Source of the DNA: a virus
Direction: 5' to 3' (one strand)
Virus record (IMG/VR): IMGVR_UViG_3300042392_001901
Span: 1-55,794 of that record
Length of the DNA: 55,794 nucleotides
Shown here: one piece after another, positions 1 to 55,794 of the stretch
Layout: each line of letters starts with the position of its first letter
Numbering within the stretch: position 1 is the first letter of the stretch
Made by a program: the position numbers and the translations under genes
Notes under the pieces: model-generated
Seen by the model: only the letters and a program-made list of their open reading frames with translations
What the model was told of the DNA's origin: nothing
Databases searched by the model: none

Positions 1-43
1 CAAGTTGACTCTGGTCAATTATTCGGTAGTGGGGAAAACACTT

Positions 44-113
44 TGCGAGAGGGATCATACGGAGATCGCTAGGCCCATAGTCTAGAGTGGAGGTTAAAGC
101 CCTCCCCCTCGCA
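44..113 (+). tRNA. tRNA-like element, possibly degenerate (CAT)
   Basis: The ends TGCGAG and CTCGCA pair as an acceptor stem. Inside are a D-arm-like hairpin (GATC/GATC), an anticodon-arm-like hairpin (CTAGG/TCTAG) with loop CCCATAG, and a T-arm-like hairpin (GGAGG/CCTCC) with loop TTAAAGC. It departs from a normal tRNA: no U at position 33, an abnormal T loop, one mismatch at the base of the acceptor stem and no encoded CCA. It is either a decayed tRNA or a tRNA-like RNA. The flanking bases also hold small hairpins (for example AGCTAGG/CCTAGCT near 153-173). Confidence 0.35.
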
Positions 114-215
114 ATTCGTATCATGCGCGAATCCAAATATGTCATGACGCAGCTAGGTGTGGTTCCTAGCTAGCCCCAGCCCTGGGTGAGTGTAGCAGCA
201 ATCTGTCATGGGCAA

Positions 216-318
216 ATTTTCTCTATACCAGGCTTAACTTCGGGATCTTTTTTCACTTTTATGAAAAAAGTTGTGTACTTTCTGTGCGTTTTATGCTATA
301 ATAACCATGTAAGCAACA
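216..318 (+). promoter_or_regulatory. Repeated early promoter module, copy A
   Basis: One of six copies of a ~100 bp module. It has a conserved 'ttttctctatac' start, a perfect AT-rich hairpin (CTTTTTTCA 247-255 / TGAAAAAAG 262-270), a -35 TGTACT (274-279), a 17 bp spacer, an extended -10 ending in TATAAT (297-302), and the leader TAACCATGTAAGCAACA (302-318). The hairpin may end upstream transcription. The promoter faces the gene at 330. Confidence 0.75.
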
Positions 319-329
319 CCAACCACAAT

Positions 330-542
330 ATGAAAAACAAATCTTCAATATTTCTCTTATTAGGACGCGTAGACTATGAAGGCGACGTCGTATTAGGAGC
401 TTATAGCTCACTTAAAAAAGCAAATTGCGCACTAGATGCCTATAAGGCTAAGGTTGATGCTGATCGTGTCAACAATCGTTATGAAAATACTGCGTATGAT
501 GATTATGTTATAAATGAATGTGAGGTCAATGCTGAAGTCTGA
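330..542 (+). CDS. Small hypothetical early protein
   Basis: A 70-residue protein placed directly behind promoter module A. The ATG at 330 is chosen because the open frame upstream of it merely reads through the promoter hairpin and leader. The protein is charged, begins MKNKSSIFLLLG, and has a C-terminal half rich in Asp, Asn and Tyr. No motif or family is recognised. Its position behind a host-type promoter suggests early expression (inference). Confidence 0.6.
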   Translation: MKNKSSIFLLLGRVDYEGDVVLGAYSSLKKANCALDAYKAKVDADRVNNRYENTAYDDYVINECEVNAEV

Positions 543-593
543 TCTTTTGAGAAACTCCAATACAATATGAAACAGGACATCGACTAAGACCGC

Positions 594-794
594 ATGAAAA
601 CAAAACAATATTCGATTGTATTTCACAATGATGAATGCTATATGGAAGCAATGGCGTTAAGCGACATTCACACCTATAACGATGCCGATGCTGCAGAGAT
701 TGAGCTTTTCTGGAACAGCAAACGTAAACGTGACAACGCGGTTCGTCTTCTTAAGCAACATGACATTACAGTAGACACCTTTGACTTTAATTAA
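594..794 (+). CDS. Small hypothetical protein
   Basis: A 66-residue acidic protein (begins MKTKQYSIVF), 51 bases after the preceding gene and probably co-transcribed with it from module A. There is no Shine-Dalgarno sequence, as for most genes here. No domain is recognised. The tRNA remnant at 806 follows at once. Confidence 0.55.
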   Translation: MKTKQYSIVFHNDECYMEAMALSDIHTYNDADAAEIELFWNSKRKRDNAVRLLKQHDITVDTFDFN

Positions 795-805
795 ATATGA
801 AAAAC

Positions 806-844
806 GGGAACGTAGCTCAGTGGATTAGAGCAAGGGATTTAATT
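806..844 (+). pseudogene. 5' half of a tRNA, 3' half missing
   Basis: GGGAACG TA GCTC...GAGC followed by AAGGGATTT has the layout of an acceptor 5' strand, D arm and start of an anticodon arm. The sequence then runs straight into a late promoter TATAAATA (845-852), and no matching 3' half (CGTTCCC plus CCA) was found nearby. It looks like a tRNA gene broken at the anticodon loop by insertion or recombination. Confidence 0.55.
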
Positions 845-852
845 TATAAATA
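845..852 (+). promoter_or_regulatory. T4-type late promoter TATAAATA
   Basis: An exact TATAAATA lies between the tRNA half and tRNA-Arg. It could drive tRNA-Arg and the endonuclease gene. The identical motif also follows the second tRNA half at 2005. Confidence 0.5.
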
Positions 853-861
853 ATAGTGTAT

Positions 862-936
862 GGGTATATAATGTAATGGATAGCATCAGGGTCTTCTAAA
901 TCCTTCGCCTAGGTTCGAATCCTAGTATACCCACCA
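862..936 (+). tRNA. tRNA-Arg (TCT)
   Basis: A full cloverleaf can be drawn: acceptor GGGTATA/TATACCC with A and encoded CCA, anticodon stem AGGGT/ATCCT with loop CTTCTAA (anticodon TCT), and T arm CTAGG-TTCGAAT-CCTAG. TCT reads AGA, a codon favoured in AT-rich phage genes. Confidence 0.9.
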
Positions 937-952
937 ATTTAAAAACACTATT

Positions 953-1585
953 ATGAATAAATGTAAACACTGTAAAGAAGAATTTGATTTGTGCGATAAA
1001 CCAAGTGGATGGATGGCAAACCATAGTAGATGGTGTAAAGAAAACCCAAAAAGAACTGAATATAAAAATGGTTCATTAAAGGCTGTTGCTGCTATGAATT
1101 TAGCGAAAAAAGAATCTGGAATTACTAATCAATATGATAAAGCAAAATCTGAGGGAAAGCAAATAGTTTCGCCGTTAATTAATAATAACTATTGGAAAGG
1201 AAGAAAACATACTGAAAAATCTAAACAATTGATGAAAGAAAAGGCGCTTTCTTCACCTCATAGAAGATTAAGAAGAGGAATTATTGAATATAATGGAATA
1301 ATGTTAGATTCTTCATGGGAATTAGAACTCGCTAAACGTTTAGATGAATGTAATATTACTTGGCTTAGACCAAGTCCATTGCCATGGATTGATAAAGATG
1401 GTATAACACATAATTATTTTCCAGATTTTTATCTTCCAGAATATAATCTATATCTAGATCCAAAAAATCCCCAAGCAATTAAAGTTCAAAATGAAAAATT
1501 AAAATGTTTGTTAAATCAATATGACAATATTGTTATTCTAAATTCTTTAGAATCATGTAAGAATTATAATATCTCTAATAAATAA
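953..1585 (+). CDS. Putative homing endonuclease (PD-(D/E)xK/Vsr-like, NUMOD3)
   Basis: A 210-residue protein starting 17 bases after tRNA-Arg. Residues 4-30 look like a zinc-binding element (CKHC ... HSRWC). Around residues 78-95 a WKGRKHTEKSKQLMKEKA stretch fits a NUMOD3 DNA-binding motif. The C-terminal half has an SSWELELAKRLDE segment, then YFPDFYLPEYNLYLDPK, resembling the E...PDF...D.K core of very-short-patch-repair-like and related PD-(D/E)xK nucleases. Such free-standing enzymes cut a DNA site and spread their own gene. The gene is very AT-rich and sits inside the tRNA cluster, consistent with a mobile insertion. The exact nuclease family is inferred from motifs only. Confidence 0.65.
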   Translation: MNKCKHCKEEFDLCDKPSGWMANHSRWCKENPKRTEYKNGSLKAVAAMNLAKKESGITNQYDKAKSEGKQIVSPLINNNYWKGRKHTEKSKQLMKEKALSSPHRRLRRGIIEYNGIMLDSSWELELAKRLDECNITWLRPSPLPWIDKDGITHNYFPDFYLPEYNLYLDPKNPQAIKVQNEKLKCLLNQYDNIVILNSLESCKNYNISNK

Positions 1586-1668
1586 AATTTCGGTACTGTG
1601 GTGGTATCGCTTACAGGAGCATGAGGTCCCTAAAGTCGAACAATTATCTCGTCGACAACCTCTAAATT

Positions 1669-1759
1669 TTCTATGGCTGTGTGATGAAATTGGTAAACAT
1701 TGCGAACTTAAAATTCGTTGCCTTATGGCTTGTCGGTTCGAGTCCGACCATAGCTACCA
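1669..1759 (+). tRNA. tRNA-Leu (TAA)
   Basis: Anticodon stem GCGAA/TTCGT carries loop CTTAAAA (anticodon TAA). There is a long variable arm (GCCTTATGGC), a T arm GTCGG-TTCGAGT-CCGAC and an encoded CCA. The D region GATGAAATTGGTAAACA is typical of tRNA-Leu. The first two acceptor positions do not pair with the 3' strand as read here, so the 5' end may be altered or off by a base or two. Confidence 0.85.
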
Positions 1760-1772
1760 TCTTTAAAAGATT

Positions 1773-1958
1773 ATGAATACAGAACATATTAAAAGTTTGA
1801 TTGACGCCGAAGTAGAAGCGCTACTCTCTGAGATGAATGAACTTAGAGAGCGAATAGCCAAACTTGAGCATGAATCATTTCGTCGATCGCTGAATGTTCA
1901 TCAACATATTGGGCAATACATAGATCACGAACAAAAAGAAAACGGACCAGTTTTATAA
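1773..1958 (+). CDS. Small coiled-coil protein
   Basis: A 61-residue protein between tRNA genes. Residues 5-35 (DAEVEALLSEMNELRERIAKLE) form a strong amphipathic coiled coil with leucines at heptad spacing; the tail is polar. Function is unknown. Its gene ends just before the broken tRNA at 1964. Confidence 0.5.
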   Translation: MNTEHIKSLIDAEVEALLSEMNELRERIAKLEHESFRRSLNVHQHIGQYIDHEQKENGPVL

Positions 1959-1963
1959 TGAAA

Positions 1964-2003
1964 GGGGCTTGTAGCTCAGCGGTAAGAGCAGGGGTCTATG
2001 ATT
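1964..2003 (+). pseudogene. 5' half of a second tRNA, interrupted
   Basis: GGGGCTT GT AGCTC AGCGGTAA GAGC A GGGGT is the 5' half of a tRNA through the first anticodon-stem strand. It is interrupted in the anticodon loop by a late promoter (2005-2012) and a GIY-YIG endonuclease gene. A matching 3' half (ACCCC ... AAGCCCC) was not found downstream. Confidence 0.55.
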
Positions 2004-2004
2004 G

Positions 2005-2012
2005 TATAAATA
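2005..2012 (+). promoter_or_regulatory. T4-type late promoter TATAAATA
   Basis: An exact TATAAATA six bases ahead of the GIY-YIG endonuclease start at 2018, directly behind the tRNA half. Confidence 0.6.
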
Positions 2013-2017
2013 GAATT

Positions 2018-2542
2018 ATGTTCTATACAATCTATAAAACTACAAATCTAATCAATAATAAATTTTATATAGGTAAACATCAAACTGCTAATCCAAATGA
2101 TTCGTATTATGGTTCCGGAAAGGCAATCAAGGAAGCTATATTAAAATATGGTAAGGAAAATTTTCAAAAAGAAATATTGTTTATTTTCCAAACAGAAGAG
2201 GAGATGAATGCAAAAGAAAGAGAATTGATTACTGAAGAATTTGTAAATTGCAAGGACACTTATAACATGGGAGTCGGCGGTGAAGGTGGATCACATTTTA
2301 AAGGCAAATCTCATTCAAATGAAACTATTTCACAAATTAAAAAAACTTTAAATTCCAGTGATAATAAACAAAAATTTATTGATGCTGGAAAACGTGGTGG
2401 TTCTTCATCAAAAGGTAGAAAACTTAGTGAAACTGCAAAGCAAAATATTTCGAAAGCAGCAAAATTAAGAAAGCCGATGAGCGAAGAAACAAAACAAAAA
2501 ATTTCAAATTCTTTAAAAAATCGAAATATTTCTAAGAACTAA
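2018..2542 (+). CDS. GIY-YIG homing endonuclease with NUMOD3 repeats
   Basis: A 174-residue Seg-type enzyme. The nuclease domain is at the N terminus: YTIYKTTN (GIY position), then KFYIGK (YIG position), a YYGSGKAI segment, and a downstream Glu-rich helix. The C-terminal third holds three NUMOD3-like DNA-binding repeats (FKGKSHSNETISQIKK, SKGRKLSETAKQNISK, MSEETKQKISNSLK). The ATG at 2018 is chosen because earlier in-frame sequence is the tRNA half. T4 Seg enzymes are relatives that move between phages and often sit by tRNA genes (known). Insertion into the tRNA is inferred from the broken half upstream. Confidence 0.85.
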   Translation: MFYTIYKTTNLINNKFYIGKHQTANPNDSYYGSGKAIKEAILKYGKENFQKEILFIFQTEEEMNAKERELITEEFVNCKDTYNMGVGGEGGSHFKGKSHSNETISQIKKTLNSSDNKQKFIDAGKRGGSSSKGRKLSETAKQNISKAAKLRKPMSEETKQKISNSLKNRNISKN

Positions 2543-2552
2543 ATTTCTATAA

Positions 2553-2628
2553 AGGCTCGTAGCTTAGCGGTGAAAGCGTCCGACTCATAATCGGGTGACC
2601 CTCGGTTCGAATCCGAGCGGGCCTACCA
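2553..2628 (+). tRNA. tRNA-Met/Ile (CAT)
   Basis: Cloverleaf: acceptor AGGCTCG/CGGGCCT with A and CCA, D stem GCTT/AAGC, anticodon stem TCCGA/TCGGG with loop CTCATAA (anticodon CAT), T arm CTCGG-TTCGAAT-CCGAG. Elongator Met or lysidine-modified Ile cannot be separated by eye; it is not a clear initiator because the anticodon stem lacks the three G-C pairs. Confidence 0.88.
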
Positions 2629-2640
2629 TTTTTAATAAGA

Positions 2641-2658
2641 ACCCAACCGGGCCCACCA
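2641..2658 (+). pseudogene. tRNA 3'-end remnant
   Basis: ACCCAACCGGGCCCACCA ends like a tRNA acceptor strand with CCA and resembles the end of the tRNA-Met just upstream (CGGGCCTACCA). No tRNA body precedes it. It is likely a leftover from tandem tRNA duplication and loss. Confidence 0.4.
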
Positions 2659-2659
2659 T

Positions 2660-2667
2660 TATAAATA
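2660..2667 (+). promoter_or_regulatory. T4-type late promoter TATAAATA
   Basis: An exact TATAAATA eight bases before the ATG at 2675. Confidence 0.6.
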
Positions 2668-2674
2668 TCATGAC

Positions 2675-3472
2675 ATGGTTTTACGTGCACTGCTATTCAT
2701 TACTAGTCTACTTGTGGCTGGATGTGCCGCATGGTTTTCAGTACTTGGCATTGCTACACTCTTTAGTGGTAGCTATGTTTCAGTGCTCATCATGGCAAGT
2801 GCACTAGAGATTGGCAAACTTGTAGCGACGACCTATTTGCATCACTATTGGGCATACACATCAGCACTCTTAAAAGGCTATCTCGTCACAGCTACACTCA
2901 TACTCATGTGTATAACTTCACTCGGTATTTTTGGTTATTTATCGTCTGCCTATGCTGTAAACTCAATACAATTTTCTAACATTGACTCCCAGGTTGTAGC
3001 TCTTCAAGAACGTAAGAGCGGCATCGACTCTGAAGTCTCACAAATCAACTCACGAATAGAGACACTAAACACTGCACGTCGTTCACAAGAAGAACGCTTG
3101 CCAAAGATGTCTGCGGCAAATGCACGACCAATCTATGCTGACATTGAAAGAACAGCGGCTGAAATGCAAGCACAACGCGAGAGAATAGTTCAACTGCAAG
3201 ACAGCAAGAGAGAGCTTGACACACAAATACAAGAGCTAAAACTCAAGATGTCGGCATCAAAAGACATTGGAACGTTTAAGTTTATTGCCGATCAGTTTAA
3301 TCTGCCGCTCGATACAATCGTAATGGCCTTTATATGCATAATCATTGCTGTGTTTGATCCACTTGCAATTGCACTGCTGCTGTCATACAACAGCACACTT
3401 TCCAAAACACTCATGAAAGACAAGTCAGTTGATGTTTCAAATCGCATCTATGACCTGTCTGACGGCTTATAA
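2675..3472 (+). CDS. Membrane protein with periplasmic/cytoplasmic coiled coil
   Basis: A 265-residue protein. About three hydrophobic segments lie in residues 1-95 (LLFITSLLVAGCAAW, VSVLIMASALEIGK, YLVTATLILMCITSLGIFGYL), then a long charged coiled coil at about 105-200 (QERKSGIDSEVSQINSRIE ...), then another membrane helix near 215-240 (IVMAFICIIIAVFDPLAIALLL). From memory, proteins of this layout recur in marine T4-like phages as unnamed membrane proteins. Its late promoter suggests late expression. The role is unknown; the long rod between membrane anchors could be structural or act in envelope remodelling (inference). Confidence 0.6.
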   Translation: MVLRALLFITSLLVAGCAAWFSVLGIATLFSGSYVSVLIMASALEIGKLVATTYLHHYWAYTSALLKGYLVTATLILMCITSLGIFGYLSSAYAVNSIQFSNIDSQVVALQERKSGIDSEVSQINSRIETLNTARRSQEERLPKMSAANARPIYADIERTAAEMQAQRERIVQLQDSKRELDTQIQELKLKMSASKDIGTFKFIADQFNLPLDTIVMAFICIIIAVFDPLAIALLLSYNSTLSKTLMKDKSVDVSNRIYDLSDGL

Positions 3473-3478
3473 ATTTTA

Positions 3479-3569
3479 GGGTAGATGGCTGAGTTGGTCT
3501 AAGGCGCTCGACTTGAAATCGAGAGAGGTTTAATCGCCTCCGTGGGTTCGAATCCTACTCTACCCGCCA
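3479..3569 (+). tRNA. tRNA-Ser (TGA)
   Basis: Acceptor GGGTAGA/TCTACCC with G discriminator and CCA, anticodon stem CTCGA/TCGAG with loop CTTGAAA (TGA), long variable arm, T arm with GGTTCGAATCC. Class II layout as expected for serine. Confidence 0.93.
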
Positions 3570-3573
3570 TTTT

Positions 3574-3663
3574 GGAACGTTGACTGAGTGGTCGAAAGTG
3601 TTTCCCTGCTAAGGAAATGTAGGGGCAACTCTACCGTAGGTTCAAATCCTACACGTTCCGCCA
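3574..3663 (+). tRNA. tRNA-Ser (GCT)
   Basis: Acceptor GGAACGT/ACGTTCC with G discriminator and CCA, anticodon stem TTTCC/GGAAA with loop CTGCTAA (GCT), long variable arm, T loop TTCAAAT. It lies four bases after the preceding tRNA-Ser. Confidence 0.93.
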
Positions 3664-3683
3664 ACACATATAGATACTTTTAT

Positions 3684-3758
3684 GGGGAGTTAGCTCAGCG
3701 ATAGAGCATCTCGTTTACACCGAGTCGGCCGGGGGTTTGAATCCCTCACTCCCCACCA
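3684..3758 (+). tRNA. tRNA-Val (TAC)
   Basis: Acceptor GGGGAGT/ACTCCCC with A and CCA, D stem GCTC/GAGC, anticodon stem TCTCG/CGAGT with loop TTTACAC (TAC), T loop TTTGAAT. Confidence 0.9.
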
Positions 3759-3791
3759 CTTCTCCCCCTGAAAAACAAAATGAACTATAAT

Positions 3792-4520
3792 ATGAAAAAA
3801 CAAACACAAATCGTTAAAGTCGGACTTATTGCAGCACTTGCTGCTCTTAACTATGCCTATGCAGGCCCAATCGAAGACGCTCCTTCAGCATTCACGCCAG
3901 TGACGCTTGAAACTGGCTACTCGTCTGATAAGGTCTGGCGTGGTGCTGATCTAGGTGCAAATGAAGCAAATGCAATCGTCACAACGACAACTGAACTTCC
4001 TGCGGACGTTTCGTTGGCGCTGAGTGCTGACTATGCAAACGCTGAAACAACTGGGAAGGACGAAGCTACTGAGCTCTCTGCAATCTTTTCTAAGAGCGTT
4101 GCTGACTATCTCGTATCTTTGAGCTATACCTGGTATTCGCAAGACTATGCAGGACAGGAAGGACAAGCGCAAGAAGCTGGTTTGACTGTATCACGTGTAG
4201 TTGGTCCAATCGACCTTTCGCTTACGCAATATGTCGGACTTGTTGGTGACAATAACAGCTATAGCGAACTTGCAGCAACATACAGTGATGATTTTGGATC
4301 TTCATTGATGCTTGACTTTCGCGCTGAGCTTGGCTATCTCGCTCAAGAAGGACAGTGTACTCACTTTGAGACCACTGTGTCGACTGACATTCCAGTTGTG
4401 CAAGGCGTGACCGCTGTTCCGTTTGTCTCATACTCACTTGGTCTTGATGACTCGGTTGGTGTGCATTCAGACATGAAGAATCTTTTCTTCGGTGGAATTG
4501 AGTTTAAGAAGACATTCTAA
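3792..4520 (+). CDS. Outer-membrane beta-barrel protein with signal peptide
   Basis: A 242-residue protein. It begins with a classic Sec signal peptide: MKKQ basic start, hydrophobic core, AYA cleavage site before GPIEDAP. The mature part alternates polar and hydrophobic residues in strand-sized runs (VTLETGYSSDKVWRG, VSLALSADYAN, YLVSLSYTWYSQDY, VDLSLTQYVG-like, SLMLDFRAELGYL) and ends in Phe, the usual signal for beta-barrel assembly. The GYSSDKVWRGADLG stretch recalls bacterial outer-membrane proteins with a YVFRG motif. No phage structural family is recognised. It could change host surface traits such as phage re-entry or uptake during infection (inference). An alternative ATG lies at 3780. 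Confidence 0.65.
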   Translation: MKKQTQIVKVGLIAALAALNYAYAGPIEDAPSAFTPVTLETGYSSDKVWRGADLGANEANAIVTTTTELPADVSLALSADYANAETTGKDEATELSAIFSKSVADYLVSLSYTWYSQDYAGQEGQAQEAGLTVSRVVGPIDLSLTQYVGLVGDNNSYSELAATYSDDFGSSLMLDFRAELGYLAQEGQCTHFETTVSTDIPVVQGVTAVPFVSYSLGLDDSVGVHSDMKNLFFGGIEFKKTF

Positions 4521-4542
4521 TATTATAAGAATATAAAACAAA

Positions 4543-4576
4543 AACGGAGCCTTCTCTATGTTGGCTCCGTTTTTTA
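4543..4576 (+). terminator. Rho-independent terminator
   Basis: ACGGAGCC (4544-4551) pairs with GGCTCCGT (4563-4570), followed by a run of T. It closes the beta-barrel gene and precedes tRNA-Leu. Confidence 0.85.
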
Positions 4577-4579
4577 TTT

Positions 4580-4663
4580 GGGCAAGTGGTGTAATGGTAG
4601 CCACGCGGGTTTTAGAAGCCCGTGCAGTGATGCGTGAGGGTTCAAGTCCCTCCTTGCCCACCA
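4580..4663 (+). tRNA. tRNA-Leu (TAG)
   Basis: Acceptor GGGCAAG/CTTGCCC with A and CCA, anticodon stem CGGGT/GCCCG with loop TTTAGAA (TAG), a long variable arm and T loop TTCAAGT. It starts right after the terminator, so it must be transcribed by read-through or from its own promoter. Confidence 0.88.
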
Positions 4664-4665
4664 AC

Positions 4666-5124
4666 TTAATAGTTAGTCTTGCCAAAGCTGTAAAGCATTG
4701 GATTATCACTTGATCCGGTGCCGGTTGTAGTGACATCCTTTTTAGCTGGAGTAAATGCATAAATCTCACGTTGAGCACGATCTGCATCAATCCATACTTC
4801 TTTATAGTTGCTGTCGCGAATGAGCAGCATTGGCGCGCCATGAATATGAGCATAGCCAACACACTCTCCGCGAATGCTGTCAGAGCCAGAGTGAACTTCA
4901 AGATATTTTCCAAAGAGTGGAAACTTGTCTACTTGTCTGTTTACAGTATCGACAAATGAACCAAAATCGTCTTTGCTTATGAGATCTTTTCCAATGTAGA
5001 TGCCTTTGCCTTTGGCACGATAGCTCGGAAAGGTTACAATGCCTTCGCTTAATTGTTCTTGAGACAACACATGTGCAGCGGCAGAAACCAATGGGTCTTC
5101 TTTGTATGATGTGAAATTATTCAT
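4666..5124 (-). CDS. Putative internal head protein 1 (LxE targeting peptide)
   Basis: A 152-residue protein on the minus strand. Residues 10-20 (DPLVSAAAHVL) and the following LSE at 25-27 match the N-terminal pattern of the four genes across the divergent promoter region. In T4, the prohead protease gp21 cuts after (L/I)xE, and internal proteins carry a short N-terminal capsid-targeting peptide (known). By analogy residues 1-27 would be removed and the remaining ~125 residues packaged (inference). The body has no recognised domain; it is polar with mixed alpha/beta character. A minus-strand late promoter lies at 5134-5141. Confidence 0.55.
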   Translation of the reverse strand: MNNFTSYKEDPLVSAAAHVLSQEQLSEGIVTFPSYRAKGKGIYIGKDLISKDDFGSFVDTVNRQVDKFPLFGKYLEVHSGSDSIRGECVGYAHIHGAPMLLIRDSNYKEVWIDADRAQREIYAFTPAKKDVTTTGTGSSDNPMLYSFGKTNY

Positions 5125-5133
5125 AATCTATCT

Positions 5134-5141
5134 TATTTATA
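5134..5141 (-). promoter_or_regulatory. T4-type late promoter (minus strand)
   Basis: TATTTATA on the plus strand reads TATAAATA on the minus strand, ten bases ahead of the gene ending at 4666. Together with 5164-5171 it forms a divergent late-promoter pair. Confidence 0.6.
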
Positions 5142-5163
5142 CATTTTTCGAATTATGAAATTG

Positions 5164-5171
5164 TATAAATA
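5164..5171 (+). promoter_or_regulatory. T4-type late promoter
   Basis: An exact TATAAATA eight bases before the ATG at 5179. Confidence 0.65.
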
Positions 5172-5178
5172 GTCTTAT

Positions 5179-5748
5179 ATGCAACCCTTTGACAACTATA
5201 AAAATGACTCTCTTGTGAGTGCTGCAGCAACGATTCTGGAGGGCAAGACCTCAGACGGGTGTCTTCAAGAAGCACAGAGCGCAATTATAAAACGCCTATT
5301 AGCAGAAATTGACAATTTAAATAGAAGTCAAATGCAAGAATTTTTACTTGCATTTGCAGATCATATGGACGAGATGACAAAATATGCATCATCACGTGAT
5401 CACAAAGGCAATCCAAGAGGCGTCATTAAAAAAATAAGTGATCACCTCTATGACGCAGCAAGAGCAGCAAGCGGATTAAAGACCGGTGAAAAGTATGGTT
5501 ATAATGAAGGTGTTGAAGATAAAGGTGAGACACTACAGGAATATTACACCGCTAAATTTCCACTTGCTAAAAAGGCAATGGGAGCAGTGCGCAATCTGGA
5601 TGAAGATGAAATGGAAGATTTCTTATTTGCGCTTGATGGATATTTTGACGGAGGAGAAAGTTCTGGTTATAAAGAATCAAGCAACATCTCTGCATTAATC
5701 TACAAGGCAGCACAAATTTGGAAAAATAGAAACGAAAGATATGCATAA
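5179..5748 (+). CDS. Putative internal head protein 2, two helical repeats
   Basis: A 189-residue protein. The N-terminal motif NDSLVSAAATIL (residues 9-20) is followed by LQE at 29-31, the candidate prohead-protease site. The rest contains two copies of a helical repeat, about 36-100 and 120-188. Each has a short helix, a MQEFLLAFADH / MEDFLFALDGY segment, a variable loop with Gly/Ser, and a closing helix rich in Ala (LYDAARAAS / LIYKAAQIWK). The same repeat occurs once in the large protein at 6710 (residues ~508-570). A LQE also precedes the second repeat, so a second cut is possible. The function after delivery is unknown. Confidence 0.55.
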   Translation: MQPFDNYKNDSLVSAAATILEGKTSDGCLQEAQSAIIKRLLAEIDNLNRSQMQEFLLAFADHMDEMTKYASSRDHKGNPRGVIKKISDHLYDAARAASGLKTGEKYGYNEGVEDKGETLQEYYTAKFPLAKKAMGAVRNLDEDEMEDFLFALDGYFDGGESSGYKESSNISALIYKAAQIWKNRNERYA

Positions 5749-6238
5749 AAACCCGCTTATAGAAGCAGCAACAAGAATCCTTCAAGGCAAGCCCGAAGAC
5801 TTACAAGAGTCTTTTATGCGTTTGCCTGGACATGTCATCAACAATGAATTATACACGCTAGGCAAATCATTTCAACAATTTGTTGATTCAATAAAACGTG
5901 GCGATGACTTTGATCCAAAGAAGATCAACTCACTTATAACTGCATTAAATTCCATAAAGTCTTCTGCAAAAACTTTTAAAGATGGAGAAAGTGTTCCTGT
6001 TTCATATCAGTATGGAAACGTAAAGGAAGCTGCCGAACAAGACGCAGGCGAGTATGACGCTGAAGGCAGCATGGCAAAGACTGCTCTTCGTACAATCATT
6101 CGCAACGCGCAAGGTTTACATGACATGCTTGCAGACGACGAAAATTTACCAGAGCACGTTCAAGCAAATCTCGTAAAGGCAGAAGAGTATGTTGTCAGTG
6201 CTCGTGACTATATTGAGAGCACAAAGGAAGCAGAATAA
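5741..6238 (+). CDS. Putative internal head protein 3
   Basis: A 165-residue protein whose start overlaps the end of the previous gene by eight bases. The N-terminal motif NPLIEAATRIL (residues 4-14) is followed by LQE at 21-23. The remainder is charged and mostly helical (IKRGDDFDPKKINSLI..., a long Ala/Glu-rich middle, and a C-terminal helix). It is read as a packaged protein with a cleavable leader by comparison with its neighbours. No known domain is seen. Confidence 0.5.
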   Translation: MHKNPLIEAATRILQGKPEDLQESFMRLPGHVINNELYTLGKSFQQFVDSIKRGDDFDPKKINSLITALNSIKSSAKTFKDGESVPVSYQYGNVKEAAEQDAGEYDAEGSMAKTALRTIIRNAQGLHDMLADDENLPEHVQANLVKAEEYVVSARDYIESTKEAE

Positions 6239-6247
6239 ATAAGACAT

Positions 6248-6691
6248 ATGAATAATTTTCATTACAACCAAGATCCACTGTATGCTGCTGCAGCAAAGAT
6301 ACTCGGCAGAGAATCATTAACAGAAGATGCATCGCATGCGTCTGCCCTTAAAGAACTTAAAGCTTCTAAGGGTGCTGCAATGATAAAGTCAAAAAACAAT
6401 CATGTATTTGGTAAAAATGGTGGATTTTCTGCAGCTCAAGAAGACGCTGACACAATTGCTATTATGATTTTCAAGCAGTCGAACAAAGGGTGGATTACCA
6501 AGACCACATTCTATACAATCGAAAAAGAAGATGGCGAAAGTTATTTTAATGTCTATAGTCAAGACGTAACACACATCGCAAATCCAAAGACGTCTGCTGA
6601 AAAGGTCTATGAGATTGCAAAGCAACACAGCGACAGCAAATACTATTTCAAAACCTTCGATCAAAAATTAGAAATTAACGAACTAAACTAA
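6248..6691 (+). CDS. Putative internal head protein 4
   Basis: A 147-residue protein. It opens MNNFHYNQDPLYAAAAKIL, followed by LTE at 24-26, nearly the same leader as the next gene. The body (about 30-147) has a beta-rich stretch with KGWITKTTFYTIEKEDGESYFNVYSQDV and a basic C-terminal part. A near-consensus late motif (AATAAATA) is at its start. Shared leader and order point to a common packaging route; the body is unrecognised. Confidence 0.55.
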   Translation: MNNFHYNQDPLYAAAAKILGRESLTEDASHASALKELKASKGAAMIKSKNNHVFGKNGGFSAAQEDADTIAIMIFKQSNKGWITKTTFYTIEKEDGESYFNVYSQDVTHIANPKTSAEKVYEIAKQHSDSKYYFKTFDQKLEINELN

Positions 6692-6692
6692 A

Positions 6693-6700
6693 TATAAATA
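6693..6700 (+). promoter_or_regulatory. T4-type late promoter
   Basis: An exact TATAAATA ten bases before the ATG at 6710, just after the stop of the preceding gene. Confidence 0.6.
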
Positions 6701-6709
6701 AATTAACAC

Positions 6710-8773
6710 ATGAATAACTTCCACTATCACCAAGACCCGATGTATGCTGCAGCTACAGCAATTCTAACTGGCAAAACTCAACTGCAAGAGTCTGATACTC
6801 TTGACGAAGCAATTGATTGGAACCTTATCCAATCAATGTATGTAAAAGACATTATTGATATTGTAGCAGCATTAGTAATTGGAGGAGGAATTGGTGTAGC
6901 TGCTATATTTGGTGGCGCAATAAAAAGATATCTTTCAGATAAAGCAGACGAAAGAGACGCAAAGGAGTCTGCACAATTCTTAAAGAGCACACTTGATAAA
7001 ATCTTAAAGGACAGCAAATCAAAAGAGCTTATTTCACAAATTAAATCTTTTCCTTATTCATCAAAATCTACAGAAGAAGCTAAAAAGAATAACGAAGAGC
7101 GTAAAAAGCTAGTTAGAGCTTATAGTGCACGTCTCAAAACATTATTAAGCGATGATGAGTATGCATTGATAAATGACATCTATAACAATACCATTCGTGA
7201 AAGCGCTGATACTCTTGAAGAAGGAGTCGAAGACGTCAAGTCAATCGTCGACACCCTAAAGGTTGGCGACACTACAAACTTTGGCAAGGTGTTAGAAATT
7301 GGGACTAACAGCATTACATTCAAGGCAAAAGATCTTCCAAAGACAACAATTGCGTTTAATCAACGCAAGATGGGCAGCTCAGAATTTTTACTTCTTAAAA
7401 CAATCAAACTAAAGGAAGAGACTGAACTTGAAGAAAAGGACGTTGCTGAAGCATACAAGCCATTACGCAAGCCAGCCGACCTCATCGACGAATTACAAAG
7501 CATAGTCGACGCCCCAGATTCAAAACTTTGGGACGTCACAAGTGTGTCTATTCGTTTAAGTCATGAAGACATCTTTGATCGTTTTCCAAAGATTTATGAC
7601 TATGTTGAAGATATGTGGTTTGAAATTATGCAACCAAATGGTGCTAAAAAGACAAAAGAAATTGCTAAAAAAGCAATTGAAGCAGTGCGCAAGTATTATC
7701 CAGACCTCAACAAATCTCAGAAAAGCAATCCAGTCTATAAAGAAGAAGAGAGCATTGAAGAAAAAACAATTGATGAAGCAATCAACTGGCTTGGTGACTA
7801 TCTCCCAACTTCAGAAAAGAGTCAGTTTGGCGGATATCGTCCGACAATTATTGATAAGAAAACTAAAAGAGTTATATACCAAAGTGCGGTTAGATACAAT
7901 GCACCTCAAGAGGCAAAGGATCACGCTGAAGAATATCTCAAGCAAAAGTCAAAGGGCATCAAAGAGCCAAAACTTCCTCATGTCGGCACATACAAAGAAG
8001 AGTCTGATTGCCCCGATGAAAAGATGGATGAAGCAGCAGATGCGGCACTCAAGCGCCGCAAGCAAGTTGACATGGCCCGAGTAAATGCTGGAACTATGAG
8101 TCGCGATGACTATAATAAAAAGTATAAACTTGGTAAATATCGTCCAGCCGGCAGCAAATTGTCTGGTCCAGGTGGAGTCTATAAAAATCTTGTTAAGGAG
8201 GAAGAGACACTCGAAGAAGCTGTTCCAACACCAGCTGTACAAAAGCTTATAACATCAATTGATATGCTAAGCCCTAAAGACTATCTAGTTTTCTTACAGG
8301 CACTCGCAGACAACGCGCAAGGCATCGCTAATATGTCACAAGCAGGAAAAGATGGAAAGTCAAATGCAAATGCATGGAAAACTGTAGCAGATCATATTTC
8401 TACAGCAGCTGATGCCTATGCAAAGCGTCCAGTTCGCCTGGAAAACATAGAAGTAGAAGGCGAGTCTCTCGAAGAAGCCGCTAAAATTACTCCAGTAAAA
8501 GGAAAATATATCTTCTTTATTCAAGACCGCGAACTCTATCAACTCGACCCATATAAACTGCTTGCAAAGACTGATTTTGATCGAATCTCTAGCAGCAAAC
8601 TTATGTCACACATGAAATTAGGCAGCGAGTGGAAAGCAGTATCAGTTGCATGGGGAACAGATCTTCTTGAGATTGGTGCACTCGAATCTCCAAAAGATAT
8701 ATCTGATGCAGAGCAATGGTATGTTGTGCCCCATCTATACGACAAAGTCACACATCTTGCATTGATACACTAA
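6710..8773 (+). CDS. Putative internal head polyprotein with repeated LxE sites
   Basis: A 687-residue protein with the same leader as its neighbours (MNNFHYHQDPMYAAATAIL, LQE at 25-27). The sequence is then divided by recurrent motifs fitting the (L/I)xE cut site of T4-type prohead proteases: LDE 31-33, LEE 169-171, LEE 240-242, IEE 349-351, IDE 354-356, MDE 439-441, LEE 501-503, LEE 587-589, several followed by Ala or Gly. The pieces differ in character: one has a Gly/Ala/Ile membrane-like helix (about 48-72), one is a helical repeat as in the gene at 5179 (508-570), one is short and basic with GKYRPAG (442-495), and the last is compact (590-687). Reading it as a polyprotein is inference. 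No family is recognised. Confidence 0.55.
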   Translation: MNNFHYHQDPMYAAATAILTGKTQLQESDTLDEAIDWNLIQSMYVKDIIDIVAALVIGGGIGVAAIFGGAIKRYLSDKADERDAKESAQFLKSTLDKILKDSKSKELISQIKSFPYSSKSTEEAKKNNEERKKLVRAYSARLKTLLSDDEYALINDIYNNTIRESADTLEEGVEDVKSIVDTLKVGDTTNFGKVLEIGTNSITFKAKDLPKTTIAFNQRKMGSSEFLLLKTIKLKEETELEEKDVAEAYKPLRKPADLIDELQSIVDAPDSKLWDVTSVSIRLSHEDIFDRFPKIYDYVEDMWFEIMQPNGAKKTKEIAKKAIEAVRKYYPDLNKSQKSNPVYKEEESIEEKTIDEAINWLGDYLPTSEKSQFGGYRPTIIDKKTKRVIYQSAVRYNAPQEAKDHAEEYLKQKSKGIKEPKLPHVGTYKEESDCPDEKMDEAADAALKRRKQVDMARVNAGTMSRDDYNKKYKLGKYRPAGSKLSGPGGVYKNLVKEEETLEEAVPTPAVQKLITSIDMLSPKDYLVFLQALADNAQGIANMSQAGKDGKSNANAWKTVADHISTAADAYAKRPVRLENIEVEGESLEEAAKITPVKGKYIFFIQDRELYQLDPYKLLAKTDFDRISSSKLMSHMKLGSEWKAVSVAWGTDLLEIGALESPKDISDAEQWYVVPHLYDKVTHLALIH

Positions 8774-8795
8774 TACTAATTAAAAAATAATATAG

Positions 8796-8830
8796 AAAAG
8801 CCACTCGGGTCACTCTGAGTGGCTTTTCTC
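8796..8830 (+). terminator. Rho-independent terminator
   Basis: AAAAGCCACTC (8796-8806) pairs with GAGTGGCTTTT (8817-8827). The stem is flanked by A and T tracts, so it could stop transcription from both sides. It closes the internal-protein block. Confidence 0.85.
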
Positions 8831-8897
8831 GTATATATAACTCTATAGAGGACGCGGTTGTCTTCTATACTTAACACACACAAACACACACAATAAA

Positions 8898-9116
8898 ATG
8901 AATAAAAACGCATACGAAATACGACTAGAGGTATTGCAACTCGCTCATGGCGATATTATGACGCAATATCATGAGGCATTAAATTGTCAAAAAGAGACGA
9001 TTTATCAGGACGGACAGGAAACATCAGACTTGTCTACTGTAGATGTCACACTACCAGCTGTATCTAAGGTTATCGAAAGAGCAGAAGAACTCTATGCATT
9101 TGTGCACGGAGCATAA
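8898..9116 (+). CDS. Small conserved-looking hypothetical protein
   Basis: A 72-residue protein isolated between two terminators. It is helical, with MNKNAYEIRLEVLQLAH at the start and VSKVIERAEELYAFV at the end. From memory, similar short proteins occur in T4-like marine phages without a known role. A -10-like TATACT lies upstream near 8868, but no convincing -35 was found. Confidence 0.6.
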   Translation: MNKNAYEIRLEVLQLAHGDIMTQYHEALNCQKETIYQDGQETSDLSTVDVTLPAVSKVIERAEELYAFVHGA

Positions 9117-9128
9117 AGGTTAATAGCG

Positions 9129-9162
9129 AGTAGCCAGTGTTGTATTGCGCTGGCTACTTTTA
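9129..9162 (+). terminator. Rho-independent terminator
   Basis: AGTAGCCAG (9129-9137) pairs with CTGGCTACT (9150-9158), followed by TTTTA. It isolates the gene at 8898 from the next promoter. Confidence 0.8.
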
Positions 9163-9164
9163 TA

Positions 9165-9192
9165 TTTACAAATTAAAAAAGATTGTTATAAT
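9165..9192 (+). promoter_or_regulatory. Host-type promoter
   Basis: TTTACA (9165-9170), a 16 bp spacer and TATAAT (9187-9192), seven bases ahead of the ATG at 9199. The sequence is the same class as the uvsE and gene 32 promoters. Confidence 0.75.
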
Positions 9193-9198
9193 AACAAC

Positions 9199-9453
9199 AT
9201 GAAAATCAAGGATAAAAATGGTGCTCAGTTTGAACTCGATGATTGCACAATTCTTCAAATTACTCTTAATAAACTGCGAGAAGTATATGACTGGCAATCA
9301 AACTACTATATTGACACTGCAAACAATAAAGTATTAAAGACAGAAACATACCACACAACTCATAGTTGGGACACTACGAGTGAAGTGCGTGATGCGACAG
9401 TTGATGATTATCGCTTTTCTGCAGTGCTTGCTAAATTAGTTTGTGGGAGATAG
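9199..9453 (+). CDS. Hypothetical protein
   Basis: An 84-residue protein behind its own host-type promoter. The ATG at 9199 is taken because the earlier in-frame start lies inside the terminator and promoter. It reads as a small alpha/beta protein (KDKNGAQFELDDC ... YIDTANNKVLKTETYHTT). It converges with the minus-strand glycosyltransferase gene, overlapping it by 18 bases. Confidence 0.6.
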   Translation: MKIKDKNGAQFELDDCTILQITLNKLREVYDWQSNYYIDTANNKVLKTETYHTTHSWDTTSEVRDATVDDYRFSAVLAKLVCGR

Positions 9454-10248
9454 CTTATGTTTTGTAATTGGCACTCGATAGAGCCAGTGTACTGAGTCAC
9501 TAAATCCTGAGCCCCAATGATGCACACTAAACTGATGTATATGTCGTGCTCGTGATAGGATAAAAAAATCTACTAGTGTGTCAAGCGCAGAATCATTTTC
9601 AAGTGCCATATGACTTGGAACCGTAGAAGTGCATCTCAAACCATATTTTTCTGCTAAGATGCGCTTACATTCAGCCGAGTCTGACATTATTATGCATGGA
9701 CGTGTAGTAGAATCTTGTATAGTTTTTACAACAGATAACCTATCAATAAGTTGTTCCATTGTATAGTCAACAGTGTCTCCTATTTGAGTGCCAAATGAAA
9801 GTATGTCACCGACGCGAACATGAATAACTTCATAATCTGTCAACGAATCTAATGCAGCAACTATTGCGCGTTCACACTCTTCAGTTGGTTGCAAATATTT
9901 TCTAACAGACTCTACTATTCGCCTTGGTAGTTTAAATACTGGCCATACATTTGTGTAAATATGTAAATTATCCCGCCGTAAATTTTTTAGATTTATTTGA
10001 TTTTTAAGATTGGTTTGTAGTGCCCGTAGAGTGGCATTTTGAATGTCTTGTAAATCTAAAATTTTATTTGTATTTGGAGGTGTAACCGAACATTGATTTT
10101 GTAAATATTGACCAATTGGGTGCTGCCTAAAATCAATTTCAAATGGTATACTATATTCCACGCATAGTTGATTTGCCGCGATTGACCCTCGTATAAAATC
10201 ACCCAATCCCATCCCCCTTTCTTTTGCAAAGTATGTGTGTATGAGCAT
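9436..10248 (-). CDS. Fucosyltransferase-like glycosyltransferase
   Basis: A 270-residue protein. The start MLIHTYF at 10248 is chosen because the longer frame runs into the divergent gene. Residues 10-25 (KERGMGLGDFIRGSIAANQL) look like a Gly-rich nucleotide-sugar loop. The C-terminal half has HVRVGD, CIIMSDS and DFFILSRARHIHQFSVHHWGSGFS, the pattern of alpha-1,2/1,6-fucosyltransferase-type (GT11/NodZ-like) enzymes. It would transfer a sugar from a nucleotide donor onto a glycan or virion protein. It is transcribed away from the FkbM gene, forming a divergent glycan-modification cluster. Donor and acceptor are unknown. Confidence 0.6.
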   Translation of the reverse strand: MLIHTYFAKERGMGLGDFIRGSIAANQLCVEYSIPFEIDFRQHPIGQYLQNQCSVTPPNTNKILDLQDIQNATLRALQTNLKNQINLKNLRRDNLHIYTNVWPVFKLPRRIVESVRKYLQPTEECERAIVAALDSLTDYEVIHVRVGDILSFGTQIGDTVDYTMEQLIDRLSVVKTIQDSTTRPCIIMSDSAECKRILAEKYGLRCTSTVPSHMALENDSALDTLVDFFILSRARHIHQFSVHHWGSGFSDSVHWLYRVPITKHKLSPTN

Positions 10249-10260
10249 GTTATTATTTAT

Positions 10261-10268
10261 TATAAATA
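10261..10268 (+). promoter_or_regulatory. T4-type late promoter
   Basis: An exact TATAAATA six bases before the FkbM methyltransferase start. The overlapping reverse motif AATAAATA faces the fucosyltransferase-like gene. Confidence 0.6.
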
Positions 10269-10274
10269 AAATAT

Positions 10275-10931
10275 ATGAAAATAACGCGTGAAAACATTGC
10301 GATTTTAGAGAATGATACTCATATATCACGTTGGGTTGAAGAAAGTGGCCGCCTCGATCATGATCGCTACGCGTTGCCAATCATTTTAGAATATATACAA
10401 CCTGGTTATACAGTTGTTGATGCTGGTGCATTTATAGGCGACCACACACTTGCATATTGTGATGCAGTTGGTAAAAATGGAGACGTTTATGCATTTGAAC
10501 CAAATCCTGCAGCCTTTGAATGTTTACAATATAATTGCGGTTCAGCAAATTTATTTAATTGTGGACTATCAAACTGTGACGAAGAAGTAAACTATTCAGT
10601 AGATAATAATGCTGGAGCTGGCCGAATATCACAACAGTCTGGTGATGGTTCATTTTGCATAAAAACTATAACACTAGACTCACTAAACCTGTCTGCTCTT
10701 GATTTTTTTAAGCTTGATATTGAGGGTTATGAACTCAATGCTTTAGAAGGAGCAAAAGAAACAATTTCAAAATATCGTCCAGTTTTTTGGATTGAAATTA
10801 ATGTCGGTGCCCTTGCGCAAAATGGCAAAACTGCGCATGATATTGAAAACTTTCTGTCTCAATTTGGTTATGACATAATACCATTCCCTGAAGTTGGTGA
10901 ACAATATGACATACTTTGCATACCGCAATGA
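10275..10931 (+). CDS. FkbM-family methyltransferase
   Basis: A 218-residue SAM-dependent methyltransferase. Residues 50-62 (TVVDAGAFIGDHT) are the SAM-binding motif I, VYAFEPNPAAFECL (about 77-90) is the acidic motif II characteristic of FkbM proteins, and LDFFKLDIEGYELNALEG (about 145-163) is the family-defining LDVEGxE-like segment. FkbM enzymes O-methylate sugars and polyketides (known). Its stop overlaps the next start as ATGA, so it is translated with two glycosyltransferases. It likely methylates a sugar placed by them (inference). Confidence 0.85.
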   Translation: MKITRENIAILENDTHISRWVEESGRLDHDRYALPIILEYIQPGYTVVDAGAFIGDHTLAYCDAVGKNGDVYAFEPNPAAFECLQYNCGSANLFNCGLSNCDEEVNYSVDNNAGAGRISQQSGDGSFCIKTITLDSLNLSALDFFKLDIEGYELNALEGAKETISKYRPVFWIEINVGALAQNGKTAHDIENFLSQFGYDIIPFPEVGEQYDILCIPQ

Positions 10932-11611
10932 AAACTGATATACTCATACGTTCGTATCGCAATGACTTTAAATGGTTGTGGCATTCTTTAAAAAGTATAC
11001 ATAAATATGGTAAAGAGTTTGAAACTCTTCATCTTGTAGTCCCAGAATCTGATGTTCAACTGCTCGCTCACCTTACAGCAGAGAATGTACATGGCACAGT
11101 TGATCAATGTGATGGCTATCTTGCGCAACAGATTACTAAATTACATGCAGACACGTGGTGTTTATCTGACTATATTCTTCATGTTGATAGTGACTGTATT
11201 TTTTATAAAGATTTTTCACCAACTTGTTTTTTTAAAGATAACAAACCTATTATGCTTCGCGAAGAATGTTCTAATAGTCCATGGAATGCGATCTCTGAAA
11301 AGACTCTTGGTTGGTATGATAGTTATGAATATATGAGAAGACATCCAATTATATATCCACGATGGATATATAACGAGTTTAGAGCATGGATAATGAAAAA
11401 ACATAGTTGCAGCCTTGAACAATGGATATGCCAACAACAGCGTAATGAATTTAGTGAGTTTAATACTCTTGGTCAATGGGCGCATAAAGTTTATCCTGAA
11501 GCATTTTCATGGTGTCACCCAAGCGAAGTTCCAGAATATTGTAAGCAATATTGGTCATGGGGAGGATTGCAAGATGATATAATCAAAGACATTGAAACAT
11601 TACTGGCATGA
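10928..11611 (+). CDS. Putative glycosyltransferase (DxD type)
   Basis: A 227-residue protein. It begins TDILIRSYRNDFKWLWHSLKSI, a typical GT-A start, and has HVDSDCIF near residue 85, a DxD-type metal/nucleotide-sugar motif. The C terminus is Trp-rich (EYCKQYWSWGGLQDD). It overlaps the FkbM gene upstream and the next glycosyltransferase by ATGA junctions. A damaged copy of its 3' end is found at about 12330-12488. The sugar is unknown. Confidence 0.65.
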   Translation: MKTDILIRSYRNDFKWLWHSLKSIHKYGKEFETLHLVVPESDVQLLAHLTAENVHGTVDQCDGYLAQQITKLHADTWCLSDYILHVDSDCIFYKDFSPTCFFKDNKPIMLREECSNSPWNAISEKTLGWYDSYEYMRRHPIIYPRWIYNEFRAWIMKKHSCSLEQWICQQQRNEFSEFNTLGQWAHKVYPEAFSWCHPSEVPEYCKQYWSWGGLQDDIIKDIETLLA

Positions 11612-12261
11612 AAGTTTTGCTTTTAACAGTTTGTTCGGCTCGTCATCAAAACTTTACTGAAAAGCTTTATAATGAAATTTTGTTACATTGCAAACATGAA
11701 TGTAAGATTGCATATCTTGATAATAGTTGCGAAGGAGACTTTCAAAGTGAGGCATTTTTTAATGCATGTTATAATAAAACACACCATATTATCACTGAAC
11801 TTGAGGCTTTGCAATATGGTGATGCACTCATATATCTAGATAGTGATATATGCGTAAGAGGCAACATAGTAACTACAATGTTAGAAGAACTTGGAGACTC
11901 TCATATTGCATTTCAACAAGATAGCAAAAACGCATTATGTGCCGGACTTTTTGTATGTCGGGTATGTCCTGAAACTATTAACTTTTTTAATAATGTAAAA
12001 GAAGCTCTCATTTGTAATAAAGAATATTATGCAGCAAAGGAATGTGACCAAACTGTAATAAATGAGATGTTACCGCATTCAGGTTTAAAATATATTCCAC
12101 TTAGTCTCAAATTTACGACATATGGCAATCTAGAACTCGGCCTTTGGAGTCCAGATTCTCCGCATTTTGTTTTAGATAGTGATGCCTTAGCATTTCATGC
12201 AAATTTTACAGTAGGGTTGCATAATAAAACACAATTGTTGAATTTAGTACGATCACAATAG
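11608..12261 (+). CDS. Putative nucleotide-sugar glycosyltransferase
   Basis: A 217-residue protein with a GT-A-like fold pattern: VLLLTVCSARHQNFTEKLY at the start, ALIYLDSDICVRG near residues 72-84 (DSD motif), then FQQDSKNALCAGLFVCR and CDQTVINEML, which resemble the acceptor-side motifs of nucleotide-diphospho-sugar transferases (GT77-like). It is last in the overlapping three-gene operon. It probably extends the glycan made by the upstream enzyme. Confidence 0.65.
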   Translation: MKVLLLTVCSARHQNFTEKLYNEILLHCKHECKIAYLDNSCEGDFQSEAFFNACYNKTHHIITELEALQYGDALIYLDSDICVRGNIVTTMLEELGDSHIAFQQDSKNALCAGLFVCRVCPETINFFNNVKEALICNKEYYAAKECDQTVINEMLPHSGLKYIPLSLKFTTYGNLELGLWSPDSPHFVLDSDALAFHANFTVGLHNKTQLLNLVRSQ

Positions 12262-12264
12262 TTG

Positions 12265-12293
12265 TGTACAAATAAGTAGATTTGGTGTATAAT
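12265..12293 (+). promoter_or_regulatory. Host-type promoter, near copy of the uvsE promoter
   Basis: TGTACA (12265-12270), 17 bp, TATAAT (12288-12293), then ACATCATGATG. The downstream bases match the uvsE promoter at 12826-12854 (TATAATACATCATGA). It probably now transcribes the pseudogene and tmRNA. Confidence 0.7.
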
Positions 12294-12298
12294 ACATC

Positions 12299-12488
12299 AT
12301 GATGCCAAGATTGAGACTTGTTCGTATTAGTGAATTTAATACACTTGGTCAATTGGCACGTAAATTTCATGCAAGATGCGTTTACTTGGATGTATCCTAG
12401 TGATGTACCAACTGTTTGTAAACAATATTGGTCATGGGGAGGTCTAGATGATAATATACATAATGAGATAAATAAAATAATAACTTAA
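12299..12488 (+). pseudogene. Chimeric remnant: uvsE 5' end joined to glycosyltransferase 3' end
   Basis: The first codons read MMPRLRLVRISE, close to the start of UvsE downstream (MTPRLGLVCISE). They switch at an AGTGA shared by both parents into EFNTLGQLARK, matching the glycosyltransferase at 10928 (EFNTLGQWAHK). After a frameshift the match continues (FTWMYPSDVPTVCKQYWSWGGLDDNI) to the end. The 33-codon ORF that remains is unlikely to be functional. It records an illegitimate recombination of two flanking genes. Confidence 0.75.
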
Positions 12489-12490
12489 AC

Positions 12491-12817
12491 GGGTGTGACA
12501 TGGTTTCGACATGACATTTGAAGCAATATATGCAATGCACAGTCTGCACGACTCTAAGTGCAAGAGAAAAACGAAAAAGATACACTAGCTCTCGCGGCAT
12601 AACCGCACCAACGCATCAACTCCGATAACATGCGTTGGTACAGAGTAGGGTCGGATAGTTGTATATCGAAAATATAATAGACTCATCGATTCGAATATTG
12701 ATGCGGGATTGCTCGACAACAATCTAGGTTGTGATTGTCCTAACATCAATCAATAAATTGTAGAAGTATATTGCCGAGAAGTCATGGACTGGAGTTCGAT
12801 CCTCCACACATCCACCA
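12491..12817 (+). ncRNA. ssrA: Transfer-messenger RNA (tmRNA)
   Basis: A 327-base RNA. The 5' end GGGTGTG pairs with CACATCC before A-CCA (one G-T pair). The T arm is TGGAG-TTCGATC-CTCCA, and GGTTTCGACA near the 5' end is the conserved tmRNA D-loop region. An internal reading frame (12558-12602) ends in ALAA plus TAA, and a 10 bp hairpin (12607-12639) follows, as in bacterial tmRNAs. tmRNA with SmpB rescues stalled ribosomes and tags the nascent chain for proteolysis. It may help translate phage mRNA or recycle ribosomes after host mRNA decay. No smpB is in the window, so host SmpB would be used. Confidence 0.9.
12558..12602 (+). CDS. tmRNA tag-peptide reading frame
   Basis: The frame encodes (V)QEKNEKDTLALAA and then TAA. 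An in-frame TAA immediately precedes GTG, so the resume codon is GTG or the following CAA. The C-terminal ALAA is the proteolysis signal of bacterial SsrA tags. Confidence 0.8.
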   Translation: MQEKNEKDTLALAA

Positions 12818-12825
12818 TTTTTTTG

Positions 12826-12854
12826 TTTACAAATTGACGCTTTTAGGGTATAAT
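12826..12854 (+). promoter_or_regulatory. Host-type promoter of uvsE
   Basis: TTTACA (12826-12831), 17 bp, TATAAT (12849-12854). The start codon follows after five bases, giving a nearly leaderless mRNA. Confidence 0.75.
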
Positions 12855-12859
12855 ACATC

Positions 12860-13777
12860 ATGACACCACGACTGGGACTAGTTTGCATAAGTGAAAGACT
12901 GACATACCAAAAGATCTCAGCAAAGACGATGACTCGCAAGCAGTTTGTAACTCTTGGTCGTGAGCGTGGGTTGCAAGTACTATCCGAGCGTATACTTCAT
13001 AATTCGCAGCACATCTTGCGTACACTCCAGGCATGCATCGACTCAGGTGCTCGTCACTATCGTGTGTCGAGTTCAATTTTCCCGTTGCTTACTGATCATA
13101 CGCTCGAGTTGCGCTACGACGACCTGCATGGGTTTGATGATATCGCAAGCAACCTTGCGAAGGCTGGTGAATTTGCTCGGCAGCATGACATCACATGCAG
13201 CTCACATCCCGATCAGTTTAATGTCCTATCAAGTTATAACCCTGATGTTGTAGACAAGACTATTCGCGAACTTGACCATCAGTCATATGTGCTTGATATG
13301 ATGGGATGTAAAGCAAACTATAGTTCTCCAATGTGTCTGCATCTCAACAAGAGCCCTGACTTTAAGCGTGAAACTATTGGCGAGTATGTGTCTCGCTTTT
13401 GTGCAAATCTCGCCCGTTGTAGTCGTGGCGTTCGTCATCGACTTGTGTTAGAAAACGAAGACAAGGCATACTGGAATTGCGAGAATCTCTACACACATTT
13501 TGCAGGGCATCTTCCACTCGTCTATGACAATCTTCATGACACGTGCAACCCGTCATGCGACTCGTCTCAAAGCATCTCTCGATTTCGCCAAAGTTGGGGA
13601 AAATATACTCCTGTGTTTCATTGGAGCGAAGGTATTGGCAGCACTCGTAGTCATACTGACTATGCAACCCATCTCCCACATGTAGTCTCTGCAAATCGTG
13701 ACGTCACCTGGGAAGTCGAACTCAAGGCAAAAGACAATGCAATTGCTCATATTCTGAGCACCTTTTTTGCCTCCTAA
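12860..13777 (+). CDS. uvsE: UV-damage endonuclease UvsE (UVDE)
   Basis: A 305-residue TIM-barrel nuclease of full family length. It begins RLGLVCISERL, the usual UVDE start; RISSDLFPL-like HYRVSSSIFPLLT, CSSHPDQFNVLSS, LVLENEDKAYW, PLVYDNLHD and PVFHWSEG contain the conserved metal-binding His, Glu and Asp residues. UVDE nicks DNA 5' to UV photoproducts to start repair. It has its own host-type promoter and is followed by promoter module B. Expression with a very short leader is predicted. Confidence 0.93.
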   Translation: MTPRLGLVCISERLTYQKISAKTMTRKQFVTLGRERGLQVLSERILHNSQHILRTLQACIDSGARHYRVSSSIFPLLTDHTLELRYDDLHGFDDIASNLAKAGEFARQHDITCSSHPDQFNVLSSYNPDVVDKTIRELDHQSYVLDMMGCKANYSSPMCLHLNKSPDFKRETIGEYVSRFCANLARCSRGVRHRLVLENEDKAYWNCENLYTHFAGHLPLVYDNLHDTCNPSCDSSQSISRFRQSWGKYTPVFHWSEGIGSTRSHTDYATHLPHVVSANRDVTWEVELKAKDNAIAHILSTFFAS

Positions 13778-13783
13778 AGGTCT

Positions 13784-13885
13784 GTTTCTCTATACGGGGC
13801 TTAACTTTGGGGACTTTTTTCACTTTTATGAAAAAAGTTGTGTACTTTTGCCGCGGTTTATGCTATAATAACCATGTAAGCAACA
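13784..13885 (+). promoter_or_regulatory. Repeated early promoter module, copy B
   Basis: Starts with 'tttctctatacgggg', then hairpin CTTTTTTCA (13814-13822) / TGAAAAAAG (13829-13837), -35 TGTACT (13841-13846), 17 bp, TATAAT (13864-13869), leader TAACCATGTAAGCAACA (13869-13885). Confidence 0.8.
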
Positions 13886-13898
13886 ATTCGATACCAGA

Positions 13899-14147
13899 AT
13901 GACCAACGACGACAAACATTACGGAACAGTAGAGATCAAGATGTCAAATGGTGAGTATTTCACCACCGAAGTAGTAAAAGAAGGAGATAAGTTTATCACT
14001 GGAACGTTTACCAATACTAGACTTCTTCGCGACAAATGGGAAATAAGCATTGAGGAATACTACTCTCATCAAGAAGCTCTACAGGAACTTTATGAAATTC
14101 TTGAAGAGTATGCAAACTCGCCAGAAGCGCTGCTTCAATATGCCTAA
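13899..14147 (+). CDS. Hypothetical early protein
   Basis: An 82-residue acidic protein behind module B. The N-terminal half is beta-like (GTVEIKMSNGEYFTTEVV) and the C-terminal half is helical (HQEALQELYEILEEYA). No family is recognised. Confidence 0.6.
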   Translation: MTNDDKHYGTVEIKMSNGEYFTTEVVKEGDKFITGTFTNTRLLRDKWEISIEEYYSHQEALQELYEILEEYANSPEALLQYA

Positions 14148-14150
14148 TAA

Positions 14151-14167
14151 TAACCACGTAAGCAACA
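14151..14167 (+). repeat. Leader motif copy without promoter
   Basis: TAACCACGTAAGCAACA matches the leader of the promoter modules but has no -35/-10 or hairpin ahead of it. It sits just before the ATG at 14170. Confidence 0.65.
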
Positions 14168-14169
14168 AT

Positions 14170-14319
14170 ATGATTGATATTAATACAGTACAAGGATTTT
14201 GGTATGATGGCAATACTCCAATTGCTAATCTCACGGATGGCAGAGAGGTGGTATTGAGTGAAGAAGATGCTCAGTTCATTTTGGATTGGAGTGCGTCAAT
14301 AGCTAATAGAGTAGAGTAA
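14170..14319 (+). CDS. Small hypothetical protein
   Basis: A 49-residue protein starting right after the leader motif. It has a WYDGNTPIANLTDGREVVLSEEDA core and a short C-terminal helix. Function unknown. Confidence 0.55.
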   Translation: MIDINTVQGFWYDGNTPIANLTDGREVVLSEEDAQFILDWSASIANRVE

Positions 14320-14328
14320 ATAATAATT

Positions 14329-15000
14329 ATGAACAAGCCAATCTTTGTAGTAGGAGACATTCATGGCAAGTGGGATGCGCTTTTTCTTAAGATAAAAGCT
14401 GGCGATATTCGTGATTTTGTCTTGATCGGTGTTGGTGACCTTGGAGTCGGTTTTAAACTCGAGAAGCAACAGGATCGTCAGTTTGAATATATCAACACCT
14501 TTTTCAAAAGTCGAAACATCGATTTTTTAGGCATTCGCGGCAATCATGATGACCCAGCATATTTTGATGGAAAGATAAGCATGAGTAATTTCAAGTTGCT
14601 TCCAGATTATACATCAATGACTCTAGATGATAAAGAATTTTTGTTTGTTGGTGGCGCTGTCAGTGTCGATCGACGTATGAGAGCACAGGGCATTTCATAC
14701 TGGGCAGATGAAAAGTTTGTCTTGGATGTTTCTAAGATAAAGCGATGTGATGTACTCATTACGCACAGTGCTCCAACATGGAATGGACCGTGTGATAAGT
14801 CTGGAATCTCAGGTTGGTGTGATCGTGACTCTACTCTTTGGGATGAGTGTGTACAAGAACGCAAAGATCATGATATACTTTTAAAACTTTGTGGTGCGAG
14901 TCGCCATTACGCTGGTCATTTTCATACCTCTTCTTCAGTTGACTTTGATGGATGTGTGAGTACAATATTAGACGAACTAGAAATCGGAGAAATAAGATGA
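14329..15000 (+). CDS. Calcineurin-like metallophosphoesterase
   Basis: A 223-residue enzyme with all the signature metal motifs in order: GDIHG (about 8-12), GVGDLG (about 34-39), GIRGNHDD (about 63-70), LITHSAP (about 139-145) and YAGHFH (about 190-195). Such proteins hydrolyse phosphoesters of proteins, nucleotides or nucleic acids with a two-metal centre. T4-like phages often carry one; the substrate cannot be told from sequence. Its stop overlaps the next start by ATGA. Confidence 0.88.
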   Translation: MNKPIFVVGDIHGKWDALFLKIKAGDIRDFVLIGVGDLGVGFKLEKQQDRQFEYINTFFKSRNIDFLGIRGNHDDPAYFDGKISMSNFKLLPDYTSMTLDDKEFLFVGGAVSVDRRMRAQGISYWADEKFVLDVSKIKRCDVLITHSAPTWNGPCDKSGISGWCDRDSTLWDECVQERKDHDILLKLCGASRHYAGHFHTSSSVDFDGCVSTILDELEIGEIR

Positions 15001-15290
15001 ATAAACAACTGACTATTGAAGAACTAAATAAAATTTTAGATTCATATATTGCATTGAAGCGCGTGATCGACTCTGCAGTCGAAGTCGGGTGTTTAGACCC
15101 AGATGGTCCAATCTACAATACAGTTTGGAAAGCATTTGAAGATACAGTAGATATTATTGATCCATATAGTTGGATTATGTGGTACATCTATGACAATGAT
15201 ATGGGAGAAAAAGGTATGCTAGTAAAAATTGCCGATGAACAATTTTATATTGAAAATAGAAGAGATTTATTGAAGGTGATGAATTCTTAA
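14997..15290 (+). CDS. Hypothetical protein, paralogue of 31684
   Basis: A 97-residue protein overlapping the phosphoesterase stop. It shares the pattern L(x)n AVEVGCLDPDG..YNTVWKAFED...DPYSWIMWYI with the protein at 31684 (AGCLEIEG..QNAIWSSIE...DPEGWIMWHI), so the two are paralogues. The Trp-rich core suggests a compact helical domain. Role unknown. Confidence 0.6.
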   Translation: MNKQLTIEELNKILDSYIALKRVIDSAVEVGCLDPDGPIYNTVWKAFEDTVDIIDPYSWIMWYIYDNDMGEKGMLVKIADEQFYIENRRDLLKVMNS

Positions 15291-15293
15291 ATT

Positions 15294-15482
15294 ATGAATA
15301 TTGTTATTGTAATTTTATTGGTCATTCATACTGCTTTGTGTATGATTGCTGGTTTTTGGATGGGTGTTAATAAAACACATCGTGAAGCATATGAAAATGG
15401 TCATATGACTATTGAGCGTGTAGGTGATAAAAGAAATTATCGCTGGATCGAGACTCATAAAATAGGATATGACTATGAATGA
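15294..15482 (+). CDS. Small membrane protein
   Basis: A 62-residue protein with an N-terminal transmembrane helix (NIVIVILLVIHTALCMIAGFWMGV) followed by a charged tail. It may be a membrane-anchored early protein. No homologue is recognised. Confidence 0.55.
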   Translation: MNIVIVILLVIHTALCMIAGFWMGVNKTHREAYENGHMTIERVGDKRNYRWIETHKIGYDYE

Positions 15483-15564
15483 TTTAACCATAGTACTCTA
15501 TTGTATTCTCATGACTTCACTTGCAATTGGCACACTTATAATTTTTGAAAAATACGACAAATGA
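15475..15564 (+). CDS. 29-residue membrane peptide
   Basis: A tiny ORF that overlaps the preceding gene by eight bases and the GMP reductase start by four (ATGA). It is almost entirely one hydrophobic helix (TIVLYCILMTSLAIGTLIIF). The tight overlaps at both ends support real translation. Confidence 0.45.
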   Translation: MNDLTIVLYCILMTSLAIGTLIIFEKYDK

Positions 15565-16514
15565 AAACTGCATATCAATATAAAGACATATGTTTGCTGC
15601 CTCGCTATAGTAGCCTAAAGACTCGTCAAAGAGCTGAAGTTTCTACAGTATTTTTAGGATCACAATTTAAATTGCCAGTTGTGCCTTCGAATATGGTATG
15701 TGTCATAAACGAATCACATGCAAAATGGCTGAGTGAGCATGGCTATTTCTATGTCATGCATCGTTTCGGTGTCGATAACCTTGAATTTGTTCGCGCTGCC
15801 CAAGGTTGGAAAACAGTCAGCATCAGCGTAGGTGTGCAAGAAGTTGACAAATATCTACTTGAGCAGATCGCAGCAGAAGATTTAAAGTTAGACTATGTCA
15901 CAATCGACATTGCTCATGGTGATAGCATTCTTATGAAAGAGATGTTGAGTCATATTTCTTCGCTGTCTCTTGATACAAAAATTATTGCCGGCAATGTCTG
16001 CACTCCCGAAGGCTATCGCAGGCTTGTTGAATGGGGGGCAGATGCTGTAAAAGTTGGTATTGGCGGTGGAGGTGTGTGCAGCACAAAAAACAAAACTGGC
16101 TTTACTTTTCCAATGTATAGTTGTATCACACTCATTGATCGTGTGCGAGAACTCGATGATCCACCAATAATTGCAGATGGCGGAGTTCGTGAGCATGCCG
16201 ACATTGTAAAATCAATTCACGCCGGAGCAGAGATGGTTATGGTTGGTGGTCTATTTAGTCGATGTATTGATTCACCGGCTGAAATGATTGACGGTCAAAA
16301 AGTTTATTTTGGAAGTGCTTCTCAATACAACAAGGGTGAATATCGAAACGTTGAAGGAGTTAAGCGTGCACTAGATCTTGACACAATGACCTATGCAGAA
16401 AAATTGCTCGAGATAGAACAGGACCTTCAAAGTGCGGTTTCTTACTCCGGTGGAAGAAACTTACTTGATATCCCGAGCGTAGAATCAATGCTCGTTACAA
16501 GTTGGGAGGCATAA
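15561..16514 (+). CDS. guaC: GMP reductase / IMP dehydrogenase-family enzyme
   Basis: A 317-residue TIM-barrel protein without CBS domains, the length of GMP reductase. Signatures: PVVPSNMVCV near residue 38, the catalytic loop KVGIGGGGVCSTKNKTG (active Cys) at about 174-190, IIADGGVREHADIVK and AEMVMVGGLFS for phosphate binding, and a C-terminal YSGGRNL. GMP reductase converts GMP to IMP with NADPH. In a phage this would shift guanine nucleotides from host RNA breakdown towards adenine pools, fitting an AT-rich genome (inference). Reduction rather than oxidation is inferred from length and the loop. Confidence 0.85.
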   Translation: MKTAYQYKDICLLPRYSSLKTRQRAEVSTVFLGSQFKLPVVPSNMVCVINESHAKWLSEHGYFYVMHRFGVDNLEFVRAAQGWKTVSISVGVQEVDKYLLEQIAAEDLKLDYVTIDIAHGDSILMKEMLSHISSLSLDTKIIAGNVCTPEGYRRLVEWGADAVKVGIGGGGVCSTKNKTGFTFPMYSCITLIDRVRELDDPPIIADGGVREHADIVKSIHAGAEMVMVGGLFSRCIDSPAEMIDGQKVYFGSASQYNKGEYRNVEGVKRALDLDTMTYAEKLLEIEQDLQSAVSYSGGRNLLDIPSVESMLVTSWEA

Positions 16515-16536
16515 ATTTGAAGGAGACCTTTATTAG

Positions 16537-16785
16537 ATGAAAAATGAAAAATGTTGGGAATGCAATGGCACACTGCAGCGGGTGTTCGTCACCGAAACTT
16601 ATGATGAACATGTTCTTGGTAGCATTACCATTAAAGACATTCCTATTCTTCGTTGCTGTTCATGCGGTGCCGAAGTAATCGGTGCAGATGGCAGCGCGTA
16701 TATCGATGACACCATCGAAAGAGAATACAAGAAGCGAGGACTGCAACGTCAATACAGAACGTGGACCGAAACTGTAGTAGAATAA
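16537..16785 (+). CDS. YgiT-type zinc-finger protein
   Basis: An 82-residue protein with two Cys pairs, CWEC (residues 6-9) and CCSCG (about 40-44), separated by a beta-hairpin region with the IPILRCCSCGAE pattern of YgiT/MqsA-type zinc fingers. It lacks a C-terminal HTH, unlike MqsA. AAGGAG lies upstream but further than usual. It may be a small DNA- or protein-binding regulator. Confidence 0.6.
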   Translation: MKNEKCWECNGTLQRVFVTETYDEHVLGSITIKDIPILRCCSCGAEVIGADGSAYIDDTIEREYKKRGLQRQYRTWTETVVE

Positions 16786-16789
16786 ACTT

Positions 16790-16990
16790 ATGAAAGAACT
16801 ATATAGAATAGTAGAACGTATAGACGTTCCAACTGCTAGAACATACTATGCAATTCAAGAGAAGTTTCTTTGGTTTTGGATCACAGATTTTAGTTATGGA
16901 ATTTGGGCAACAGCAGAAGCCGCAGAAGATATGGTTATAAAACTGATGAAAAACCCAAACAGAATAGTAAAAACATTTTCTTATGAGTGA
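16790..16990 (+). CDS. YRIV-family small protein (copy 1)
   Basis: A 66-residue protein: YRIVERID....RTYYAIQEKFLWFWIT...YGIWATAEAAEDMVIKLMKNP. It is nearly identical to the protein at 29824 and more distantly like those at 18237 and 29012 (shared YRI ... Y.I/VxRK ... WFW core). The family looks like a small beta-sheet plus C-terminal helix. Function unknown; multiple copies suggest recent duplication. Confidence 0.65.
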   Translation: MKELYRIVERIDVPTARTYYAIQEKFLWFWITDFSYGIWATAEAAEDMVIKLMKNPNRIVKTFSYE

Positions 16991-17180
16991 AGATATAAAA
17001 TACGAAGTGCTTTGGCTAAACAAAAATAAAGTGTTTAAAAATGCAATCTTTTTTGATCAGGACATTGCTTTAGATTTTTACGTTGAGAAACTAAAAATGG
17101 GAACAAAACCACAGATTAAACAGCATGTAACCGTTACAACGATACTACAATGCGCAGTCAATAAAATAGATCATGAGTAA
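16983..17180 (+). CDS. Hypothetical protein (paralogue of 30333)
   Basis: A 65-residue protein overlapping the previous gene by eight bases. It resembles the protein at 30333 in size, order and the (x)LxW...ALDFYVEKLKMGTKP / DWYETKLETGKNP segment. Unknown role. Confidence 0.55.
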   Translation: MSEDIKYEVLWLNKNKVFKNAIFFDQDIALDFYVEKLKMGTKPQIKQHVTVTTILQCAVNKIDHE

Positions 17181-17676
17181 TACACCGGACACAGATGCAA
17201 ATCAAATCTTTCTAGGATTCAATCCAGATGAAGGTGACTATTTTGTGCCAGCAACAGTTGCTCGTAAGCTAGAACAGCAACGCGATGAAGCAGTCAACAA
17301 CTATGAAACTGCTGTGCTACGAGAGCATCGTATGCAGGAGCAACTTGATACGCTTAAAGAATCAATTCTGGATTTGTCTCATCCCAATATGCAATTGCTG
17401 TTAGAAGAACGCAATGAGGTATGCAATCAACGGGATGCAGCATTTGAACGTTATAATGAAGCAGTTAAACTTTACAATGCCGCAGTAATTGGCGCGAAGT
17501 TGATTGATAAGGATCTAAAGAAAGCAAAGAAAGATCTAAAGAAAGCAGAGAGTGAACGTGATAAGCTGGCGAAGGGTTTGAAAGACCTTATCAATTATGC
17601 AAACAGTTTCAAACCGTTCTTTAATCGCTATCAGAAAAGGCAAACTGCCGATACAAAAGGAGGCGATCATGAGTGA
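17173..17676 (+). CDS. Long coiled-coil protein, MSxTPxTD family
   Basis: A 167-residue protein starting MSNTPDTDANQ and followed by VPATVARKLEQQRDEA, a pattern shared with the genes at 17669 and 29421. The rest is a long coiled coil including KKAKKDLKKAESERDKL. An ILDLSHPNMQLLLEERNE segment is almost the same in 29421. Its gene is less AT-rich than its neighbours, which suggests transfer. From memory, proteins of this type also occur in bacterial genomes and metagenomic phages. Function unknown. Confidence 0.6.
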   Translation: MSNTPDTDANQIFLGFNPDEGDYFVPATVARKLEQQRDEAVNNYETAVLREHRMQEQLDTLKESILDLSHPNMQLLLEERNEVCNQRDAAFERYNEAVKLYNAAVIGAKLIDKDLKKAKKDLKKAESERDKLAKGLKDLINYANSFKPFFNRYQKRQTADTKGGDHE

Positions 17677-18025
17677 AACACTAGAAACAGACGCCCTATG
17701 GGATGCGCAAATTATGTCAGACACCCCATATCATGAAGCATGGGAAGAGATGTCAGAACATGCATGCAAACTAGAACGCGAGCGCGACAATGCAATCGCA
17801 GAAGCGACCAATGCAGTCAATGATATTATCAGTGTGCGATGGAAACTAAAGCAAGCAAAAGAAACTACTGAGCGCTATCGACTTGATGCTAATCGTCTTG
17901 AAGCAGAGGTTATGATACTAAAGGAAAAACTCAAAGAGTATGATGATACATTAACCGTTTGCACCGATAACTTTTCATGCAAGACATTTGTGCCGCAAAA
18001 GTGGGAACTGCCGCCCTATCAATGA
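17669..18025 (+). CDS. Coiled-coil protein, MSxTPxTD family
   Basis: A 118-residue protein starting MSETLETD. It has a second MSDTP-like start at about residue 16 and the HACKLERERDNAIAEA helix shared with its relatives, then a long coiled coil. The ATG at 17669 is supported by a strong AAGGAGG 5-11 bases upstream, one of very few clear Shine-Dalgarno sites in the window. It overlaps the upstream gene by eight bases. Confidence 0.6.
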   Translation: MSETLETDALWDAQIMSDTPYHEAWEEMSEHACKLERERDNAIAEATNAVNDIISVRWKLKQAKETTERYRLDANRLEAEVMILKEKLKEYDDTLTVCTDNFSCKTFVPQKWELPPYQ

Positions 18026-18103
18026 GCTAAGCAGTGACCTTAACTGTTTACTGCATAACAAACTTTCACTGCACAGTAAAAACGATCAACCCTAGTAAAA
18101 ATC

Positions 18104-18232
18104 ATGAGCAGCTCAGCAAAAAGTAAAGGTAGCGTGCCAACCGTTCAATGGTGGAAACATCTTCGAAAATATTGGAAGCGCGTTTAAAACAAGCGTGTAC
18201 GCGCTGATGGGAAAAAACAAACACAAGAATAA
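18104..18232 (+). pseudogene. Nonsense-mutated copy of the MSSSAKSKG peptide gene
   Basis: The frame reads MSSSAKSKG...WWKHLRKYWKRV, then TAA (18185-18187), then continues in frame NKRVRADGKK. The intact paralogue at 19384 has CAA at that position. A single C-to-T change therefore truncates this copy to 27 residues. The short product might still be made. Confidence 0.65.
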
Positions 18233-18236
18233 ACTT

Positions 18237-18503
18237 ATGCCAAAATACAGAATCGTAAGAGACTATCGCGACAGAAACACAAAACTGTCACATGAAAAAT
18301 ACTATATTCAACGCAAGTCGTTATGGATGTGGAATGACATTGACCCATTTGACGTCGACTCGAGTTTTTACAGAAGCGGTAAAAGATGGGACACGTTTGA
18401 AGAGGCACTCGAGGTATACACGAAGATCGAAGAGATTGAGGCTCTCAAGTGTCGCGGATTAGAGGTTGTGTGGCCAAAACCACGCCCAGAATGGCCTTGC
18501 TGA
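18237..18503 (+). CDS. YRIV-family small protein (copy 2)
   Basis: An 88-residue protein starting MPKYRIVRDYRDR, with YYIQRKSLWMW at the core and a predicted C-terminal helix ending in a Pro-rich tail. It is a diverged member of the family at 16790, 29012 and 29824. It is the last gene before promoter module C. Confidence 0.55.
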   Translation: MPKYRIVRDYRDRNTKLSHEKYYIQRKSLWMWNDIDPFDVDSSFYRSGKRWDTFEEALEVYTKIEEIEALKCRGLEVVWPKPRPEWPC

Positions 18504-18610
18504 GGTCATTTTCTCTATACGGGGACACCGTCCGGGACCTTTTTTCACTTTTATGAAAAAAGTTGTGTACTTTTGTCGCGGTTTATGCTATAATAACCAT
18601 GTAAGCAACA
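18503..18610 (+). promoter_or_regulatory. Repeated early promoter module, copy C
   Basis: 'ttttctctatacgggg', a GC-rich dyad (GGACACCGTCC), the AT hairpin, -35 TGTACT (18566-18571), 17 bp, TATAAT (18589-18594), leader TAACCATGTAAGCAACA (18594-18610). It is very close to copy D. Confidence 0.8.
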
Positions 18611-18622
18611 ATTCGATACCAA

Positions 18623-18874
18623 ATGAAACTGATTAAAACAGCACCGCAACAAGAAGCAACCTACAAGGTAGGAGACGAAATCGTCCTCCAATATTCGATG
18701 TTCGACGGTCGTACCTCTGAATGCAAGCGCAAATCCATGACAGTCACCAAAGTCAACAAAATCACCCTCATCGCTGAAGACAAATTTGGCAACTGGCTCA
18801 GACTTGACCCTCGCGAAGACGAAATCACCACTCGTGCTCAACTCATCAAAGAGTTGAACGACTCGATCGACTAA
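18623..18874 (+). CDS. Hypothetical early protein
   Basis: An 83-residue protein behind module C. It has a beta-rich pattern with KVGDEIVLQYSMFDG...SMTVTKVNKITLIAEDKFGNWLRLDPRED, suggesting a small barrel (KOW/SH3-like) fold, then a short helix. Role unknown. Confidence 0.6.
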   Translation: MKLIKTAPQQEATYKVGDEIVLQYSMFDGRTSECKRKSMTVTKVNKITLIAEDKFGNWLRLDPREDEITTRAQLIKELNDSID

Positions 18875-18879
18875 GAAAC

Positions 18880-18896
18880 TAACCACGTAAGCAACA
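18880..18896 (+). repeat. Leader motif copy without promoter
   Basis: TAACCACGTAAGCAACA, the same 17-base motif (one base changed) as the promoter-module leaders, 13 bases before the ATG at 18910, with no promoter ahead. Confidence 0.65.
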
Positions 18897-18909
18897 AACC
18901 ACACCACCT

Positions 18910-19212
18910 ATGAAAACAGCATCGCTCAGCGTACAAGACATCAATACAGCCATCATCTCTGGAGGCTTTGCAAATGATGATCTCAATAGCATAATCCAAG
19001 CCATCACCTTTGCCCGCACTCGCCTTGCTCAAAAGACCAAAGCTTCTCTTCATATCGGCGACAATGTTCAATTTACAAACCCACGAAGTGGAGGTGCGAC
19101 CACTGGACATGTTGTCAAGATTGCCGTTAAGTTTGTCACGGTTCAAACTAGTGGCGGTCGATGGAAAGTTCCGGCGAGCATGTTGTCTAAAATCGATGCA
19201 GTTCTTAAATAA
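18910..19212 (+). CDS. Hypothetical protein with barrel-like C-terminus
   Basis: A 100-residue protein. Residues 1-45 are helical (SVQDINTAIISGGFANDDLNSIIQAITFARTRLA). Residues 46-100 form a KOW/SH3-like barrel: HIGDNVQFTNPRSGGATTGHVVKIAVKFVTVQTSGGRWKVPASML. This layout is common in T4-like marine phages (from memory) and suggests nucleic-acid or ribosome binding, but no function is known. Confidence 0.65.
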   Translation: MKTASLSVQDINTAIISGGFANDDLNSIIQAITFARTRLAQKTKASLHIGDNVQFTNPRSGGATTGHVVKIAVKFVTVQTSGGRWKVPASMLSKIDAVLK

Positions 19213-19238
19213 ATCTAACCATTACACTCGATAAATCT

Positions 19239-19382
19239 ATGAAAGAAGACAAACAAAAGCTGTTTGAAGAGAGCTTCAAGCTCTTCGAAAAATGTTGTGA
19301 TATTGTTGATAAGGTCCTGGAAGAGAGACGCGCAGGTGCTTATGATGAGCAAATGAAAATAGTTCGTAAGGAACTCCGATAG
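19239..19382 (+). CDS. Short helical protein
   Basis: A 47-residue highly charged helical peptide (KEDKQKLFEESFKLFEKCC ...). It lies between two small early genes with close spacing (stop two bases before the next ATG). Unknown role. Confidence 0.45.
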   Translation: MKEDKQKLFEESFKLFEKCCDIVDKVLEERRAGAYDEQMKIVRKELR

Positions 19383-19383
19383 T

Positions 19384-19518
19384 ATGAGCAGTTCAGCAAA
19401 GAGTAAAGGCGGTGTCAAGACCGTTCAATGGTGGAAGCATCTACGCAAGTACTGGAGCCGTGTGCAAAATAAGCGTGTACGTAAGGATGGTAAGAAGGAA
19501 ATACGGAAGGAACTCTGA
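19384..19518 (+). CDS. Small basic Trp-rich protein (MSSSAKSKG)
   Basis: A 44-residue basic peptide with a TVQWWKHLRKYWSRVQNKRVRKDGKK core. It is the intact paralogue of the truncated copy at 18104. The many Lys, Arg and Trp residues would suit nucleic-acid or membrane contact (inference). Confidence 0.5.
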   Translation: MSSSAKSKGGVKTVQWWKHLRKYWSRVQNKRVRKDGKKEIRKEL

Positions 19519-19529
19519 TACAATAAGGT

Positions 19530-19739
19530 ATGACCAACGAATACATCACAGCTACACTGAATATCACAATTGAAGGCGGCGACCGCTTCACTACTGGCTT
19601 TAATGTTCTTTTAGTAATGCTGATAGATAGATCAATCCAAGAGATTGTAGATGATTACTATGTTGGATCTGACTATACGTTCCATAATGAGATTTCACGA
19701 AAGATTGTGAAGGTGGAAATCCTAGAGATTAAGAAATAA
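19530..19739 (+). CDS. Hypothetical protein
   Basis: A 69-residue protein beginning MTNEYITATLNITIEGG; two beta stretches flank a helix (LLVMLIDRSIQEIVDDYY). No domain is recognised. Confidence 0.5.
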   Translation: MTNEYITATLNITIEGGDRFTTGFNVLLVMLIDRSIQEIVDDYYVGSDYTFHNEISRKIVKVEILEIKK

Positions 19740-19750
19740 GAAACTCAAAT

Positions 19751-19987
19751 ATGATTAGTGTACTAGCAAATCTTTTAAGAGAATGGGACGGCTCTTATAA
19801 GCCAGAAAAAATTTGTATCTATAAAGAAGGCAAAGAGATGGTTTTTGATGCAGAAGAATGGAATCACCTGTGTGATGTGTTAGCAGGAAAATACAACAAA
19901 GCGGCATCATCAATCCCAGAAGGTTGTTATACACCCGACTCTATATCAGTATGGAGCAAAGAATGGGTTGGAGGACAACTAACGTAA
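19751..19987 (+). CDS. Hypothetical protein
   Basis: A 78-residue protein with a helical middle (AEEWNHLCDVLAGKYNKAA) and a Trp-containing tail. No family is seen. Confidence 0.5.
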   Translation: MISVLANLLREWDGSYKPEKICIYKEGKEMVFDAEEWNHLCDVLAGKYNKAASSIPEGCYTPDSISVWSKEWVGGQLT

Positions 19988-20041
19988 AATTACTATAAAA
20001 AATCTATAAATGACTATAGAACCACGATAAATACAAAATAT

Positions 20042-20371
20042 ATGATGACAACAATAACTACAATATTAGCATATACCCTTAGTCTTGGCGCGATTTGCAG
20101 CCTGTTTTACGTTGCATGCCGACTCTTCTCTGAGTATATTGCGATGCGTAAACTGAAGCCGCTTAAAATGCCAACACCAGTAGAAGTGCCCGTTGTAAAA
20201 AACCAAACTGCACCAAAAAAGAAAGCGGTATATAAAAATCCTGCAAAAAAACAGCCAACTATAAAGCAAGCTGCTGCAGATGCTGCTAAAAAAGCAGCGA
20301 CAAAAAAGCAACCAGTCAAGGGAGCAAATAAAAAGACAGCAATTCGTAAGAAACCGCAAACCAAGGTTTGA
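20042..20371 (+). CDS. Membrane-anchored Lys/Ala-rich protein
   Basis: A 109-residue protein. It has one N-terminal transmembrane helix (ILAYTLSLGAICSLFYVAC) and then a strongly basic, low-complexity tail with repeated KKxxxKK and AAAD/KKAA segments that may bind nucleic acid or the membrane surface. A GATAAATA late-like motif precedes it. Function unknown. Confidence 0.55.
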   Translation: MMTTITTILAYTLSLGAICSLFYVACRLFSEYIAMRKLKPLKMPTPVEVPVVKNQTAPKKKAVYKNPAKKQPTIKQAAADAAKKAATKKQPVKGANKKTAIRKKPQTKV

Positions 20372-20372
20372 T

Positions 20373-20627
20373 ATGTCAGACGAAGTATTTGATTTTGGGT
20401 TTACTGCTGTTGCAGAAGATGAACTAGAGGTAGTTCGTGCAGCAAATGCAAAGGAAGATGAAGTGATTGAACTTCAGACTCGTCTTGATTCACTCTATAA
20501 ATCTATCTTGCCTCTTGTCTCAAATCTAAAGAAAAACCCAGAAAAGGATTATATTTACTGGCCAAATCGGCTAGACAAGGTAAAAGCTTTTGAGGGCATC
20601 ATCTCTAAAATATACAATGGGGCATGA
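20373..20627 (+). CDS. Conserved-looking phage protein
   Basis: An 84-residue acidic helical protein. FDFGFTAVAEDEL at the start, a coiled coil (ELQTRLDSLYKSILPLVSNL) and a YIYWPNRLDKVKAFEGII segment at the end match a short protein family I recall from T4-like cyanophages. It lies one base after the preceding stop. Role unknown. Confidence 0.6.
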   Translation: MSDEVFDFGFTAVAEDELEVVRAANAKEDEVIELQTRLDSLYKSILPLVSNLKKNPEKDYIYWPNRLDKVKAFEGIISKIYNGA

Positions 20628-20824
20628 AAGAGGGGACTCGAGAAGACACTATCGTAATAATTATGAAGTGGTCTGATGGGTCAAGCGCATGCTTTTTTCA
20701 AAGTGACAACGCGGCAATAAAAGAATATATAAAACAAAAGACTCTGAAAAATTCAGGGTTGCATCTAAAATATACAGTAAAAAAATATCTAAAAAGCGAA
20801 TATGATAAACTAAACGGGTTTTAA
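20624..20824 (+). CDS. Hypothetical protein
   Basis: A 66-residue protein with an ATGA overlap to the gene upstream. It has a short beta start (DTIVIIMKWSDGSSACFF) and a Lys-rich helical end. Last gene before a terminator. Confidence 0.5.
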   Translation: MKEGTREDTIVIIMKWSDGSSACFFQSDNAAIKEYIKQKTLKNSGLHLKYTVKKYLKSEYDKLNGF

Positions 20825-20854
20825 ACACCTGTTTAAGCATACATAAAATCAGAG

Positions 20855-20884
20855 AGGCATATCATTTTTTGATATGCCTTTTTG
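20855..20884 (+). terminator. Rho-independent terminator
   Basis: AGGCATATCA (20855-20864) pairs with TGATATGCCT (20870-20879), followed by a run of T. It separates the early genes from the lysis cassette. Confidence 0.85.
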
Positions 20885-20892
20885 TATAAATA
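20885..20892 (+). promoter_or_regulatory. T4-type late promoter of lysis cassette
   Basis: An exact TATAAATA directly after the terminator, 50 bases before the holin-like gene. Lysis genes are expected to be late. Confidence 0.65.
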
Positions 20893-20941
20893 CAACTAGT
20901 GAATGACTCTATATTATGCCTAATAACAAATACTAAAGCAT

Positions 20942-21130
20942 ATGGAACTACTCATAAACTTCGTACAGACACAAAGCTGGTTTGGAATCGCAACCGCTGT
21001 TATTGCTCTTGCTAGTGCAATCGCTGCAGCAACTCCAACGCCTGCTCCTGGAACAGCCATTGCAAAGCTCTATGCAGTCATTGACTTTCTTGCATTAAAC
21101 TTTGGCAAGGCTAAAGATAAAGGTGAATAA
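20942..21130 (+). CDS. Holin-like membrane protein
   Basis: A 62-residue protein with one strongly hydrophobic helix (FGIATAVIALASAIAAATP) and a second amphipathic/hydrophobic stretch (IAKLYAVIDFLALNFG), then a charged tail. Small size, membrane character and place ahead of spanins and an amidase fit a holin (inference from context). Confidence 0.6.
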   Translation: MELLINFVQTQSWFGIATAVIALASAIAAATPTPAPGTAIAKLYAVIDFLALNFGKAKDKGE

Positions 21131-21331
21131 ATGAACACACTGCTCATTGCCATTGCCGCTGCATGCAATGCCTATGCATCATGGGTGGCATGGCAACGAG
21201 AGTCTGAAATAGATCGAATCGAAGATGAAATTGATAAGCTTGCTGCCACTGGTGATCCTGCTGCAAAGTTGCGGATTGAACGACTCGCAACGAGAAAAAA
21301 ACGAAAGCTTGAACGCCTCGGCGCTCTATGA
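21131..21331 (+). CDS. Rz-like inner-membrane spanin
   Basis: A 66-residue protein. It has an N-terminal transmembrane helix (TLLIAIAAACNAYASWVAW) and a charged coiled coil (RESEIDRIEDEIDKLA ... LRIERLATRKKRKLERL). It starts immediately after the holin-like gene. The out-of-frame overlap with a lipoprotein gene is the classic Rz/Rz1 layout. It would span the periplasm with its partner and fuse inner and outer membranes at lysis. Confidence 0.65.
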   Translation: MNTLLIAIAAACNAYASWVAWQRESEIDRIEDEIDKLAATGDPAAKLRIERLATRKKRKLERLGAL

Positions 21332-21464
21332 TCCGGTGACAGTTACCCTCATTGAAGGAAAACAATACACCTTTGCTGAAGGAACACTCATTGGGCGTGG
21401 TCAAAAATTTCATAGCGACTATAGCTATCGCAGAGCAATAATTATAGGAAATTCTAATAAATAA
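21225..21464 (+). CDS. Rz1-like outer-membrane lipoprotein spanin
   Basis: A 79-residue protein with a lipoprotein signal peptide: MKLISLLPLVILLQSC, where LQSC is the lipobox and Cys16 would be lipidated. Its first 107 bases overlap the Rz-like gene in another frame, as in lambda Rz/Rz1. The mature part is polar and lacks the Pro-rich stretch of lambda Rz1. The lipobox implies a host with an outer membrane. Confidence 0.65.
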   Translation: MKLISLLPLVILLQSCGLNDSQREKNESLNASALYDPVTVTLIEGKQYTFAEGTLIGRGQKFHSDYSYRRAIIIGNSNK

Positions 21465-21469
21465 AAGTT

Positions 21470-22234
21470 ATGTCATACGCAAACGTTGGTAAAGTTTGGA
21501 CAGTAGAGTCATTTAAAGAATATCTAAGCACGCTTAAAAAGCCTGCATATGTAAAGAGCGTTACTATACACCACACAGGTGCACCTTCATTGGCGCAGCG
21601 CAAGAGTGGTCTGCTCGCTCAACATATCTTAAACATAAAGGCATATTACCAATCACTCGGTTGGAATCGTGGACCGCATCTTTTTGTTGACGAGGATCAA
21701 ATCTTTGGCATGACCCCACTGAATGTTCCTGGCATACATGCAGTTTCATTTAATCGTAACTCTATAGGCATCGAAATACTTGGAGACTATGACAGTGAAG
21801 ATCCACTAACTGGTCGTGGATTAGCATGCATAAAAAATACAGCTGCAATTACAAAGGCGCTCTTCAATTGGCTAGACATGCCAGTTAATGAAAACACATT
21901 AAAGTTTCATCGCGATGACCCAAAGACAAGTAAAACCTGTCCTGGCAAAAAGGTTAAAAAGGATTGGTTCATCTCACTTGTACAAGGTAGTGAAGTTAAA
22001 ACAGTTACTCCTGCTCCAATATTTGCTATAGCTGGAACAGAAGTACCACTCATTGACTATGTGGTGCAGCACAAAGGCTATGATGCTAAAACAGCAACAA
22101 AGTTATTAAAGGTTAAAAATGGAATGACAACCTTTAATGGAACATGGATCGAAAGCGCACGTTATGACTCACAACGCGCAACCACACTTGCACTCAGCAG
22201 CGAATTAGACACAGACGTACCTAAAAAATCTTAA
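21470..22234 (+). CDS. N-acetylmuramoyl-L-alanine amidase (endolysin)
   Basis: A 254-residue enzyme of the Amidase_2 / PGRP type. SVTIHHTGAPS holds the first zinc His (about 32-33), WNRGPHLFVDEDQIF is a conserved substrate segment, NSIGIEILGDYD follows, and LKFHRDDPKTSKTCPGKKV gives the second His and the Cys ligand. It cleaves the amide bond between MurNAc and the stem peptide. A C-terminal segment after ~185 (YVVQHKGYDAKTATKLLKVKNGM) may be a wall-binding module. No signal peptide, so a holin is needed. Confidence 0.88.
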   Translation: MSYANVGKVWTVESFKEYLSTLKKPAYVKSVTIHHTGAPSLAQRKSGLLAQHILNIKAYYQSLGWNRGPHLFVDEDQIFGMTPLNVPGIHAVSFNRNSIGIEILGDYDSEDPLTGRGLACIKNTAAITKALFNWLDMPVNENTLKFHRDDPKTSKTCPGKKVKKDWFISLVQGSEVKTVTPAPIFAIAGTEVPLIDYVVQHKGYDAKTATKLLKVKNGMTTFNGTWIESARYDSQRATTLALSSELDTDVPKKS

Positions 22235-22296
22235 TTTTAATGGAGTGATGTATTATACCATGGTAACACCAACAATAACAACACACAAATAAAATT

Positions 22297-23058
22297 ATGG
22301 CCACTGCCAAACGAGAAAAAAAGAAAAAAGCTACTGCTTCAAAACCTGATCTTTTCGCCGAGGACTCAACTAACATTGAGTCCTCGATTGCTTTAAATTT
22401 CTGCTTTAATTTTAAAGTCAAAAAGCCGTTTCACTTTAATGAGGCGCACAAGGCATTTTATGACTGTATAAAGGCAGACGATACAAATATGGCATTTGTT
22501 GACGGTCCTGCAGGAAGCGCTAAAAGTTATATTGCTGTACTTGCCGCCTTGGAACTCTTTAAGGACAAAAAGATTAAGCATATAAACTATATACGCAGCG
22601 TAATTGAAAGCGCGTCTCGTAGCATTGGTGCATTGCCTGGTGAGGTTGACGATAAGTTTTTACCATATGCAATGCCATGTCTAGAAAAAATACGCGAGAT
22701 TACAGACGAGAGTACTTGTCTGCAACTTCGCAATGCAAATGTTGTGAGTGCCACTCCAGTAAATTTTGTACGCGGCCTTACATTCAATGATAGTGTTGTG
22801 ATTGTCGACGAGGCACAAAACCTAACACGTTCAGAGCTTGTAACGATACTTACCCGTTTTGGTAAAAATACAAAATATGTAATCTGCGGAGATCTTAAGC
22901 AGTCAGATATTGGTAAACTTTCAGGCTATCCAGATGTTTATTCTCGATTTAACAATACATCTGCTGTAGAAAATAACATACACACCTTTAAGTTTGGAGA
23001 TAGTGAAATTGTACGCAGCAAGATATTACGCTATATTGTACAGGTGCTTGAAGCATAA
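22297..23058 (+). CDS. phoH: PhoH-like ATPase
   Basis: A 253-residue P-loop protein. Walker A is GPAGSAKS (about 69-76), Walker B is VVIVDEAQNL (about 166-175), and YVICGDLKQSDIG (about 197-209) is the family's sensor segment. The N terminus is Lys-rich. PhoH is widespread in marine phages and linked to phosphate stress or RNA handling; the precise role is not settled. It is followed by a large hairpin that could end its transcript. Confidence 0.9.
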   Translation: MATAKREKKKKATASKPDLFAEDSTNIESSIALNFCFNFKVKKPFHFNEAHKAFYDCIKADDTNMAFVDGPAGSAKSYIAVLAALELFKDKKIKHINYIRSVIESASRSIGALPGEVDDKFLPYAMPCLEKIREITDESTCLQLRNANVVSATPVNFVRGLTFNDSVVIVDEAQNLTRSELVTILTRFGKNTKYVICGDLKQSDIGKLSGYPDVYSRFNNTSAVENNIHTFKFGDSEIVRSKILRYIVQVLEA

Positions 23059-23077
23059 AAAAATAAACTTTTTTCAC

Positions 23078-23143
23078 TTTTTTGGGGGTTTTCTATGGTT
23101 TTCTATATAGATAAATCTATGGTACATAGAAAACCCCAAAAAA
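23078..23143 (+). terminator. Long inverted repeat, probable terminator
   Basis: TTTTTTGGGG (bulged G) TTTTCTATG at 23078-23097 pairs with CATAGAAAACCCCAAAAAA at 23125-23143. Smaller dyads lie in the loop. The A/T tracts on both sides allow termination in either direction. The following ~75 bases hold a GTTCCGGAAC dyad (23184-23193) and a GATAAATA motif, but no gene. Confidence 0.65.
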
Positions 23144-23219
23144 GACAAGCATAAATAAGGACCTATCCAAACTATGCCCGAAGGTTCCGGAACGGATAAA
23201 TAGTGTTGAGTTAATGCCA

Positions 23220-23321
23220 GATTAGACATTTTTCTTATTTTGTCGAGAATTTTATGCACTTTTGTGAAAAAGGTTGTGTACAAATCGTGAGTTTTGTGGT
23301 ATAATAGTCATGTAAGCAACA
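23220..23321 (+). promoter_or_regulatory. Repeated early promoter module, diverged copy F
   Basis: The hairpin is weaker than in the other copies, but the rest is intact: -35 TGTACA (23277-23282), 17 bp, TATAAT (23300-23305), leader TAGTCATGTAAGCAACA (23305-23321), with the ATG at 23324. Confidence 0.75.
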
Positions 23322-23323
23322 AT

Positions 23324-23533
23324 ATGACACACCTCGAAACACTAAAGACTGACCTTGAGCTTCACCTCAAAAGTCGTGAAGCCCTGGTAGACGGTTCTGG
23401 CGGGTTTTTTATTAAACGAGCCGGTTATAATGTCGGTGCCGTTATTCATAGCTATGACGGCATCATACGGTCCTTGGAGGAAGAGATTGCCAGCATTGAG
23501 GCTAAAAAACGTAATAAGAAAACACCTGCATGA
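23324..23533 (+). CDS. Hypothetical early protein
   Basis: A 69-residue protein behind module F. It is helical at both ends (LETLKTDLELHLKSREAL ... SLEEEIASIEAKKRNKK) around a short GSGGFFIKRAGYNVGAVIHSY centre. Unknown. Confidence 0.6.
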   Translation: MTHLETLKTDLELHLKSREALVDGSGGFFIKRAGYNVGAVIHSYDGIIRSLEEEIASIEAKKRNKKTPA

Positions 23534-23676
23534 AAACACTACTAGAACGTATAGAAAATATGTCAAACAGCAATCATCGTAAATTGCTCTATATTGGTGC
23601 ATTATTTGCACTCATTGGGGGCTCCCCTATTTTTGCCGCAATGCTGTGCTTGGTTGCATTTACACTTGAAGACTAA
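23530..23676 (+). CDS. Small membrane protein
   Basis: A 48-residue protein with an ATGA overlap to its upstream neighbour. A helix of about 25 residues (YIGALFALIGGSPIFAAMLCLVAF is split by Gly/Ser/Pro) suggests one or two membrane passes. Unknown. Confidence 0.5.
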   Translation: MKTLLERIENMSNSNHRKLLYIGALFALIGGSPIFAAMLCLVAFTLED

Positions 23677-23679
23677 TCT

Positions 23680-23874
23680 ATGAAAAATACACTACAGAAA
23701 CTAATCGCTCAGTTTAATGCTGATATTGCCTCTAATCTACAGGATATTGCTGAGATTTTGCCCGATGGCCGCTATGCCGAAGCACTTGACCTTCAAACTG
23801 AAAACCTCACGCTCGAGAGAGTAGTTGATGTTTTAGAAAATGAGTTGAAGGAATTGGCTAGTGCTCAGTCTTAA
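23680..23874 (+). CDS. Hypothetical helical protein
   Basis: A 64-residue acidic helical protein (KLIAQFNADIASNLQDIAEIL ... VVDVLENELKELASAQS). No family is recognised. Confidence 0.5.
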   Translation: MKNTLQKLIAQFNADIASNLQDIAEILPDGRYAEALDLQTENLTLERVVDVLENELKELASAQS

Positions 23875-23879
23875 GTCAT

Positions 23880-24128
23880 ATGAAAGTTATATCTAAGCCG
23901 CTGGCGTTTGCATTCATAGTTGCTTTTTTTGCAATTGTAGCATTTGGAATATATCTACAAGTGCTGTGGACGGATTGGGCAATTACTAAAATTTTTAATA
24001 AAGATTTTCATAATCTAAAAATTTTTGCAGCATTATGCATAGTCGAAATGTTGTCGCCTAAAGCTTTACAGGGCATTACTATGATCATTTTGATTCTTAT
24101 GACACTGTATATCTTTTTGACTGCATGA
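23880..24128 (+). CDS. Membrane protein
   Basis: An 82-residue protein with two predicted membrane helices (AFAFIVAFFAIVAFGIYLQVL and ITMIILILMTLYIFLTA) and a short loop between. Its stop overlaps the next start (ATGA). Unknown. Confidence 0.55.
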   Translation: MKVISKPLAFAFIVAFFAIVAFGIYLQVLWTDWAITKIFNKDFHNLKIFAALCIVEMLSPKALQGITMIILILMTLYIFLTA

Positions 24129-24286
24129 ATGACAAATCAAATTTTATTGCTCACCTTCGCGGTCATGATGTCTATTATGTCAATGGCTGTTTTACATTGG
24201 ATCCACTTCCAGATTTGGTGACACTACAAACTATAGTTTCTTACTTGATTGATGAAGGGTTTGTAAATGTTGATGAAAGCCTTTAA
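24125..24286 (+). CDS. Short hypothetical protein
   Basis: A 53-residue protein overlapping its upstream neighbour by four bases; polar with a helical C-terminal half (LVTLQTIVSYLIDEGF). Unknown. Confidence 0.45.
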   Translation: MNDKSNFIAHLRGHDVYYVNGCFTLDPLPDLVTLQTIVSYLIDEGFVNVDESL

Positions 24287-24287
24287 T

Positions 24288-24551
24288 ATGAAACGTTTAA
24301 TAGTTGCACTGCTATCAATTTGTTTAACGAGTTGTGTTGTCGAATATACTCCAACCGGCTATTCATCGGTTGGTTACTATAGATATTCTGGTTCACACTC
24401 ATTATCTACGTACCGACCATACAATTGTTATCGCTCATATCGCCGGCCAACAATTACTCCGGTTGCACATGGGTTTGATCCTGATCCTCAATATGTAAAT
24501 GGTTATGTGTTTAGAGGTGGTGATGGCATGCCATATGCGGCTGAATTTTAA
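24288..24551 (+). CDS. Putative lipoprotein, Tyr-rich
   Basis: An 87-residue protein. MKRLIVALLSICLTSC is a lipoprotein signal with lipobox LTSC (Cys16). The mature part is unusual: many Tyr, Ser, Gly and Arg (YYRYSGSHSLSTYRPYNCYRS), low complexity and likely disordered. It may modify the host envelope or exclude other phages (inference). It starts two bases after the preceding stop. Confidence 0.55.
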   Translation: MKRLIVALLSICLTSCVVEYTPTGYSSVGYYRYSGSHSLSTYRPYNCYRSYRRPTITPVAHGFDPDPQYVNGYVFRGGDGMPYAAEF

Positions 24552-24557
24552 AAAAAT

Positions 24558-25091
24558 ATGTTAACACTAGATGAACTTAAAAAGCTGTGTGAGGACTCAA
24601 ATACTGTGGATTATTGTCTCCCGGTACTTGACTCACCAACCTTTTTGACATGTCCTTTGAGTCTGGAACCAGACTCTCCATACTCATATGTTGGAGGTCT
24701 ATGTAACCACACTCACGAGATTATAAGTTCTGGAATATTGTTGTGCTCGCTGTATAAAAACTATAACAACACCGCTATAAATGTGCGTGAATATATTATC
24801 AGTGCAATATGGTGCAACTATGGAAAATTATGGGAATATGTTTGTTCGGACCCAGAGTCTCAAACTTGGATGTATGCCGCGCAAAATCCTAAAACAGAAA
24901 CTGGATATCGATCGGCTTTCCAGTTTGAAACACATGCGTCTTCTTTAGATACAGATGACGACATCTCTGTCGCAAATGTGGTGCATAATATATTTTCAAC
25001 TCATATAGGCCGGCCAGCAACTCCAGAGGCTCACCTCTTACTATCAAACATTCAACTTTCTCATAAACTATATCATTATAAACAATCATGA
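24558..25091 (+). CDS. HD-domain-like protein, catalytic residues changed
   Basis: A 177-residue protein that follows the layout of phage HD phosphohydrolases: GGLCNHTHEI (about 46-55), AIWCNYGKLWEYV where the family has an HD pair followed by YGK, then HNIFSTHIG and TPEAHLLLSNIQLSHKL. The expected His-Asp is Cys-Asn and the later Asp is Asn, so the metal site looks lost. It is joined by ATGA to a DEDDh exonuclease, so it may act as a partner or regulator rather than an enzyme. Homology is inferred from layout. Confidence 0.45.
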   Translation: MLTLDELKKLCEDSNTVDYCLPVLDSPTFLTCPLSLEPDSPYSYVGGLCNHTHEIISSGILLCSLYKNYNNTAINVREYIISAIWCNYGKLWEYVCSDPESQTWMYAAQNPKTETGYRSAFQFETHASSLDTDDDISVANVVHNIFSTHIGRPATPEAHLLLSNIQLSHKLYHYKQS

Positions 25092-25690
25092 GCACACAAT
25101 ACACAGGATACAAACATTTTTTTCTTGACGTAGAGACAACTGGTCTTGATCGTGACCGGAATGAAATATTTCAAATTAGTGGAATAATCACTGACACAAA
25201 TCTTAACGTTCTTGAAGAATGCGATTTGAGATTTCGTCCACTGTCTCTAGAATGCGTTCAGGACGAAGCACTCACAAAAACAGGAATGACTCTCCAAAGT
25301 TTAAGTGATTTGCCTCTTTCTGCTCGAGAGGCATATTCGCAACTAGTTGAAATGTTAGGACGTCATTGTGATAAGTTTGATAAAAAGGACAAGCTTCACT
25401 TTGTTGCATATAACGCTGCTTTTGATATTGATTTTATTCGTAGGTTTTTTGAGAAAAATGGAGATCAGTTTTTTGGCAGTTGGTTTTGGAACCCACCAAT
25501 CTGTGTGATGCAAGCCGCCGCATGGATGACAATGAGGGTACGAGGCGCTCTCCCAAATTTCAAACTTGGAACCCTGTGTCAATGTGCTGAATTAGGATGG
25601 GATGAGTCTGCCGCGCATGATGCTGCCTATGATATTCGTCAAACCCTAGAGCTTTTTCGATATCTCCGTACAGATATCCCTCAATTGTGA
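25088..25690 (+). CDS. DEDDh (DnaQ-like) 3'-5' exonuclease
   Basis: A 200-residue nuclease. Exo I is FLDVETTGLD (about 12-21), Exo II is VAYNAAFDIDFI (about 103-114) and Exo III is AAHDAAYDIRQT (about 177-188), which gives the D-E-D-D-h set. It degrades DNA or RNA from the 3' end, perhaps oligoribonuclease- or epsilon-like in use. It overlaps the HD-like gene upstream and is followed by module D. Confidence 0.85.
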   Translation: MSTQYTGYKHFFLDVETTGLDRDRNEIFQISGIITDTNLNVLEECDLRFRPLSLECVQDEALTKTGMTLQSLSDLPLSAREAYSQLVEMLGRHCDKFDKKDKLHFVAYNAAFDIDFIRRFFEKNGDQFFGSWFWNPPICVMQAAAWMTMRVRGALPNFKLGTLCQCAELGWDESAAHDAAYDIRQTLELFRYLRTDIPQL

Positions 25691-25709
25691 GCTTTTTTAG
25701 GCCTCCAGG

Positions 25710-25817
25710 AGGTCATTTTCTCTATACGGGGACACTGCCCGGGACCTTTTTTCACTTTTTTGAAAAAAGTTGTGTACTTTTGTCGTGGTTTATGCTATAA
25801 TAACCATGTAAGCAACA
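25710..25817 (+). promoter_or_regulatory. Repeated early promoter module, copy D
   Basis: Begins after a CCTCCAGGAGG dyad. 'ttttctctatacgggg', AT hairpin, -35 TGTACT (25773-25778), 17 bp, TATAAT (25796-25801), leader TAACCATGTAAGCAACA (25801-25817); the ATG is at 25820. Confidence 0.8.
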
Positions 25818-25819
25818 AT

Positions 25820-26311
25820 ATGACCACCACCTACTACGCCTCAGAAGTCAGTCCCGAAGAATACTCCGCCACATTAGCAGAGGCTGCAGAACTTGCCCTC
25901 GCTGATTATGAAGCTCATATCTCTGAGCAAGACGTTCGCATTGGAGACATCATCAAAGACAGCAACGTTGCAGATGACATCACACTCTATCGTGTCACTG
26001 ACATAATTCAAGAGCAATGGTACGAACCACTCATTGTGCTTGAAGTTCTCAAACATTCTGGCTGGTCCCCCACTTCGGTTCGCTTTCATCACCTCTTCAA
26101 ACCAACCAAGGCGACACCACGAAAGTTACGTTGGTTTTTGAGCGCGATTCCAGTTGGTGGACTATTCAAAAGTTCTAACTATGAAGGCGCTCTACTTATG
26201 CAGCGAGTCCAAGACACCGCTGCTGGCACACTACGAGCCCGTTATCTAGAAGGTCAATTTACAGGCGAGGTCATCTGCAAGAGCAAACACAGCCGAGTCT
26301 ATGCTCTCTAA
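25820..26311 (+). CDS. Hypothetical early protein
   Basis: A 163-residue protein behind module D. The first 40 residues are acidic and helical (PEEYSATLAEAAELALADYEAH). A beta-rich region follows (VRIGDIIKDSNVADDITLYRVTDII ... EPLIVLEVL), then a basic C-terminal part. No family is recognised. Confidence 0.55.
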   Translation: MTTTYYASEVSPEEYSATLAEAAELALADYEAHISEQDVRIGDIIKDSNVADDITLYRVTDIIQEQWYEPLIVLEVLKHSGWSPTSVRFHHLFKPTKATPRKLRWFLSAIPVGGLFKSSNYEGALLMQRVQDTAAGTLRARYLEGQFTGEVICKSKHSRVYAL

Positions 26312-26330
26312 TCTCTCAACACACAAAAAT

Positions 26331-26567
26331 ATGGACAAAGAATACATTGTAAAGACGAAAACTGGTGGAGAAGCAACAATACTTGCTCGCACCCCAGCCG
26401 AAGCCCTTGGTATCTATACAAAACGAGGACGATTTGGCATTGGAGCAGCATGGACGTTTACTCGTCAACCAGACGGTTGGATTGTATGCACCCATACTGG
26501 AATGAAGACTCTTGAACGCACCTATCACAAACTTCGTGAAAAGGACTATGTTCGTGGCATGCGCTAA
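26331..26567 (+). CDS. Hypothetical protein
   Basis: A 78-residue basic protein: EYIVKTKTGGEATILARTPAEALGIY, then a WTFTRQPDGWIVCTHTG segment and a basic helix. It is probably co-transcribed with its neighbours from module D. Unknown. Confidence 0.5.
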   Translation: MDKEYIVKTKTGGEATILARTPAEALGIYTKRGRFGIGAAWTFTRQPDGWIVCTHTGMKTLERTYHKLREKDYVRGMR

Positions 26568-26585
26568 ACTTCAACTTTATATCGT

Positions 26586-27698
26586 ATGAAATTACCTACA
26601 CTATACAGTCGTACATCGACTGGGAGCATTCAAGAATGGACGATTGAAATCGAAGATGGACGGTGTCGTACCCATCATGGCAAGGTCGGAGGCAAGATTG
26701 TGACCACGTTGTGGACCACATGTGAAGCCACCAATGTCGGCCGAGCAAATGAGCGCGACATTTCAGCTCAAGCACTTTTCGAGGCACAAGCACTCTGGAA
26801 AAAGAAAAAGGAAAGTGGTTGTTTTGAGTCAATTGCTGACATTGATCGCAGTCTCTATATTGAGCCAATGCTTGCTAAAAAATGGGAAGATCGCAAAAGT
26901 CGTGTCGTCTATCCAGTCTATAGTCAACCAAAGCTTGATGGTTTACGAGCAGTCATCACAGCAAAGAGGGCAACTACGCGAAATGGCAAGGCCTGGGTCA
27001 CAATTCCGCATATCTTGCAGGAGTTGGCTCCTCTTTTTAAGGCACATCCAGATCTTGTGCTTGATGGCGAGCTTTATACTCACAAATATAAGGATGACTT
27101 TAATAGTATTTGTAGTCTTGTGAAAAAAACCAAACCATCCGCTGCAGACCTACAGGAGTGTGCCAATAAGATCCAATTTTGGTGGTATGATACGGTTGAC
27201 CCAAGTAAAAAGTTTTCGACACGTTCTTCTCAGGCTGCTTACTATGCAAACGCATTCAAGTTAAATCCAAACATTATTGTGAATGTACCTACCACTATGG
27301 TGTGTGACGAGATTTCACTTGATGCGACATATGAAAACTATTTGCAAGATGGCTATGAAGGTCAGATGGTACGAGTTGACGCGCCATACGAGTGTAAGCG
27401 TAGTGACTCGCTGCTCAAGCGCAAAGAGTTTCAGGATGGTGAGTATCTTATTGTTGAAATTTGCGAAGGCAACGGTAACAAAAGCGGCATGGCTGGTTAT
27501 GCGGTCTTGCAAAGACCAGACGGCAAAACATTCCGAAGCAACATCAAAGGTACACACTCATTTTTGAAAGAGCTCTTAAAGGATGCTGAGTCTCTTCGTG
27601 GAACCTATGCTACATGCACCTATTTCAACCTGACTCCAGATGGCATCCCACGCTTTCCATACGTCACCAGATTGAGACCTGGACCCGGAATTGACTAA
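26586..27698 (+). CDS. ATP-dependent DNA ligase with N-terminal WGR domain
   Basis: A 370-residue protein. Residues 1-80 form a WGR-like domain (EWTIEIEDGRCRTHHGKVGGKIVTTLW ... ALFEAQALWKKKK). The ligase core follows: motif I SQPKLDGLRA with the adenylated Lys (about 117-126), LVLDGELYTHK (motif III), DGYEGQMVR (motif IV) and LLKRKEF (motif V). A C-terminal OB region (DGEYLIVEICEGNGNKSGM) precedes PYVTRLRPG. It seals nicks using ATP. WGR domains bind DNA or poly(ADP-ribose) systems; here it probably guides DNA contact (inference). T4 gp30 lacks it. Confidence 0.88.
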   Translation: MKLPTLYSRTSTGSIQEWTIEIEDGRCRTHHGKVGGKIVTTLWTTCEATNVGRANERDISAQALFEAQALWKKKKESGCFESIADIDRSLYIEPMLAKKWEDRKSRVVYPVYSQPKLDGLRAVITAKRATTRNGKAWVTIPHILQELAPLFKAHPDLVLDGELYTHKYKDDFNSICSLVKKTKPSAADLQECANKIQFWWYDTVDPSKKFSTRSSQAAYYANAFKLNPNIIVNVPTTMVCDEISLDATYENYLQDGYEGQMVRVDAPYECKRSDSLLKRKEFQDGEYLIVEICEGNGNKSGMAGYAVLQRPDGKTFRSNIKGTHSFLKELLKDAESLRGTYATCTYFNLTPDGIPRFPYVTRLRPGPGID

Positions 27699-27709
27699 AA
27701 TGTGACCCT

Positions 27710-27800
27710 GGAGGTCGAAAAAAGTGAAGTTTTTTCACTTTTTTGAAAAAAGTTGTGTACTTTTTGCGGGTTTTAGTGTATAATAATCCTGTAAGCAACA
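27710..27800 (+). promoter_or_regulatory. Repeated early promoter module, copy E
   Basis: The 'tctctatac' start is lost but a longer AT hairpin remains, then -35 TGTACT (27756-27761), 17 bp, TATAAT (27779-27784) and leader TAATCCTGTAAGCAACA (27784-27800), where the upstream ATG is CTG. Confidence 0.78.
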
Positions 27801-27802
27801 AT

Positions 27803-28132
27803 ATGACCACCACTGATATTACCTCTGCCGTAGCCACAGTTTCACTCTATCGTAGCCTCAATAACCGATTTGTCGATGACGCTGACGATCGCCAACGACA
27901 CATCACATTTCGCTGCATGCGAGCCGATGACATGCTGGAATGGCTGTTCGAAGCGACCAATGCTCCAGAAAGTTTTCTTGACGCTGAGCAGATGTTTGTG
28001 CGTCAGACATTTGCTGATGCAAAACTGTATGCGCTCTCTCGCGGAGACGTAGTTGGCATCAATGACACCCTCTATAAATGCAAGATGGTTGGATGGGAAA
28101 AGGTTGAAACTGTAAATGATGTCATCGAATAA
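27803..28132 (+). CDS. Hypothetical early protein
   Basis: A 109-residue protein behind module E. The core is helical (FRCMRADDMLEWLFEATNAPESFLDAEQMFVRQTFADAKLYAL), with a C-terminal beta segment (GDVVGINDTLYKCKMVGWEKVETV). Unknown. Confidence 0.55.
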   Translation: MTTTDITSAVATVSLYRSLNNRFVDDADDRQRHITFRCMRADDMLEWLFEATNAPESFLDAEQMFVRQTFADAKLYALSRGDVVGINDTLYKCKMVGWEKVETVNDVIE

Positions 28133-28138
28133 ATGAAT

Positions 28139-28306
28139 ATGAAACAAAAAACTTGGGTTTGCGCTGGGCAATGGGGTTGGATTTCAACCGACGAGGTGAA
28201 ATTTTCTGGCATCGAAGAAGGACCATTCGGAGATGTGATGAGTTTCGAATTTTGTGGAGAATCTTTCAAATCTCAGATCGCAGTTGGATCAAAACCAGGA
28301 GCATAA
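28139..28306 (+). CDS. Short hypothetical protein
   Basis: A 55-residue protein, Trp-rich at the start (KTWVCAGQWGWISTDEV). An alternative ATG is two codons upstream at 28133. Its stop overlaps the spacing to 28308. Unknown. Confidence 0.45.
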   Translation: MKQKTWVCAGQWGWISTDEVKFSGIEEGPFGDVMSFEFCGESFKSQIAVGSKPGA

Positions 28307-28307
28307 C

Positions 28308-28628
28308 ATGAATAGACTAGACTCATTGCGTGAAGTGCTTGACTGCAGATTTGCTGAATTACAACAAGAGATTGATTCTCTCAAGGAAGAAAATTATAAA
28401 CTTCGCAATGGCTTTCAAGGAGCGTGTTATGCATGCGAGCCTGTAGGAGAACTCAATCAAAAGTTAACTGATGCTGGACATGCGCTCTATCACGCACTTG
28501 GCTATTTTACGGATAACTTTGATTATATGAATGATCGCGATTATTTGTTTACTGCTGAAAAGGCTGCGGTGAATCGTTGGCGTGAACTCTTCAACAATAA
28601 CATACCTGAACAAAACTATGAAGATTAG
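28308..28628 (+). CDS. Hypothetical protein with coiled-coil start
   Basis: A 106-residue protein. Residues 1-35 form a coiled coil (SLREVLDCRFAELQQEIDSLKEENYKLRN), then a CYACEP turn and helical remainder. It overlaps the next gene by 11 bases. Unknown. Confidence 0.5.
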   Translation: MNRLDSLREVLDCRFAELQQEIDSLKEENYKLRNGFQGACYACEPVGELNQKLTDAGHALYHALGYFTDNFDYMNDRDYLFTAEKAAVNRWRELFNNNIPEQNYED

Positions 28629-29007
28629 AATTAACAACTTTGGAGCAAAGAGCCCTGCTTATATTGGTAAGCCTCCTGCTAATGCGCATCATATACTCGA
28701 TATAGTGCAATACTATCCGTGTAGGTATTATGGTAAGCTAGAAGAGTATCTTAATGATGGCTGGGAAGATTGTGGTAACGGTGTTATAAGAAAGGATAAC
28801 TGTACTATAGGCAAATCTTGTTTTACTATTGAAGAAGTATGCAATTCAATTGCTCAAATAGAGTGGAATCCTAAAGAGGATTGTACTGAGCTTTCAACTA
28901 TTGGTGAGCGTTTGCTTGATCTCTCCAAAGAAGATCGCGATACTTTCTTTGAGGTATATGAAATTGCGGCTAAGAAACTAGCTGAGGCTTATAGCGACGA
29001 AGACTAA
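28618..29007 (+). CDS. Hypothetical protein
   Basis: A 129-residue protein starting MKIRINNFGAKSPAYIG. It has a central region with several Cys and Tyr residues (YYPCRYYGKLEEYLNDGWEDCGNG) and an acidic helical C terminus. Unknown. Confidence 0.5.
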   Translation: MKIRINNFGAKSPAYIGKPPANAHHILDIVQYYPCRYYGKLEEYLNDGWEDCGNGVIRKDNCTIGKSCFTIEEVCNSIAQIEWNPKEDCTELSTIGERLLDLSKEDRDTFFEVYEIAAKKLAEAYSDED

Positions 29008-29011
29008 AATT

Positions 29012-29272
29012 ATGGCAACATATCGAATTATTAAAAGAAGATTAAGATTTGATAGCAAAGAGACCTATCATGTAGAGCGAAAGGTTTTATGCTTCTGGCT
29101 TGACATACTTAACAACTCCTTTATTTTAGGCGTCGATGGTGTTGCTAATTATAAGAGCTGGTTTAGCTCTAAAGAAGAAGCTATGGCAGTCGTTGATAAA
29201 TTGCTACAGCCTAAGCAAATGAGAGATGAAGTAGTGTGGACAAATGAACAACCTCCTCATATAGAAATTTAA
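29012..29272 (+). CDS. YRIV-family small protein (copy 3)
   Basis: An 86-residue protein starting MATYRIIKRRLRFDSKETYHVERKVLCFWLD. It is a diverged member of the family at 16790, 18237 and 29824, followed by a Ser/Lys region and helix (SSKEEAMAVVDKLLQPK). Unknown. Confidence 0.55.
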   Translation: MATYRIIKRRLRFDSKETYHVERKVLCFWLDILNNSFILGVDGVANYKSWFSSKEEAMAVVDKLLQPKQMRDEVVWTNEQPPHIEI

Positions 29273-29284
29273 TAAACTAAAATT

Positions 29285-29392
29285 ATGAGTATGGCTATAA
29301 TCATTATGTGGATAGCAATAATAGTTTTAGCATCTCTGGCAACATTTGCAGTATGCTATATCATCTATAAAGCTAGTGATGACGATCTTTAG
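29285..29392 (+). CDS. Small membrane peptide (copy 1)
   Basis: A 35-residue peptide with one membrane helix (MWIAIIVLASLATFAVCYIIYKAS) and an acidic end. Paralogue of the peptide at 30017. Confidence 0.5.
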   Translation: MSMAIIIMWIAIIVLASLATFAVCYIIYKASDDDL

Positions 29393-29420
29393 TATTAAGG
29401 AATAATAATAGAATAATAAT

Positions 29421-29831
29421 ATGAGTGATACACCAGAGACAGACTATGCATACAAAAACCATCCGTGGGATATGCACGACAATATTCCACTTGAATTTGC
29501 CCGCCAACTCGAAAGGGAGCGCGACAGGCTGGCAGAGGAGCTTGATGCCTTGAAGCAGTCCATGCTCGATCTGTCCCACCCAAATATGAAGTTGCTATTG
29601 GAAGAGCGCAACGAAGCTCGGACATCCTCCGTATGCACTCACGGCACAACAACCGCATCCGCTCAAGGGTGGGCGCTCAAGCACGAAGCCGTGACAGAGC
29701 AACGCGACAGGCTGGCGGAGGCTTTACGGATTGTAATGGCAGATTACAGGCTAGATGGTCGTGTGAGTACTGAAGCTGACTTATTAGCCTGCGACGCTCT
29801 CGCCGCCGTGGAAGGAGAAAATAATGAGTAA
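29421..29831 (+). CDS. Coiled-coil protein, MSxTPxTD family
   Basis: A 136-residue protein starting MSDTPETD, followed by PLEFARQLERERDRLAEEL and a segment (LDLSHPNMKLLLEERNEA) almost identical to the gene at 17173. It is notably richer in G and C than its surroundings, hinting at transfer from another genome. It ends with helices and a Cys-Ala segment. Function unknown. Confidence 0.6.
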   Translation: MSDTPETDYAYKNHPWDMHDNIPLEFARQLERERDRLAEELDALKQSMLDLSHPNMKLLLEERNEARTSSVCTHGTTTASAQGWALKHEAVTEQRDRLAEALRIVMADYRLDGRVSTEADLLACDALAAVEGENNE

Positions 29832-30024
29832 ACAATATAGAATTGTAGAACGCATAGACAATCGAACTGCTAGAATATACTATGCAATTCAATTTAAGTT
29901 TTTTTGTTTTTGGTTTACAGAGTATCATTATGGAATTTGGGCGACAGCGGAAGCTGCAGAAGATATGGTTATAAAACTGATGAAAAATCCAAACAGAGTA
30001 GTAAAAACATTTTCTTATGAGTGA
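29824..30024 (+). CDS. YRIV-family small protein (copy 4)
   Basis: A 66-residue protein nearly identical to that at 16790 (shared YGIWATAEAAEDMVIKLMKN end). Its start overlaps the previous gene by eight bases, and AAGGAG lies seven bases upstream. Confidence 0.65.
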   Translation: MSKQYRIVERIDNRTARIYYAIQFKFFCFWFTEYHYGIWATAEAAEDMVIKLMKNPNRVVKTFSYE

Positions 30025-30115
30025 TATGTGGATAGCAATAATTTTAGGCTCACTCGCAATGTTTGCAGTATGCTACATCATTTATAAGGCTAGTGATGAA
30101 GACTTTTGGTATTAA
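30017..30115 (+). CDS. Small membrane peptide (copy 2)
   Basis: A 32-residue peptide (MWIAIILGSLAMFAVCYIIYKAS) paralogous to that at 29285. It overlaps the previous gene by eight bases. Confidence 0.5.
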   Translation: MSDMWIAIILGSLAMFAVCYIIYKASDEDFWY

Positions 30116-30136
30116 GGAACACTGATATAATTAGGT

Positions 30137-30346
30137 ATGAACGACGATAAAAAATACGAAGCAAAAATTAAACGTCTTCAAAAAAAGATAGACGATTTGA
30201 AAGATGATTTACTGGTTGCTAATGCTGAAATACATAAGCAAAAACGCATTCTGTATTATGAACAAGAATGGCGAAGAAACTTTCAAAAACTAATGAAGGA
30301 TGTAGTTCATACTGATACTCTTGAAGCAAATTATGACGAAAGTTAA
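30137..30346 (+). CDS. Coiled-coil protein
   Basis: A 69-residue Lys-rich coiled coil (IKRLQKKIDDLKDDLLVANAEIHKQKRIL). It overlaps the next start by 14 bases. Unknown. Confidence 0.5.
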   Translation: MNDDKKYEAKIKRLQKKIDDLKDDLLVANAEIHKQKRILYYEQEWRRNFQKLMKDVVHTDTLEANYDES

Positions 30347-30521
30347 AAACAATAGAGTTGTAAAGTATATTCTCACTTGGACTTTTGATTCAGAGCGAAA
30401 AGAACAAGAATTTGATGATCGAGAAGTTGCTGAAGATTGGTATGAAACGAAACTAGAAACAGGCAAGAATCCATCTCTGTATGTGACAGAACTTGTGGAA
30501 AGTACAATGCAGCTGAAGTAA
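30333..30521 (+). CDS. Hypothetical protein (paralogue of 16983)
   Basis: A 62-residue protein. The ATG at 30333 is preferred over the earlier TTG. It has an FDSERKEQEFDDREVAEDWYETKLETGKNP segment and is related to the gene at 16983 by layout. Unknown. Confidence 0.5.
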   Translation: MTKVKNNRVVKYILTWTFDSERKEQEFDDREVAEDWYETKLETGKNPSLYVTELVESTMQLK

Positions 30522-30543
30522 GGAACTCTAATATAATAAACGT

Positions 30544-31023
30544 ATGGGACTTGACATGTATATATTTAAAGTTAAGAAGACTGCTCACTCTATCAAAGAG
30601 CTGAGCGATCTTGATCGCAATCCGGAACCTGGACAGCCAGAAGTTGCGGAGTTTGAGCCATTGCAGCGCCCGTATGAAGATACGAGTCCTGATCATTACA
30701 CAATCTTCCAAGAGGTTGCATACTGGCGTAAGTTTAATGCACTGCATCAATGGTTCGTTACGCATGTTCAGCTAGGTATTGATAAATGCGATCTTTATGA
30801 ACTAGATAAAGATATTCTTTTTGAACTGTTAGAGATTCTTGAGGATGTTTACCATCTTAAGAATCCTAGTAAGCTGCCTCCCACCCAAGGATTTTTTTGG
30901 GGATCGACTGAAGTAGACGACTACTATTGGGATAAAGTAGAGAGCAGTATTCAAACAATTTCGGGTTTGATTGACTATACAGATTGGGATAACGAACGCC
31001 TCTTCTATCAATCTTCTTGGTAA
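30544..31023 (+). CDS. Conserved phage protein with YWRKxNAxHxWFV motif
   Basis: A 159-residue protein beginning GLDMYIFKVKK, with an EVAYWRKFNALHQWFVTHVQLGIDKC segment near residue 60 and TEVDDYYWDKVE near 120. Proteins of this pattern recur in phages and bacteria (from memory), usually unnamed. Function unknown. Confidence 0.65.
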   Translation: MGLDMYIFKVKKTAHSIKELSDLDRNPEPGQPEVAEFEPLQRPYEDTSPDHYTIFQEVAYWRKFNALHQWFVTHVQLGIDKCDLYELDKDILFELLEILEDVYHLKNPSKLPPTQGFFWGSTEVDDYYWDKVESSIQTISGLIDYTDWDNERLFYQSSW

Positions 31024-31028
31024 AATTT

Positions 31029-31679
31029 ATGATAAATAAAGTAGAACTAATTGGGCATTATGGGTGTGATGAAACTATCGCTTGTAGTGCATGGACAAGC
31101 ACATCACGAGAATTAACTGATGAAAAGAAATCGCGCATTCCTGGACTCATCAATATGCTGTGGTCTAATGGTCACGAAACACCGTTTGAAAAAGGCAGCG
31201 TGCATTTTCTTGTTGATACTGACATTGCCTCTCATATTCATCTGCTCAAGCATCGTATTGCTAGCATTAATGCTGAATCAGCCCGATATAAAGAACTAAA
31301 CAATGACAAGTATTATCTGCCTAAAGATTGGCAAGGTATTAAATGTGTTGAAAAATTTGGTAATTTTGAGAATTGGGACGAAGCTTTAGAATGGTACACT
31401 CAGTTAGGCAATAAAATGTATCATTCCGTCTTAAAAGATTTAGAACCAGTTCTTGGTCGTAAACGAGCGAAGGAAAGCGCACGTTTCTTTAAGACTTACA
31501 ACTCTCAAATACAGGCTGATGTTCAATTTAATATGCGCAGCTTTGCAAACTTTTTGAAGCTACGTAACTCTGAGCATGCACAGCTAGAAATTCGTGAGAT
31601 TGCACAAGAGATGCTCCGACTTGTATCAGAAATTGAAGGAGAGCCATTTAAACACACATTAGCAGCCTGGAATATCTAA
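31029..31679 (+). CDS. thyX: Flavin-dependent thymidylate synthase ThyX
   Basis: A 216-residue enzyme. The signature RHRxxSxNexSxRY appears as KHRIASINAESARY (about 78-91), with Lys in place of the first Arg. Further family segments are GHETPFEKGSVHFLV, NSQIQADVQFNMRSFANFLKLR and EMLRLVSEIEGEPF. It makes dTMP from dUMP using FAD, NADPH and methylene-tetrahydrofolate. In a phage it secures thymidine for an AT-rich genome. The ATG at 31029 is favoured over the GTG at 31017. Confidence 0.92.
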   Translation: MINKVELIGHYGCDETIACSAWTSTSRELTDEKKSRIPGLINMLWSNGHETPFEKGSVHFLVDTDIASHIHLLKHRIASINAESARYKELNNDKYYLPKDWQGIKCVEKFGNFENWDEALEWYTQLGNKMYHSVLKDLEPVLGRKRAKESARFFKTYNSQIQADVQFNMRSFANFLKLRNSEHAQLEIREIAQEMLRLVSEIEGEPFKHTLAAWNI

Positions 31680-31683
31680 CATT

Positions 31684-32079
31684 ATGTATACACTAACACT
31701 TGAACAACTAACAAAGCTCCTAGAAGAGTATAAAGAACTTAGCGATGCATGTGACGCGGCAAGAGCGGCGGGGTGCCTTGAAATCGAAGGACGACTGCAA
31801 AATGCTATTTGGTCCTCAATAGAGAGAGTTATTAGCTTCTTTGATCCAGAAGGATGGATCATGTGGCATATTTTAGAGAATGAATATGGAGCTAAGGAAT
31901 ATGAAGCTGGTTATGGTAGCGATATGAAGAAGATCAAAACTCCAGAAGATCTTTTCTGGATTATAAATGTTCACAACAAATCAGAACTCGATAATTTAAA
32001 AAAGTCGCATGAAGACGCTCTTTGTAAAATTCGTGAACTTGAAATGCAAGTAGATAACCATCGTGTTAAAACATACTAA
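31684..32079 (+). CDS. Hypothetical protein, paralogue of 14997
   Basis: A 131-residue protein: TLEQLTKLLEEYKELSDACDAARAAGCLEIEG, then AIWSSIERVISFFDPEGWIMWHILENEYG and a C-terminal coiled coil. Shared Trp and Gly-Cys-Leu pattern with 14997. Unknown. Confidence 0.6.
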   Translation: MYTLTLEQLTKLLEEYKELSDACDAARAAGCLEIEGRLQNAIWSSIERVISFFDPEGWIMWHILENEYGAKEYEAGYGSDMKKIKTPEDLFWIINVHNKSELDNLKKSHEDALCKIRELEMQVDNHRVKTY

Positions 32080-32088
32080 AGTTTCTTA

Positions 32089-32117
32089 TTTACATTTCTA
32101 GTAAATTAGTGTATAAT
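32089..32117 (+). promoter_or_regulatory. Host-type promoter for the gp33-59-32 region
   Basis: TTTACA (32089-32094), 17 bp, TATAAT (32112-32117), six bases before the ATG at 32124. Confidence 0.75.
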
Positions 32118-32123
32118 AACTTT

Positions 32124-32393
32124 ATGAAAAGCATAAGTTTAGATAAGTCATCAATATTGCAAAGACTTCAAGATGGAGTTGCACTCGTCACTTTTACCAA
32201 AAAAGATGGCACAGTTCGCGGCATGAAGTGCACGCTCGCTGAATCGTTGACTCCTCAGGTTGAAGTTAAAGGCTCAGCTCCTCGAGTTATCGCCGAAAAT
32301 GATAATCTCGTTAAGGTCTATGACCTTGAAAAACAAGGGTGGCGCAGCTTTAATGTTGACAGCGTAATTTCAATTTTTGACACATATGAGTAA
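32124..32393 (+). CDS. Small barrel protein (DUF2693-like)
   Basis: An 89-residue protein with ALVTFTKKDGTVRGMKCTLAESLTPQ near residues 14-38 and VKVYDLEKQGWRSFNVDSVISI near the end. This fits a small phage beta-barrel family I recall as DUF2693-like. The ATG at 32124 fits the promoter. It overlaps the next gene by eight bases. Role unknown, possibly nucleic-acid binding. Confidence 0.7.
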   Translation: MKSISLDKSSILQRLQDGVALVTFTKKDGTVRGMKCTLAESLTPQVEVKGSAPRVIAENDNLVKVYDLEKQGWRSFNVDSVISIFDTYE

Positions 32394-33603
32394 TGCATTT
32401 AAAGCAGGTCGCGTTATCGCGCCAGACGCAAAGTGGACAGGCGACGAGCCAGAATGGAATGGTTGGGAAACTTGGCCAATTGAAAAGTTTTATAAGACAC
32501 GAGCACGTGCTTTAGGGTTTTATAATTACTACTTGGATACTGCAGCGATGAAGCCACTCGTGCTTGATTGGATGAAGATCAACGGGTATAACAAGGATGA
32601 TGTCTCTGCAATCAAAGAGGCAAACCCAAACGTTTTACCAAGCACTGTTGGTAAACTTGTGCGATGCTTGACGCGCGGAATGCCAAGTATACACCCACAA
32701 GCAACAGAATATTTTGCAACTCTACCATTTCACGATGAACCGCCGGTTCCAAAGGATGATGCATCAGTTGTGCATCATGAGTTAAAACGAGCAATTACAC
32801 TTTTACGAGCAAACTCATCGTCAGATAATAATGACGATACAAAGGTTAAAGTTGCAACTCCAAGTCCACTTGATCGTATACGCGAGAGAGTGCACAAGGA
32901 GATTGTTGTGCAACTTGAGGATTGCACCGATCAATGGGCAACCACACGTTCTGGAAATGCTTCTTTTAATATGTCTGCCGCTTTACGAGACTCTAAGATT
33001 CCTGCACAAGGCTGTAAGACTATACTTGATTGGTTAGAAAAGAACCATACTGAGTATAACGGAGCGCTTCAGCGTGAGGATGAACAACTTGTTGAAGGTT
33101 ATTCGCACTTACCAAAGGCAGAACTTCGTAAGATTGTAAAGTCGCTTGAAAGCATGATTGGTGACGTTCGTAACCATGCAAAAATTAAAAATTCTACTCG
33201 CAAGCCTCGTAAGAAAAAGGTTAAGGATGCTAGCAAACAGGTTTCAAAATTAAAGTATCAACAACATTCATCAGACTGGAGCCTAGACTCTGTTTCTCCG
33301 ACTCGCATTCCAACTTCTCAGAGACTCTACCTCTTTAATACAAAAACGCGGGCGCTGAGTGTCTATGTTGCATCTGGAGCGGCTGGCTTTGAAGTAAAAG
33401 GAACTTCATTAAAAGGCTATGACACGTCAAGCAGCTTTATTGCAACTCTTCGTAAACCCAAAGAGACTCTAAATAACATTTTAAGTTCTACACCAAAACA
33501 ACTTGACAAATTGTTTGTAAACTTAACAGTTAAGAAAAAACCAGCAAATGGCCGTATAAATGAACAAACAATAATCTTAAAAGTAGTTGAACACAAAATA
33601 TAA
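32386..33603 (+). CDS. Conserved T4-like phage protein of unknown function
   Basis: A 405-residue protein, starting MSNAFKAGRVIAPDAKW with EWNGWETWPIEKFYKTRARALGFYNYYLDT (about 20-55), a segment I associate with T4-like cyanophage proteins. A middle helical region and a basic Lys/Arg patch (about 265-285, RKPRKKKVK) suggest DNA contact. Residues 300-405 are beta-rich. It lies directly before gp33, gp59 and gp32, so a role in replication or transcription is likely (inference). Confidence 0.6.
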   Translation: MSNAFKAGRVIAPDAKWTGDEPEWNGWETWPIEKFYKTRARALGFYNYYLDTAAMKPLVLDWMKINGYNKDDVSAIKEANPNVLPSTVGKLVRCLTRGMPSIHPQATEYFATLPFHDEPPVPKDDASVVHHELKRAITLLRANSSSDNNDDTKVKVATPSPLDRIRERVHKEIVVQLEDCTDQWATTRSGNASFNMSAALRDSKIPAQGCKTILDWLEKNHTEYNGALQREDEQLVEGYSHLPKAELRKIVKSLESMIGDVRNHAKIKNSTRKPRKKKVKDASKQVSKLKYQQHSSDWSLDSVSPTRIPTSQRLYLFNTKTRALSVYVASGAAGFEVKGTSLKGYDTSSSFIATLRKPKETLNNILSSTPKQLDKLFVNLTVKKKPANGRINEQTIILKVVEHKI

Positions 33604-33604
33604 T

Positions 33605-33841
33605 ATGTCTGAAGAATTACCAATAAAAATTTTAACAAAACAGGAGTTTGCTCTTGAAATTGAGCGCCGGGTTCGTCTCAAATCTATAGGATATCTTGAA
33701 GCAATCATTGACTATTGCGATGACCATACAATAGATCCTGACGACATTTCAAAACTTGTTGTCGGCAGTCTAAAAGAAAAACTTGAAGCTGAGGCACAGC
33801 GCAATAACTTATTGCCTAGGAGCGCATCACTATTTGCATGA
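33605..33841 (+). CDS. 33: gp33, late-transcription coactivator
   Basis: A 78-residue protein. The IGYLEAIIDYCDDHTIDPDDISKLVVGSLKEKLEAEAQRNNLLPRS pattern (given here as key parts: GYLEAI, ISKLV, EKLEAEAQ, NLLPRS) matches T4 gp33. gp33 binds the RNA polymerase flap and, with the sigma factor gp55, couples late transcription to the sliding clamp. It lies directly before gp59. The ATG at 33605 is preferred over the TTG at 33587. The presence of gp33 supports reading TATAAATA motifs as late promoters. Confidence 0.8.
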   Translation: MSEELPIKILTKQEFALEIERRVRLKSIGYLEAIIDYCDDHTIDPDDISKLVVGSLKEKLEAEAQRNNLLPRSASLFA

Positions 33842-34455
33842 CAGTTCAAGACGTACGAGTCTCTGGTTTTGAGACGTGGTCAATTTATATGGCCATGAAA
33901 TTGCATTTTAGTGAAGGCAACTATGATGCATTTAAATTTAACTTTAAGGGACCACGTTTAAAGGAGAGTACATTTCAGTCTCGTCGTGATCGGTATTTTT
34001 TTGAAAAATTGGCTCGTCGTTATGTTAAAAAGAAAACAGTAATTGAATATTTTTTAGCCAATCTACTTGCTGGAAATGAATGGATTGGAAATATGTCTGA
34101 AGAGGCCTATACACTTTGGACTTCTAAAATACAGCGATTACAATACAGCTTTAAAGAAGAGCTCACTGCATGCAAGTCGATTACTGACAACTTTGATGAA
34201 CTGTTACGACCGCGCGGCTCGCAAATACCACTCTATGATTTTGCTGCGAGTGGTCGAGTCTCTGTAGAGACGCTATGCATACTTGATGTCTTATGCAACT
34301 ATTCATGTCGTATCGTTGCAGGAGTGTCTGACCCGATGGGGCTTTACGCCGCCATGACTCTAAAGATAAATAGCTACAAGCCATTTATTCGTAACTTACC
34401 ATTACAACAAAAAGCTTTTCAAGAAATTGTAATAAAAACATTTACAAAGCCTTGA
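33838..34455 (+). CDS. 59: gp59, helicase loader
   Basis: A 205-residue all-helical protein. It overlaps gp33 by ATGA. FETWSIYMAMKLHFSEGNYDAFKFNF, SRRDRYFFEKLARRY and NLLAGNEWIGNMS match T4 gp59 in order and spacing. gp59 loads the gp41 helicase on forked DNA coated with gp32. The gene order 33-59-32 is the same as in T4. Confidence 0.9.
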   Translation: MTVQDVRVSGFETWSIYMAMKLHFSEGNYDAFKFNFKGPRLKESTFQSRRDRYFFEKLARRYVKKKTVIEYFLANLLAGNEWIGNMSEEAYTLWTSKIQRLQYSFKEELTACKSITDNFDELLRPRGSQIPLYDFAASGRVSVETLCILDVLCNYSCRIVAGVSDPMGLYAAMTLKINSYKPFIRNLPLQQKAFQEIVIKTFTKP

Positions 34456-34468
34456 AATATGTTATAAT
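34441..34468 (+). promoter_or_regulatory. Host-type promoter of gene 32
   Basis: TTTACA (34441-34446), 16 bp, TATAAT (34463-34468). The -35 lies in the last codons of gp59. A leader of about 50 bases (34475-34525) precedes the gene 32 start and could hold a translational operator, as in T4. Confidence 0.75.
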
Positions 34469-34525
34469 AGCCAAGTGGTTATATAACATCACATAATAAC
34501 AATACACTGCAATACAAATAAACAT

Positions 34526-35449
34526 ATGTCATTTGACAAACTAAAACAAAATCGGGCAGCAAGCATCAATAAACTTGTTGAAGCTGCAGAAAAATTGAGT
34601 ACACCAAAAGCTTCATACGGAGACGATCGTATTTGGAGCCCAGTAGTTGATAAAGCTGGAAACGGTTATGCCGTGATTCGCTTTTTGCCAGCTCTTGAAG
34701 GTGAAGATCTGCCATGGGTTCGCTTTTGGGATCATGGTTTTAAGGGACCAACTGGTCGTTGGTACATTGAAAATTCACTTACCAGTATCGGTCAACCTGA
34801 CCCGGTAAGCGAGATCAATAGCGTACTTTGGAACAGCGGCAATGAAAAAGACAAAGAGATTGCTCGCGAGCGCAAGCGTCGTTTGCATTATGTCTCTAAT
34901 ATTCTTGTGCTTAGTGACCCAGCAAATCCAGACAATGAAGGTAAAGTTTTCTTGTACAAATATGGCAAGAAAATCTTTGACAAGATTATGGATATTATGC
35001 AACCACAGTTTCAAGATGAGACTCCAATCAACCCATTTGATTTTTGGGCAGGTGCAAACTTTAAGTTGAAAATTCGCAACTTTGAAGGTTATCGTAACTA
35101 TGACAAGTCTGAATTTGAAGGAGCTTCTGAACTCTTTAGCGGAGACGAAGCCAAGCTTGAGAAGACTTACAATTCGTTGTACTCATTAAAGGACTTTATT
35201 GATCCTGCAAACTATAAGTCGTATGCAGACCTTAAACGTAAACTTGTTGAAGTACTTGGAGCAGAGGCACTTGCCGGTTCTTCTACTGAACCAGAAAGCG
35301 TGAATGTCGCTGCTGCTGCAGTTGGAAAAACAGTTGAACAGACTCCAAGTTATAAAAGTACTGAATCGACATTCTCTGCATCAAGCACAGATGACGATGA
35401 TGACGATGAGTCGCTTAGCTACTTTGCAAAGCTTGCTCAAGGTGGTTAA
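34526..35449 (+). CDS. 32: gp32, single-stranded DNA-binding protein
   Basis: A 307-residue protein. The basic N terminus (FDKLKQNRAAS) is the cooperativity region. The OB-fold core has YAVIRFLPALEGEDLPWVRFWDHGFKGPTGRWYIENS and VSNILVLSDPANPDNEGKVFLYKYGKKIFDKI, and the acidic tail (DDDDDDESLSYFAKLA) ends the protein, as in T4 gp32. The T4 zinc site (His plus Cys residues, CPVC) is not conserved: the CPVC position reads DPVS and no Cys is nearby. gp32 coats ssDNA in replication, repair and recombination. Confidence 0.95.
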   Translation: MSFDKLKQNRAASINKLVEAAEKLSTPKASYGDDRIWSPVVDKAGNGYAVIRFLPALEGEDLPWVRFWDHGFKGPTGRWYIENSLTSIGQPDPVSEINSVLWNSGNEKDKEIARERKRRLHYVSNILVLSDPANPDNEGKVFLYKYGKKIFDKIMDIMQPQFQDETPINPFDFWAGANFKLKIRNFEGYRNYDKSEFEGASELFSGDEAKLEKTYNSLYSLKDFIDPANYKSYADLKRKLVEVLGAEALAGSSTEPESVNVAAAAVGKTVEQTPSYKSTESTFSASSTDDDDDDESLSYFAKLAQGG

Positions 35450-35466
35450 TGTTTAAAGATTAGAAA

Positions 35467-35502
35467 AAACAGGGGGGTAGATCTATTCTACCCCCTGTTT
35501 GT
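35467..35502 (+). terminator. Rho-independent terminator after gene 32
   Basis: AACAGGGGGGTAGA (about 35468-35481) pairs with TCTACCCCCTGTT (about 35487-35499), with T following. A very stable stem. Confidence 0.88.
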
Positions 35503-35518
35503 ATATATACTACTAAAT

Positions 35519-35794
35519 ATGATCTTTCTAATAAAGGTATTTACATACTTAAATTGTACTGATTGTTTACGTCATCTAAAAACACTACGTGACTATTGTG
35601 AACGCACTCCTACAAGTTTGCAAATAATTGATATTGACAAGGAAGAAAATATACCGCTTATATTTGAATATAAAATAGATGGCATACCGCACACAATATG
35701 CTATAATATACGTGGTGAAATTATGCATAGTTTTCCAGGAGTAAAAACTCCTGAAGAGTTTGACAATATTGTATATTATCGAACTGCAGATTAA
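35519..35794 (+). CDS. Thioredoxin/glutaredoxin-like protein
   Basis: A 91-residue protein: FLIKVFTYLNCTDCLRHL with a CxxC redox pair (Cys13 and Cys16), QIIDIDKEENIPLIFEYKIDGIPHTICY with the typical cis-Pro (IPH), and a closing FPGVKTPEEFDNIV. It would supply electrons for ribonucleotide reductase or other disulphides. It converges with the tape-measure gene, overlapping it by four bases. Confidence 0.75.
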   Translation: MIFLIKVFTYLNCTDCLRHLKTLRDYCERTPTSLQIIDIDKEENIPLIFEYKIDGIPHTICYNIRGEIMHSFPGVKTPEEFDNIVYYRTAD

Positions 35795-37506
35795 TAACCC
35801 ATTGCACTGCCAGTTAGTATTGGCATCATTTGTGGCATATTATTATTTACATTGCTGCTACTAATATTATTAGTATTGCCACCATTATTGTTATTAACAA
35901 CTATCGTTGGCGAAATATTTGCAACGTTGCCGGCAGTCGCTAGGGTGTTGCCAGTTGTTAATGGTGTTGCTTTGATGTTTGCTTTCCACTTAAAGTCTGA
36001 AGCAGCATACTCATCCCATGAACCATAACCTGCAGCCATTGCCTTTTCAGTTTTGCTTAGTTCGGTAAAATTATTTGTAGATGTAGCCTTTAATATTTTT
36101 TCAGAAGACGTTGCAGCGGTTGCTAATTTTTCTGATGTAGAATTAGTTGATTCTTTTTCTTTTGGAGAACTACTGTATGCATACTCATATAAAGAATCTG
36201 GTATTGCTAATTTTAAATAATAAGACATTCCTCCTTTTGCCTTTGGATCTGGTAATACTGCTCGTAATACAGCCTTATTAAAATTATTTACAACTTCACT
36301 CATATCATCTGAAATAGTTGTTAATGAATCCATTGCCGAAGTAAAAAATACACTAATTTTATCAGGTAGTGATGTAAAGAAATCAGTAACCATCATAGGT
36401 ATTTCACCTATAAATTTACCAATTTCAGCATACATTCCAAACAGTGGATCAATTATATACTTTGAATATAAACCAGTAAAGGAAAAACTATCTAAAAATT
36501 TAGAAAATTCTGAAAATCCAAGTTTTTCAGATACCCAAGATATTCCATCTTTTACAAGATCTAGCAGACCTCCGATTAATCCATCAAATGCACCAACTAA
36601 AAACCCCTTTAATCCACCGATTAATCCATCTTTCTTAAAGCCGTCAATTGCACCCATAATACCACTTATTATTCCAGTGAGTGCTAAGGTAAATGGACCG
36701 CCTAAAAATTTAAATAAACCAGCAAATTTGCTTCCAAGCGTCAAACCAATTTTAAAAAACCTAAACATCCCGCCAAATATATCCGTAAGAGCAGAAAAGG
36801 CGCTTCCTATTATTCCAGATGTAGCTGTTATAGTCTTTAATACTGGTGAATTTCCAAATATTGAAAAGATTTTACCAAGTAGCGTAAAAATTTTACTTGA
36901 TTTAAATTTATTTAAGAGACCGCCAATCTTTTCTATTACAGTAAATGTTCCTTTAAATAAAGGAGAATTTTTTAAACTTAGTACAATGCCAGTAAAAAAT
37001 TTGCTAACTGTAGAAAAAATACTAGATATTTTTTGAAATAGTTTTGTATTTTTTAGTGCAGCAAATATTGGAGACGTGAGCTGAGATATAAATCCTGTTA
37101 CAAATCCACCCATTAACGCAGCCACAGACAGCAATCCCCCAAATATTCCGCCTGGCATTTCAATCTTAGAATTTTTAGCTGGTGCTGAACGTGTTTTATC
37201 TGGTTTTAAACCTCTAAGAGCATCAAGTAATTCGTCACGATTTTCACGTTCTTGAAGTTTATTGCCTTCAAGACGTTTTGCCAACACTACATTAGATCGT
37301 ATTAATACATCAAATTTGCCTTTTAAATCGCCTGCTATGCCTACTAATTTATCTAAAAACGTAGGAACCTCTGTAGTGTTTTCACGAGCAGCATTTGACG
37401 CAAGTGTAAAGTCATAGTTATCGATTGTATCAAGAATAAGATCTTGAGACAAGTTTGAGCTTTGTAATTCCTTTACAACTTGTGCTAGTGTTGATTCTGC
37501 GGTCAT
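35791..37506 (-). CDS. 29: gp29-like tail tape measure protein
   Basis: A 571-residue protein close to T4 gp29 (590). After a polar start (1-110), residues 115-345 are a long run of hydrophobic and Gly-rich helices (FGGLLSVAALMGGFVTGFI, GLFKFLGGPFTLALTGIISGIMG) typical of tape measures. The end is Asn-rich (VVNNNNGGNTNNI). It sets tail length and sits in the tube. It starts four bases into the stop of the frameshift extension of gp26 (ATGA), placing it directly after its likely chaperone, as in lambda G/T-H. Confidence 0.8.
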   Translation of the reverse strand: MTAESTLAQVVKELQSSNLSQDLILDTIDNYDFTLASNAARENTTEVPTFLDKLVGIAGDLKGKFDVLIRSNVVLAKRLEGNKLQERENRDELLDALRGLKPDKTRSAPAKNSKIEMPGGIFGGLLSVAALMGGFVTGFISQLTSPIFAALKNTKLFQKISSIFSTVSKFFTGIVLSLKNSPLFKGTFTVIEKIGGLLNKFKSSKIFTLLGKIFSIFGNSPVLKTITATSGIIGSAFSALTDIFGGMFRFFKIGLTLGSKFAGLFKFLGGPFTLALTGIISGIMGAIDGFKKDGLIGGLKGFLVGAFDGLIGGLLDLVKDGISWVSEKLGFSEFSKFLDSFSFTGLYSKYIIDPLFGMYAEIGKFIGEIPMMVTDFFTSLPDKISVFFTSAMDSLTTISDDMSEVVNNFNKAVLRAVLPDPKAKGGMSYYLKLAIPDSLYEYAYSSSPKEKESTNSTSEKLATAATSSEKILKATSTNNFTELSKTEKAMAAGYGSWDEYAASDFKWKANIKATPLTTGNTLATAGNVANISPTIVVNNNNGGNTNNISSSNVNNNMPQMMPILTGSAMGY

Positions 37507-37685
37507 TTTTTACGTTTTTCTTCTTCTTCTCTTATGTGTTTTATTAGCATTGCAATATAAATTTCCCTCTCCCATGGTATCATCGTGTCTAATTCAGTTA
37601 AACTATATTTGTGATGTTGCATGAGTGCAAAGTTTGTTTGATAGTAATTAGTCAACGATTCATGCGAGAGGGCTATTCGAAAAAA
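37503..37685 (-). CDS. -1 frame extension of gp26 (tape-measure chaperone T part)
   Basis: The -1 frame after the slippery heptamer runs 58 codons without a stop: R-IALSHESLTNYY, then FALMQHHKYSLTELDTMIPWERE, IYIAMLIKHIREEEEKRKK, ending as ATGA with the gp29 start. The frame has no upstream ATG before 37622, where a 39-residue ORF could begin independently. HHKYSLTELDTMIPWERE has the look of the C-terminal domain of tail-assembly chaperones. Translation by frameshift would give a gp26 of about 293 residues. Confidence 0.65.
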   Translation of the reverse strand, partial: FFRIALSHESLTNYYQTNFALMQHHKYSLTELDTMIPWEREIYIAMLIKHIREEEEKRKK

Positions 37686-38383
37686 GCTTGTGTGCCTACA
37701 AGTGTAATATCATTGTCAGTCTTACAACCAGTACAATTAAATTTTACACTATGTTGTAGTTTAGGAGAGTTTGATATATACTCTTCAATTTTATTAAGTT
37801 GAGCTCGGCTTAAGCTGTTAACAAATGTTAGCAACTCTTCGCGAGACGACTGTGCTGAGGGATACACTCCACTGTCATCAAAGATTGAATCAATTGAAGC
37901 AATAAGCATATTTGTTATTGTGTCCATATCAACTTCAGATGTGCTTATAATCGTTGACATATCATTTACACGTATATGTCTTAGAACCACACCAATTTTA
38001 TCAGTTAACATAATTTTGTTGCTAATTTCTTTAACTGGCCACGTTACTTCAATATCATCAATATTAACAGACACCTCGTTGTAAGTTTCACAATGATCGC
38101 ACTTACATTTGATATTGCTAACTTCACCTACGCTCTTTGCTCGTAACTTTAAGAAAATATACTCTAAGTCAAACGAAGTCAAATCGTTTGGGTCAACGAC
38201 ACCGAATGTACAGGCTCGTATAATGTCTTTAATTGCAGACATCATTTCAGATGAGTTATTTGACTCCTGTGCGAGCAGCAATATTTTTTCTTCCTTTACA
38301 AGAAAAGGACGATATTCAATTGACTGTGATGTAGATGGTACAGTCAATACATATTTTGGGGATTCTAGGATTGGTAATGGCAT
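37673..38383 (-). CDS. 26: gp26-like baseplate hub / tape-measure chaperone protein
   Basis: A 236-residue protein. PLPILESPKYVLTVPSTSQSIEYRPFLVKEEKILLLAQES is the N-terminal signature of T4_baseplate (gp26) proteins. A zinc-ribbon-like set follows (CKCDHCETY about 100-110 and CTGCKTD near 225). In T4, gp26 acts in hub assembly. Its position directly before the tape measure and the slippery site at its end suggest a G/GT chaperone-like role (inference). Confidence 0.8.
   Translation of the reverse strand: MPLPILESPKYVLTVPSTSQSIEYRPFLVKEEKILLLAQESNNSSEMMSAIKDIIRACTFGVVDPNDLTSFDLEYIFLKLRAKSVGEVSNIKCKCDHCETYNEVSVNIDDIEVTWPVKEISNKIMLTDKIGVVLRHIRVNDMSTIISTSEVDMDTITNMLIASIDSIFDDSGVYPSAQSSREELLTFVNSLSRAQLNKIEEYISNSPKLQHSVKFNCTGCKTDNDITLVGTQAFFE
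37679..37685 (-). promoter_or_regulatory. Candidate -1 ribosomal frameshift site
   Basis: On the minus strand the bases read T TTT TTC in the gp26 frame (GCT TTT TTC GAA TAG), the canonical X XXY YYZ heptamer, two codons before the gp26 stop. A -1 slip enters the 58-codon open frame up to gp29. Confidence 0.7.
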
Positions 38384-38407
38384 AATATAATGTTATTTAT
38401 TGTTTAA

Positions 38408-38935
38408 TTAACGTATGATATCTAATTTATCATATGTGAATACTACAGATATTTTTTGTATTGCTGATTCAGCATTATTGTCTAGCTCAATAGAATTCAA
38501 AGTTATTGGATATGCGTTTTGCAATTTAACGTTTTGAATTTCTTTATCGCTTTCATTTAATTGTCTTATTGTGATATCAGTCTTGTAAGTTTGGTGATCT
38601 TTAGCGAGTAGATAGGAATCAATGTTTATTATTTTTTTCATCCATTCATCTATCGCCTTTTTAATGGCGTTATTATTAGTTGAAATAAATGTCATTGTTA
38701 CATCATCTTCAATATAACCGGTTGGTATTTTTAATGGACGACGAGTGCCTATATCATAGTCTAATGTTGTAATTTGTTTTCCAGGTATATTAACAGACTC
38801 ACATAAAAATGAAATATCCATTGATACAGATGATGAACCAGGTAAACTAGCAAATGTTACTGAAAATCTATTTGGACGCGCTAAGCCCCCATTTCGCATT
38901 ATTGCGGATTTAAAATCATTTATTGAAGATGACAT
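38408..38935 (-). CDS. Tail-tube protein (gp19-like)
   Basis: A 175-residue protein. RNGGLARPNRFSVTFASLPG at the start, LCESVNIPGKQITTLDYDIGTRRPLKIPTGY in the middle and TITIRQL-like DITIRQLNESDKE with NAYPITLNSIELDNN at the end follow the tail-tube fold of T4 gp19/gp54 (T4 gp19 is 163 residues). It would form rings of the inner tube or the tube initiator. gp19 versus gp54 cannot be decided by eye. Confidence 0.7.
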   Translation of the reverse strand: MSSSINDFKSAIMRNGGLARPNRFSVTFASLPGSSSVSMDISFLCESVNIPGKQITTLDYDIGTRRPLKIPTGYIEDDVTMTFISTNNNAIKKAIDEWMKKIINIDSYLLAKDHQTYKTDITIRQLNESDKEIQNVKLQNAYPITLNSIELDNNAESAIQKISVVFTYDKLDIIR

Positions 38936-38938
38936 AGT

Positions 38939-39523
38939 TTAGATTAGTGTACGTGTTTTTTGCCAGATTGAGGCATTCTTTTGGCCAACGAAAGAATCAG
39001 TTGGTAGAAAAAGTGCAGTTTCCCATTCCTTTGGAAGCACCTCAACAGTTTTAGAAGTGATGTGTGCATACAAATAGTGTTTAAAACATGGAGCGTATGC
39101 ACGCAATTTTGATGTGCCATTTAGTAAATCATATGATAGTTTAAACCGTGTAGTTTCATCTAATTTATTGTTGTTCATATAATCCATCAGGCGATCAAAA
39201 AATATTGCGCGTTGACGAGGCGGAAGATAGTGTAGATTCAATCCATAGAATCCTTTTTTTGCTGGGCCTACCATGAGTATAAGTGGAAATCTATCATAAT
39301 ACGGCAGCGTCTCTTTGTATTTTGGATCATATAAAAACATAAACATACGACCAATAAGAGGTCTGTTTCTTACTGCCAATGAGTCGTCGTTTAATACTTT
39401 TGATGGAGATACATTTGTAAGTGTACGTATTTTACGATAAAACCATTCTCTGGATTCTTTTGTACGAGGCAAGAATCCAGTTTTTTCTGCATCAGACTGA
39501 ATTTTAGAAAAAAGAGACGGCAT
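38939..39523 (-). CDS. T4-like conserved protein, possible gp2 DNA-end protector
   Basis: A 194-residue protein. ESREWFYRKIRTL, RPLIGRMFMFLYDPKYKETLPYYDRFPLILMVG, YGLNLHYLPPRQRAIFFDRL and KEWETALFLPTDSFVG recall a protein conserved in T4-like cyanophages. Some annotations call it DNA end protector gp2, consistent with its place next to gp4 as in T4, but that name is weakly supported here. Three bases separate it from the tail-tube gene. Confidence 0.5.
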   Translation of the reverse strand: MPSLFSKIQSDAEKTGFLPRTKESREWFYRKIRTLTNVSPSKVLNDDSLAVRNRPLIGRMFMFLYDPKYKETLPYYDRFPLILMVGPAKKGFYGLNLHYLPPRQRAIFFDRLMDYMNNNKLDETTRFKLSYDLLNGTSKLRAYAPCFKHYLYAHITSKTVEVLPKEWETALFLPTDSFVGQKNASIWQKTRTLI

Positions 39524-39528
39524 ATATC

Positions 39529-39536
39529 TATTTATA
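39529..39536 (-). promoter_or_regulatory. T4-type late promoter (minus strand)
   Basis: TATTTATA on the plus strand (TATAAATA reversed), six bases ahead of the gene starting at 39523. Confidence 0.6.
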
Positions 39537-39544
39537 ATGTAGAT

Positions 39545-40000
39545 TTATGTCAATAATTTTATACCAAGTCCCTTGATTGTTTCTTCTGTCCAGATGGCAA
39601 AAATCCAACCACGATCTGCACAATACTCGGTTGCGGCTGACCATTTGGATTGATTTTTTACATATGTAAGCACTTCAGTAATGTATGCTTTCGTTTTTCG
39701 GGTACGCACCTTTGGTTCTTGAGTTTGCTTCTTTGGCTTTATCTCAATGAGATATGTTTGACCAGTTTTAAATTGTATTTTTAAGTCTACGAAATATCGA
39801 TGTAATTTATTATCAGTTTTACATCGATAGGGCACAATTGTTTCTTCACTGCTCCATTTCACAACGTTGATATTCTCATCACACCATTTAAATACTTGAC
39901 GTTCCCAAAGTGATCGGTAACATATTGCAGTATAGTCACCGTCATATTTTCCTGGATGTATTGGCCGATACTTACCACTATAATACTGCCCACGTTTCAT
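39545..40000 (-). CDS. 4: gp4, head completion protein
   Basis: A 151-residue protein, the length of T4 gp4 (150). RGQYYSGKYRPIHPGKYDGDYTAICYRSLWERQVFKWCDEN, then YFVDLKIQF and YLIEIKPKKQT contain E, D and EIK catalytic-like residues of the TnsA-like fold seen in gp4. gp4 completes the packaged head and prepares the portal vertex for tail joining. The ATG at 40000 is chosen; longer frames run into the divergent gene. An imperfect late motif (TATAAGTA) precedes it. Confidence 0.88.
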   Translation of the reverse strand: MKRGQYYSGKYRPIHPGKYDGDYTAICYRSLWERQVFKWCDENINVVKWSSEETIVPYRCKTDNKLHRYFVDLKIQFKTGQTYLIEIKPKKQTQEPKVRTRKTKAYITEVLTYVKNQSKWSAATEYCADRGWIFAIWTEETIKGLGIKLLT

Positions 40001-40007
40001 ATAAATA
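40000..40007 (+). promoter_or_regulatory. T4-type late promoter of gene 48
   Basis: An exact TATAAATA five bases before the ATG at 40013, overlapping the gp4 start on the other strand. Confidence 0.6.
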
Positions 40008-40012
40008 CTTAT

Positions 40013-40738
40013 ATGGCACTTAATTTTCCAGAAGACGCAAACACAAAACGTCCATACGTGTTTTTTCAGTGCACCGCACGAAACAGCCAAGTTATAGCAC
40101 TGCCGATTCCAGGATCGCTACAGTTTAGTGATGGTGCTACATACAACAATACCGAGCTCGGATTTTTAGGGGGTAGTTTAGCTAATATTGCATCAACAGT
40201 ATCTACTCAGGGCCTTAGTGGTGAATCAGTAAAAAGTGCACTGGCTAATGAATTTTTAAATAAAAAATCTGAATATAGTGGAGCATCGATAGGTACTTTA
40301 GTACAAGGAATAACTACAATGACTGGAGCAAATGAAGGTCTTCAAAGCGCAATAAGTATAGGCACTGGAACAACGGTAAATAAAAATATAACAACTGAAT
40401 TTACATCTACAAATACGCGTGTATTTTCATTTCAGTTTCAACTCATACCACGAACATCTAGTGAAAGTACTAAAATAAAAAATATAGTAAAGGCCTTTAG
40501 AGAAGGACTATATCCAGAATCAATTGGTTTTCAATTAAAATATCCGCCAAAATGGAAAATAAGATTTCCACAAAACAGCCATTTACCAAAGATTGGAGAG
40601 ACATATCTAACTGAAGTAAATACAACATACAACGGATCTACAAATATGTGGAGAGATGACGGTTCACCGCTTGAAACAACTATACAAGTGTCCTTTATGG
40701 AAACAAAGGCGTATACATACGACACAATACCTAAATAA
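40013..40738 (+). CDS. 48: gp48-like baseplate tail-tube cap
   Basis: A 241-residue protein, shorter than T4 gp48 (364). The C-terminal part FSFQFQLIPRTSSESTKIKNIVKAFREGLYPESIGFQLKYPPKWKIRF ... GSPLETTIQVSFMETKAYT matches gp48 closely in order. A Gly/Ser/Thr-rich middle (GLSGESVKSAL ... GANEGLQSA) precedes it. gp48 caps the baseplate hub and starts the tube. It divides divergently from gp4. Confidence 0.82.
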   Translation: MALNFPEDANTKRPYVFFQCTARNSQVIALPIPGSLQFSDGATYNNTELGFLGGSLANIASTVSTQGLSGESVKSALANEFLNKKSEYSGASIGTLVQGITTMTGANEGLQSAISIGTGTTVNKNITTEFTSTNTRVFSFQFQLIPRTSSESTKIKNIVKAFREGLYPESIGFQLKYPPKWKIRFPQNSHLPKIGETYLTEVNTTYNGSTNMWRDDGSPLETTIQVSFMETKAYTYDTIPK

Positions 40739-40741
40739 TAT

Positions 40742-41731
40742 ATGCCAAACTTTTTTGCAAAATATCCAAAAGTAAATTATGACCTGGTTTCTGATGGGTC
40801 TATATTTGAATTAACTGATATCTCTCGTTCTGTAGTATTAAACGCAAATAAAATACAGGACGATAATGCACTCTACACATACTATGAAATAGAAGACGGA
40901 GAAAGACCCGATATAGTATCACATAAATTATATGATGATGTGCAATATTATTGGACATTTTTTATAATAAATAATTTTTTACGTGACGGTTACGCGTCAT
41001 CTTGGCCGCTATCTTATAGAAATTTTACAAAGATGATTGAGAGTGAATATGGTAAATATTCTGCATTATCAATTGTCCCTGTTGTTGATCCAGCAGTTGA
41101 TCTAAATGGCCGAGGTAAACTAGACATGTCATGCATACCGCTTGATGAAAAATATTTGCCATACTTAAAATTTGTTTCTCAAGATCGTGAGTATCGTTCA
41201 AGCATAGCGCAGTATGACAACGGTCGCCAACAATTAGTCGTATATGATTGTCATAAAGTTAATATCACTGGCACAAGAATAGAAATATCTAGAGAAGCAT
41301 TTATAGAAAATAGCAATCTTAGTTATACAATTGCGTGTGATGACACAATGCCAGCTGAATTAAAGACAGAATGGATAAATTTAGTTTATACACAAATTTT
41401 AAAATATGATCCAGTTGGATATGCCGAACATATTGAAGCAAATACACCCCCAGAACAATATGTTTCTAATAAAACATTAAAAGTTGCATCAATAGAATAC
41501 CGATGGAGCAACTATGCCAATGCTGCATATGAATATGTTGATCCAATTGGCGTCATACGTTCTGCATATGATATTTTAACTGACGAGAATGTAGTTATTC
41601 CAAAATACAAATCATTTTATGAGTATGAAAATGAAATAAACGAAAGTAAACGAGTTATACAAGTCATACGTCCAGATTTTATCTCTGATTTTGCAGACGA
41701 ATATTTTAATGTTTTAAATGATACTCTTTGA
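40742..41731 (+). CDS. 53: gp53-like baseplate wedge, extended
   Basis: A 329-residue protein. NALYTYYEIEDGERPDIVSHKLYDDVQYYWTFFIINN (about 38-75) is the gp53 signature (T4 has RTYYIKGSPRPEELANAIYGNPQLYWVLLMCND). The protein is about 130 residues longer than T4 gp53 (196), with an extra insertion region (about 130-250) before the C-terminal helix. It joins wedges in the baseplate. Confidence 0.8.
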   Translation: MPNFFAKYPKVNYDLVSDGSIFELTDISRSVVLNANKIQDDNALYTYYEIEDGERPDIVSHKLYDDVQYYWTFFIINNFLRDGYASSWPLSYRNFTKMIESEYGKYSALSIVPVVDPAVDLNGRGKLDMSCIPLDEKYLPYLKFVSQDREYRSSIAQYDNGRQQLVVYDCHKVNITGTRIEISREAFIENSNLSYTIACDDTMPAELKTEWINLVYTQILKYDPVGYAEHIEANTPPEQYVSNKTLKVASIEYRWSNYANAAYEYVDPIGVIRSAYDILTDENVVIPKYKSFYEYENEINESKRVIQVIRPDFISDFADEYFNVLNDTL

Positions 41732-41733
41732 TT

Positions 41734-43344
41734 ATGGCAACTACGTCTAATGCAAACAATCCGGCGATCAATACACCAAAGACTGGCTATGCTGGAGATA
41801 ATTCTGGCGTAAAGACACCTGGCGCATTTAAAGTTGTCAAAATGGTCATGATAAATTCAAAGGGCAAAACTAAAGATTTAAAAGCCCTTAACCTAGTTGA
41901 TTCATTTACTATAACGACTGAATTATTTTCACCGGTAGTTACATTTACAGCAACTATACGAGATAATGAAAATTTCATTGATACATTTGATATATGTGGC
42001 CAAGAAATTATTGAAGTTGAAATAGATCCTGTAAATATTGGAAAGGCAATAAAACAAACATTTTATGTAAAAGAGTATGTAAATTATACAAAAACCCTTG
42101 ATTTTCCAAATACTCAAATATACTCACTCGTCGCAATTTCAGAATTTGCGTATCGTAGTAGTCTAATGAATATTTGCCGACCAGTTGATAAGGAAAAAAC
42201 AGTTGCTCAAAATATTGAAACTATTTTTATAGATGATTTGAGTCTAAAGGAGTTTGCAGTTGACGGAGATGTCTCAACCAAATTTGAAGGTATTATAAAC
42301 ATTCAACGACCATTAAAAGCAGCAGAATGGTTACGTTCACGCTGTTTTGAAGAAGACGGCTCTCCATTTTTTCTTTATAGTGACGTAACGCAGCAAGGCA
42401 AAGTATACCTGTCTTCTTGGAAAAGTTTAAATAATGCACCAGTTTTGTATAAAAAACCTAAAAATTCATTTAGATATCGTCAACAATCAGAAAAAACACC
42501 AGGTACTGCAGAACACACAAAAGAAGAACGGTCTCGCATACTTAGTATGTCATCAAATATAAAATTTGATAGACTAGGTTCTGCGAATGCTGGAGCATAC
42601 GCTAGTCGATTAAACGTAACTGACTATGCATCAAAGGCATATTATACTTTAGATTTTAAAACTAAAGCAACTAAAGATTGGACTCCGCAAAAATATAAAA
42701 TAAAAAATCGAGAAGGCGTAGAAGAAACTAAGCCAATGCATGAAATATCTTCTGCAAATATTGCAAGCATTCAAATTAATACTGCAATAAACCCAGATGG
42801 CAAAGGTAATTCGGTTACTGCTGCGCTATATCCTAACATATCAAAGGGGAATGCATTTATTGCCCGATTAAATGAAATAAATCATGAAATTGTAGTATAT
42901 GGAGATAGTGCACTAAACCCAGGTGTAAAAATAGATTTGGAAGTACCAAAGGCTTTACGAGATAGAACTGAATATGTAGAAGATCCTGTGGTGTCAGGCA
43001 CATTTATGATTACAGTTGCTGCCCATGTTTTTTCAAACGGTATTTATACAAACAAATTAAAGTTAGTTCGTCTTGGAGGAGTTGGGATTTTAAGTGGCGG
43101 CACATATGTCCCTTCAACTGTGTCTCCATCTGAAGTTGCATCAAATAGTGTTGACTCAACTGCCCCTGCAACCAACACACCTGCGCCACAAACTAATGCT
43201 TCGCCAAATAAATTATTAAATGAGTTTAATAAACCTCAGAGTACTCCAACTCCGATACCATTACCGCCAACAAAAAGTCCGTTTCCTTCGCCAACACCTC
43301 CAATACAAAATCCAGAACCAAATCCTCCTATTACTTTTGCATGA
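41734..43344 (+). CDS. 27: gp27-like baseplate hub protein with Pro/Ser-rich tail
   Basis: A 536-residue protein (T4 gp27 is 391). FTITTELFSPVVTFTATIRDNENFID and EIIEVEI ... GKAIKQTFYVKEYVNYTK, then YSLVAISEFAYRSSLMNICRPVD and IQRPLKAAEWLRSRCF fit the hub domains; LNPGVKIDLEVP resembles the C-terminal gp27 segment. The last ~85 residues are a Pro/Ser/Thr/Asn-rich linker. It would form the trimeric hub holding the gp5 spike. The ATG at 41734 avoids the TTG upstream. Confidence 0.7.
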   Translation: MATTSNANNPAINTPKTGYAGDNSGVKTPGAFKVVKMVMINSKGKTKDLKALNLVDSFTITTELFSPVVTFTATIRDNENFIDTFDICGQEIIEVEIDPVNIGKAIKQTFYVKEYVNYTKTLDFPNTQIYSLVAISEFAYRSSLMNICRPVDKEKTVAQNIETIFIDDLSLKEFAVDGDVSTKFEGIINIQRPLKAAEWLRSRCFEEDGSPFFLYSDVTQQGKVYLSSWKSLNNAPVLYKKPKNSFRYRQQSEKTPGTAEHTKEERSRILSMSSNIKFDRLGSANAGAYASRLNVTDYASKAYYTLDFKTKATKDWTPQKYKIKNREGVEETKPMHEISSANIASIQINTAINPDGKGNSVTAALYPNISKGNAFIARLNEINHEIVVYGDSALNPGVKIDLEVPKALRDRTEYVEDPVVSGTFMITVAAHVFSNGIYTNKLKLVRLGGVGILSGGTYVPSTVSPSEVASNSVDSTAPATNTPAPQTNASPNKLLNEFNKPQSTPTPIPLPPTKSPFPSPTPPIQNPEPNPPITFA

Positions 43345-43913
43345 AGATTGAACATTGGTTTACTGGAGTCGTAGAAAATATTGCAGACCCATTAAATGCA
43401 GGTCGTGTACAGATTCGCTGTTTTGAATATCATGAACAAAACAATATAATATTGCCTAGTGAAAATTTACCATGGGCAACTCCACTGCTGCCACTTACAA
43501 GTGCTAGTCTTGGGGGAGTAGGCACAAGCGCAACGGGTCTGCGTGTTGGTAGTTGGGTGTTTGGCTTTTTTAGAGATGCTGACTTGCAGGATCCAGTAAT
43601 AATTAATAGTATTGGCGGAATTGTACTAAATTCTGTGTCTAGCGGCAGAAACACATCATCTAATAGTGTGAGTTCAACAACACGCTCAACCAATGCAAAT
43701 GCCATTGGGCCGTCTGGTACAAATCCGTCACCTACAAAAACTGCTACTGGCATAGATGTTCAATATGATGAGTTTCTTAATAATACTACAAATGCCAGTA
43801 ATATTGGAAATCGCAGTCCAGTTGGAGGAGATGAGGAACCTAGTCTTTTACCACCGCTGCCAGGAACTCCAGAAGCCGATGCAATTGATGTATTACCACC
43901 ACTAGATCTATAG
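43341..43913 (+). CDS. 5: gp5 OB-fold domain protein (split cell-puncturing device, part 1)
   Basis: A 190-residue protein overlapping the hub gene by ATGA. Residues 1-100 (HWFTGVVENIADPLNAGRVQIRCFEYHE ... VGSWVFGFFRDADLQDPVIINSIGG) form a gp5/VgrG-type OB fold. The rest is a Ser/Thr/Asn linker with no enzyme. It is about 80% alike over this part to the N terminus of the next gene, so one copy arose by duplication. Confidence 0.82.
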   Translation: MKIEHWFTGVVENIADPLNAGRVQIRCFEYHEQNNIILPSENLPWATPLLPLTSASLGGVGTSATGLRVGSWVFGFFRDADLQDPVIINSIGGIVLNSVSSGRNTSSNSVSSTTRSTNANAIGPSGTNPSPTKTATGIDVQYDEFLNNTTNASNIGNRSPVGGDEEPSLLPPLPGTPEADAIDVLPPLDL

Positions 43914-43931
43914 TAATAAATACGTTATAAA

Positions 43932-45278
43932 ATGAAAATTGATCATTGGTTTATTGGCATAGTAGAAAATATTGCAGACCCGCTAAATGCAGGACGTGTG
44001 CAAGTTCGGTGCTATGAATATCATGAACTTGATGATGTTAATAGCGTGCCTAGTGAAAATTTACCATGGGCAACTCCACTGCTGCCACTTACAAGTGCTA
44101 GTAGTGCTGGTACTGGCACAAGTCCAACTGGACTAATGGCTGGTAGTTGGGTCTTTGGATTTTTTAGAGATGCTGATCAACAAGACCCAGTAATACTTGG
44201 TAGTGTTCCTGGAGTCGAATCATTAAATGGAACAAGCATACCAGCAGACGCTAGCAGTTCTTCAGTAGGCGCAGCCTATTCGAGCGCGACAAACACCTCA
44301 CAATACACAGAAGGTTCACCTTCTGCAGGAGCAGCAAATACTTCGGCACTTAATGGAGATGATATAGCTGCTCAACAGAATAATACAAGTACAAGTACAA
44401 GCGCCTTTATCAATAATTTAGTACGAATAGCAGTAGGAGAAAATGGCACAAGCAATAGCGCAGGTCGTAGTAAATATGGCGTTAATGACGCTTGGTGCGC
44501 AGCATTTTTAACATGGTGTATAAAACAAACAGGAGCAATACCAACATCAGATTTACCGGCTAATCCAAATGCGGTTGCCGAATGGTTAAAATGGCCAAAT
44601 GGAAAAGGTGGTAAGTATGTAATTAAAATTGCTAATCCTAAAGTGTTGTATGCTGGCGATATTTTAATTAGGGACGCTGCACAAGATCATATAGGATTGG
44701 TAAGTAAAGGTGGTTCAATTACCGGCGGCTATACTTCGGTTGAAGGCAACACTGGTAAAAATCGATCAGTGATGGTGCGGGATAAAAAGGGCGGATTTAA
44801 CTATGTGTTGAGATGGAAAGGCGCATTTGGCGGTACTGACGTAGCAACGCCAATGACATTATCACCTGAAAGTACTCCAACTGGTGTACCTGCTGGATGG
44901 ATAGGAAAAAGAACAGGCCCGCCTGCAATAGTTTTTGATGGTACTGGTTATTATCCGCCAGGTGATACGCATATACCAGCAACGGCATATAAAATTGGTG
45001 GGCAATATTTAAATGGTGACATTACAAAATTTGTTGTAGTTAATAGACAAGATTATAATAATTTTAAAATGGGTAGTAAAGTGTATGTTTATAACCATAC
45101 AACTAAACAAGCAACATGGGCAATAGCTGGAGATCGCGGTCCAACACAAACCCGAAGTGAAATGTCAGTTGCAACAGCTGAAGCAATTGGAGTTAAAATT
45201 CTTAAAGGATCAGACGGAAAATATAGAAATGCTGTTGATGGTAATTATATTGTAAGTTTTTACTTTTTTGATAGTTAA
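43932..45278 (+). CDS. 5: gp5-like protein: OB fold + CHAP amidase + GH75-like domain
   Basis: A 448-residue protein. OB fold 1-100 (HWFIGIVENIADPLNAGRVQVRC). Linker. CHAP/amidase-like domain about 155-300: NDAWCAAFLTWC gives the Cys, AQDHIGLV the His, VEGNTGK the third residue. C-terminal about 315-448 resembles a GH75 chitosanase: VFDGTGYYPPGDTHIPATAY, GDITKFVVVN and WAIAGDRGPTQTRSEMSVATAEAIGV. It would digest peptidoglycan during entry. T4 gp5 carries a lysozyme domain instead. Confidence 0.75.
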   Translation: MKIDHWFIGIVENIADPLNAGRVQVRCYEYHELDDVNSVPSENLPWATPLLPLTSASSAGTGTSPTGLMAGSWVFGFFRDADQQDPVILGSVPGVESLNGTSIPADASSSSVGAAYSSATNTSQYTEGSPSAGAANTSALNGDDIAAQQNNTSTSTSAFINNLVRIAVGENGTSNSAGRSKYGVNDAWCAAFLTWCIKQTGAIPTSDLPANPNAVAEWLKWPNGKGGKYVIKIANPKVLYAGDILIRDAAQDHIGLVSKGGSITGGYTSVEGNTGKNRSVMVRDKKGGFNYVLRWKGAFGGTDVATPMTLSPESTPTGVPAGWIGKRTGPPAIVFDGTGYYPPGDTHIPATAYKIGGQYLNGDITKFVVVNRQDYNNFKMGSKVYVYNHTTKQATWAIAGDRGPTQTRSEMSVATAEAIGVKILKGSDGKYRNAVDGNYIVSFYFFDS

Positions 45279-45282
45279 AATT

Positions 45283-46077
45283 ATGCCAATCACAATGCCA
45301 AATTTGTTTCCTGATGGTGTGCCGCTCTCTTCAAGCAGCGCATATAACAATATCCCGTTGCAAAATGATATGTTAAAATCAGACTACACGAGCGGCTCGC
45401 CAATCGCAAATGGGGCAAACCTTTCTTCACTGGATGTTAAACTTGAAGACTTATCAAATGACTCTAGAAGTGTTATGATAAGCAAACTTATAGCAGTCGC
45501 TAAAGGAGAGTTAGGTGTAGTCGAACGAGGAACAATTAACAATCAAGGTCCTGGTATAGAAAAATATTGGAGCGCCACATTAGTGGGTTCAAATGCATAT
45601 AACTATATTACAATACGTAATGGTAAAGAAGGCGCACCTCCATATTGCGCAGCATATGTGTGTTGGTGTGTAAAGCAAGCAAATATAATTCCAGAACAAT
45701 ATCGTCCAAAAGAAGCATATTGTCCTAATTGGCCAACATGGTCAAGTACTACTGGAAAAAATTATTCGCTTAGAATTGATAATCCGCGTGAATTTAAAAG
45801 AGGAGACATAGTAATTTTTAGAAAAAGTCATATAGGCATAATACTCGATGATTTTGTTTTTGATATAAACAAAAAAGAAAAAACAATGACCATAATAGAA
45901 GGAAATACTGGTCCGGATAAAATTGGAAGTACTGCAGTCGTTAGGGATGCACGGGTTGGAGTGGGTGGAATATATATAAAAAAGCGTACATTTGCCGCAG
46001 CAAACATTACATGTGCTATTAGATTGTATCCAAATAATACGCAATCTAATAATCAGTCACTCGCCTCTGTTAAATAA
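45283..46077 (+). CDS. CHAP-domain peptidoglycan hydrolase (baseplate-associated)
   Basis: A 264-residue protein without OB fold. After a polar start (1-65), a CHAP-like domain: APPYCAAYVCWCVKQANI (catalytic Cys), FKRGDIVIFRKSHIGIIL (His) and TIIEGNTGP. It is related to the CHAP domain of the preceding gene, so it is a second copy or a separated module. It starts four bases after the stop of that gene. It may be part of the puncturing device or a free hydrolase. Confidence 0.75.
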   Translation: MPITMPNLFPDGVPLSSSSAYNNIPLQNDMLKSDYTSGSPIANGANLSSLDVKLEDLSNDSRSVMISKLIAVAKGELGVVERGTINNQGPGIEKYWSATLVGSNAYNYITIRNGKEGAPPYCAAYVCWCVKQANIIPEQYRPKEAYCPNWPTWSSTTGKNYSLRIDNPREFKRGDIVIFRKSHIGIILDDFVFDINKKEKTMTIIEGNTGPDKIGSTAVVRDARVGVGGIYIKKRTFAAANITCAIRLYPNNTQSNNQSLASVK

Positions 46078-46086
46078 ATATAAAAT

Positions 46087-46929
46087 ATGGCAAACAACAC
46101 CTTTAATCATCCGTTTCCCACAGATCAATCTGTGTATCCATACAATAATGTGACGCAGACTCGCTCGGGGCATATTTTTGAAATTGATGATACATTAGGC
46201 AATGAACGTATACATGAAAAACATAAGTCTGGAACATCACGTATTATAGACGCTGAAGGTAAGCTATCTGTAATGGTTGTCTCAAATCGATATACTACAA
46301 TTTGTGGAGAAGATTTTGTAACAATTATGGGTGATGCAAATATTACAGTAAACGGTTCTGCAAATTTAACTGTGAACGGCAACTATAATGTTGAAGTAAA
46401 TGGCAATATGAACCAAACCGTTAAGGGCGAGTATCGTTTAAAAGTTGGTGCCGCATACAAAAATGAAGTGCTTGGTGACAAGGCAGAAAATATTGTTGGT
46501 AAAAAGGACAGCATAGTTGGCAACGGAGTAAACAATACAGTACGAGGTGGCGGTATAAAAAACATGGTAGTTGGCAGTATTGAAGAGACTGTAGCTGGAG
46601 GATATACTGGAATATACACCGGTTCAAGTAGTACAACAGCATTGCTTGGAGCAAGCATGACCGCTCCAGCTGGTGCAGCTACAATTGGCGGCATGACTGC
46701 AGCAATTGATGGTGTATCAATGTTAACTCTAACATCACTTGGACCAACTATGATGTATTCAACTGTAACAAATATGACAACACCACTTGTAAACATATTA
46801 GGTGGAGCACTAATTGCAGCTGGAGATGTGCGAGCTCTCGCTGGAGCTCGCGGATTGCTCACACATATTCACCTCGGTGATGGTGCTCCAGGCACCCCTG
46901 CCCCAACATCACCACCAATAGCAGGATAA
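46087..46929 (+). CDS. 5: gp5 C-terminal spike (beta-helix) protein
   Basis: A 280-residue protein. It starts with a gp5-like segment (IFEIDDTLGNERIHEKHKSGTSRIIDAEGK), then repeated short strands (ITVNGSANLTVNGNYNVEVNGNMNQTVKGEYRLKVG) that form the triple beta-helix, then a Gly/Ala/Thr-rich second helix section. The tail HIHLGDGAPGTPAPTSP matches VgrG/gp5 spike tips. It is the membrane-piercing needle, encoded apart from the OB domain. Confidence 0.8.
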   Translation: MANNTFNHPFPTDQSVYPYNNVTQTRSGHIFEIDDTLGNERIHEKHKSGTSRIIDAEGKLSVMVVSNRYTTICGEDFVTIMGDANITVNGSANLTVNGNYNVEVNGNMNQTVKGEYRLKVGAAYKNEVLGDKAENIVGKKDSIVGNGVNNTVRGGGIKNMVVGSIEETVAGGYTGIYTGSSSTTALLGASMTAPAGAATIGGMTAAIDGVSMLTLTSLGPTMMYSTVTNMTTPLVNILGGALIAAGDVRALAGARGLLTHIHLGDGAPGTPAPTSPPIAG

Positions 46930-46933
46930 GTTT

Positions 46934-49126
46934 ATGGCACAAGTAGATCCATTTTTATACATTGTACTTGAAAATACTAGTTATGATCCGGTACGAGACA
47001 CATATGACGCAACAGTTAAATCAGCACGTGATATTGTTTCGCGTATTTTTATTATTACACAAAAAGGCAGTGGTAGTGGTTTAACTCGAATTGAATGGGA
47101 GGCATTAGAAATATCTTTAGATGATGTCACCTTTGAATTAACATATGATAGTGGAATTCCTACATTATCAAATATTCCAAAAAATGTTGGACGTTATGAT
47201 TATAATATTGCGATGACATATGTTCGTAATATATCAGGTGATTCCTATAATGGTACATATCGTAATTTCTTTACTACAAATTATTTTACAAGTGTGCCCA
47301 GTGGTACTCCTACACCAGATAGTACAATATACAGCGATTCTTTATTTACTACAGAGAGTGGATTTGCAAAACCGCAAGGACTACGAAATACATATAAGTT
47401 TTTGATAATAGATCCTTGCCCAGTAGAAATTATTTTTACTGATACTGAGTTAGGATACACTGGAAATACATTATCTCCAGAGTATATAACAAATCCACAA
47501 CTGTTGGATCCAACAGATCCAAATGCCCCTGGAAACATCCCATTACGATTAATGTATAGCGGAGATAACGTAGTTGCTCCACTAGCATCACCTTCAGAAA
47601 TTGGAACATATACTGTAACAGCAACTGCTCTTGACTTTAATTATGTCGGTTCCGAAACTACATCATTTGTGATTCGTAACCTAACAAATATAGAAGCTGC
47701 TGAAAATGCTGCAGCTTATCAGGAAAAAGCCAACTTGTTTGAAATAGCAACATCTGATACTGGAAACGGTAATACTTCGGGCGGGGCAAGTGAATCTGTA
47801 ATAACAGATACTTCGGGCGGTATAAGCAGTAGTAGCAGTTTAATAAATTCAAGTTATGCGTCATCATCAAATGCGATGACGAAAAAAGAATTTGTTGAGA
47901 CTGGAATATTAACAATACTTGACAAAGCTGATATCAAGGGCTTGGGCACAATAAAAACGCTTGCAGAGTGCGCGCAAAGTTTACCTCAACGTTTAATGAT
48001 ATTTGCAGCTGCTAAAATAGCAGCATTTGTTTTAAGTTATATACCAGGGTTAGGCATTATAAAACTATTAACTTCAATAATGGAGTTGATAGAGATGGTG
48101 AAAAAAATAATGGCGCTCATCGAGTTTGTTAAAGAAAACCCATGGGCGGCATTAAATATGGTACTTGAAACTAGCGGTGCATATGATGCATTAGGCAAAT
48201 TAGCAAATGAGCAAATTGCTGCGATACAAGAAAGTTTTCCAGGCATGACTGGTGATGTCGGTCAATTTGTTAAGGATGTCGCAAACGGACTTGTTGATAT
48301 TTGTAATCTTGATATAAGTGGAAATCCAATTGCTACACTTATAAAGGCAGACAACACAAAAACTCCAACTGCAGTTACAAAGTTTATTCCTGCTACATCA
48401 CGACAGCCAAGTGAAGCAAAAGCAAAATATGACTTTTTTCAATTTCAATTGCGTGATGCTCTAAATAAAGACACTGATAAACTTAAAAAAATGTCTGATG
48501 AGGGCAATACAGTTGGCGTACAAGAATATGTTTCAATGCTCACCGCAGTTCACGAACTTGCATACAACTATCATGACCGTATTGCTGAAACAGGAACACC
48601 GGTTGGTCTTTTAAACGGATCGACTTCTGATGCATTAAGTTCAGTATATAATGTATTGGGTGAAGCCACAAGCATATTATCAAGTGTCTATCCAGACTCT
48701 ACCTCTACGACAGCAACGACGAGTGGCACAACTAAAACTTCAGGCTTTTCTGTAGACTCATTAAATGCCGGACTTGGTTCAATTGCAAATACAATTGACG
48801 GAGTTACTGCAGGATTAAGTTCAATTACAAGTTTTGCAATGGGTGAAACTGGATTCTCCATAACTGCACTTAGAAATGAATTTAATTTTGGTGCGAAAGA
48901 GATGCTTAAGAAAAATCCATTTTGGTCAAAAGAGACGATTAAAGAATATAATGATCGGGTTAATAGAATAAAATCAGAAATGGAAAATAACGCAGATGCA
49001 ATACGCAACAATCCAGCAAACGCAAAAGCTGCAGCAGCTGGATCAGCAACCACATCATCGTCTAGTTCTTCTACTGGTGGAATTTCATCACTTATATCAT
49101 CTGCCAGTTCGTTGATTAGATCATAA
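46934..49126 (+). CDS. Large virion protein with MBG-like domain, unknown
   Basis: A 730-residue protein between gp5 spike and gp25. Residues ~1-150 are beta-rich and polar; ~165-250 resemble an MBG (Ig-like) domain (EIIFTDTELGYTGNTLSPEYI ... IGTYTVTATALDFNYVGSETTSFVI). A hydrophobic helical segment follows (about 350-420, FAAAKIAAFVLSYIPGLGIIKLLTSIMEL). The C terminus is Ser/Ala-rich. It may be a baseplate-periphery or tail adhesin protein (inference). No T4 homologue is recognised. Confidence 0.5.
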   Translation: MAQVDPFLYIVLENTSYDPVRDTYDATVKSARDIVSRIFIITQKGSGSGLTRIEWEALEISLDDVTFELTYDSGIPTLSNIPKNVGRYDYNIAMTYVRNISGDSYNGTYRNFFTTNYFTSVPSGTPTPDSTIYSDSLFTTESGFAKPQGLRNTYKFLIIDPCPVEIIFTDTELGYTGNTLSPEYITNPQLLDPTDPNAPGNIPLRLMYSGDNVVAPLASPSEIGTYTVTATALDFNYVGSETTSFVIRNLTNIEAAENAAAYQEKANLFEIATSDTGNGNTSGGASESVITDTSGGISSSSSLINSSYASSSNAMTKKEFVETGILTILDKADIKGLGTIKTLAECAQSLPQRLMIFAAAKIAAFVLSYIPGLGIIKLLTSIMELIEMVKKIMALIEFVKENPWAALNMVLETSGAYDALGKLANEQIAAIQESFPGMTGDVGQFVKDVANGLVDICNLDISGNPIATLIKADNTKTPTAVTKFIPATSRQPSEAKAKYDFFQFQLRDALNKDTDKLKKMSDEGNTVGVQEYVSMLTAVHELAYNYHDRIAETGTPVGLLNGSTSDALSSVYNVLGEATSILSSVYPDSTSTTATTSGTTKTSGFSVDSLNAGLGSIANTIDGVTAGLSSITSFAMGETGFSITALRNEFNFGAKEMLKKNPFWSKETIKEYNDRVNRIKSEMENNADAIRNNPANAKAAAAGSATTSSSSSSTGGISSLISSASSLIRS

Positions 49127-49158
49127 TGTTTGTATAATTTACCGCGTATTATAAATTA

Positions 49159-49166
49159 TATAAATA
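49159..49166 (+). promoter_or_regulatory. T4-type late promoter of gene 25
   Basis: An exact TATAAATA five bases before the ATG at 49172. Confidence 0.65.
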
Positions 49167-49171
49167 GAAAT

Positions 49172-49603
49172 ATGAGTAAAACGCTATCGGACTATAATGA
49201 TTCTAGGCCATCGAATGTGGCTAGAAAAAATTTATATTCCGATATAGACAATAGTTTTGCCATACACCCGATTTATAATGACATACGTCCAATTCTTGAT
49301 ATTGATTCAATACGTCAAAGTTTAAAAAATTTGTTGTTAACAAATCAATATGATCGGCTGTTTCAACCAGAAATTGCTTCGGACATTCGTGCTTTGCTGT
49401 TTGAAAATGCAAACATGTTTACAGAATATGAGCTAAAGGCAAAAATAGAACAGATGATTGACCTCTATGAACCACGTATAAGCGACTATGAAGTGACTGT
49501 AGTGGACGAGTCTGATCAAAATGCATATCGGGTGGGCATAACTTTTCAAGCATCATACAATTCAACTGCTGAAATTGTAATATATTTAACACGAGTACGA
49601 TAA
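49172..49603 (+). CDS. 25: gp25, baseplate wedge
   Basis: A 143-residue protein (T4 gp25 is 132). RKNLYSDIDNSFAIHPIYNDIRPILDIDSIRQSLKNLLLTNQYDRLFQPEIASDIRALLFEN is the gp25 (GPW/gp25) fold, and DYEVTVVDE ... YRVGITFQASYNSTAEIVIYLTRV closes it. gp25 initiates sheath assembly from the wedge. Its TAA overlaps the gp6 ATG (TAATG). Confidence 0.9.
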   Translation: MSKTLSDYNDSRPSNVARKNLYSDIDNSFAIHPIYNDIRPILDIDSIRQSLKNLLLTNQYDRLFQPEIASDIRALLFENANMFTEYELKAKIEQMIDLYEPRISDYEVTVVDESDQNAYRVGITFQASYNSTAEIVIYLTRVR

Positions 49604-51471
49604 TGGAAATTCCTACACAATCAGTAAATGTTACAGAATTAGATTTTGATCAAATCAAGGCTAATCTAATAGAATATTTCAAGGCTGGAGACAGTCCATT
49701 TAAAGACTGGGATTATGCTGGGTCTGGATTAAATATGTTGCTTGATGTGCTCTCACATAACACACATTACAATGCATTACTCGCACACATGGCAGTCAAT
49801 GAAAGTTTTATTGATACTGCACAGTTACGACAAAACGTGGTGTCTGCCGCAAAGTTAATTGGATATACCCCACGCAGTTATGCCTCTGCAAAGGCACAAA
49901 TAAACGTAACTGTAACGCCAAGAAATACATTATTAAATGAATATGTTTTTCCAGTGGGTTCAACTTTTTCATCAAATATAACAGACCTTTCAAAAAGTCA
50001 AACCTATAAATTTACAAATTTAAATGATATTGTCTGCACAAAAAATTCTAGTGGAGACTTGGTAGCAAATAACATTGACATATATCAAGGTACATTCATT
50101 AAAAAGAGAATTCAAATAAATTCTACACAAAGTAATAACGAATATATTATAGACGATAAAAATATTGATACAAGCACGTTAAAAGTAGCGGTATATCAGA
50201 CTGGACGATCAGAAATTAACGAAGTATATTCTTTATTTACAGATATTAATAGTGTTGATGACACGACACCAATTTATTTCTTATACGAAAACTATAATGG
50301 CAACTATGTAATATCATTTGGTGATGGTATATTTGGCAAAAAACCAGATAACTTAAACGTTTTAGAGTTAACATATTTGGTTACTGATGGCACTGGCGCA
50401 AACTCTTCAAATATTTTTTCATACTCTGATTTTTTTGATTCAACTCAACTAACTCGAGTTAGTTTAAATACAGTTGCACGTGCGGTTGGCGGGTCAGATC
50501 GTGAGTCTATTAGTAGTATAAAATATAACGCGCCACTTCAATATGTTTCACAAAATCGTGCAGTGACTGCTGATGACTACAAAACATTGGTGCATAGTTA
50601 TTTAACAAATGTAAAATCCGTAGCTGTGTGGGGAGGCGAAGATAATGATCCACCACAATATGGTAAAGTTTTTATATCTGCAAAAAAATCGGATTCTTCA
50701 TCAGTTTTAATGCCAAATGAAAAACAAGGATTGCTGACATATTTAAGTGATAAAAAAGTACTCTCAATATTTCCTGAAATAGTTGATCCTGAATATGTTG
50801 ATATTGTGCTTGATGTACTCTTTAAGTATAACCGTAACCTGACTACGCACACAAAAACACAACTTGAAACAAAGGTTAAAGAAAGTATAGGCGCATTTAA
50901 TAGTCAATATTTGGAATCTTTTGATGGTGTGTTTCGTCATTCATTTTTATCAAAGACTGTTGATGGAACAAGTCCTGCAATATTAAATTCACTTATACGA
51001 GTGTTTATCTCTAAAAGTTTTACGTTAGTTAGCGGGCAACCACAAAAAATAACAATAAAATTTGGCACATCATTAACAGTTGATGATAATATTGCCATTG
51101 TAAATTCTACTGGTTGGGATTATGATGGAGTTACATATTATATTGGTGAGGAAGCACATCCAACACTGTCTGACATACGCTTGCTGTATGTCTATTATTA
51201 TGATGCCAATGATAAACCAATTATTCGTAATAAAAATGTTGGTACGCTTACACTGAGTACAGGAGTAATGGAAATAGAACCGCTACTCGCTGACACTGAC
51301 ACCACAATGATAATAGACGTAATACCACTATCAAATGACCTTGCGCCTAAACGCAATCAACTTATGCGCATTGATACAACACGCCTAAATGTTTATGGCG
51401 AAGTTGACCTAATTGCCGTTGGTGGTTCAAATCGTTCAGTGCAATATAATACATTTAGTAGAGACCGTTAA
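49603..51471 (+). CDS. 6: gp6, baseplate wedge
   Basis: A 622-residue protein (T4 gp6 is 660). The N-terminal ELDFDQIKANLIEYFKAGDSPFKDWDYAGSGLNMLLDVLSHNTHYNALLAHMAVNESFIDTAQLRQNVVSAAKLIGYTPRSYASA motif is the gp6/J-type wedge start. ISFGDGIFGKKPDN and VAGGSDRES-like VGGSDRESISSI, then DYKTLVH follow. gp6 forms the inner ring of the baseplate with gp7. Confidence 0.9.
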   Translation: MEIPTQSVNVTELDFDQIKANLIEYFKAGDSPFKDWDYAGSGLNMLLDVLSHNTHYNALLAHMAVNESFIDTAQLRQNVVSAAKLIGYTPRSYASAKAQINVTVTPRNTLLNEYVFPVGSTFSSNITDLSKSQTYKFTNLNDIVCTKNSSGDLVANNIDIYQGTFIKKRIQINSTQSNNEYIIDDKNIDTSTLKVAVYQTGRSEINEVYSLFTDINSVDDTTPIYFLYENYNGNYVISFGDGIFGKKPDNLNVLELTYLVTDGTGANSSNIFSYSDFFDSTQLTRVSLNTVARAVGGSDRESISSIKYNAPLQYVSQNRAVTADDYKTLVHSYLTNVKSVAVWGGEDNDPPQYGKVFISAKKSDSSSVLMPNEKQGLLTYLSDKKVLSIFPEIVDPEYVDIVLDVLFKYNRNLTTHTKTQLETKVKESIGAFNSQYLESFDGVFRHSFLSKTVDGTSPAILNSLIRVFISKSFTLVSGQPQKITIKFGTSLTVDDNIAIVNSTGWDYDGVTYYIGEEAHPTLSDIRLLYVYYYDANDKPIIRNKNVGTLTLSTGVMEIEPLLADTDTTMIIDVIPLSNDLAPKRNQLMRIDTTRLNVYGEVDLIAVGGSNRSVQYNTFSRDR

Positions 51472-51473
51472 GT

Positions 51474-54107
51474 ATGCTTTTAAGTATAGCAAATTCGCGC
51501 CCGCGTAATATAGAATCAATACAAACCGAAAGTTTGTATCCAGATTCTTTAAAAGAGTCTGCGAGCAATCTTATCAATTTTATTGAGCGCTATTATGAGC
51601 ACCTAAATCGTACTGGTTTGCCGTCAAATGAAATTGCTGCCATTACTCGCGAAAAAGATATTGATATTGTATCCGATAAATATCTAACCCAAATACAAAG
51701 CCTAATTGCACGCAATATTCCAAATTCTCGTGTGCTTGATAAAGTCACTCTCTATCGCGTTATTATACAATATTATCATACACGCGGTTCGGAAGACAGC
51801 ATACACACATTTTTCAAACTTTTCTTTGACAAAATTGTAAGCATATTTTACCCTAAAAATTACCTATTTGACTTGTCAGGCGGCAGCGGTCGTTGGGCCC
51901 CAATTGACATACCATCATTACGTACATCACGCACAAACCCAAATAAAAATACACTATTAGTAGTTTCTGACTATAGGATTGGACCATTTCCAAGTTCAAA
52001 TCCCGGACCGTATACTGTTACGTTAAGTGCTTTTTCAGAAGATCTTTGGACTTATGGCGGAGTAGAAAAGTCATTTAATCTGCCATATATACAAAAAGTT
52101 AATGTTGCCACTGAAGGAGCAGATCCTGTTTATCGTTGGGTCTATCGCTATAAGGATGAATTTGAGTTATACAGCACAAATGACACGCCTTGGCCAGATG
52201 AAGCAACTTGGGACGTCTTTGCGCGCAACATTGAATATACAAAATTTATATCATCAACTAATCTATTAGAAAATGAACAATATAACCTTTATGAAGATGG
52301 ATTTCCGGTTTTATTTGAATCTGCCGAAGATGATGGTATAATAGACTCTCAAAATATAGAGTATAGTAGGTTAACTATAACTCCTATAGTTCCATCTACA
52401 GACACAGAAGAAATACTTGATGAGTCTGGTAAAGTTTTAGTTGATGAGTCTATTACAAACAACGAAATAATTACTGAAAAAATAATTACTCTTGGTGATG
52501 ATAGTATAAACATTTCAGTTTTTGGTTTAGAGACTGAAGAGGGCACGGCAGACTATATATTAACTCAAAAAGGACTGCCTCCTGAAGACAATGGTATTGT
52601 CACAGAAGAAGCGGGCGGCTCAACATATGCAGTTGACACTTCAAATGTCGAGTATGCTCATATATTTAGCGTAACGGCAAGCCCAGAATATACATCTAAA
52701 ATTGGTGACCTTATACATTCATTAGAAGATGCACCAACCCCAACAATTTATCGCTGTGAAGACCTGGATCCAATTCTATGGAGTGTAATTCCAAGTGATG
52801 AAGATGTATGGACATATTCTGATAACAAATCATTTGCTTCTAATCTATATAAGTTGCATGACGGTTATTATTGGCAAAATTATTCATATGAAATCAAAAG
52901 TGAGTTACCATATGATGAGTGGGGTGATGATTATTTGCGGTTTGTACACCCTTCTGGGTTAAAACTATTTAGTGCTATAATCTTTGAATTTATTGCTCGT
53001 AGTGAATGGTACGATATTATTGACTATGTCGTTCGCAAACCACAGGAAAGTTATTCATGGCTAAATGCATATCATCCTCCAGTACTCGGCTATCATAGCC
53101 CTCGTAGTCAACCAGGTTGGTTAACAGGTAATGAAAGACTGCTAACAATTATACTTACAAGACTGCTAGATCGCAACGCGCCGGAGTCTCTAGTACGTAT
53201 GGTTCAACTTGCCCTTCGCATATTTGCAATTAACGCCAATTACAGAGACAAAACAGTCTATGAAGACTATCAACGTTGGATAAAATTCTTTGATCCAAAC
53301 GAACTAGTCTCTGGCTTTTCACACAAGACTATTGCTCAGGCAAGTGCGCCATACACACCAAATGCTGATCGACTGTTTAGTAATATATCAAGTTTTATAA
53401 CATTTAAAGTACTCGATCTTTCATACTATCCATGGTTTTATAGTGAATTAATTCAACTTGACCCAACATATGAAGACACGGACCCAGAATATGATGAAGC
53501 AGTCGTCGAATCTTTTGATATAACTATGGAAGCCTATATGAATAGTACTCTTGAAGACAAAGACGCATTGATATATAGATATCCATTTGAAAGTCAAGAT
53601 GATGATACATTTATAACTGAAAGCTCAAGTGCAAATTTTGTAACTGAAGGACAAACAAACTCGCAAACCGCAACGGTCTCGTCAAATAGATCTAGTATAT
53701 TTGAAGGACAGTCAGCAAGATTCTATATAAACACTGCATTTGTACCAGACGGCACCATATTATACTATAGCACGTCTGGTGATGCAATTGCCCCACTCAG
53801 TGGTAGCTTTGTTGTTAAACATAATTCTGGTTTCTTTAGGCTTGTGCCAACTGTAAATTTAGGAGCGTCTAGTACACCAACATTTACTGTTTCAATACGA
53901 AAAGGCGCAGTTGATGGACCAATACTTGTTACAAGTGACGCAATATCTGTGTCATACATAATTTGGACGTTTGAGCCACGTACAAGTGCGGTGTCAAGCC
54001 TTTCTGTAACAAGTGCATCTCCTTCTCAAATACAAATATCTTGGGGTGATTCAACAACCTCAACTACCCCTAGCGGAACACCAGTCTCTCATAACTACAC
54101 AGTATAA
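51474..54107 (+). CDS. 7: gp7-like baseplate wedge
   Basis: An 877-residue protein (T4 gp7 is 1032). Residues 30-125 (NLINFIERYYEHLNRTGLP ... VIIQYYHTRGSEDSIHTFFKLFF) correspond to a T4 gp7 internal region (YDFYSTKGIEASYKFLFKVLYNE), and DDYLRFVHPSGLKLFSAIIFEF (about 482-503) to IRFVHPVGFGFIAITLLTMF. An acidic insertion (~290-410) precedes the second match, and the C-terminal ~150 residues are Ig/Fn3-like. It links wedge to periphery. Three bases after gp6. Confidence 0.75.
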   Translation: MLLSIANSRPRNIESIQTESLYPDSLKESASNLINFIERYYEHLNRTGLPSNEIAAITREKDIDIVSDKYLTQIQSLIARNIPNSRVLDKVTLYRVIIQYYHTRGSEDSIHTFFKLFFDKIVSIFYPKNYLFDLSGGSGRWAPIDIPSLRTSRTNPNKNTLLVVSDYRIGPFPSSNPGPYTVTLSAFSEDLWTYGGVEKSFNLPYIQKVNVATEGADPVYRWVYRYKDEFELYSTNDTPWPDEATWDVFARNIEYTKFISSTNLLENEQYNLYEDGFPVLFESAEDDGIIDSQNIEYSRLTITPIVPSTDTEEILDESGKVLVDESITNNEIITEKIITLGDDSINISVFGLETEEGTADYILTQKGLPPEDNGIVTEEAGGSTYAVDTSNVEYAHIFSVTASPEYTSKIGDLIHSLEDAPTPTIYRCEDLDPILWSVIPSDEDVWTYSDNKSFASNLYKLHDGYYWQNYSYEIKSELPYDEWGDDYLRFVHPSGLKLFSAIIFEFIARSEWYDIIDYVVRKPQESYSWLNAYHPPVLGYHSPRSQPGWLTGNERLLTIILTRLLDRNAPESLVRMVQLALRIFAINANYRDKTVYEDYQRWIKFFDPNELVSGFSHKTIAQASAPYTPNADRLFSNISSFITFKVLDLSYYPWFYSELIQLDPTYEDTDPEYDEAVVESFDITMEAYMNSTLEDKDALIYRYPFESQDDDTFITESSSANFVTEGQTNSQTATVSSNRSSIFEGQSARFYINTAFVPDGTILYYSTSGDAIAPLSGSFVVKHNSGFFRLVPTVNLGASSTPTFTVSIRKGAVDGPILVTSDAISVSYIIWTFEPRTSAVSSLSVTSASPSQIQISWGDSTTSTTPSGTPVSHNYTV

Positions 54108-54110
54108 ATA
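54103..54110 (+). promoter_or_regulatory. T4-type late promoter overlapping the gp7 stop
   Basis: An exact TATAAATA contains the TAA stop of gp7, seven bases before the tail-fibre gene at 54117. Confidence 0.65.
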
Positions 54111-54116
54111 ATAGAT

Positions 54117-55151
54117 ATGCCAGATATTAAATTTTCACAATTAGAAGTTGTAACTGCGGCGGCAGCAAATGATTCAATACCAATTATTGACGCCTCTAAC
54201 CCACTTATGTCAGAAAATGGCAGTAATGCAATTATATCTATAGGTGATCTTGCAGATTCGTTGTTTGACGGACTTAGTGATGGTGCATTGAGCAGTGCCA
54301 AGATTCAAACAAACCCCACATTTACTGGCGATGTCACACTGCCAGCCACTACGACTATTGGCAGTGTGACTGGTACTGAAATAAGCTTTTTGTCAGGATT
54401 GAGAGATAATATACAATCTCAACTTGATGGTTTTACTTTTGGTGGTCTAACTAGTACAGAAATAGGTTACCTCAGTGGAATAACGTCTAGCGTTCAAACA
54501 CAGTTAAACTCTAAAGCGCCCCGTGAGTCTCCTACATTCACTGGAACGGTGTCTGGTATTACCGCCACTATGGTTGGGCTCAGCAATGTTGACAATACAA
54601 GTGATGCAAGCAAACCCGTTTCAACTGCAACACAAACAGCATTAAACTTAAAGGCGAACCTCGCAAGTCCAACATTTACTGGAACTGTAGCTGGTATTAC
54701 AGCAACTATGGTAGGACTGGGCGCTGTCACAAATGAAAGCAAGGGCACGATGTTTAGCAGTCCTACCTTTACAGGGACTCCGCTATCAACGACGGCGAGC
54801 GTTGGCACAAATACCACACAAATTGCTACGACAGCCTTTGTGCAATCTGAAATAATTAATAGTTATAACAACATATTAGAAATATCCACATCTACGCTGA
54901 CTCTTAGCAGCACTCATTATAATAAATATGTGCGTCTTTCAAATGCGAGTGCTATAACTATTACATTACCAGTTTTATCATCAGCGCCTATTGGAACTAC
55001 AATTACATTTAGACGCAACACTGGAGCAGGTTCATTGACGCTAACTGCAGCAAATGGTGTTACAGTTAATAATAATGATGCCGCAACTGTACTTGCTGGT
55101 GATGTGTGTGCGATTAAAAATATAAGCAGCAATACTTGGGACTTTATTTGA
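54117..55151 (+). CDS. Tail-fibre protein with repeated SPTFTGT modules
   Basis: A 344-residue protein. A polar start (KFSQLEVVTAAAANDSIPIID) is typical of phage fibre N termini that bind the tail. Then repeated modules of about 45 residues: PTFTGTVSGITATMVGLSNVDNTSDASKPVS, PTFTGTVAGITATMVGLGAVTN and PTFTGTP, seen also at DNA level. The C terminus (SNASAITITLPV...TFRRNTGAGSLTLTAANGVTV) is a beta-sandwich-like tip. Fibre of the SPTFTG type, common in marine phages; receptor unknown. Confidence 0.75.
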   Translation: MPDIKFSQLEVVTAAAANDSIPIIDASNPLMSENGSNAIISIGDLADSLFDGLSDGALSSAKIQTNPTFTGDVTLPATTTIGSVTGTEISFLSGLRDNIQSQLDGFTFGGLTSTEIGYLSGITSSVQTQLNSKAPRESPTFTGTVSGITATMVGLSNVDNTSDASKPVSTATQTALNLKANLASPTFTGTVAGITATMVGLGAVTNESKGTMFSSPTFTGTPLSTTASVGTNTTQIATTAFVQSEIINSYNNILEISTSTLTLSSTHYNKYVRLSNASAITITLPVLSSAPIGTTITFRRNTGAGSLTLTAANGVTVNNNDAATVLAGDVCAIKNISSNTWDFI

Positions 55152-55152
55152 T

Positions 55153-55794
55153 ATGTTATTTTCTGCAATTAAAAGAAAGCGGCGTCGACGTAATAACGGA
55201 GGTAATGGAGGAGCAAATGTGTGGGCTTTCATTCCACAAGGAGCCTTCACTATGGGTAATAGTATGACAGCCGACACAGACATCTCCACTTCTCCTATTC
55301 GAGTCGTGACCTTGGATGCCTTTTATATGGGCAAGTATGAAGTCACAAAAGCCGAGTGGGACGAGGTGCGCACTTGGGGCTTGAACAATGGTTACACAGA
55401 TCTCGCTGCAGGCAGCGGCAAGGCCAACAACCATCCTGTGCAGTCGATTGCTTGGTACCAGATGGTGAAATGGTGCAATGCCCGTAGCGAGAAGGAGGGG
55501 CTCACGCCCGTGTATTATACCAACGACGCGCAGACGACGATCTACAAAACGGGAAATGTAGATGTGACCAATGCGCAGGTTAACTGGTCCGCCAATGGCT
55601 ACCGCCTGCCGACGGAGGCGGAGTGGGAAAAGGCGGCGCGTGGAGGCTTGAGTGGTAAGCGTTTTCCTTGGGGCGACACGATCAGCCACAGCCAAGCGAA
55701 TTACCGCGCAGCTAGTGGCTACAGCTACGACTCCAGCGGCTCGGTGAACAATTTCCATCCGACCTATGCGACAGGATCGATACCTTACACTTCG
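55153..55794 (+). CDS. Fibre/adhesin with FGE-sulfatase-type C-type-lectin domain (partial)
   Basis: At least 214 residues, cut by the right end. A short basic start (KRKRRRRNNGGNGG) is followed by an FGE/SUMF1-type domain: FIPQGAFTMGN (about 29-39), RVVTLDAFYMGKYEVTKAEWDEV, HPVQSIAWYQMVKWCNARSEKEG, GYRLPTEAEWEKAARGG and FPWGDT. Such domains in phages are receptor-binding lectin folds, often targets of diversity-generating retroelements (known). The later half is clearly richer in G and C than the rest of the window, suggesting recent capture from a bacterium. It lies one base after the tail-fibre gene. Confidence 0.75.
   Translation, partial: MLFSAIKRKRRRRNNGGNGGANVWAFIPQGAFTMGNSMTADTDISTSPIRVVTLDAFYMGKYEVTKAEWDEVRTWGLNNGYTDLAAGSGKANNHPVQSIAWYQMVKWCNARSEKEGLTPVYYTNDAQTTIYKTGNVDVTNAQVNWSANGYRLPTEAEWEKAARGGLSGKRFPWGDTISHSQANYRAASGYSYDSSGSVNNFHPTYATGSIPYTS

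Follow-up and report, generated by a model that had tools for sequence, protein, structure and literature searches.

A predicted outer-membrane barrel protein with remote similarity to TorF putative porins, encoded mostly in tRNA arrays of T4-like phages

Phage-borne porins of the TorF type are already known from GenBank. The T4-like Acinetobacter phage AB1I1M-1, which carries the structural genes gp5 to gp26, encodes a protein of the same kind as the one described here, annotated as a TorF family putative porin (WJJ54678.1). Another phage-borne relative of TorF/Gcw_chp (TIGR02001, PF09694) is the Gcw_chp-like exported protein of the Caulobacter Bertelyvirus jumbo phages (CcrC1_gp335, CcrSC_gp344). 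T4-like phages related to ours, Methylophilales phage Melnitz and pelagimyophages, encode the outer-membrane pore CsgG/CsgF (PMC9004378), and CsgG was detected in Melnitz in our searches. In view of these three examples an outer-membrane protein on a lytic T4-like phage, which the original prediction for the present locus regarded as rare, is less exceptional than supposed.

We analysed such a gene in a viral stretch of 55,794 nucleotides, referred to as the window. The protein and its homologues share with TorF/Gcw_chp a length of about 220-250 amino acids, a signal peptide, the motif S-x-x-x-x-R-G near the mature N-terminus, collinear strands and a terminal F. Yet the identity in the profile alignment was only about 16%, and the window family stands apart as a family of its own, so far seen in viral contigs only. 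In a pairwise BLASTP comparison with the window protein the AB1I1M-1 porin showed no detectable similarity (E = 0.045), and its gene is part of an ordinary gene cluster, whereas the window gene lies in a tRNA array. The Caulobacter genes directly precede those of a PnuC-like nicotinamide riboside transporter and a ribosylnicotinamide kinase, while no PnuC was found in the relatives of the window. CsgG is an oligomeric pore with a fold other than that predicted for the window protein, and none was found in the window or in the related phage genomes G002, G003 and G006. What is new is a distinct family, seen in viral contigs only, which is unannotated in every library searched and is kept by several phage lineages.

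Outer-membrane signature and probable remote relation to TorF/Gcw_chp

The coordinates of the gene and its local elements are compiled in Table 1. An in-frame ATG is also present at 3780, 12 bases upstream of the assigned start; because it is missing in the homologue L010, the start at 3792 is likelier.

Table 1. Features of the barrel gene and its immediate surroundings (window coordinates)
Feature	Position	Strand	Basis or remark
TorF-like outer-membrane protein gene (putative)	3792..4520	+	242 aa plus stop; ATG to stop exact
Sec signal peptide, residues 1-24	3792..3863	+	sequence; divergent homologues share an A-x-A-type site
Mature domain, 218 aa, predicted beta-barrel	3864..4517	+	alternation test, TorF/Gcw_chp profile match
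Motif YSSDKVWRG	3918..3944	+	aligns with the S-x-Y-x-F-R-G motif of TorF porins
C-terminal strand FFGGIEFKKTF, last residue Phe	4485..4517	+	sequence, conserved
Intrinsic terminator (CGGAGCC, loop, GGCTCCG, T-run)	4545..4575	+	sequence
tRNA-Val(UAC), directly upstream, in the tRNA array holding the barrel gene	3684..3758	+	kept in related phages
tRNA-Leu(UAG), directly downstream	4580..4663	+	kept in several related phages

The precursor starts with MKKQTQIVKVGLIAALAALNYAYA, followed after the predicted cut by GPIEDAPS. A Sec signal peptide with an AYA site had been predicted here, and it was present with a charged start, a hydrophobic core and the A-Y-A cut, NYAYA ending at residue 24. Despite the drift of the sequence, the same type of start was found in all distinct homologues whose N-terminus is complete; their cut sites include NAYA, VQA, ATA, VNA, VYA and VTA, each followed by G. 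The mature part is acidic (K+R minus D+E of about -22), and YSS..(V/M)WRG is present in all complete members. At the other end the precursor closes with NLFFGGIEFKKTF; the terminal Phe of the original prediction was confirmed, and Phe was the last residue in all members, within the motif FFGG(I/V)xFK(K/R)(T/S/A)F. Even members that differ at half of their positions share the A-x-A-type cut and the terminal F.

The alternating strand pattern of the original prediction was borne out by comparing the hydrophobic/polar alternation of the mature window protein with that of shuffled sequences by script (p = 0.008). Four homologues gave p = 0.001-0.03, and the E. coli controls OmpW, OmpA barrel and Tsx gave p = 0.010, 0.0007 and 0.004, respectively. 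The pattern was absent from five cytosolic-type proteins of the window (p = 0.43-0.99). OmpX was borderline with p = 0.066, so the test is indicative rather than sharp. AlphaFold was run twice, on 8 and on 14 sequences, and each time the mean pLDDT was ~34. The second model had ten strands, several with 11 residues in a row, at a confidence too low for them to count as evidence, and Foldseek found no match for it better than E = 0.13.

Searches with the barrel protein in Pfam, PHROGs and PDB sequences yielded no match, nor did tblastn in 50,697 phage records. Pfam and PHROGs likewise yielded no match to phage outer-membrane proteins of the Lom/Ail/OmpX type. The window protein had no NCBIfam match either and did not reach the curated cut-offs of TIGR02001 and PF09694. 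The homologue L012 weakly matched TIGR02001 (TorF family putative porin) with E = 0.002 in two collinear pieces; the best score of any homologue on this model was 17.7 bits versus a cut-off of 47.15. Because the curated cut-offs were not reached, we refer to the family as a probable remote relative of TorF/Gcw_chp and not as a member. Matches to the PefC usher and to A24 peptidase were weak (E of 0.003 or worse) and partial, and were discarded.

For a profile comparison TorF/Gcw_chp genes were fetched from plasmids and phages with a consensus-like bait, which was used for fetching only. The resulting alignment, A8, consists of ten real TorF/Gcw_chp genes. Local hhalign of the phage family versus A8 gave a score of 34.9 with E = 1.6e-4 (1.9e-4 with full-length rows), and the alignment paired YSS..VWRG near the N-terminus with S.Y.FRG, as well as the strands after this motif. 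Run globally, hhalign scored 31, compared with at most 12 across 191 controls (150 column-shuffled, 2 reversed and 39 rotated). Control profiles of OmpW, OMP_b-brl, mixed OMP and porins scored 21.4 or less with E of 0.02 or worse, a conclusion that rests on E. coli OMPs plus OmpW, L134 and L135 rows. Single-sequence OmpX with its signal peptide included reached 22.9 (E = 0.0098) by way of that peptide and the residues that immediately follow, while E. coli OmpX versus the mature profile gave 12.2 (E = 0.43). The link to TorF depends on alignment depth and is weaker for smaller TorF alignments: half of the 7-member subsets reached E < 1e-3.

The data suggest that the phage family is probably of TorF-like ancestry. 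With greater assurance we regard the protein as a very likely outer-membrane barrel, both the fold and the insertion being deduced from sequence and family. Of the predicted phage outer-membrane beta-barrel protein, the assignment to the outer membrane is well supported by the sequence and by the remote TorF/Gcw_chp similarity, while the barrel fold is one that we infer, given models with a pLDDT of ~34.

Carrier phages and distribution of the gene

The window encodes a gp59 loader, gp32, the C-terminal domain of gp5, a baseplate wedge protein and a baseplate hub/lysozyme. By these T4 core genes the carrier is classed as a T4-like myovirus. For its baseplate protein of the gp6 type the closest match was in Methylophilales phage Melnitz (37%), followed by Pelagibacter phages. 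The phage genome G002 (173.8 kb) is collinear with most of the window and holds one copy of the barrel gene; since the window runs across its two ends, G002 is probably near complete. Some of the IMG sample numbers suggest that the carrier lineages are probably from freshwater.

In IMG/VR, 23 contigs were found to carry homologues with 48-99% identity, and dN/dS values of 0.08-0.36 indicated purifying selection. Therefore a chance open reading frame can be excluded. A paralogous pair within a single phage was at first suggested by contig IMGVR_UViG_3300042502_001732 (loci L003 and L016), but this contig is chimeric. Its positions 505-103540 are 99.98% identical to phage G006 and its positions 103035-133558 are 99.8% identical to window positions 1-30530. 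The two parts, the second of which makes up most of the remainder, meet in some 500 bp that they have in common. The copies, which are about 70% identical, thus come from different phages.

The barrel gene was located inside a tRNA array in the window lineage and at the loci L013 and L021/L022, and just after tRNA genes in L105. Wherever a gene at least 56% identical to the neighbour at 5741-6238 was found, the barrel gene was there as well (14 of 14 loci). The more distant relatives L152-L154 kept part of this neighbour and a tRNA array, and the barrel gene was missing. The barrel gene is thus accessory and, inside its own lineage, stable. In most homologues a hairpin and T-run follow directly 3' of the gene, though the sequence of the hairpin differs. 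A T4 late promoter was considered and rejected: the TATAAT just 5' of the ATG is unlike the late consensus, and the number of occurrences of the late-promoter word TATAAATA in the window was close to a hand-made estimate from base composition.

Possible roles and origin

The Sec export, the insertion by BAM and the small acidic pore proposed here follow what is generally known of outer-membrane proteins. On this model the precursor would be exported by the host Sec system and cleaved after residue 24, and the host BAM machinery would insert the mature protein, a small and acidic beta-barrel, in the outer membrane. The barrel would serve as a diffusion channel by which small solutes, possibly cations or nitrogenous metabolites, enter the infected cell during phage replication. 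The reading we favor, if tentatively, is thus a small diffusion channel that the phage adds to the outer membrane of the infected host, its pore function, substrate and timing being assumed. Relatives of TorF are found beside a BCCT transporter in Pseudoalteromonas and near an ammonium transporter in Aquabacterium. Because these relatives, and the Caulobacter phage genes mentioned above, adjoin transporters of small solutes, an uptake of small solutes is suggested. Next to the barrel gene of the window, genes for transporters or for NAD salvage were not found, and PnuC was not detected in the window phage or its relatives. TorF itself is a putative porin only, a point against the channel reading.

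More tentatively still, this T4-like lineage may maintain a family of outer-membrane channels that belongs to phages alone, sits mostly in tRNA arrays and changes the uptake of the infected cell. If so, outer-membrane permeability would be a trait under phage control; metabolic genes are known on phages. Proteins that lytic T4-like phages place in the host outer membrane are seldom recognized because their sequences are unannotated. With the TorF-linked family it can be tested concretely if infecting phages adjust the permeability for nutrients or keep rivals out.

The main alternative is superinfection exclusion, in which the barrel occupies, masks or displaces an outer-membrane receptor so that rivals cannot adsorb or debris does not deplete the new virions. 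The location in the outer membrane fits, and envelope proteins of phages that block receptors, such as Llp of T5 and Cor, are well known and serve as precedents. A role in competition would also suit an accessory gene which distant relatives lack while they keep the tRNA array and the neighbour. On the other hand, no similarity to described exclusion families was found in Pfam or PHROGs, and selection was purifying overall with no sign of fast diversification. We consider exclusion conceivable but rather doubtful.

That the protein is not in the outer membrane at all, but is a secreted beta-rich protein of the periplasm or the virion, is less likely again. The lack of a confident structure would agree with it, while the combination of signal peptide, alternation and C-terminal Phe pattern speaks against it. 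A hit to a virion protein family had been named as an outcome that would count against the original prediction, and none was found.

A late-acting factor for lysis or envelope remodelling, which would make the outer membrane weaker or stiffer, is a less probable alternative than exclusion. It draws on the G006-type phages, where the homologue directly follows an endolysin-like gene, and on L023, where the end of the upstream gene is similar. In the window lineage, however, the gene sits in a tRNA array with a terminator of its own, and barrel porins are not known to act as lysis proteins. This role is therefore improbable for the family.

Returning to the proposed channel, its gene looks like a long-kept one, maintained under purifying selection in phage lineages of differing GC content. 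The GC3 of the gene was 0.378 in G002, where it ranked 11th among 141 genes, and 0.278 in G006 and thus tracks each phage genome; therefore the gene appears to be long resident and not a recent capture. An ordinary bacterial TorF porin recently acquired from the host is accordingly disfavoured as most improbable, for although the G+C of the gene (0.46) exceeds that of the window (0.38), its GC3 follows the composition of each phage, and a direct search of GTDB genomes, plasmids and phages, which in bacterial genomes covered close matches only, found no relative that would point to a donor lineage. The base composition suggests that genes of this kind persist in phage lineages.

Other elements of the window and of related tRNA arrays

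Near the barrel gene the window encodes a conserved membrane protein (2675-3472) in which a long stretch resembles a coiled coil; its gene is kept in L013 and L021 (70%) and was not found in G006. In L010 (6780-7680) the tRNA-Leu(UAG), which is intact in the window, is split near the anticodon loop by an inserted open reading frame, possibly a homing endonuclease, and a tail of the tRNA remains downstream. Group I introns were seen in the tRNA arrays of related phages at L012 2753-2942, L012 7614-7808 and L013 3817-4011, the second apparently within a tRNA gene.

Most of the gene starts inspected in the window had no clear Shine-Dalgarno sequence upstream, and translation signals may be unusual. 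Related stretches of ~100-210 bp are scattered over the window at 216-318, 13762-13887, 16797-16990, 18502-18612, 25692-25819 and 29816-30026; they are 85-96% alike where they cross-match and are likely sites of misassembly. A tmRNA gene that ARAGORN missed was identified at 12491-12817 by an Rfam match (84 bits). Finally, the window carries phage-borne genes for a UvdE-type UV endonuclease (12860-13777) and for a protein of the IMP dehydrogenase/GMP reductase type (15561-16514).

Follow-up and report, generated by a model that had tools for sequence, protein, structure and literature searches.

Why do five neighbouring genes of a T4-type phage, coding for otherwise different proteins, open with the same short peptide? 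The question is raised by positions 4666-8773 of the virus record IMGVR_UViG_3300042392_001901, in a stretch of 55,794 nucleotides that we analysed as a whole and refer to as the window. All five open reading frames (ORFs) were confirmed. Gene 1 (4666-5124, minus strand) has the leader MNNFTSYKEDPLVSAAAHVLSQEQLSE (5044-5124), which ends with LSE at residues 25-27. The other four genes lie on the plus strand: gene 2 (5179-5748) with the leader MQPFDNYKNDSLVSAAATILEGKTSDGCLQE (5179-5271, LQE at residues 29-31), gene 3 (5741-6238) with MHKNPLIEAATRILQGKPEDLQE (5741-5809, LQE at residues 21-23), gene 4 (6248-6691) with MNNFHYNQDPLYAAAAKILGRESLTE (6248-6325, LTE at residues 24-26) and gene 5 (6710-8773) with MNNFHYHQDPMYAAATAILTGKTQLQE (6710-6790, ending TQLQE, LQE at residues 25-27). 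An N-terminal peptide ending in (L/I)xE is thus what these proteins have in common. Its pattern consists of aromatic residues near positions 4 and 6/7, then DPLxxAAxxIL and then LxE; the aromatic residues are found in four of the five leaders, that of gene 3 lacking the aromatic start. When each leader was left out in turn in a jackknife, it ranked directly behind its four relatives with 13.8-40.6 bits, while the best non-member among the other window ORFs reached 5.4 bits; in a control for which the 552 ORFs of the window were shuffled 20 times, the best score was 8.8 bits. The common leader with an LxE at residues 21-31, described in a first-pass annotation, is therefore borne out by the ORFs and the jackknife, and the profile search suggested there sets the five members apart from all other ORFs of the window. 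In one complete relative used as background, 17% of the genes have [LIM]xE within residues 19-34, which gives a probability of about 1.5e-4 for five out of five. The LxE at the leader end is also present in almost all distant members. In the related contigs that were scanned, the leader marks the genes of the cluster, with one weak extra match just upstream in some of them.

The promoter motifs of the array are of the T4 late type. The exact motif TATAAATA occurs 9-14 bp upstream of three of the five genes, at 5134-5141 on the minus strand before gene 1 and at 5164-5171 and 6693-6700 on the plus strand before genes 2 and 5, so that the divergent late-promoter pair noticed earlier between genes 1 and 2 is real. 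Gene 4 is preceded by a late-promoter-like motif, AATAAATA (6234-6241, plus strand). In the relative G012, TATAAATA also precedes gp20 and gp21. A cluster of seven tRNAs (862-4663, plus strand) directly adjoins the array, and ipI of T4 likewise adjoins the T4 tRNA cluster.

What follows the leaders? Genes 1 and 4 each carry one module (O1 and O4). Genes 2 and 3 are proposed from their sequences to be polyproteins of two modules each: O2a and O2b, joined in gene 2 at TLQE (LQE codons 5533-5541, plus strand), and O3a and O3b, joined in gene 3 at NVKE (VKE codons 6020-6028, plus strand). Gene 5, with 687 residues, goes further and is probably, as read from its sequence, a polyprotein in which (L/M/I)xE sites link about seven small domains. 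Behind its leader stands a second site, LDE (6800-6808), followed, all on the plus strand, by M1 (6809-7201, residues 34-164), M2 (7223-7417, residues 172-236), M3 (7451-7762, residues 248-351, ending SIEE), M4 (7778-8032, residues 357-441, ending KMDE), M5 (8033-8218, residues 442-503, ending TLEE), a module of the O2a type (8219-8476, residues 504-589, ending SLEE) and M7 (8477-8770, residues 590-687). Residues 29-121 of gene 2 match residues 501-589 of gene 5 (28% identity, E 3e-5). The earlier description of the bodies as unrelated consequently needs correction: some of them share domains. Both this sharing and the polyprotein appearance of gene 5 were absent from the first-pass annotation.

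Known families gave little guidance to these modules. The whole array proteins and ten single modules found no convincing match in Pfam and PHROGs, nor did the whole proteins in PADLOC; a PifA match (E 0.0018, 14.9 bits) and a TcdB_N match under the cut-off (E 0.0062) were taken as noise. The family search recognised no peptidase domain in gene 5. Relatives of gene 5 were found neither in cultured phages nor in bacterial genomes or PDB sequences, and those of genes 1 and 2 were absent from cultured phages. The modules are not all basic, with pI values between 4.4 and 9.9. AlphaFold models were of low confidence (mean pLDDT of 41 and 51), and a Foldseek search with the model of gene 1 returned nothing below E 0.001. 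Low predicted confidence near the joints of gene 5 would be compatible with flexible linkers, an observation to which we attach little weight.

The modules become more informative when they are followed through related phages, among them G012 and G001, which are about 90-97% identical to the window in DNA over most of its length. There the array domains recur in other orders and in other proteins. M1 is missing in G012, where the leader, ending PLNE, is joined straight to M2, the most widespread module, present in ten proteins. In G015, M5 is part of a separate small protein and M7 is a separate small protein by itself. O2b is also found behind other modules in G001, G015, L194 and L202, and the G001 version of gene 3 has O2a in place of O3a. 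Where a module occurs in a new left context, it starts within 3 residues of [LIMV]xE in 38 out of 40 cases, as compared with 7.5 expected, and none of 200,000 simulations reached the observed number; the remaining two starts have no such site nearby. Similarly, 10 of the 12 ends of insertions and deletions in gene 5 among close relatives have a site no more than 5 residues away (2.6 expected, p 5e-6), two ends being without one. The joints are of the class (L/M/V/I)xE, which also served as the search pattern. They prefer Leu or Met at P3 and Ala or Gly at P1', the signature of T4 cutting and more than mere acidity. Ala follows the predicted cut at 43 of 90 joints and at 26 of 326 sites elsewhere, counts that are not independent across homologous modules; the same residue follows the cut in IPI, IPII, IPIII and gp23 of T4. 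Since [LIM]xE is a common motif, some sites within domains are presumably uncut. Judged from these sequences, the predicted cut sites are also the evolutionary domain joints in this phage group.

Does the protein that T4-type phages destroy in the prohead take part in this exchange? The genes for gp21, gp22 and gp23 lie outside the 55.8-kb window and were read in the close relatives G012 and G001. A further contig, G011, contains the initial 30.5 kb of the window at 99.8%, but its own first 100 kb or so, with about 30% GC, are unrelated to the window; the contig looks chimeric, and its gp21-gp23 were discarded. In G001 and G012 the gp21 prohead protease belongs to Peptidase_S77. As to whether gp23 has the same LxE preference, a question raised with the first-pass annotation, gp23 of the close relatives has an LAE site near the N-terminus (AYLAE/GNS, the slash marking the cut). 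The T4_CASP domain (PF25623) is present in the head scaffold gp22 of this group, at residues 252-495 in G012; the 246 residues at the start of the G012 protein had no match among 50,697 cultured-phage records. Within gp22 of related phages we found array domains at 86-90% DNA identity. The gp22 gene of L178 is 90% identical to gene 5 of G012 over 307 nt and 86% identical to a leader gene of G001 over 511 nt, and the shared segments are in frame with their limits at xE codons. As neighbours, the gp22 genes bearing modules have gp20, gp21 and/or gp23. Two further similarities were set aside. One between gene 5 and gp22 of G012, obtained by blastp without composition correction, was rejected as an artefact of acidic composition; the other, which links module N5 of G014 with one of the modules in gp22 of G001, is a weak one at 28% (E 5e-8 in a very small sequence set and about 1e-3 with phmmer) and does not belong to the main evidence.

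Modules are found in a third setting as well. In G012 they follow short peptides at the N-terminus that end in xE (MKSLNEILNE, MKTKSLSE), and the same locus contains N-termini closely similar to T4 targeting sequences, MKTFKQYITE/A and MKSFKEYITE/A, the N-terminus of T4 IPII/III being MKTYQEFIAE/A. In gp22 and in the proteins of this T4-type-targeting locus, modules are joined at LxE almost always. Among cultured phages, the DUF6267/DUF5824/NadM-like locus of Melnitz, C48C1 and DLP_6 likewise has T4-like targeting N-termini and LxE-jointed proteins, and its DUF5824 module lies in a small protein in C48C1 and G012 but within a 650-aa protein in Melnitz, a Methylophilales phage. Leader type and locus differ from those of the array, and a role for this locus was not described in the literature searched. 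From the sequences compared, domains are gained, lost and moved among the leader proteins, the N-terminal part of gp22 and the proteins of the T4-type-targeting locus.

Taken together, the five genes quite probably code for internal head proteins that are targeted to the capsid, cut by gp21 in the prohead and built from domains exchanged with the scaffold and with T4-type internal proteins. The leader, with its short helix DPLxxAAxxIL, would be a capsid-targeting peptide and, while the head is being assembled, would dock the protein on the core formed by the gp22 scaffold. In the T4 targeting sequence, residues 4 and 7 are reported to be important to targeting (PMC9026906), which fits F4 and Y6/7 of the array leaders. 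Replacing E by D in T4 IPIII stops processing, whereas targeting persists (PMC9026906). Cleavage by gp21 after LxE would then free the body into the head. Since each domain is bounded by (L/M/I/V)xE, the protease that destroys the scaffold would also separate the domains of gene 5, and to a lesser extent those of genes 2 and 3, into individual cargo proteins, which would be small enough to exit with the DNA and may act in the host. Capsid targeting and gp21 cleavage had been put forward in the first-pass annotation, and the comparison lends the idea strong, though indirect, support: gp21, gp22 and gp23 with its LAE site are present in close relatives, array domains stand LxE-joined in gp22 and in the T4-type-targeting locus, and the array has the tRNA neighbourhood of ipI.

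Could the modules be packaged and cut by gp21 but serve only as core filler, giving the scaffold core its bulk, charge balance or size, with no action on the host? Their presence inside gp22 itself, their small size, the absence of a match to any enzyme, anti-defence or defence family and the acidic or neutral character of several of them, unlike the basic internal proteins of T4, all speak for it. Yet for filling alone, dozens of unrelated domains exchanged with precision would not be necessary, and rapid turnover between genomes about 95% identical looks like selection by the host, as in T-even internal proteins (PMC3012670). We regard filler as unlikely, though a serious alternative. A different fate, for which we see a rather small chance, is that packaging and injection leave gene 5 and its kin in one piece, as multidomain proteins, the LxE joints being flexible acidic linkers that recombine easily. 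Multidomain polyvalent proteins may be packaged and injected (PMC5512222), and the linkers are rich in acidic residues, with short repeated sequences that could act as recombination points. The preference for Leu/Met and Ala/Gly at the joints goes beyond acidity, however, no peptidase domain was recognised in gene 5, and the modules also reside in gp22, whose counterpart in T4 is cut by gp21.

Two other accounts concern the leader and the data themselves. One takes the leader for an ordinary domain at the N-terminus, binding for example a tail or replication protein, with an incidental LxE, and draws on the frequency of the motif in background genes; that LxE comes back at the leader end throughout the five genes and in nearly every distant member, and that downstream domains are held in common with the scaffold, makes this improbable. 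Assembly chimeras of metagenome contigs can occur, as G011 suggests, but the exchanges keep the reading frame, fall at xE codons and show 10-14% divergence, they recur in contigs from different samples (L174, L176, L178; G012, L109, L194), and gp22 keeps its gp20/gp21/gp23 neighbours. Such chimeras are a highly improbable source of the exchanged domains.

If the five proteins are capsid-targeted cargo, how do they compare with known systems? Few injected phage proteins are as well known as the internal proteins of T4. Like the array, IPI, IPII and IPIII have unrelated bodies behind a short peptide at the N-terminus that ends in (L/I)xE (PMC9026906, PMC3012670), and they also resemble it in their late-type promoter motifs, the tRNA-cluster neighbour of ipI and strong variation between relatives. 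The array leader is only loosely like the T4 sequence MKT(Y/F)xxF..(I/L)xE, being longer and of another sequence type. The array further differs in having several domains in series per polypeptide and in exchanging them with the scaffold; with two modules each in genes 2 and 3 and seven in gene 5 instead of one small body per gene, it is a variant rather than a plain T4-type set. The scaffold of the relatives resembles T4 gp22 in its T4_CASP domain and the many LxE sites that stud it, and differs in that exchangeable domains make up an additional long stretch at its N-terminus. Phages phiKZ and SPN3US also have many internal head proteins whose propeptides are cut after xE by a gp21-like protease before ejection; in the portion of that account consulted, the propeptide is removed from one body, and neither a string of separately freed domains nor exchange with the scaffold is described (PMC10052503). 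In contrast to their (S/A)xE cut motif, the array joints are (L/M/V/I)xE, the class used as search pattern, and the head genes of the relatives are T4-type. Polyvalent proteins are likewise multidomain, with shuffled domains, and possibly packaged and injected, but some of them owe their release to embedded peptidase domains and employ recognisable enzymatic ones (PMC5512222). No peptidase, enzymatic or anti-restriction domain was found in the array at a convincing score with Pfam, PHROG and PADLOC, and the head protease would do the cutting.

Reshuffling at the predicted cutting sites, scaffold included, points to a kit of exchangeable parts that the phage would deliver into its host. On balance we lean towards the wider reading that this T4-type phage group keeps a pool of dozens of small domains with prohead-protease joints, for which gp22 is one carrier; as gp22 carries modules, destruction of the scaffold in head maturation would also release cargo that acts on the host. 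Protease sites would then double as recombination joints, and head cargo could be re-combined like gene cassettes. A scaffold that also carries cargo would link head assembly with protein delivery, a connection not described in the literature searched. What T4 IPII and IPIII do has yet to be solved (PMC9026906), and the dozens of small domains, marked by their joints and listable from sequence alone, are one by one candidates for anti-defence or host-takeover factors. The joints give precise predictions, and cultured relatives with related LxE-jointed proteins exist (Melnitz). A protein chain cut by the head protease also suggests how one leader could serve to load a phage head with several proteins.

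All five genes of the array, at 4666-5124 on the minus strand and at 5179-5748, 5741-6238, 6248-6691 and 6710-8773 on the plus strand, were recovered among the ORFs of the window with the strands and leaders reported by the first-pass annotation, and each carries the leader pattern with LxE at residues 21-31. In leave-one-out comparisons, the profile from four leaders ranked the fifth directly behind the training members every time (13.8-40.6 bits); the top non-member ORF of the window scored 5.4 bits and the top score in 20 shuffles of all 552 ORFs was 8.8 bits. The leader search beyond the cluster that the annotation had proposed, run with the five-leader profile on ten related contigs as well as the window and judged against shuffled controls, returned cluster genes and little else above those controls. 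The profile also picked up the array genes of a distant relative, G015, and gave a weak extra match in related contigs G011 and G013, shortly upstream of where the window begins; this match has a homologue in G014. In more distant relatives, other proteins carry a second type of leader (NIQDDPLVGIARAILEG; L114 2324-3971, G003 7039-7725, G015 310-1263).

The divergent late-promoter pair claimed for the array is present at the motif level as TATAAATA at 5134-5141 (-) and 5164-5171 (+), a short distance ahead of where genes 1 and 2, respectively, start. Gene 5 is preceded by a third TATAAATA and gene 4 by AATAAATA; the motif also occurs ahead of gp20 and gp21 in the relative G012. Only 3 bases separate the tRNA cluster from the start of the array, much as T4 ipI adjoins a tRNA cluster, and tRNA genes occur near the array in most other lineages checked. 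Amid the window tRNA genes are two homing-endonuclease-like genes with a NUMOD3 motif (953-1585 and 1958-2542), the second with a GIY-YIG domain as well. The tRNA clusters of relatives include tmRNA genes whose tag peptides end in SGLALAA (L193 2326-2630, L194 2843-3156, L109 5094-5402) and, at L197 2537-2611, a tRNA whose CUA anticodon might read amber codons, one of 14 tRNAs in that cluster.

The window is a whole virus record of 55,794 bp, and the cultured phages nearest to its gp6 are Methylophilales phage Melnitz (37%) and Pelagibacter phages. The gene for the baseplate hub and tail lysozyme, gp5, seems to be split in the window: ORF 43932-45278 matches an endolysin and the N-terminal portion of the profile for gp5, ORF 46087-46929 matches profile positions 322-560, and another ORF lies between them. 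The head genes gp21 (PF03420), gp22 (PF25623) and gp23 (PF07068) are absent from the window and were read in G012, a 173,760-bp contig that matches most of the window, largely at 92-97% identity, and in the colinear contig G001. The G012 contig looks complete because both ends, which are not exactly identical, align to one ~210-bp stretch of the window. G011 (IMGVR_UViG_3300042502_001732) was set aside as probably a chimeric assembly: its positions 1-103000 have ~30% GC, show no relation to the window and are joined to ~40 kb matching the phage group.

Behind the leader, comparison of these sequences indicates that the array bodies consist of exchangeable domains linked in chains. About seven segments make up gene 5, with joints TLEE/, LEE/, SIEE/, IDE/, KMDE/, TLEE/ and SLEE/ (the slash marks the proposed cut), and its orthologues of 698, 716, 818 and 953 residues differ in length mostly through the insertion or absence of whole segments; 10 of the 12 indel ends in gene 5 lie no more than 5 residues from [LIMV]xE (expected 2.6, p 5e-6). 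In G001, the second half of gene 2 stands behind a different domain pair, and gene 3 has the first half of gene 2 in place of its own. A search of viral contigs that used only the leader added six further lineages (L193, L194, L196, L197, L201 and L202), in which the same domains stand in different orders again. Apart from the gp22 scaffold domain, a catalogue of 34 proteins contains 36 domain families, of which 22 occur in at least two proteins. Of 40 occurrences in which a domain has a new left neighbour, 38 have the domain start no more than 3 residues from [LIMV]xE, as compared with 7.5 expected; 0 of 200,000 simulations reached 38.

The joints resemble the cut sites of T4. Their P1 is always E, since they were picked by position and xE regardless of the following residue. 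Among 90 distinct joints, P3 is L in 52 and M in 19, and P1' is A in 43, against 26 of the 326 remaining [LIMV]xE sites in these proteins, homologous modules not being fully independent observations in these counts. Likewise, A follows the cut in T4 IPI, IPII, IPIII and gp23. The gp23 of G012 and G001 has the LxE site that the annotation had suggested looking for, AYLAE/GNS, near the place of T4 FLTE/AEI, although the two sites do not align position for position.

The same domains occur in the scaffold. The gp22 of this group has a normal C-terminal scaffold domain, which matches cyanophage gp22, preceded by a variable domain train with joints MTE/, MKE/ and similar. This N-terminal part differs between G001 and G012 by whole domains, and that of G012 had no match in cultured phages. 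One array domain is common to gp22 of L178 and L174 and gene 5 of G012 (90-91% DNA identity over ~300 nt), and a domain pair is common to L178 gp22 and a G001 leader gene (86%, 511 nt), the latter pair being present in an L194 leader protein too; both stretches are in frame and have xE codons at their bounds. The domain-carrying gp22 genes adjoin gp20, gp21 and/or gp23. In T4, gp21 cuts gp22, which belongs to the prohead core (PMC9026906), and therefore a domain flanked by gp22 cut sites would be set free within the head. We regard this sharing as the strongest argument that leader proteins would enter the same pathway as gp22.

A further carrier locus lies at 40-53 kb of G012, where a group of proteins begins MKTFKQYITE/A, MKSFKEYITE/A, MRFKEYISE/, MQSFKEFLLE/ or LTEFKRYLTE/A, resembling the T4 capsid-targeting sequence (MKTYQEFIAE/A in IPII and IPIII). 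Two proteins there with more divergent starts (MKSLNEILNE/, MKTKSLSE/) contain array domains, and cultured relatives have proteins comparable to the group. One domain of these proteins, DUF5824, sits in a small protein behind a targeting-like peptide in C48C1 and G012 and is inside a 650-residue chain in Melnitz. Several T4-like targeting starts (MSNVISFKSYLAE/, MISFKQHYLTE/, LKSFKDYITE/A) also occur in the related contig L113 (378-6552). NadM/cytidylyltransferase-like multidomain proteins with many LxE joints, in the cultured phages Melnitz (L204 10625-12577) and DLP_6 (L206 9724-13220), are possibly packaged enzymes.

By analogy with T4, the simplest account would be that the leader targets the array protein to the capsid, that gp21 cuts after the leader LxE and that, in multi-domain genes, it cuts every joint to yield separate small proteins of ~50-150 residues that stay in the head. 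In the T4 targeting sequence, positions 4 and 7 are important to targeting and positions 8 and 10 to processing (PMC9026906); F4 and Y6/7 are present in four of the five array leaders. Earlier work had already described targeting sequences, processing by gp21 and the variability of internal proteins. In the literature searched, which took in a minority of subscription journals, no description appeared of chains of separately bounded domains or of domains common to scaffold and cargo. Although the domains may be no more than core filler, the turnover of domains between phages otherwise ~95% identical fits an arms race, as has been argued for the internal proteins of T-even phages (PMC3012670).

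Follow-up and report, generated by a model that had tools for sequence, protein, structure and literature searches.

Introduction

Phage-encoded tmRNAs have been described for mycobacteriophage Bxz1, Bacillus phage G and others (PMC4131195), and one survey recorded a tmRNA in 402 phages, 2.3% of 18,146 genomes (PMC9004378). Bxz1, with its cluster C1, and phage G resemble the present case in carrying a complete tmRNA gene in a large phage (PMC4131195). Closer in affiliation are Methylophilales phage Melnitz and Pelagibacter phage Mosig, T4-like lytic myophages of the same broad group that also carry a tmRNA; the Melnitz gene is of the permuted two-piece type and related to alphaproteobacterial genes (PMC9004378). 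The Melnitz authors suggested that such RNAs maintain the hijacked machinery or selectively degrade host proteins (PMC9004378). In the literature, no test was found of what phage tmRNAs do for the phage.

The DNA analysed here (the window) is a virus record of 55,794 bases. Its interval 12491-12817 is strongly supported as a phage-encoded tmRNA, complete and well preserved. Phage tmRNAs being already known, the gene adds a member and not a new kind of system. The additions are modest: a one-piece group in T4-like phages, a phage-specific set of LALAA tags, a GAA resume codon in one lineage, the retention of a tmRNA in most records searched, and a gap in detection by ARAGORN.

A one-piece tmRNA gene in a T4-like phage

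12491-12817, + strand: tmRNA (ssrA) gene, one piece, 327 nt, CCA encoded (RF00023, 84.2 bits; same coordinates from ARAGORN -ps; 79-pair structure across 12 relatives)

The RF00023 match (Rfam cmscan, E = 3e-31, cut-off 47) spans the full model, positions 1-374 of 374, with no truncation, and its ends coincide exactly with those of the tmRNA originally predicted from the sequence. Complete bacterial tmRNA genes scored 124-136 bits here, compared with 84.2 bits for the window tmRNA. With default settings, ARAGORN reports seven tRNAs in the window and no tmRNA; at relaxed thresholds, it recovers the same interval with a tag in another frame, AREKRKRYTSSRGITAPTHQLR. Across 23 loci with Rfam-supported phage tmRNAs, default ARAGORN misses 10, and in no fewer than five others the frame that it chooses is clearly wrong. 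Published prevalences that are based on ARAGORN are therefore lower bounds. The single-strand fold of the RNA is stabler than its shuffles (z = -2.7), which is modest evidence if taken alone.

The order of the gene is contiguous and standard, with the 5′ acceptor strand first, in contrast to the permuted two-piece arrangement of the Melnitz type, and the gene lies beside uvdE. Further, Melnitz and Mosig carry a glutamine riboswitch (PMC9004378), whereas the window has no Rfam riboswitch match.

The window's gene content indicates that the phage is T4-like and related to Melnitz, Mosig and the Kyanoviridae. In particular, it carries genes for a gp32-like single-strand binding protein, a gp5-like OB protein, and gp53-like and other baseplate proteins, together with PhoH and an endolysin. 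Judged by gp32, Phage C48C1 and Kyanoviridae are the nearest annotated phages, and the best matches of the gp6-like wedge protein are in Melnitz, Mosig and HTVC008M (34-37% identity). The window shows no sign of an integrated prophage or of a host-derived attachment site, in an inspection that did not specifically search for integrases.

Structural selection across relatives

12491-12497, + strand: 5′ strand of the acceptor stem, GGGTGTG, partner 12807-12813 (helix 1, 100% paired; both-side changes in 4 of 7 pairs)
12541-12562, + strand: PK1, AGTC/GACT crossed by TGCAC/GTGCA (helices 5 and 6, paired in 93.8% and 90.6%)
12594-12606, + strand: stop-codon hairpin, GCGG-CATAA-CCGC (from the sequence; 56% of cells pair as aligned)
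12607-12655, + strand: PK2, ACCAACGCAT/ATGCGTTGGT crossed by TCCGA/TCGGA (helix 8, both-side changes in 8 of 10 pairs)
12662-12736, + strand: remaining pseudoknot region, with hairpins at 12662-12676 and 12684-12703 and a PK4-like element, ACAAC/GTTGT crossed by AATC/GATT, at 12716-12736
12790-12817, + strand: T arm (TGGAG-TTCGATC-CTCCA), acceptor 3′ strand, discriminator A and CCA (helix 14, 100% paired; both-side changes in 3 of 5 pairs)

A complete tmRNA gene is under structural selection in T4-like phages. The structure, which comprises the acceptor, T stem, long P2 stem, PK1, stop hairpin, PK2, further hairpins and the PK4-like element, was drawn on the window and counted on 12 sequences. 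Standard pairs occupy 83.5% of the cells, compared with 69.4 ± 0.9% in shuffles and 27-43% with slid partners, where the drawing is somewhat favoured over the slid versions as it is based on one of the 12 sequences. Moreover, both sides changed in 41 pairs (26.8 ± 2.6 in shuffles), there are 121 double-change cells (46 ± 5 in shuffles), and the covariation score is 0.371, compared with 0.162 ± 0.011 in shuffles and at most 0.124 in slid controls. Outside the tRNA-like domain, the tmRNA alignment is too uncertain for a family tree.

The tRNA-like domain has a G3-U70 pair, a T arm and CCA, and no anticodon arm. G3-U70 is the alanine identity element read by AlaRS. It is formed by G12493 with T12811 and is invariant in all 12 sequences, while acceptor pairs 2, 4, 5 and 7 change on both sides; a constant G3-U70 among covarying neighbours is what selection on alanine charging would be expected to produce.

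Among the pseudoknots, PK1, upstream of the tag, and PK2 both covary, and PK3 and PK4 are partly supported. In one relative (L024), the PK1 helix TGCAC/GTGCA becomes TGCTC/GAGCA, and the central pair of PK2 helix 9 switches as a group, being G-C in six sequences and U-A in six. All seven pairs of helix 11 changed on both sides. Helices 12 and 13, which form the PK4-like element, are backed in the close group only and pair poorly across distant relatives as aligned. With 56% of its cells pairing, the stop hairpin is weakly supported across relatives. An H-type drawing of PK1 (TGCAC/GTGCA with CTCT/AGAG) was rejected, CTCT/AGAG being broken in L011 and L012. The encoded CCA, the T arm, GGTTTCGACA and the hairpin at the tag stop, named in the original prediction as hallmarks, are all present, and the covariance-model hit and foldable pseudoknots on which it had staked itself were both obtained.

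These data bear on whether the gene is a recently captured or decaying copy of a host ssrA, functionless in the phage. A decayed gene remnant directly upstream and the low Rfam score would fit such an origin, but compensatory changes run over the whole molecule, G3-U70 is invariant, the tag is the same in six variants, and tmRNA is present across divergent phages at different places, all of which makes a functionless copy very improbable.

Tag frame and resume codon

12573-12602, + strand: tag frame EKDTLALAA*, resume codon GAA at 12573-12575, stop TAA at 12600-12602 (alignment with relatives' tags)

In six of six distant relatives, a nine-residue frame starts at GGC, 10-12 nt after PK1, and ends in LALAA (GENTLALAA, GENNLALAA, GKNTLALAA and GNNTLALAA); ARAGORN independently assigns the GGC resume codon in L170, L171, L172 and L183. 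Alignment with these GGC-starting relatives places the window's resume codon at GAA 12573 and gives a tag of nine amino acids. The base at position -4, which sets the tag frame in E. coli (PMC2481249), is A12569 in the window and A in all relatives aligned. The frame is short, has the A at -4 and a hydrophobic LAA-type end, and closes with a stop. The LALAA end is kept in every group member, and six close variants have 0 variable sites within the 30-nt tag frame compared with 37 of 297 outside it, although this is a weak test (Fisher p 0.034).

In place of the common GCA or GGC, the window's group resumes at GAA, whereas its relatives have GGC. GAA is an uncommon resume codon. A common resume codon is usual but not required: the H. 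pylori tmRNA, for instance, resumes at GUA (PMC2862035), so that GAA does not count against the assignment as tmRNA.

The original prediction read the tag as (Q)EKNEKDTLALAA. Its frame was right, whereas its start lies too far upstream: PK1 extends to 12562, comparison with relatives puts the resume codon at 12573-12575, and the additional residues (Q)EKN fall within PK1 and the spacer. A start at CAA or GAG was likewise discarded, as both codons fall within PK1 or immediately after it and the relatives begin at GGC. ARAGORN proposes yet another reading, from an internal GCA (AREKRKRYTSSRG...), which also has an A at its -4 position. This GCA, however, sits inside the 3′ strand of PK1. The peptide read from it measures 22, 27 or 32 aa, depending on the close relative, and lacks a conserved end; distant relatives, moreover, use the LALAA frame. 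The GCA frame was rejected on these grounds and has a very small chance of being correct.

The tag does not identify the host

It was originally predicted that the tag might reveal the host lineage, an expectation that failed: among 84,980 species genomes, no bacterium matched G-x-N-T-L-A-L-A-A. A degenerate scan of these genomes (GGC-x-x-N-T-(L/F)-A-(L/F)-A-A) matched six tmRNAs, all with F for the first L (GENTFALAA and GNNTFALAA), so that the phage tag is no copy of any cellular tag found. Five of the matching genomes are titled Chitinophagales, Saprospiraceae, Cytophagales, Bacteroidia or Bacteroidota (L185-L188 and L190), and the sixth is titled Acetofilamentum (L189). Their GGC codon and nine-residue tags resemble those of the phage relatives; in contrast, their 5′ ends open with GGAATTGAC-type sequence and not with the phage GGTTTCGAC, their complete genes are 364-381 nt long, and their tags have F instead of L, while the window resumes at GAA. 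The sigma-70-like TATAAT promoters of the window give no clear pointer to Bacteroidota. Overall, the tag does not identify the host.

Locus and transcription

12301-12485, + strand: decayed junction outside the RNA, joining a copy of the start of uvdE to what is left of the C-terminal part of a DUF6492-type glycosyltransferase gene (tblastn and comparison with L014, L013, L017 and L010)
12826-12854, + strand: sigma-70-like promoter of uvdE, TTTACA-N17-TATAAT
12860-13777, + strand: uvdE-family UV-damage endonuclease, the constant downstream neighbour in close relatives (PF03851, 132.5 bits)

The tmRNA sits between glycosyltransferase-type genes and uvdE. The unit of tmRNA, promoter and uvdE is constant, and its upstream side is exchanged among relatives. 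L014 has no tmRNA at this place, the uvdE promoter and gene coming straight after the glycosyltransferase gene. L013 and L017 have a shorter glycosyltransferase remnant that joins at TTGTTTGTA, with break points that differ from those of the window, and L010-L012 have a different gene upstream of the tmRNA.

A promoter at 12265-12293 could serve the window tmRNA. As L013 and L017 do not retain this promoter, the tmRNA may be transcribed together with the genes upstream; the transcript may then be trimmed by host RNases.

Spread among phages and probable dependence on host factors

A uvdE search of viral contigs returned 42 loci, and the near-identical ones (92-100% identity) have the same tmRNA ahead of uvdE. 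In 28 of 37 whole records, mostly of uvdE-bearing relatives, RF00023 scored above cut-off with a full tmRNA. The original description of phage tmRNAs as rare is thus apt for the survey cited above (PMC9004378) but not for the records searched here. The tmRNAs in these records often lie away from uvdE and are of several distinct types. Among annotated phages searched with the tmRNA DNA, no full-length relative was found, only tRNA-like 3′ ends.

A search for SmpB (PF01668) was negative in all 31 phage records, a set that includes contigs of 140-230 kb but consists mostly of fragments, so that absence is not proof; bacterial control genomes were positive. On this result, the phage RNA would have to use the host's SmpB, AlaRS, EF-Tu and proteases. 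As tmRNA is common and SmpB absent in the records searched, and as tags vary while the structure covaries, this clade allows comparison to address whether phages bring their own ribosome rescue.

Four records of 72-230 kb (L173, L175, L176 and L178, the records of L044, L037, L042 and L040) carry a different tmRNA whose 33-aa tag, AEDNFDMAMSLEEADAVLAQYGFEDAEAELELV or a variant of it, is conserved. This tag ends in LV, not LAA, and between three of the copies silent and codon-changing differences are similar in number. Its length and LV end recall Bxz1, and it may not be an ordinary degradation tag. The C1 tags, such as ATDTDATVTDAEIEAFFAEEAAALV, also end in LV; the window tag, in contrast, has nine residues and ends in LAA. 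Further tmRNA types, with tags GNNIVNAVRSFVNRSFAPQGELALAA, GKNKTVVNSGLALAA and GKNNVVDSGLALAA, occur in the uvdE-bearing phages L026, L030, L165 and L168; the L030 copy has no encoded CCA end in the matched stretch.

Proposed function

The benefit to the phage is not obvious, given that a tmRNA is normally already present in the host. The favoured reading, to which we assign a probability of about 0.88, is that the window encodes a functional, one-piece tmRNA that is alanylated and rescues stalled ribosomes with host factors, sustained or enlarged rescue being the benefit. The RNA would be charged with alanine by host AlaRS through G3-U70, and EF-Tu and host SmpB would deliver it to ribosomes stalled on truncated mRNAs. 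It would then accept the nascent chain, translation would switch to the GAA at 12573, and (A)EKDTLALAA would be added before release at TAA frees the ribosome; the Leu-Ala-Ala end would be left for host ClpXP-type proteases. The phage would gain sustained or enlarged rescue at a time when host RNA is degraded and phage mRNA abundant. In short, we infer that the window tmRNA is expressed and charged, that it acts in rescue and proteolysis, and that it confers a fitness benefit.

Ribosome rescue during infection is the most likely role. That a phage can depend on rescue follows from lambda-imm-P22, whose plating drops 10,000-fold when ssrA or smpB is missing (PMC2862035). Alternatively, the main task of the RNA could be to send host proteins, or selected ones, to degradation by tagging, so that their amino acids are reused, with rescue being secondary, an idea raised for Melnitz (PMC9004378) and compatible with the LALAA end found throughout the group. 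Tagging, however, needs a stalled ribosome and does not choose host proteins as such, and growth of lambda-imm-P22 in E. coli was reported to depend on rescue, not on proteolysis (PMC2862035); a primarily degradative role is therefore unlikely. As the LAA end is kept, some of the tagged proteins may be channelled into proteolysis alongside the preferred role in rescue.

A more specific proposal, tentative and rather unlikely, is that the tmRNA of this clade is a standard rescue RNA, inherited vertically and adapted to the phage. Its tag and its resume codon, GAA in place of GGC, would have moved away from the cellular versions, such that the output of phage-run trans-translation would differ from that of the host, for example by escaping a host adaptor such as SspB while keeping recognition by ClpXP.

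Other features of the window

A Shine-Dalgarno-like motif precedes only 3 of 37 gene starts checked in the window. Many gene starts (e.g. 2675, 5179, 6710, 10275, 21470 and 54117) have a late-promoter-like TATAAATA whose end is 4-10 nt upstream of the ATG, and the ATG of uvdE follows its TATAAT at a distance of 5 nt. The scarcity of Shine-Dalgarno motifs and the closeness of promoter and ATG suggest leaderless or nearly leaderless mRNAs. Further, a promoter-like unit, GTTGTGTACTTT...TTTA...TATAAT followed by AACCATGTAAGCAACA-like sequence, occurs in five copies (270-302, 13837-13869, 18562-18594, 25769-25801 and 27752-27784), where none is expected by chance. The region 862-4663 contains the seven tRNA genes with small genes between them, among which are a GIY-YIG/NUMOD3 homing-endonuclease-like protein (1958-2542) and a weakly matching NUMOD3-motif protein (953-1585).
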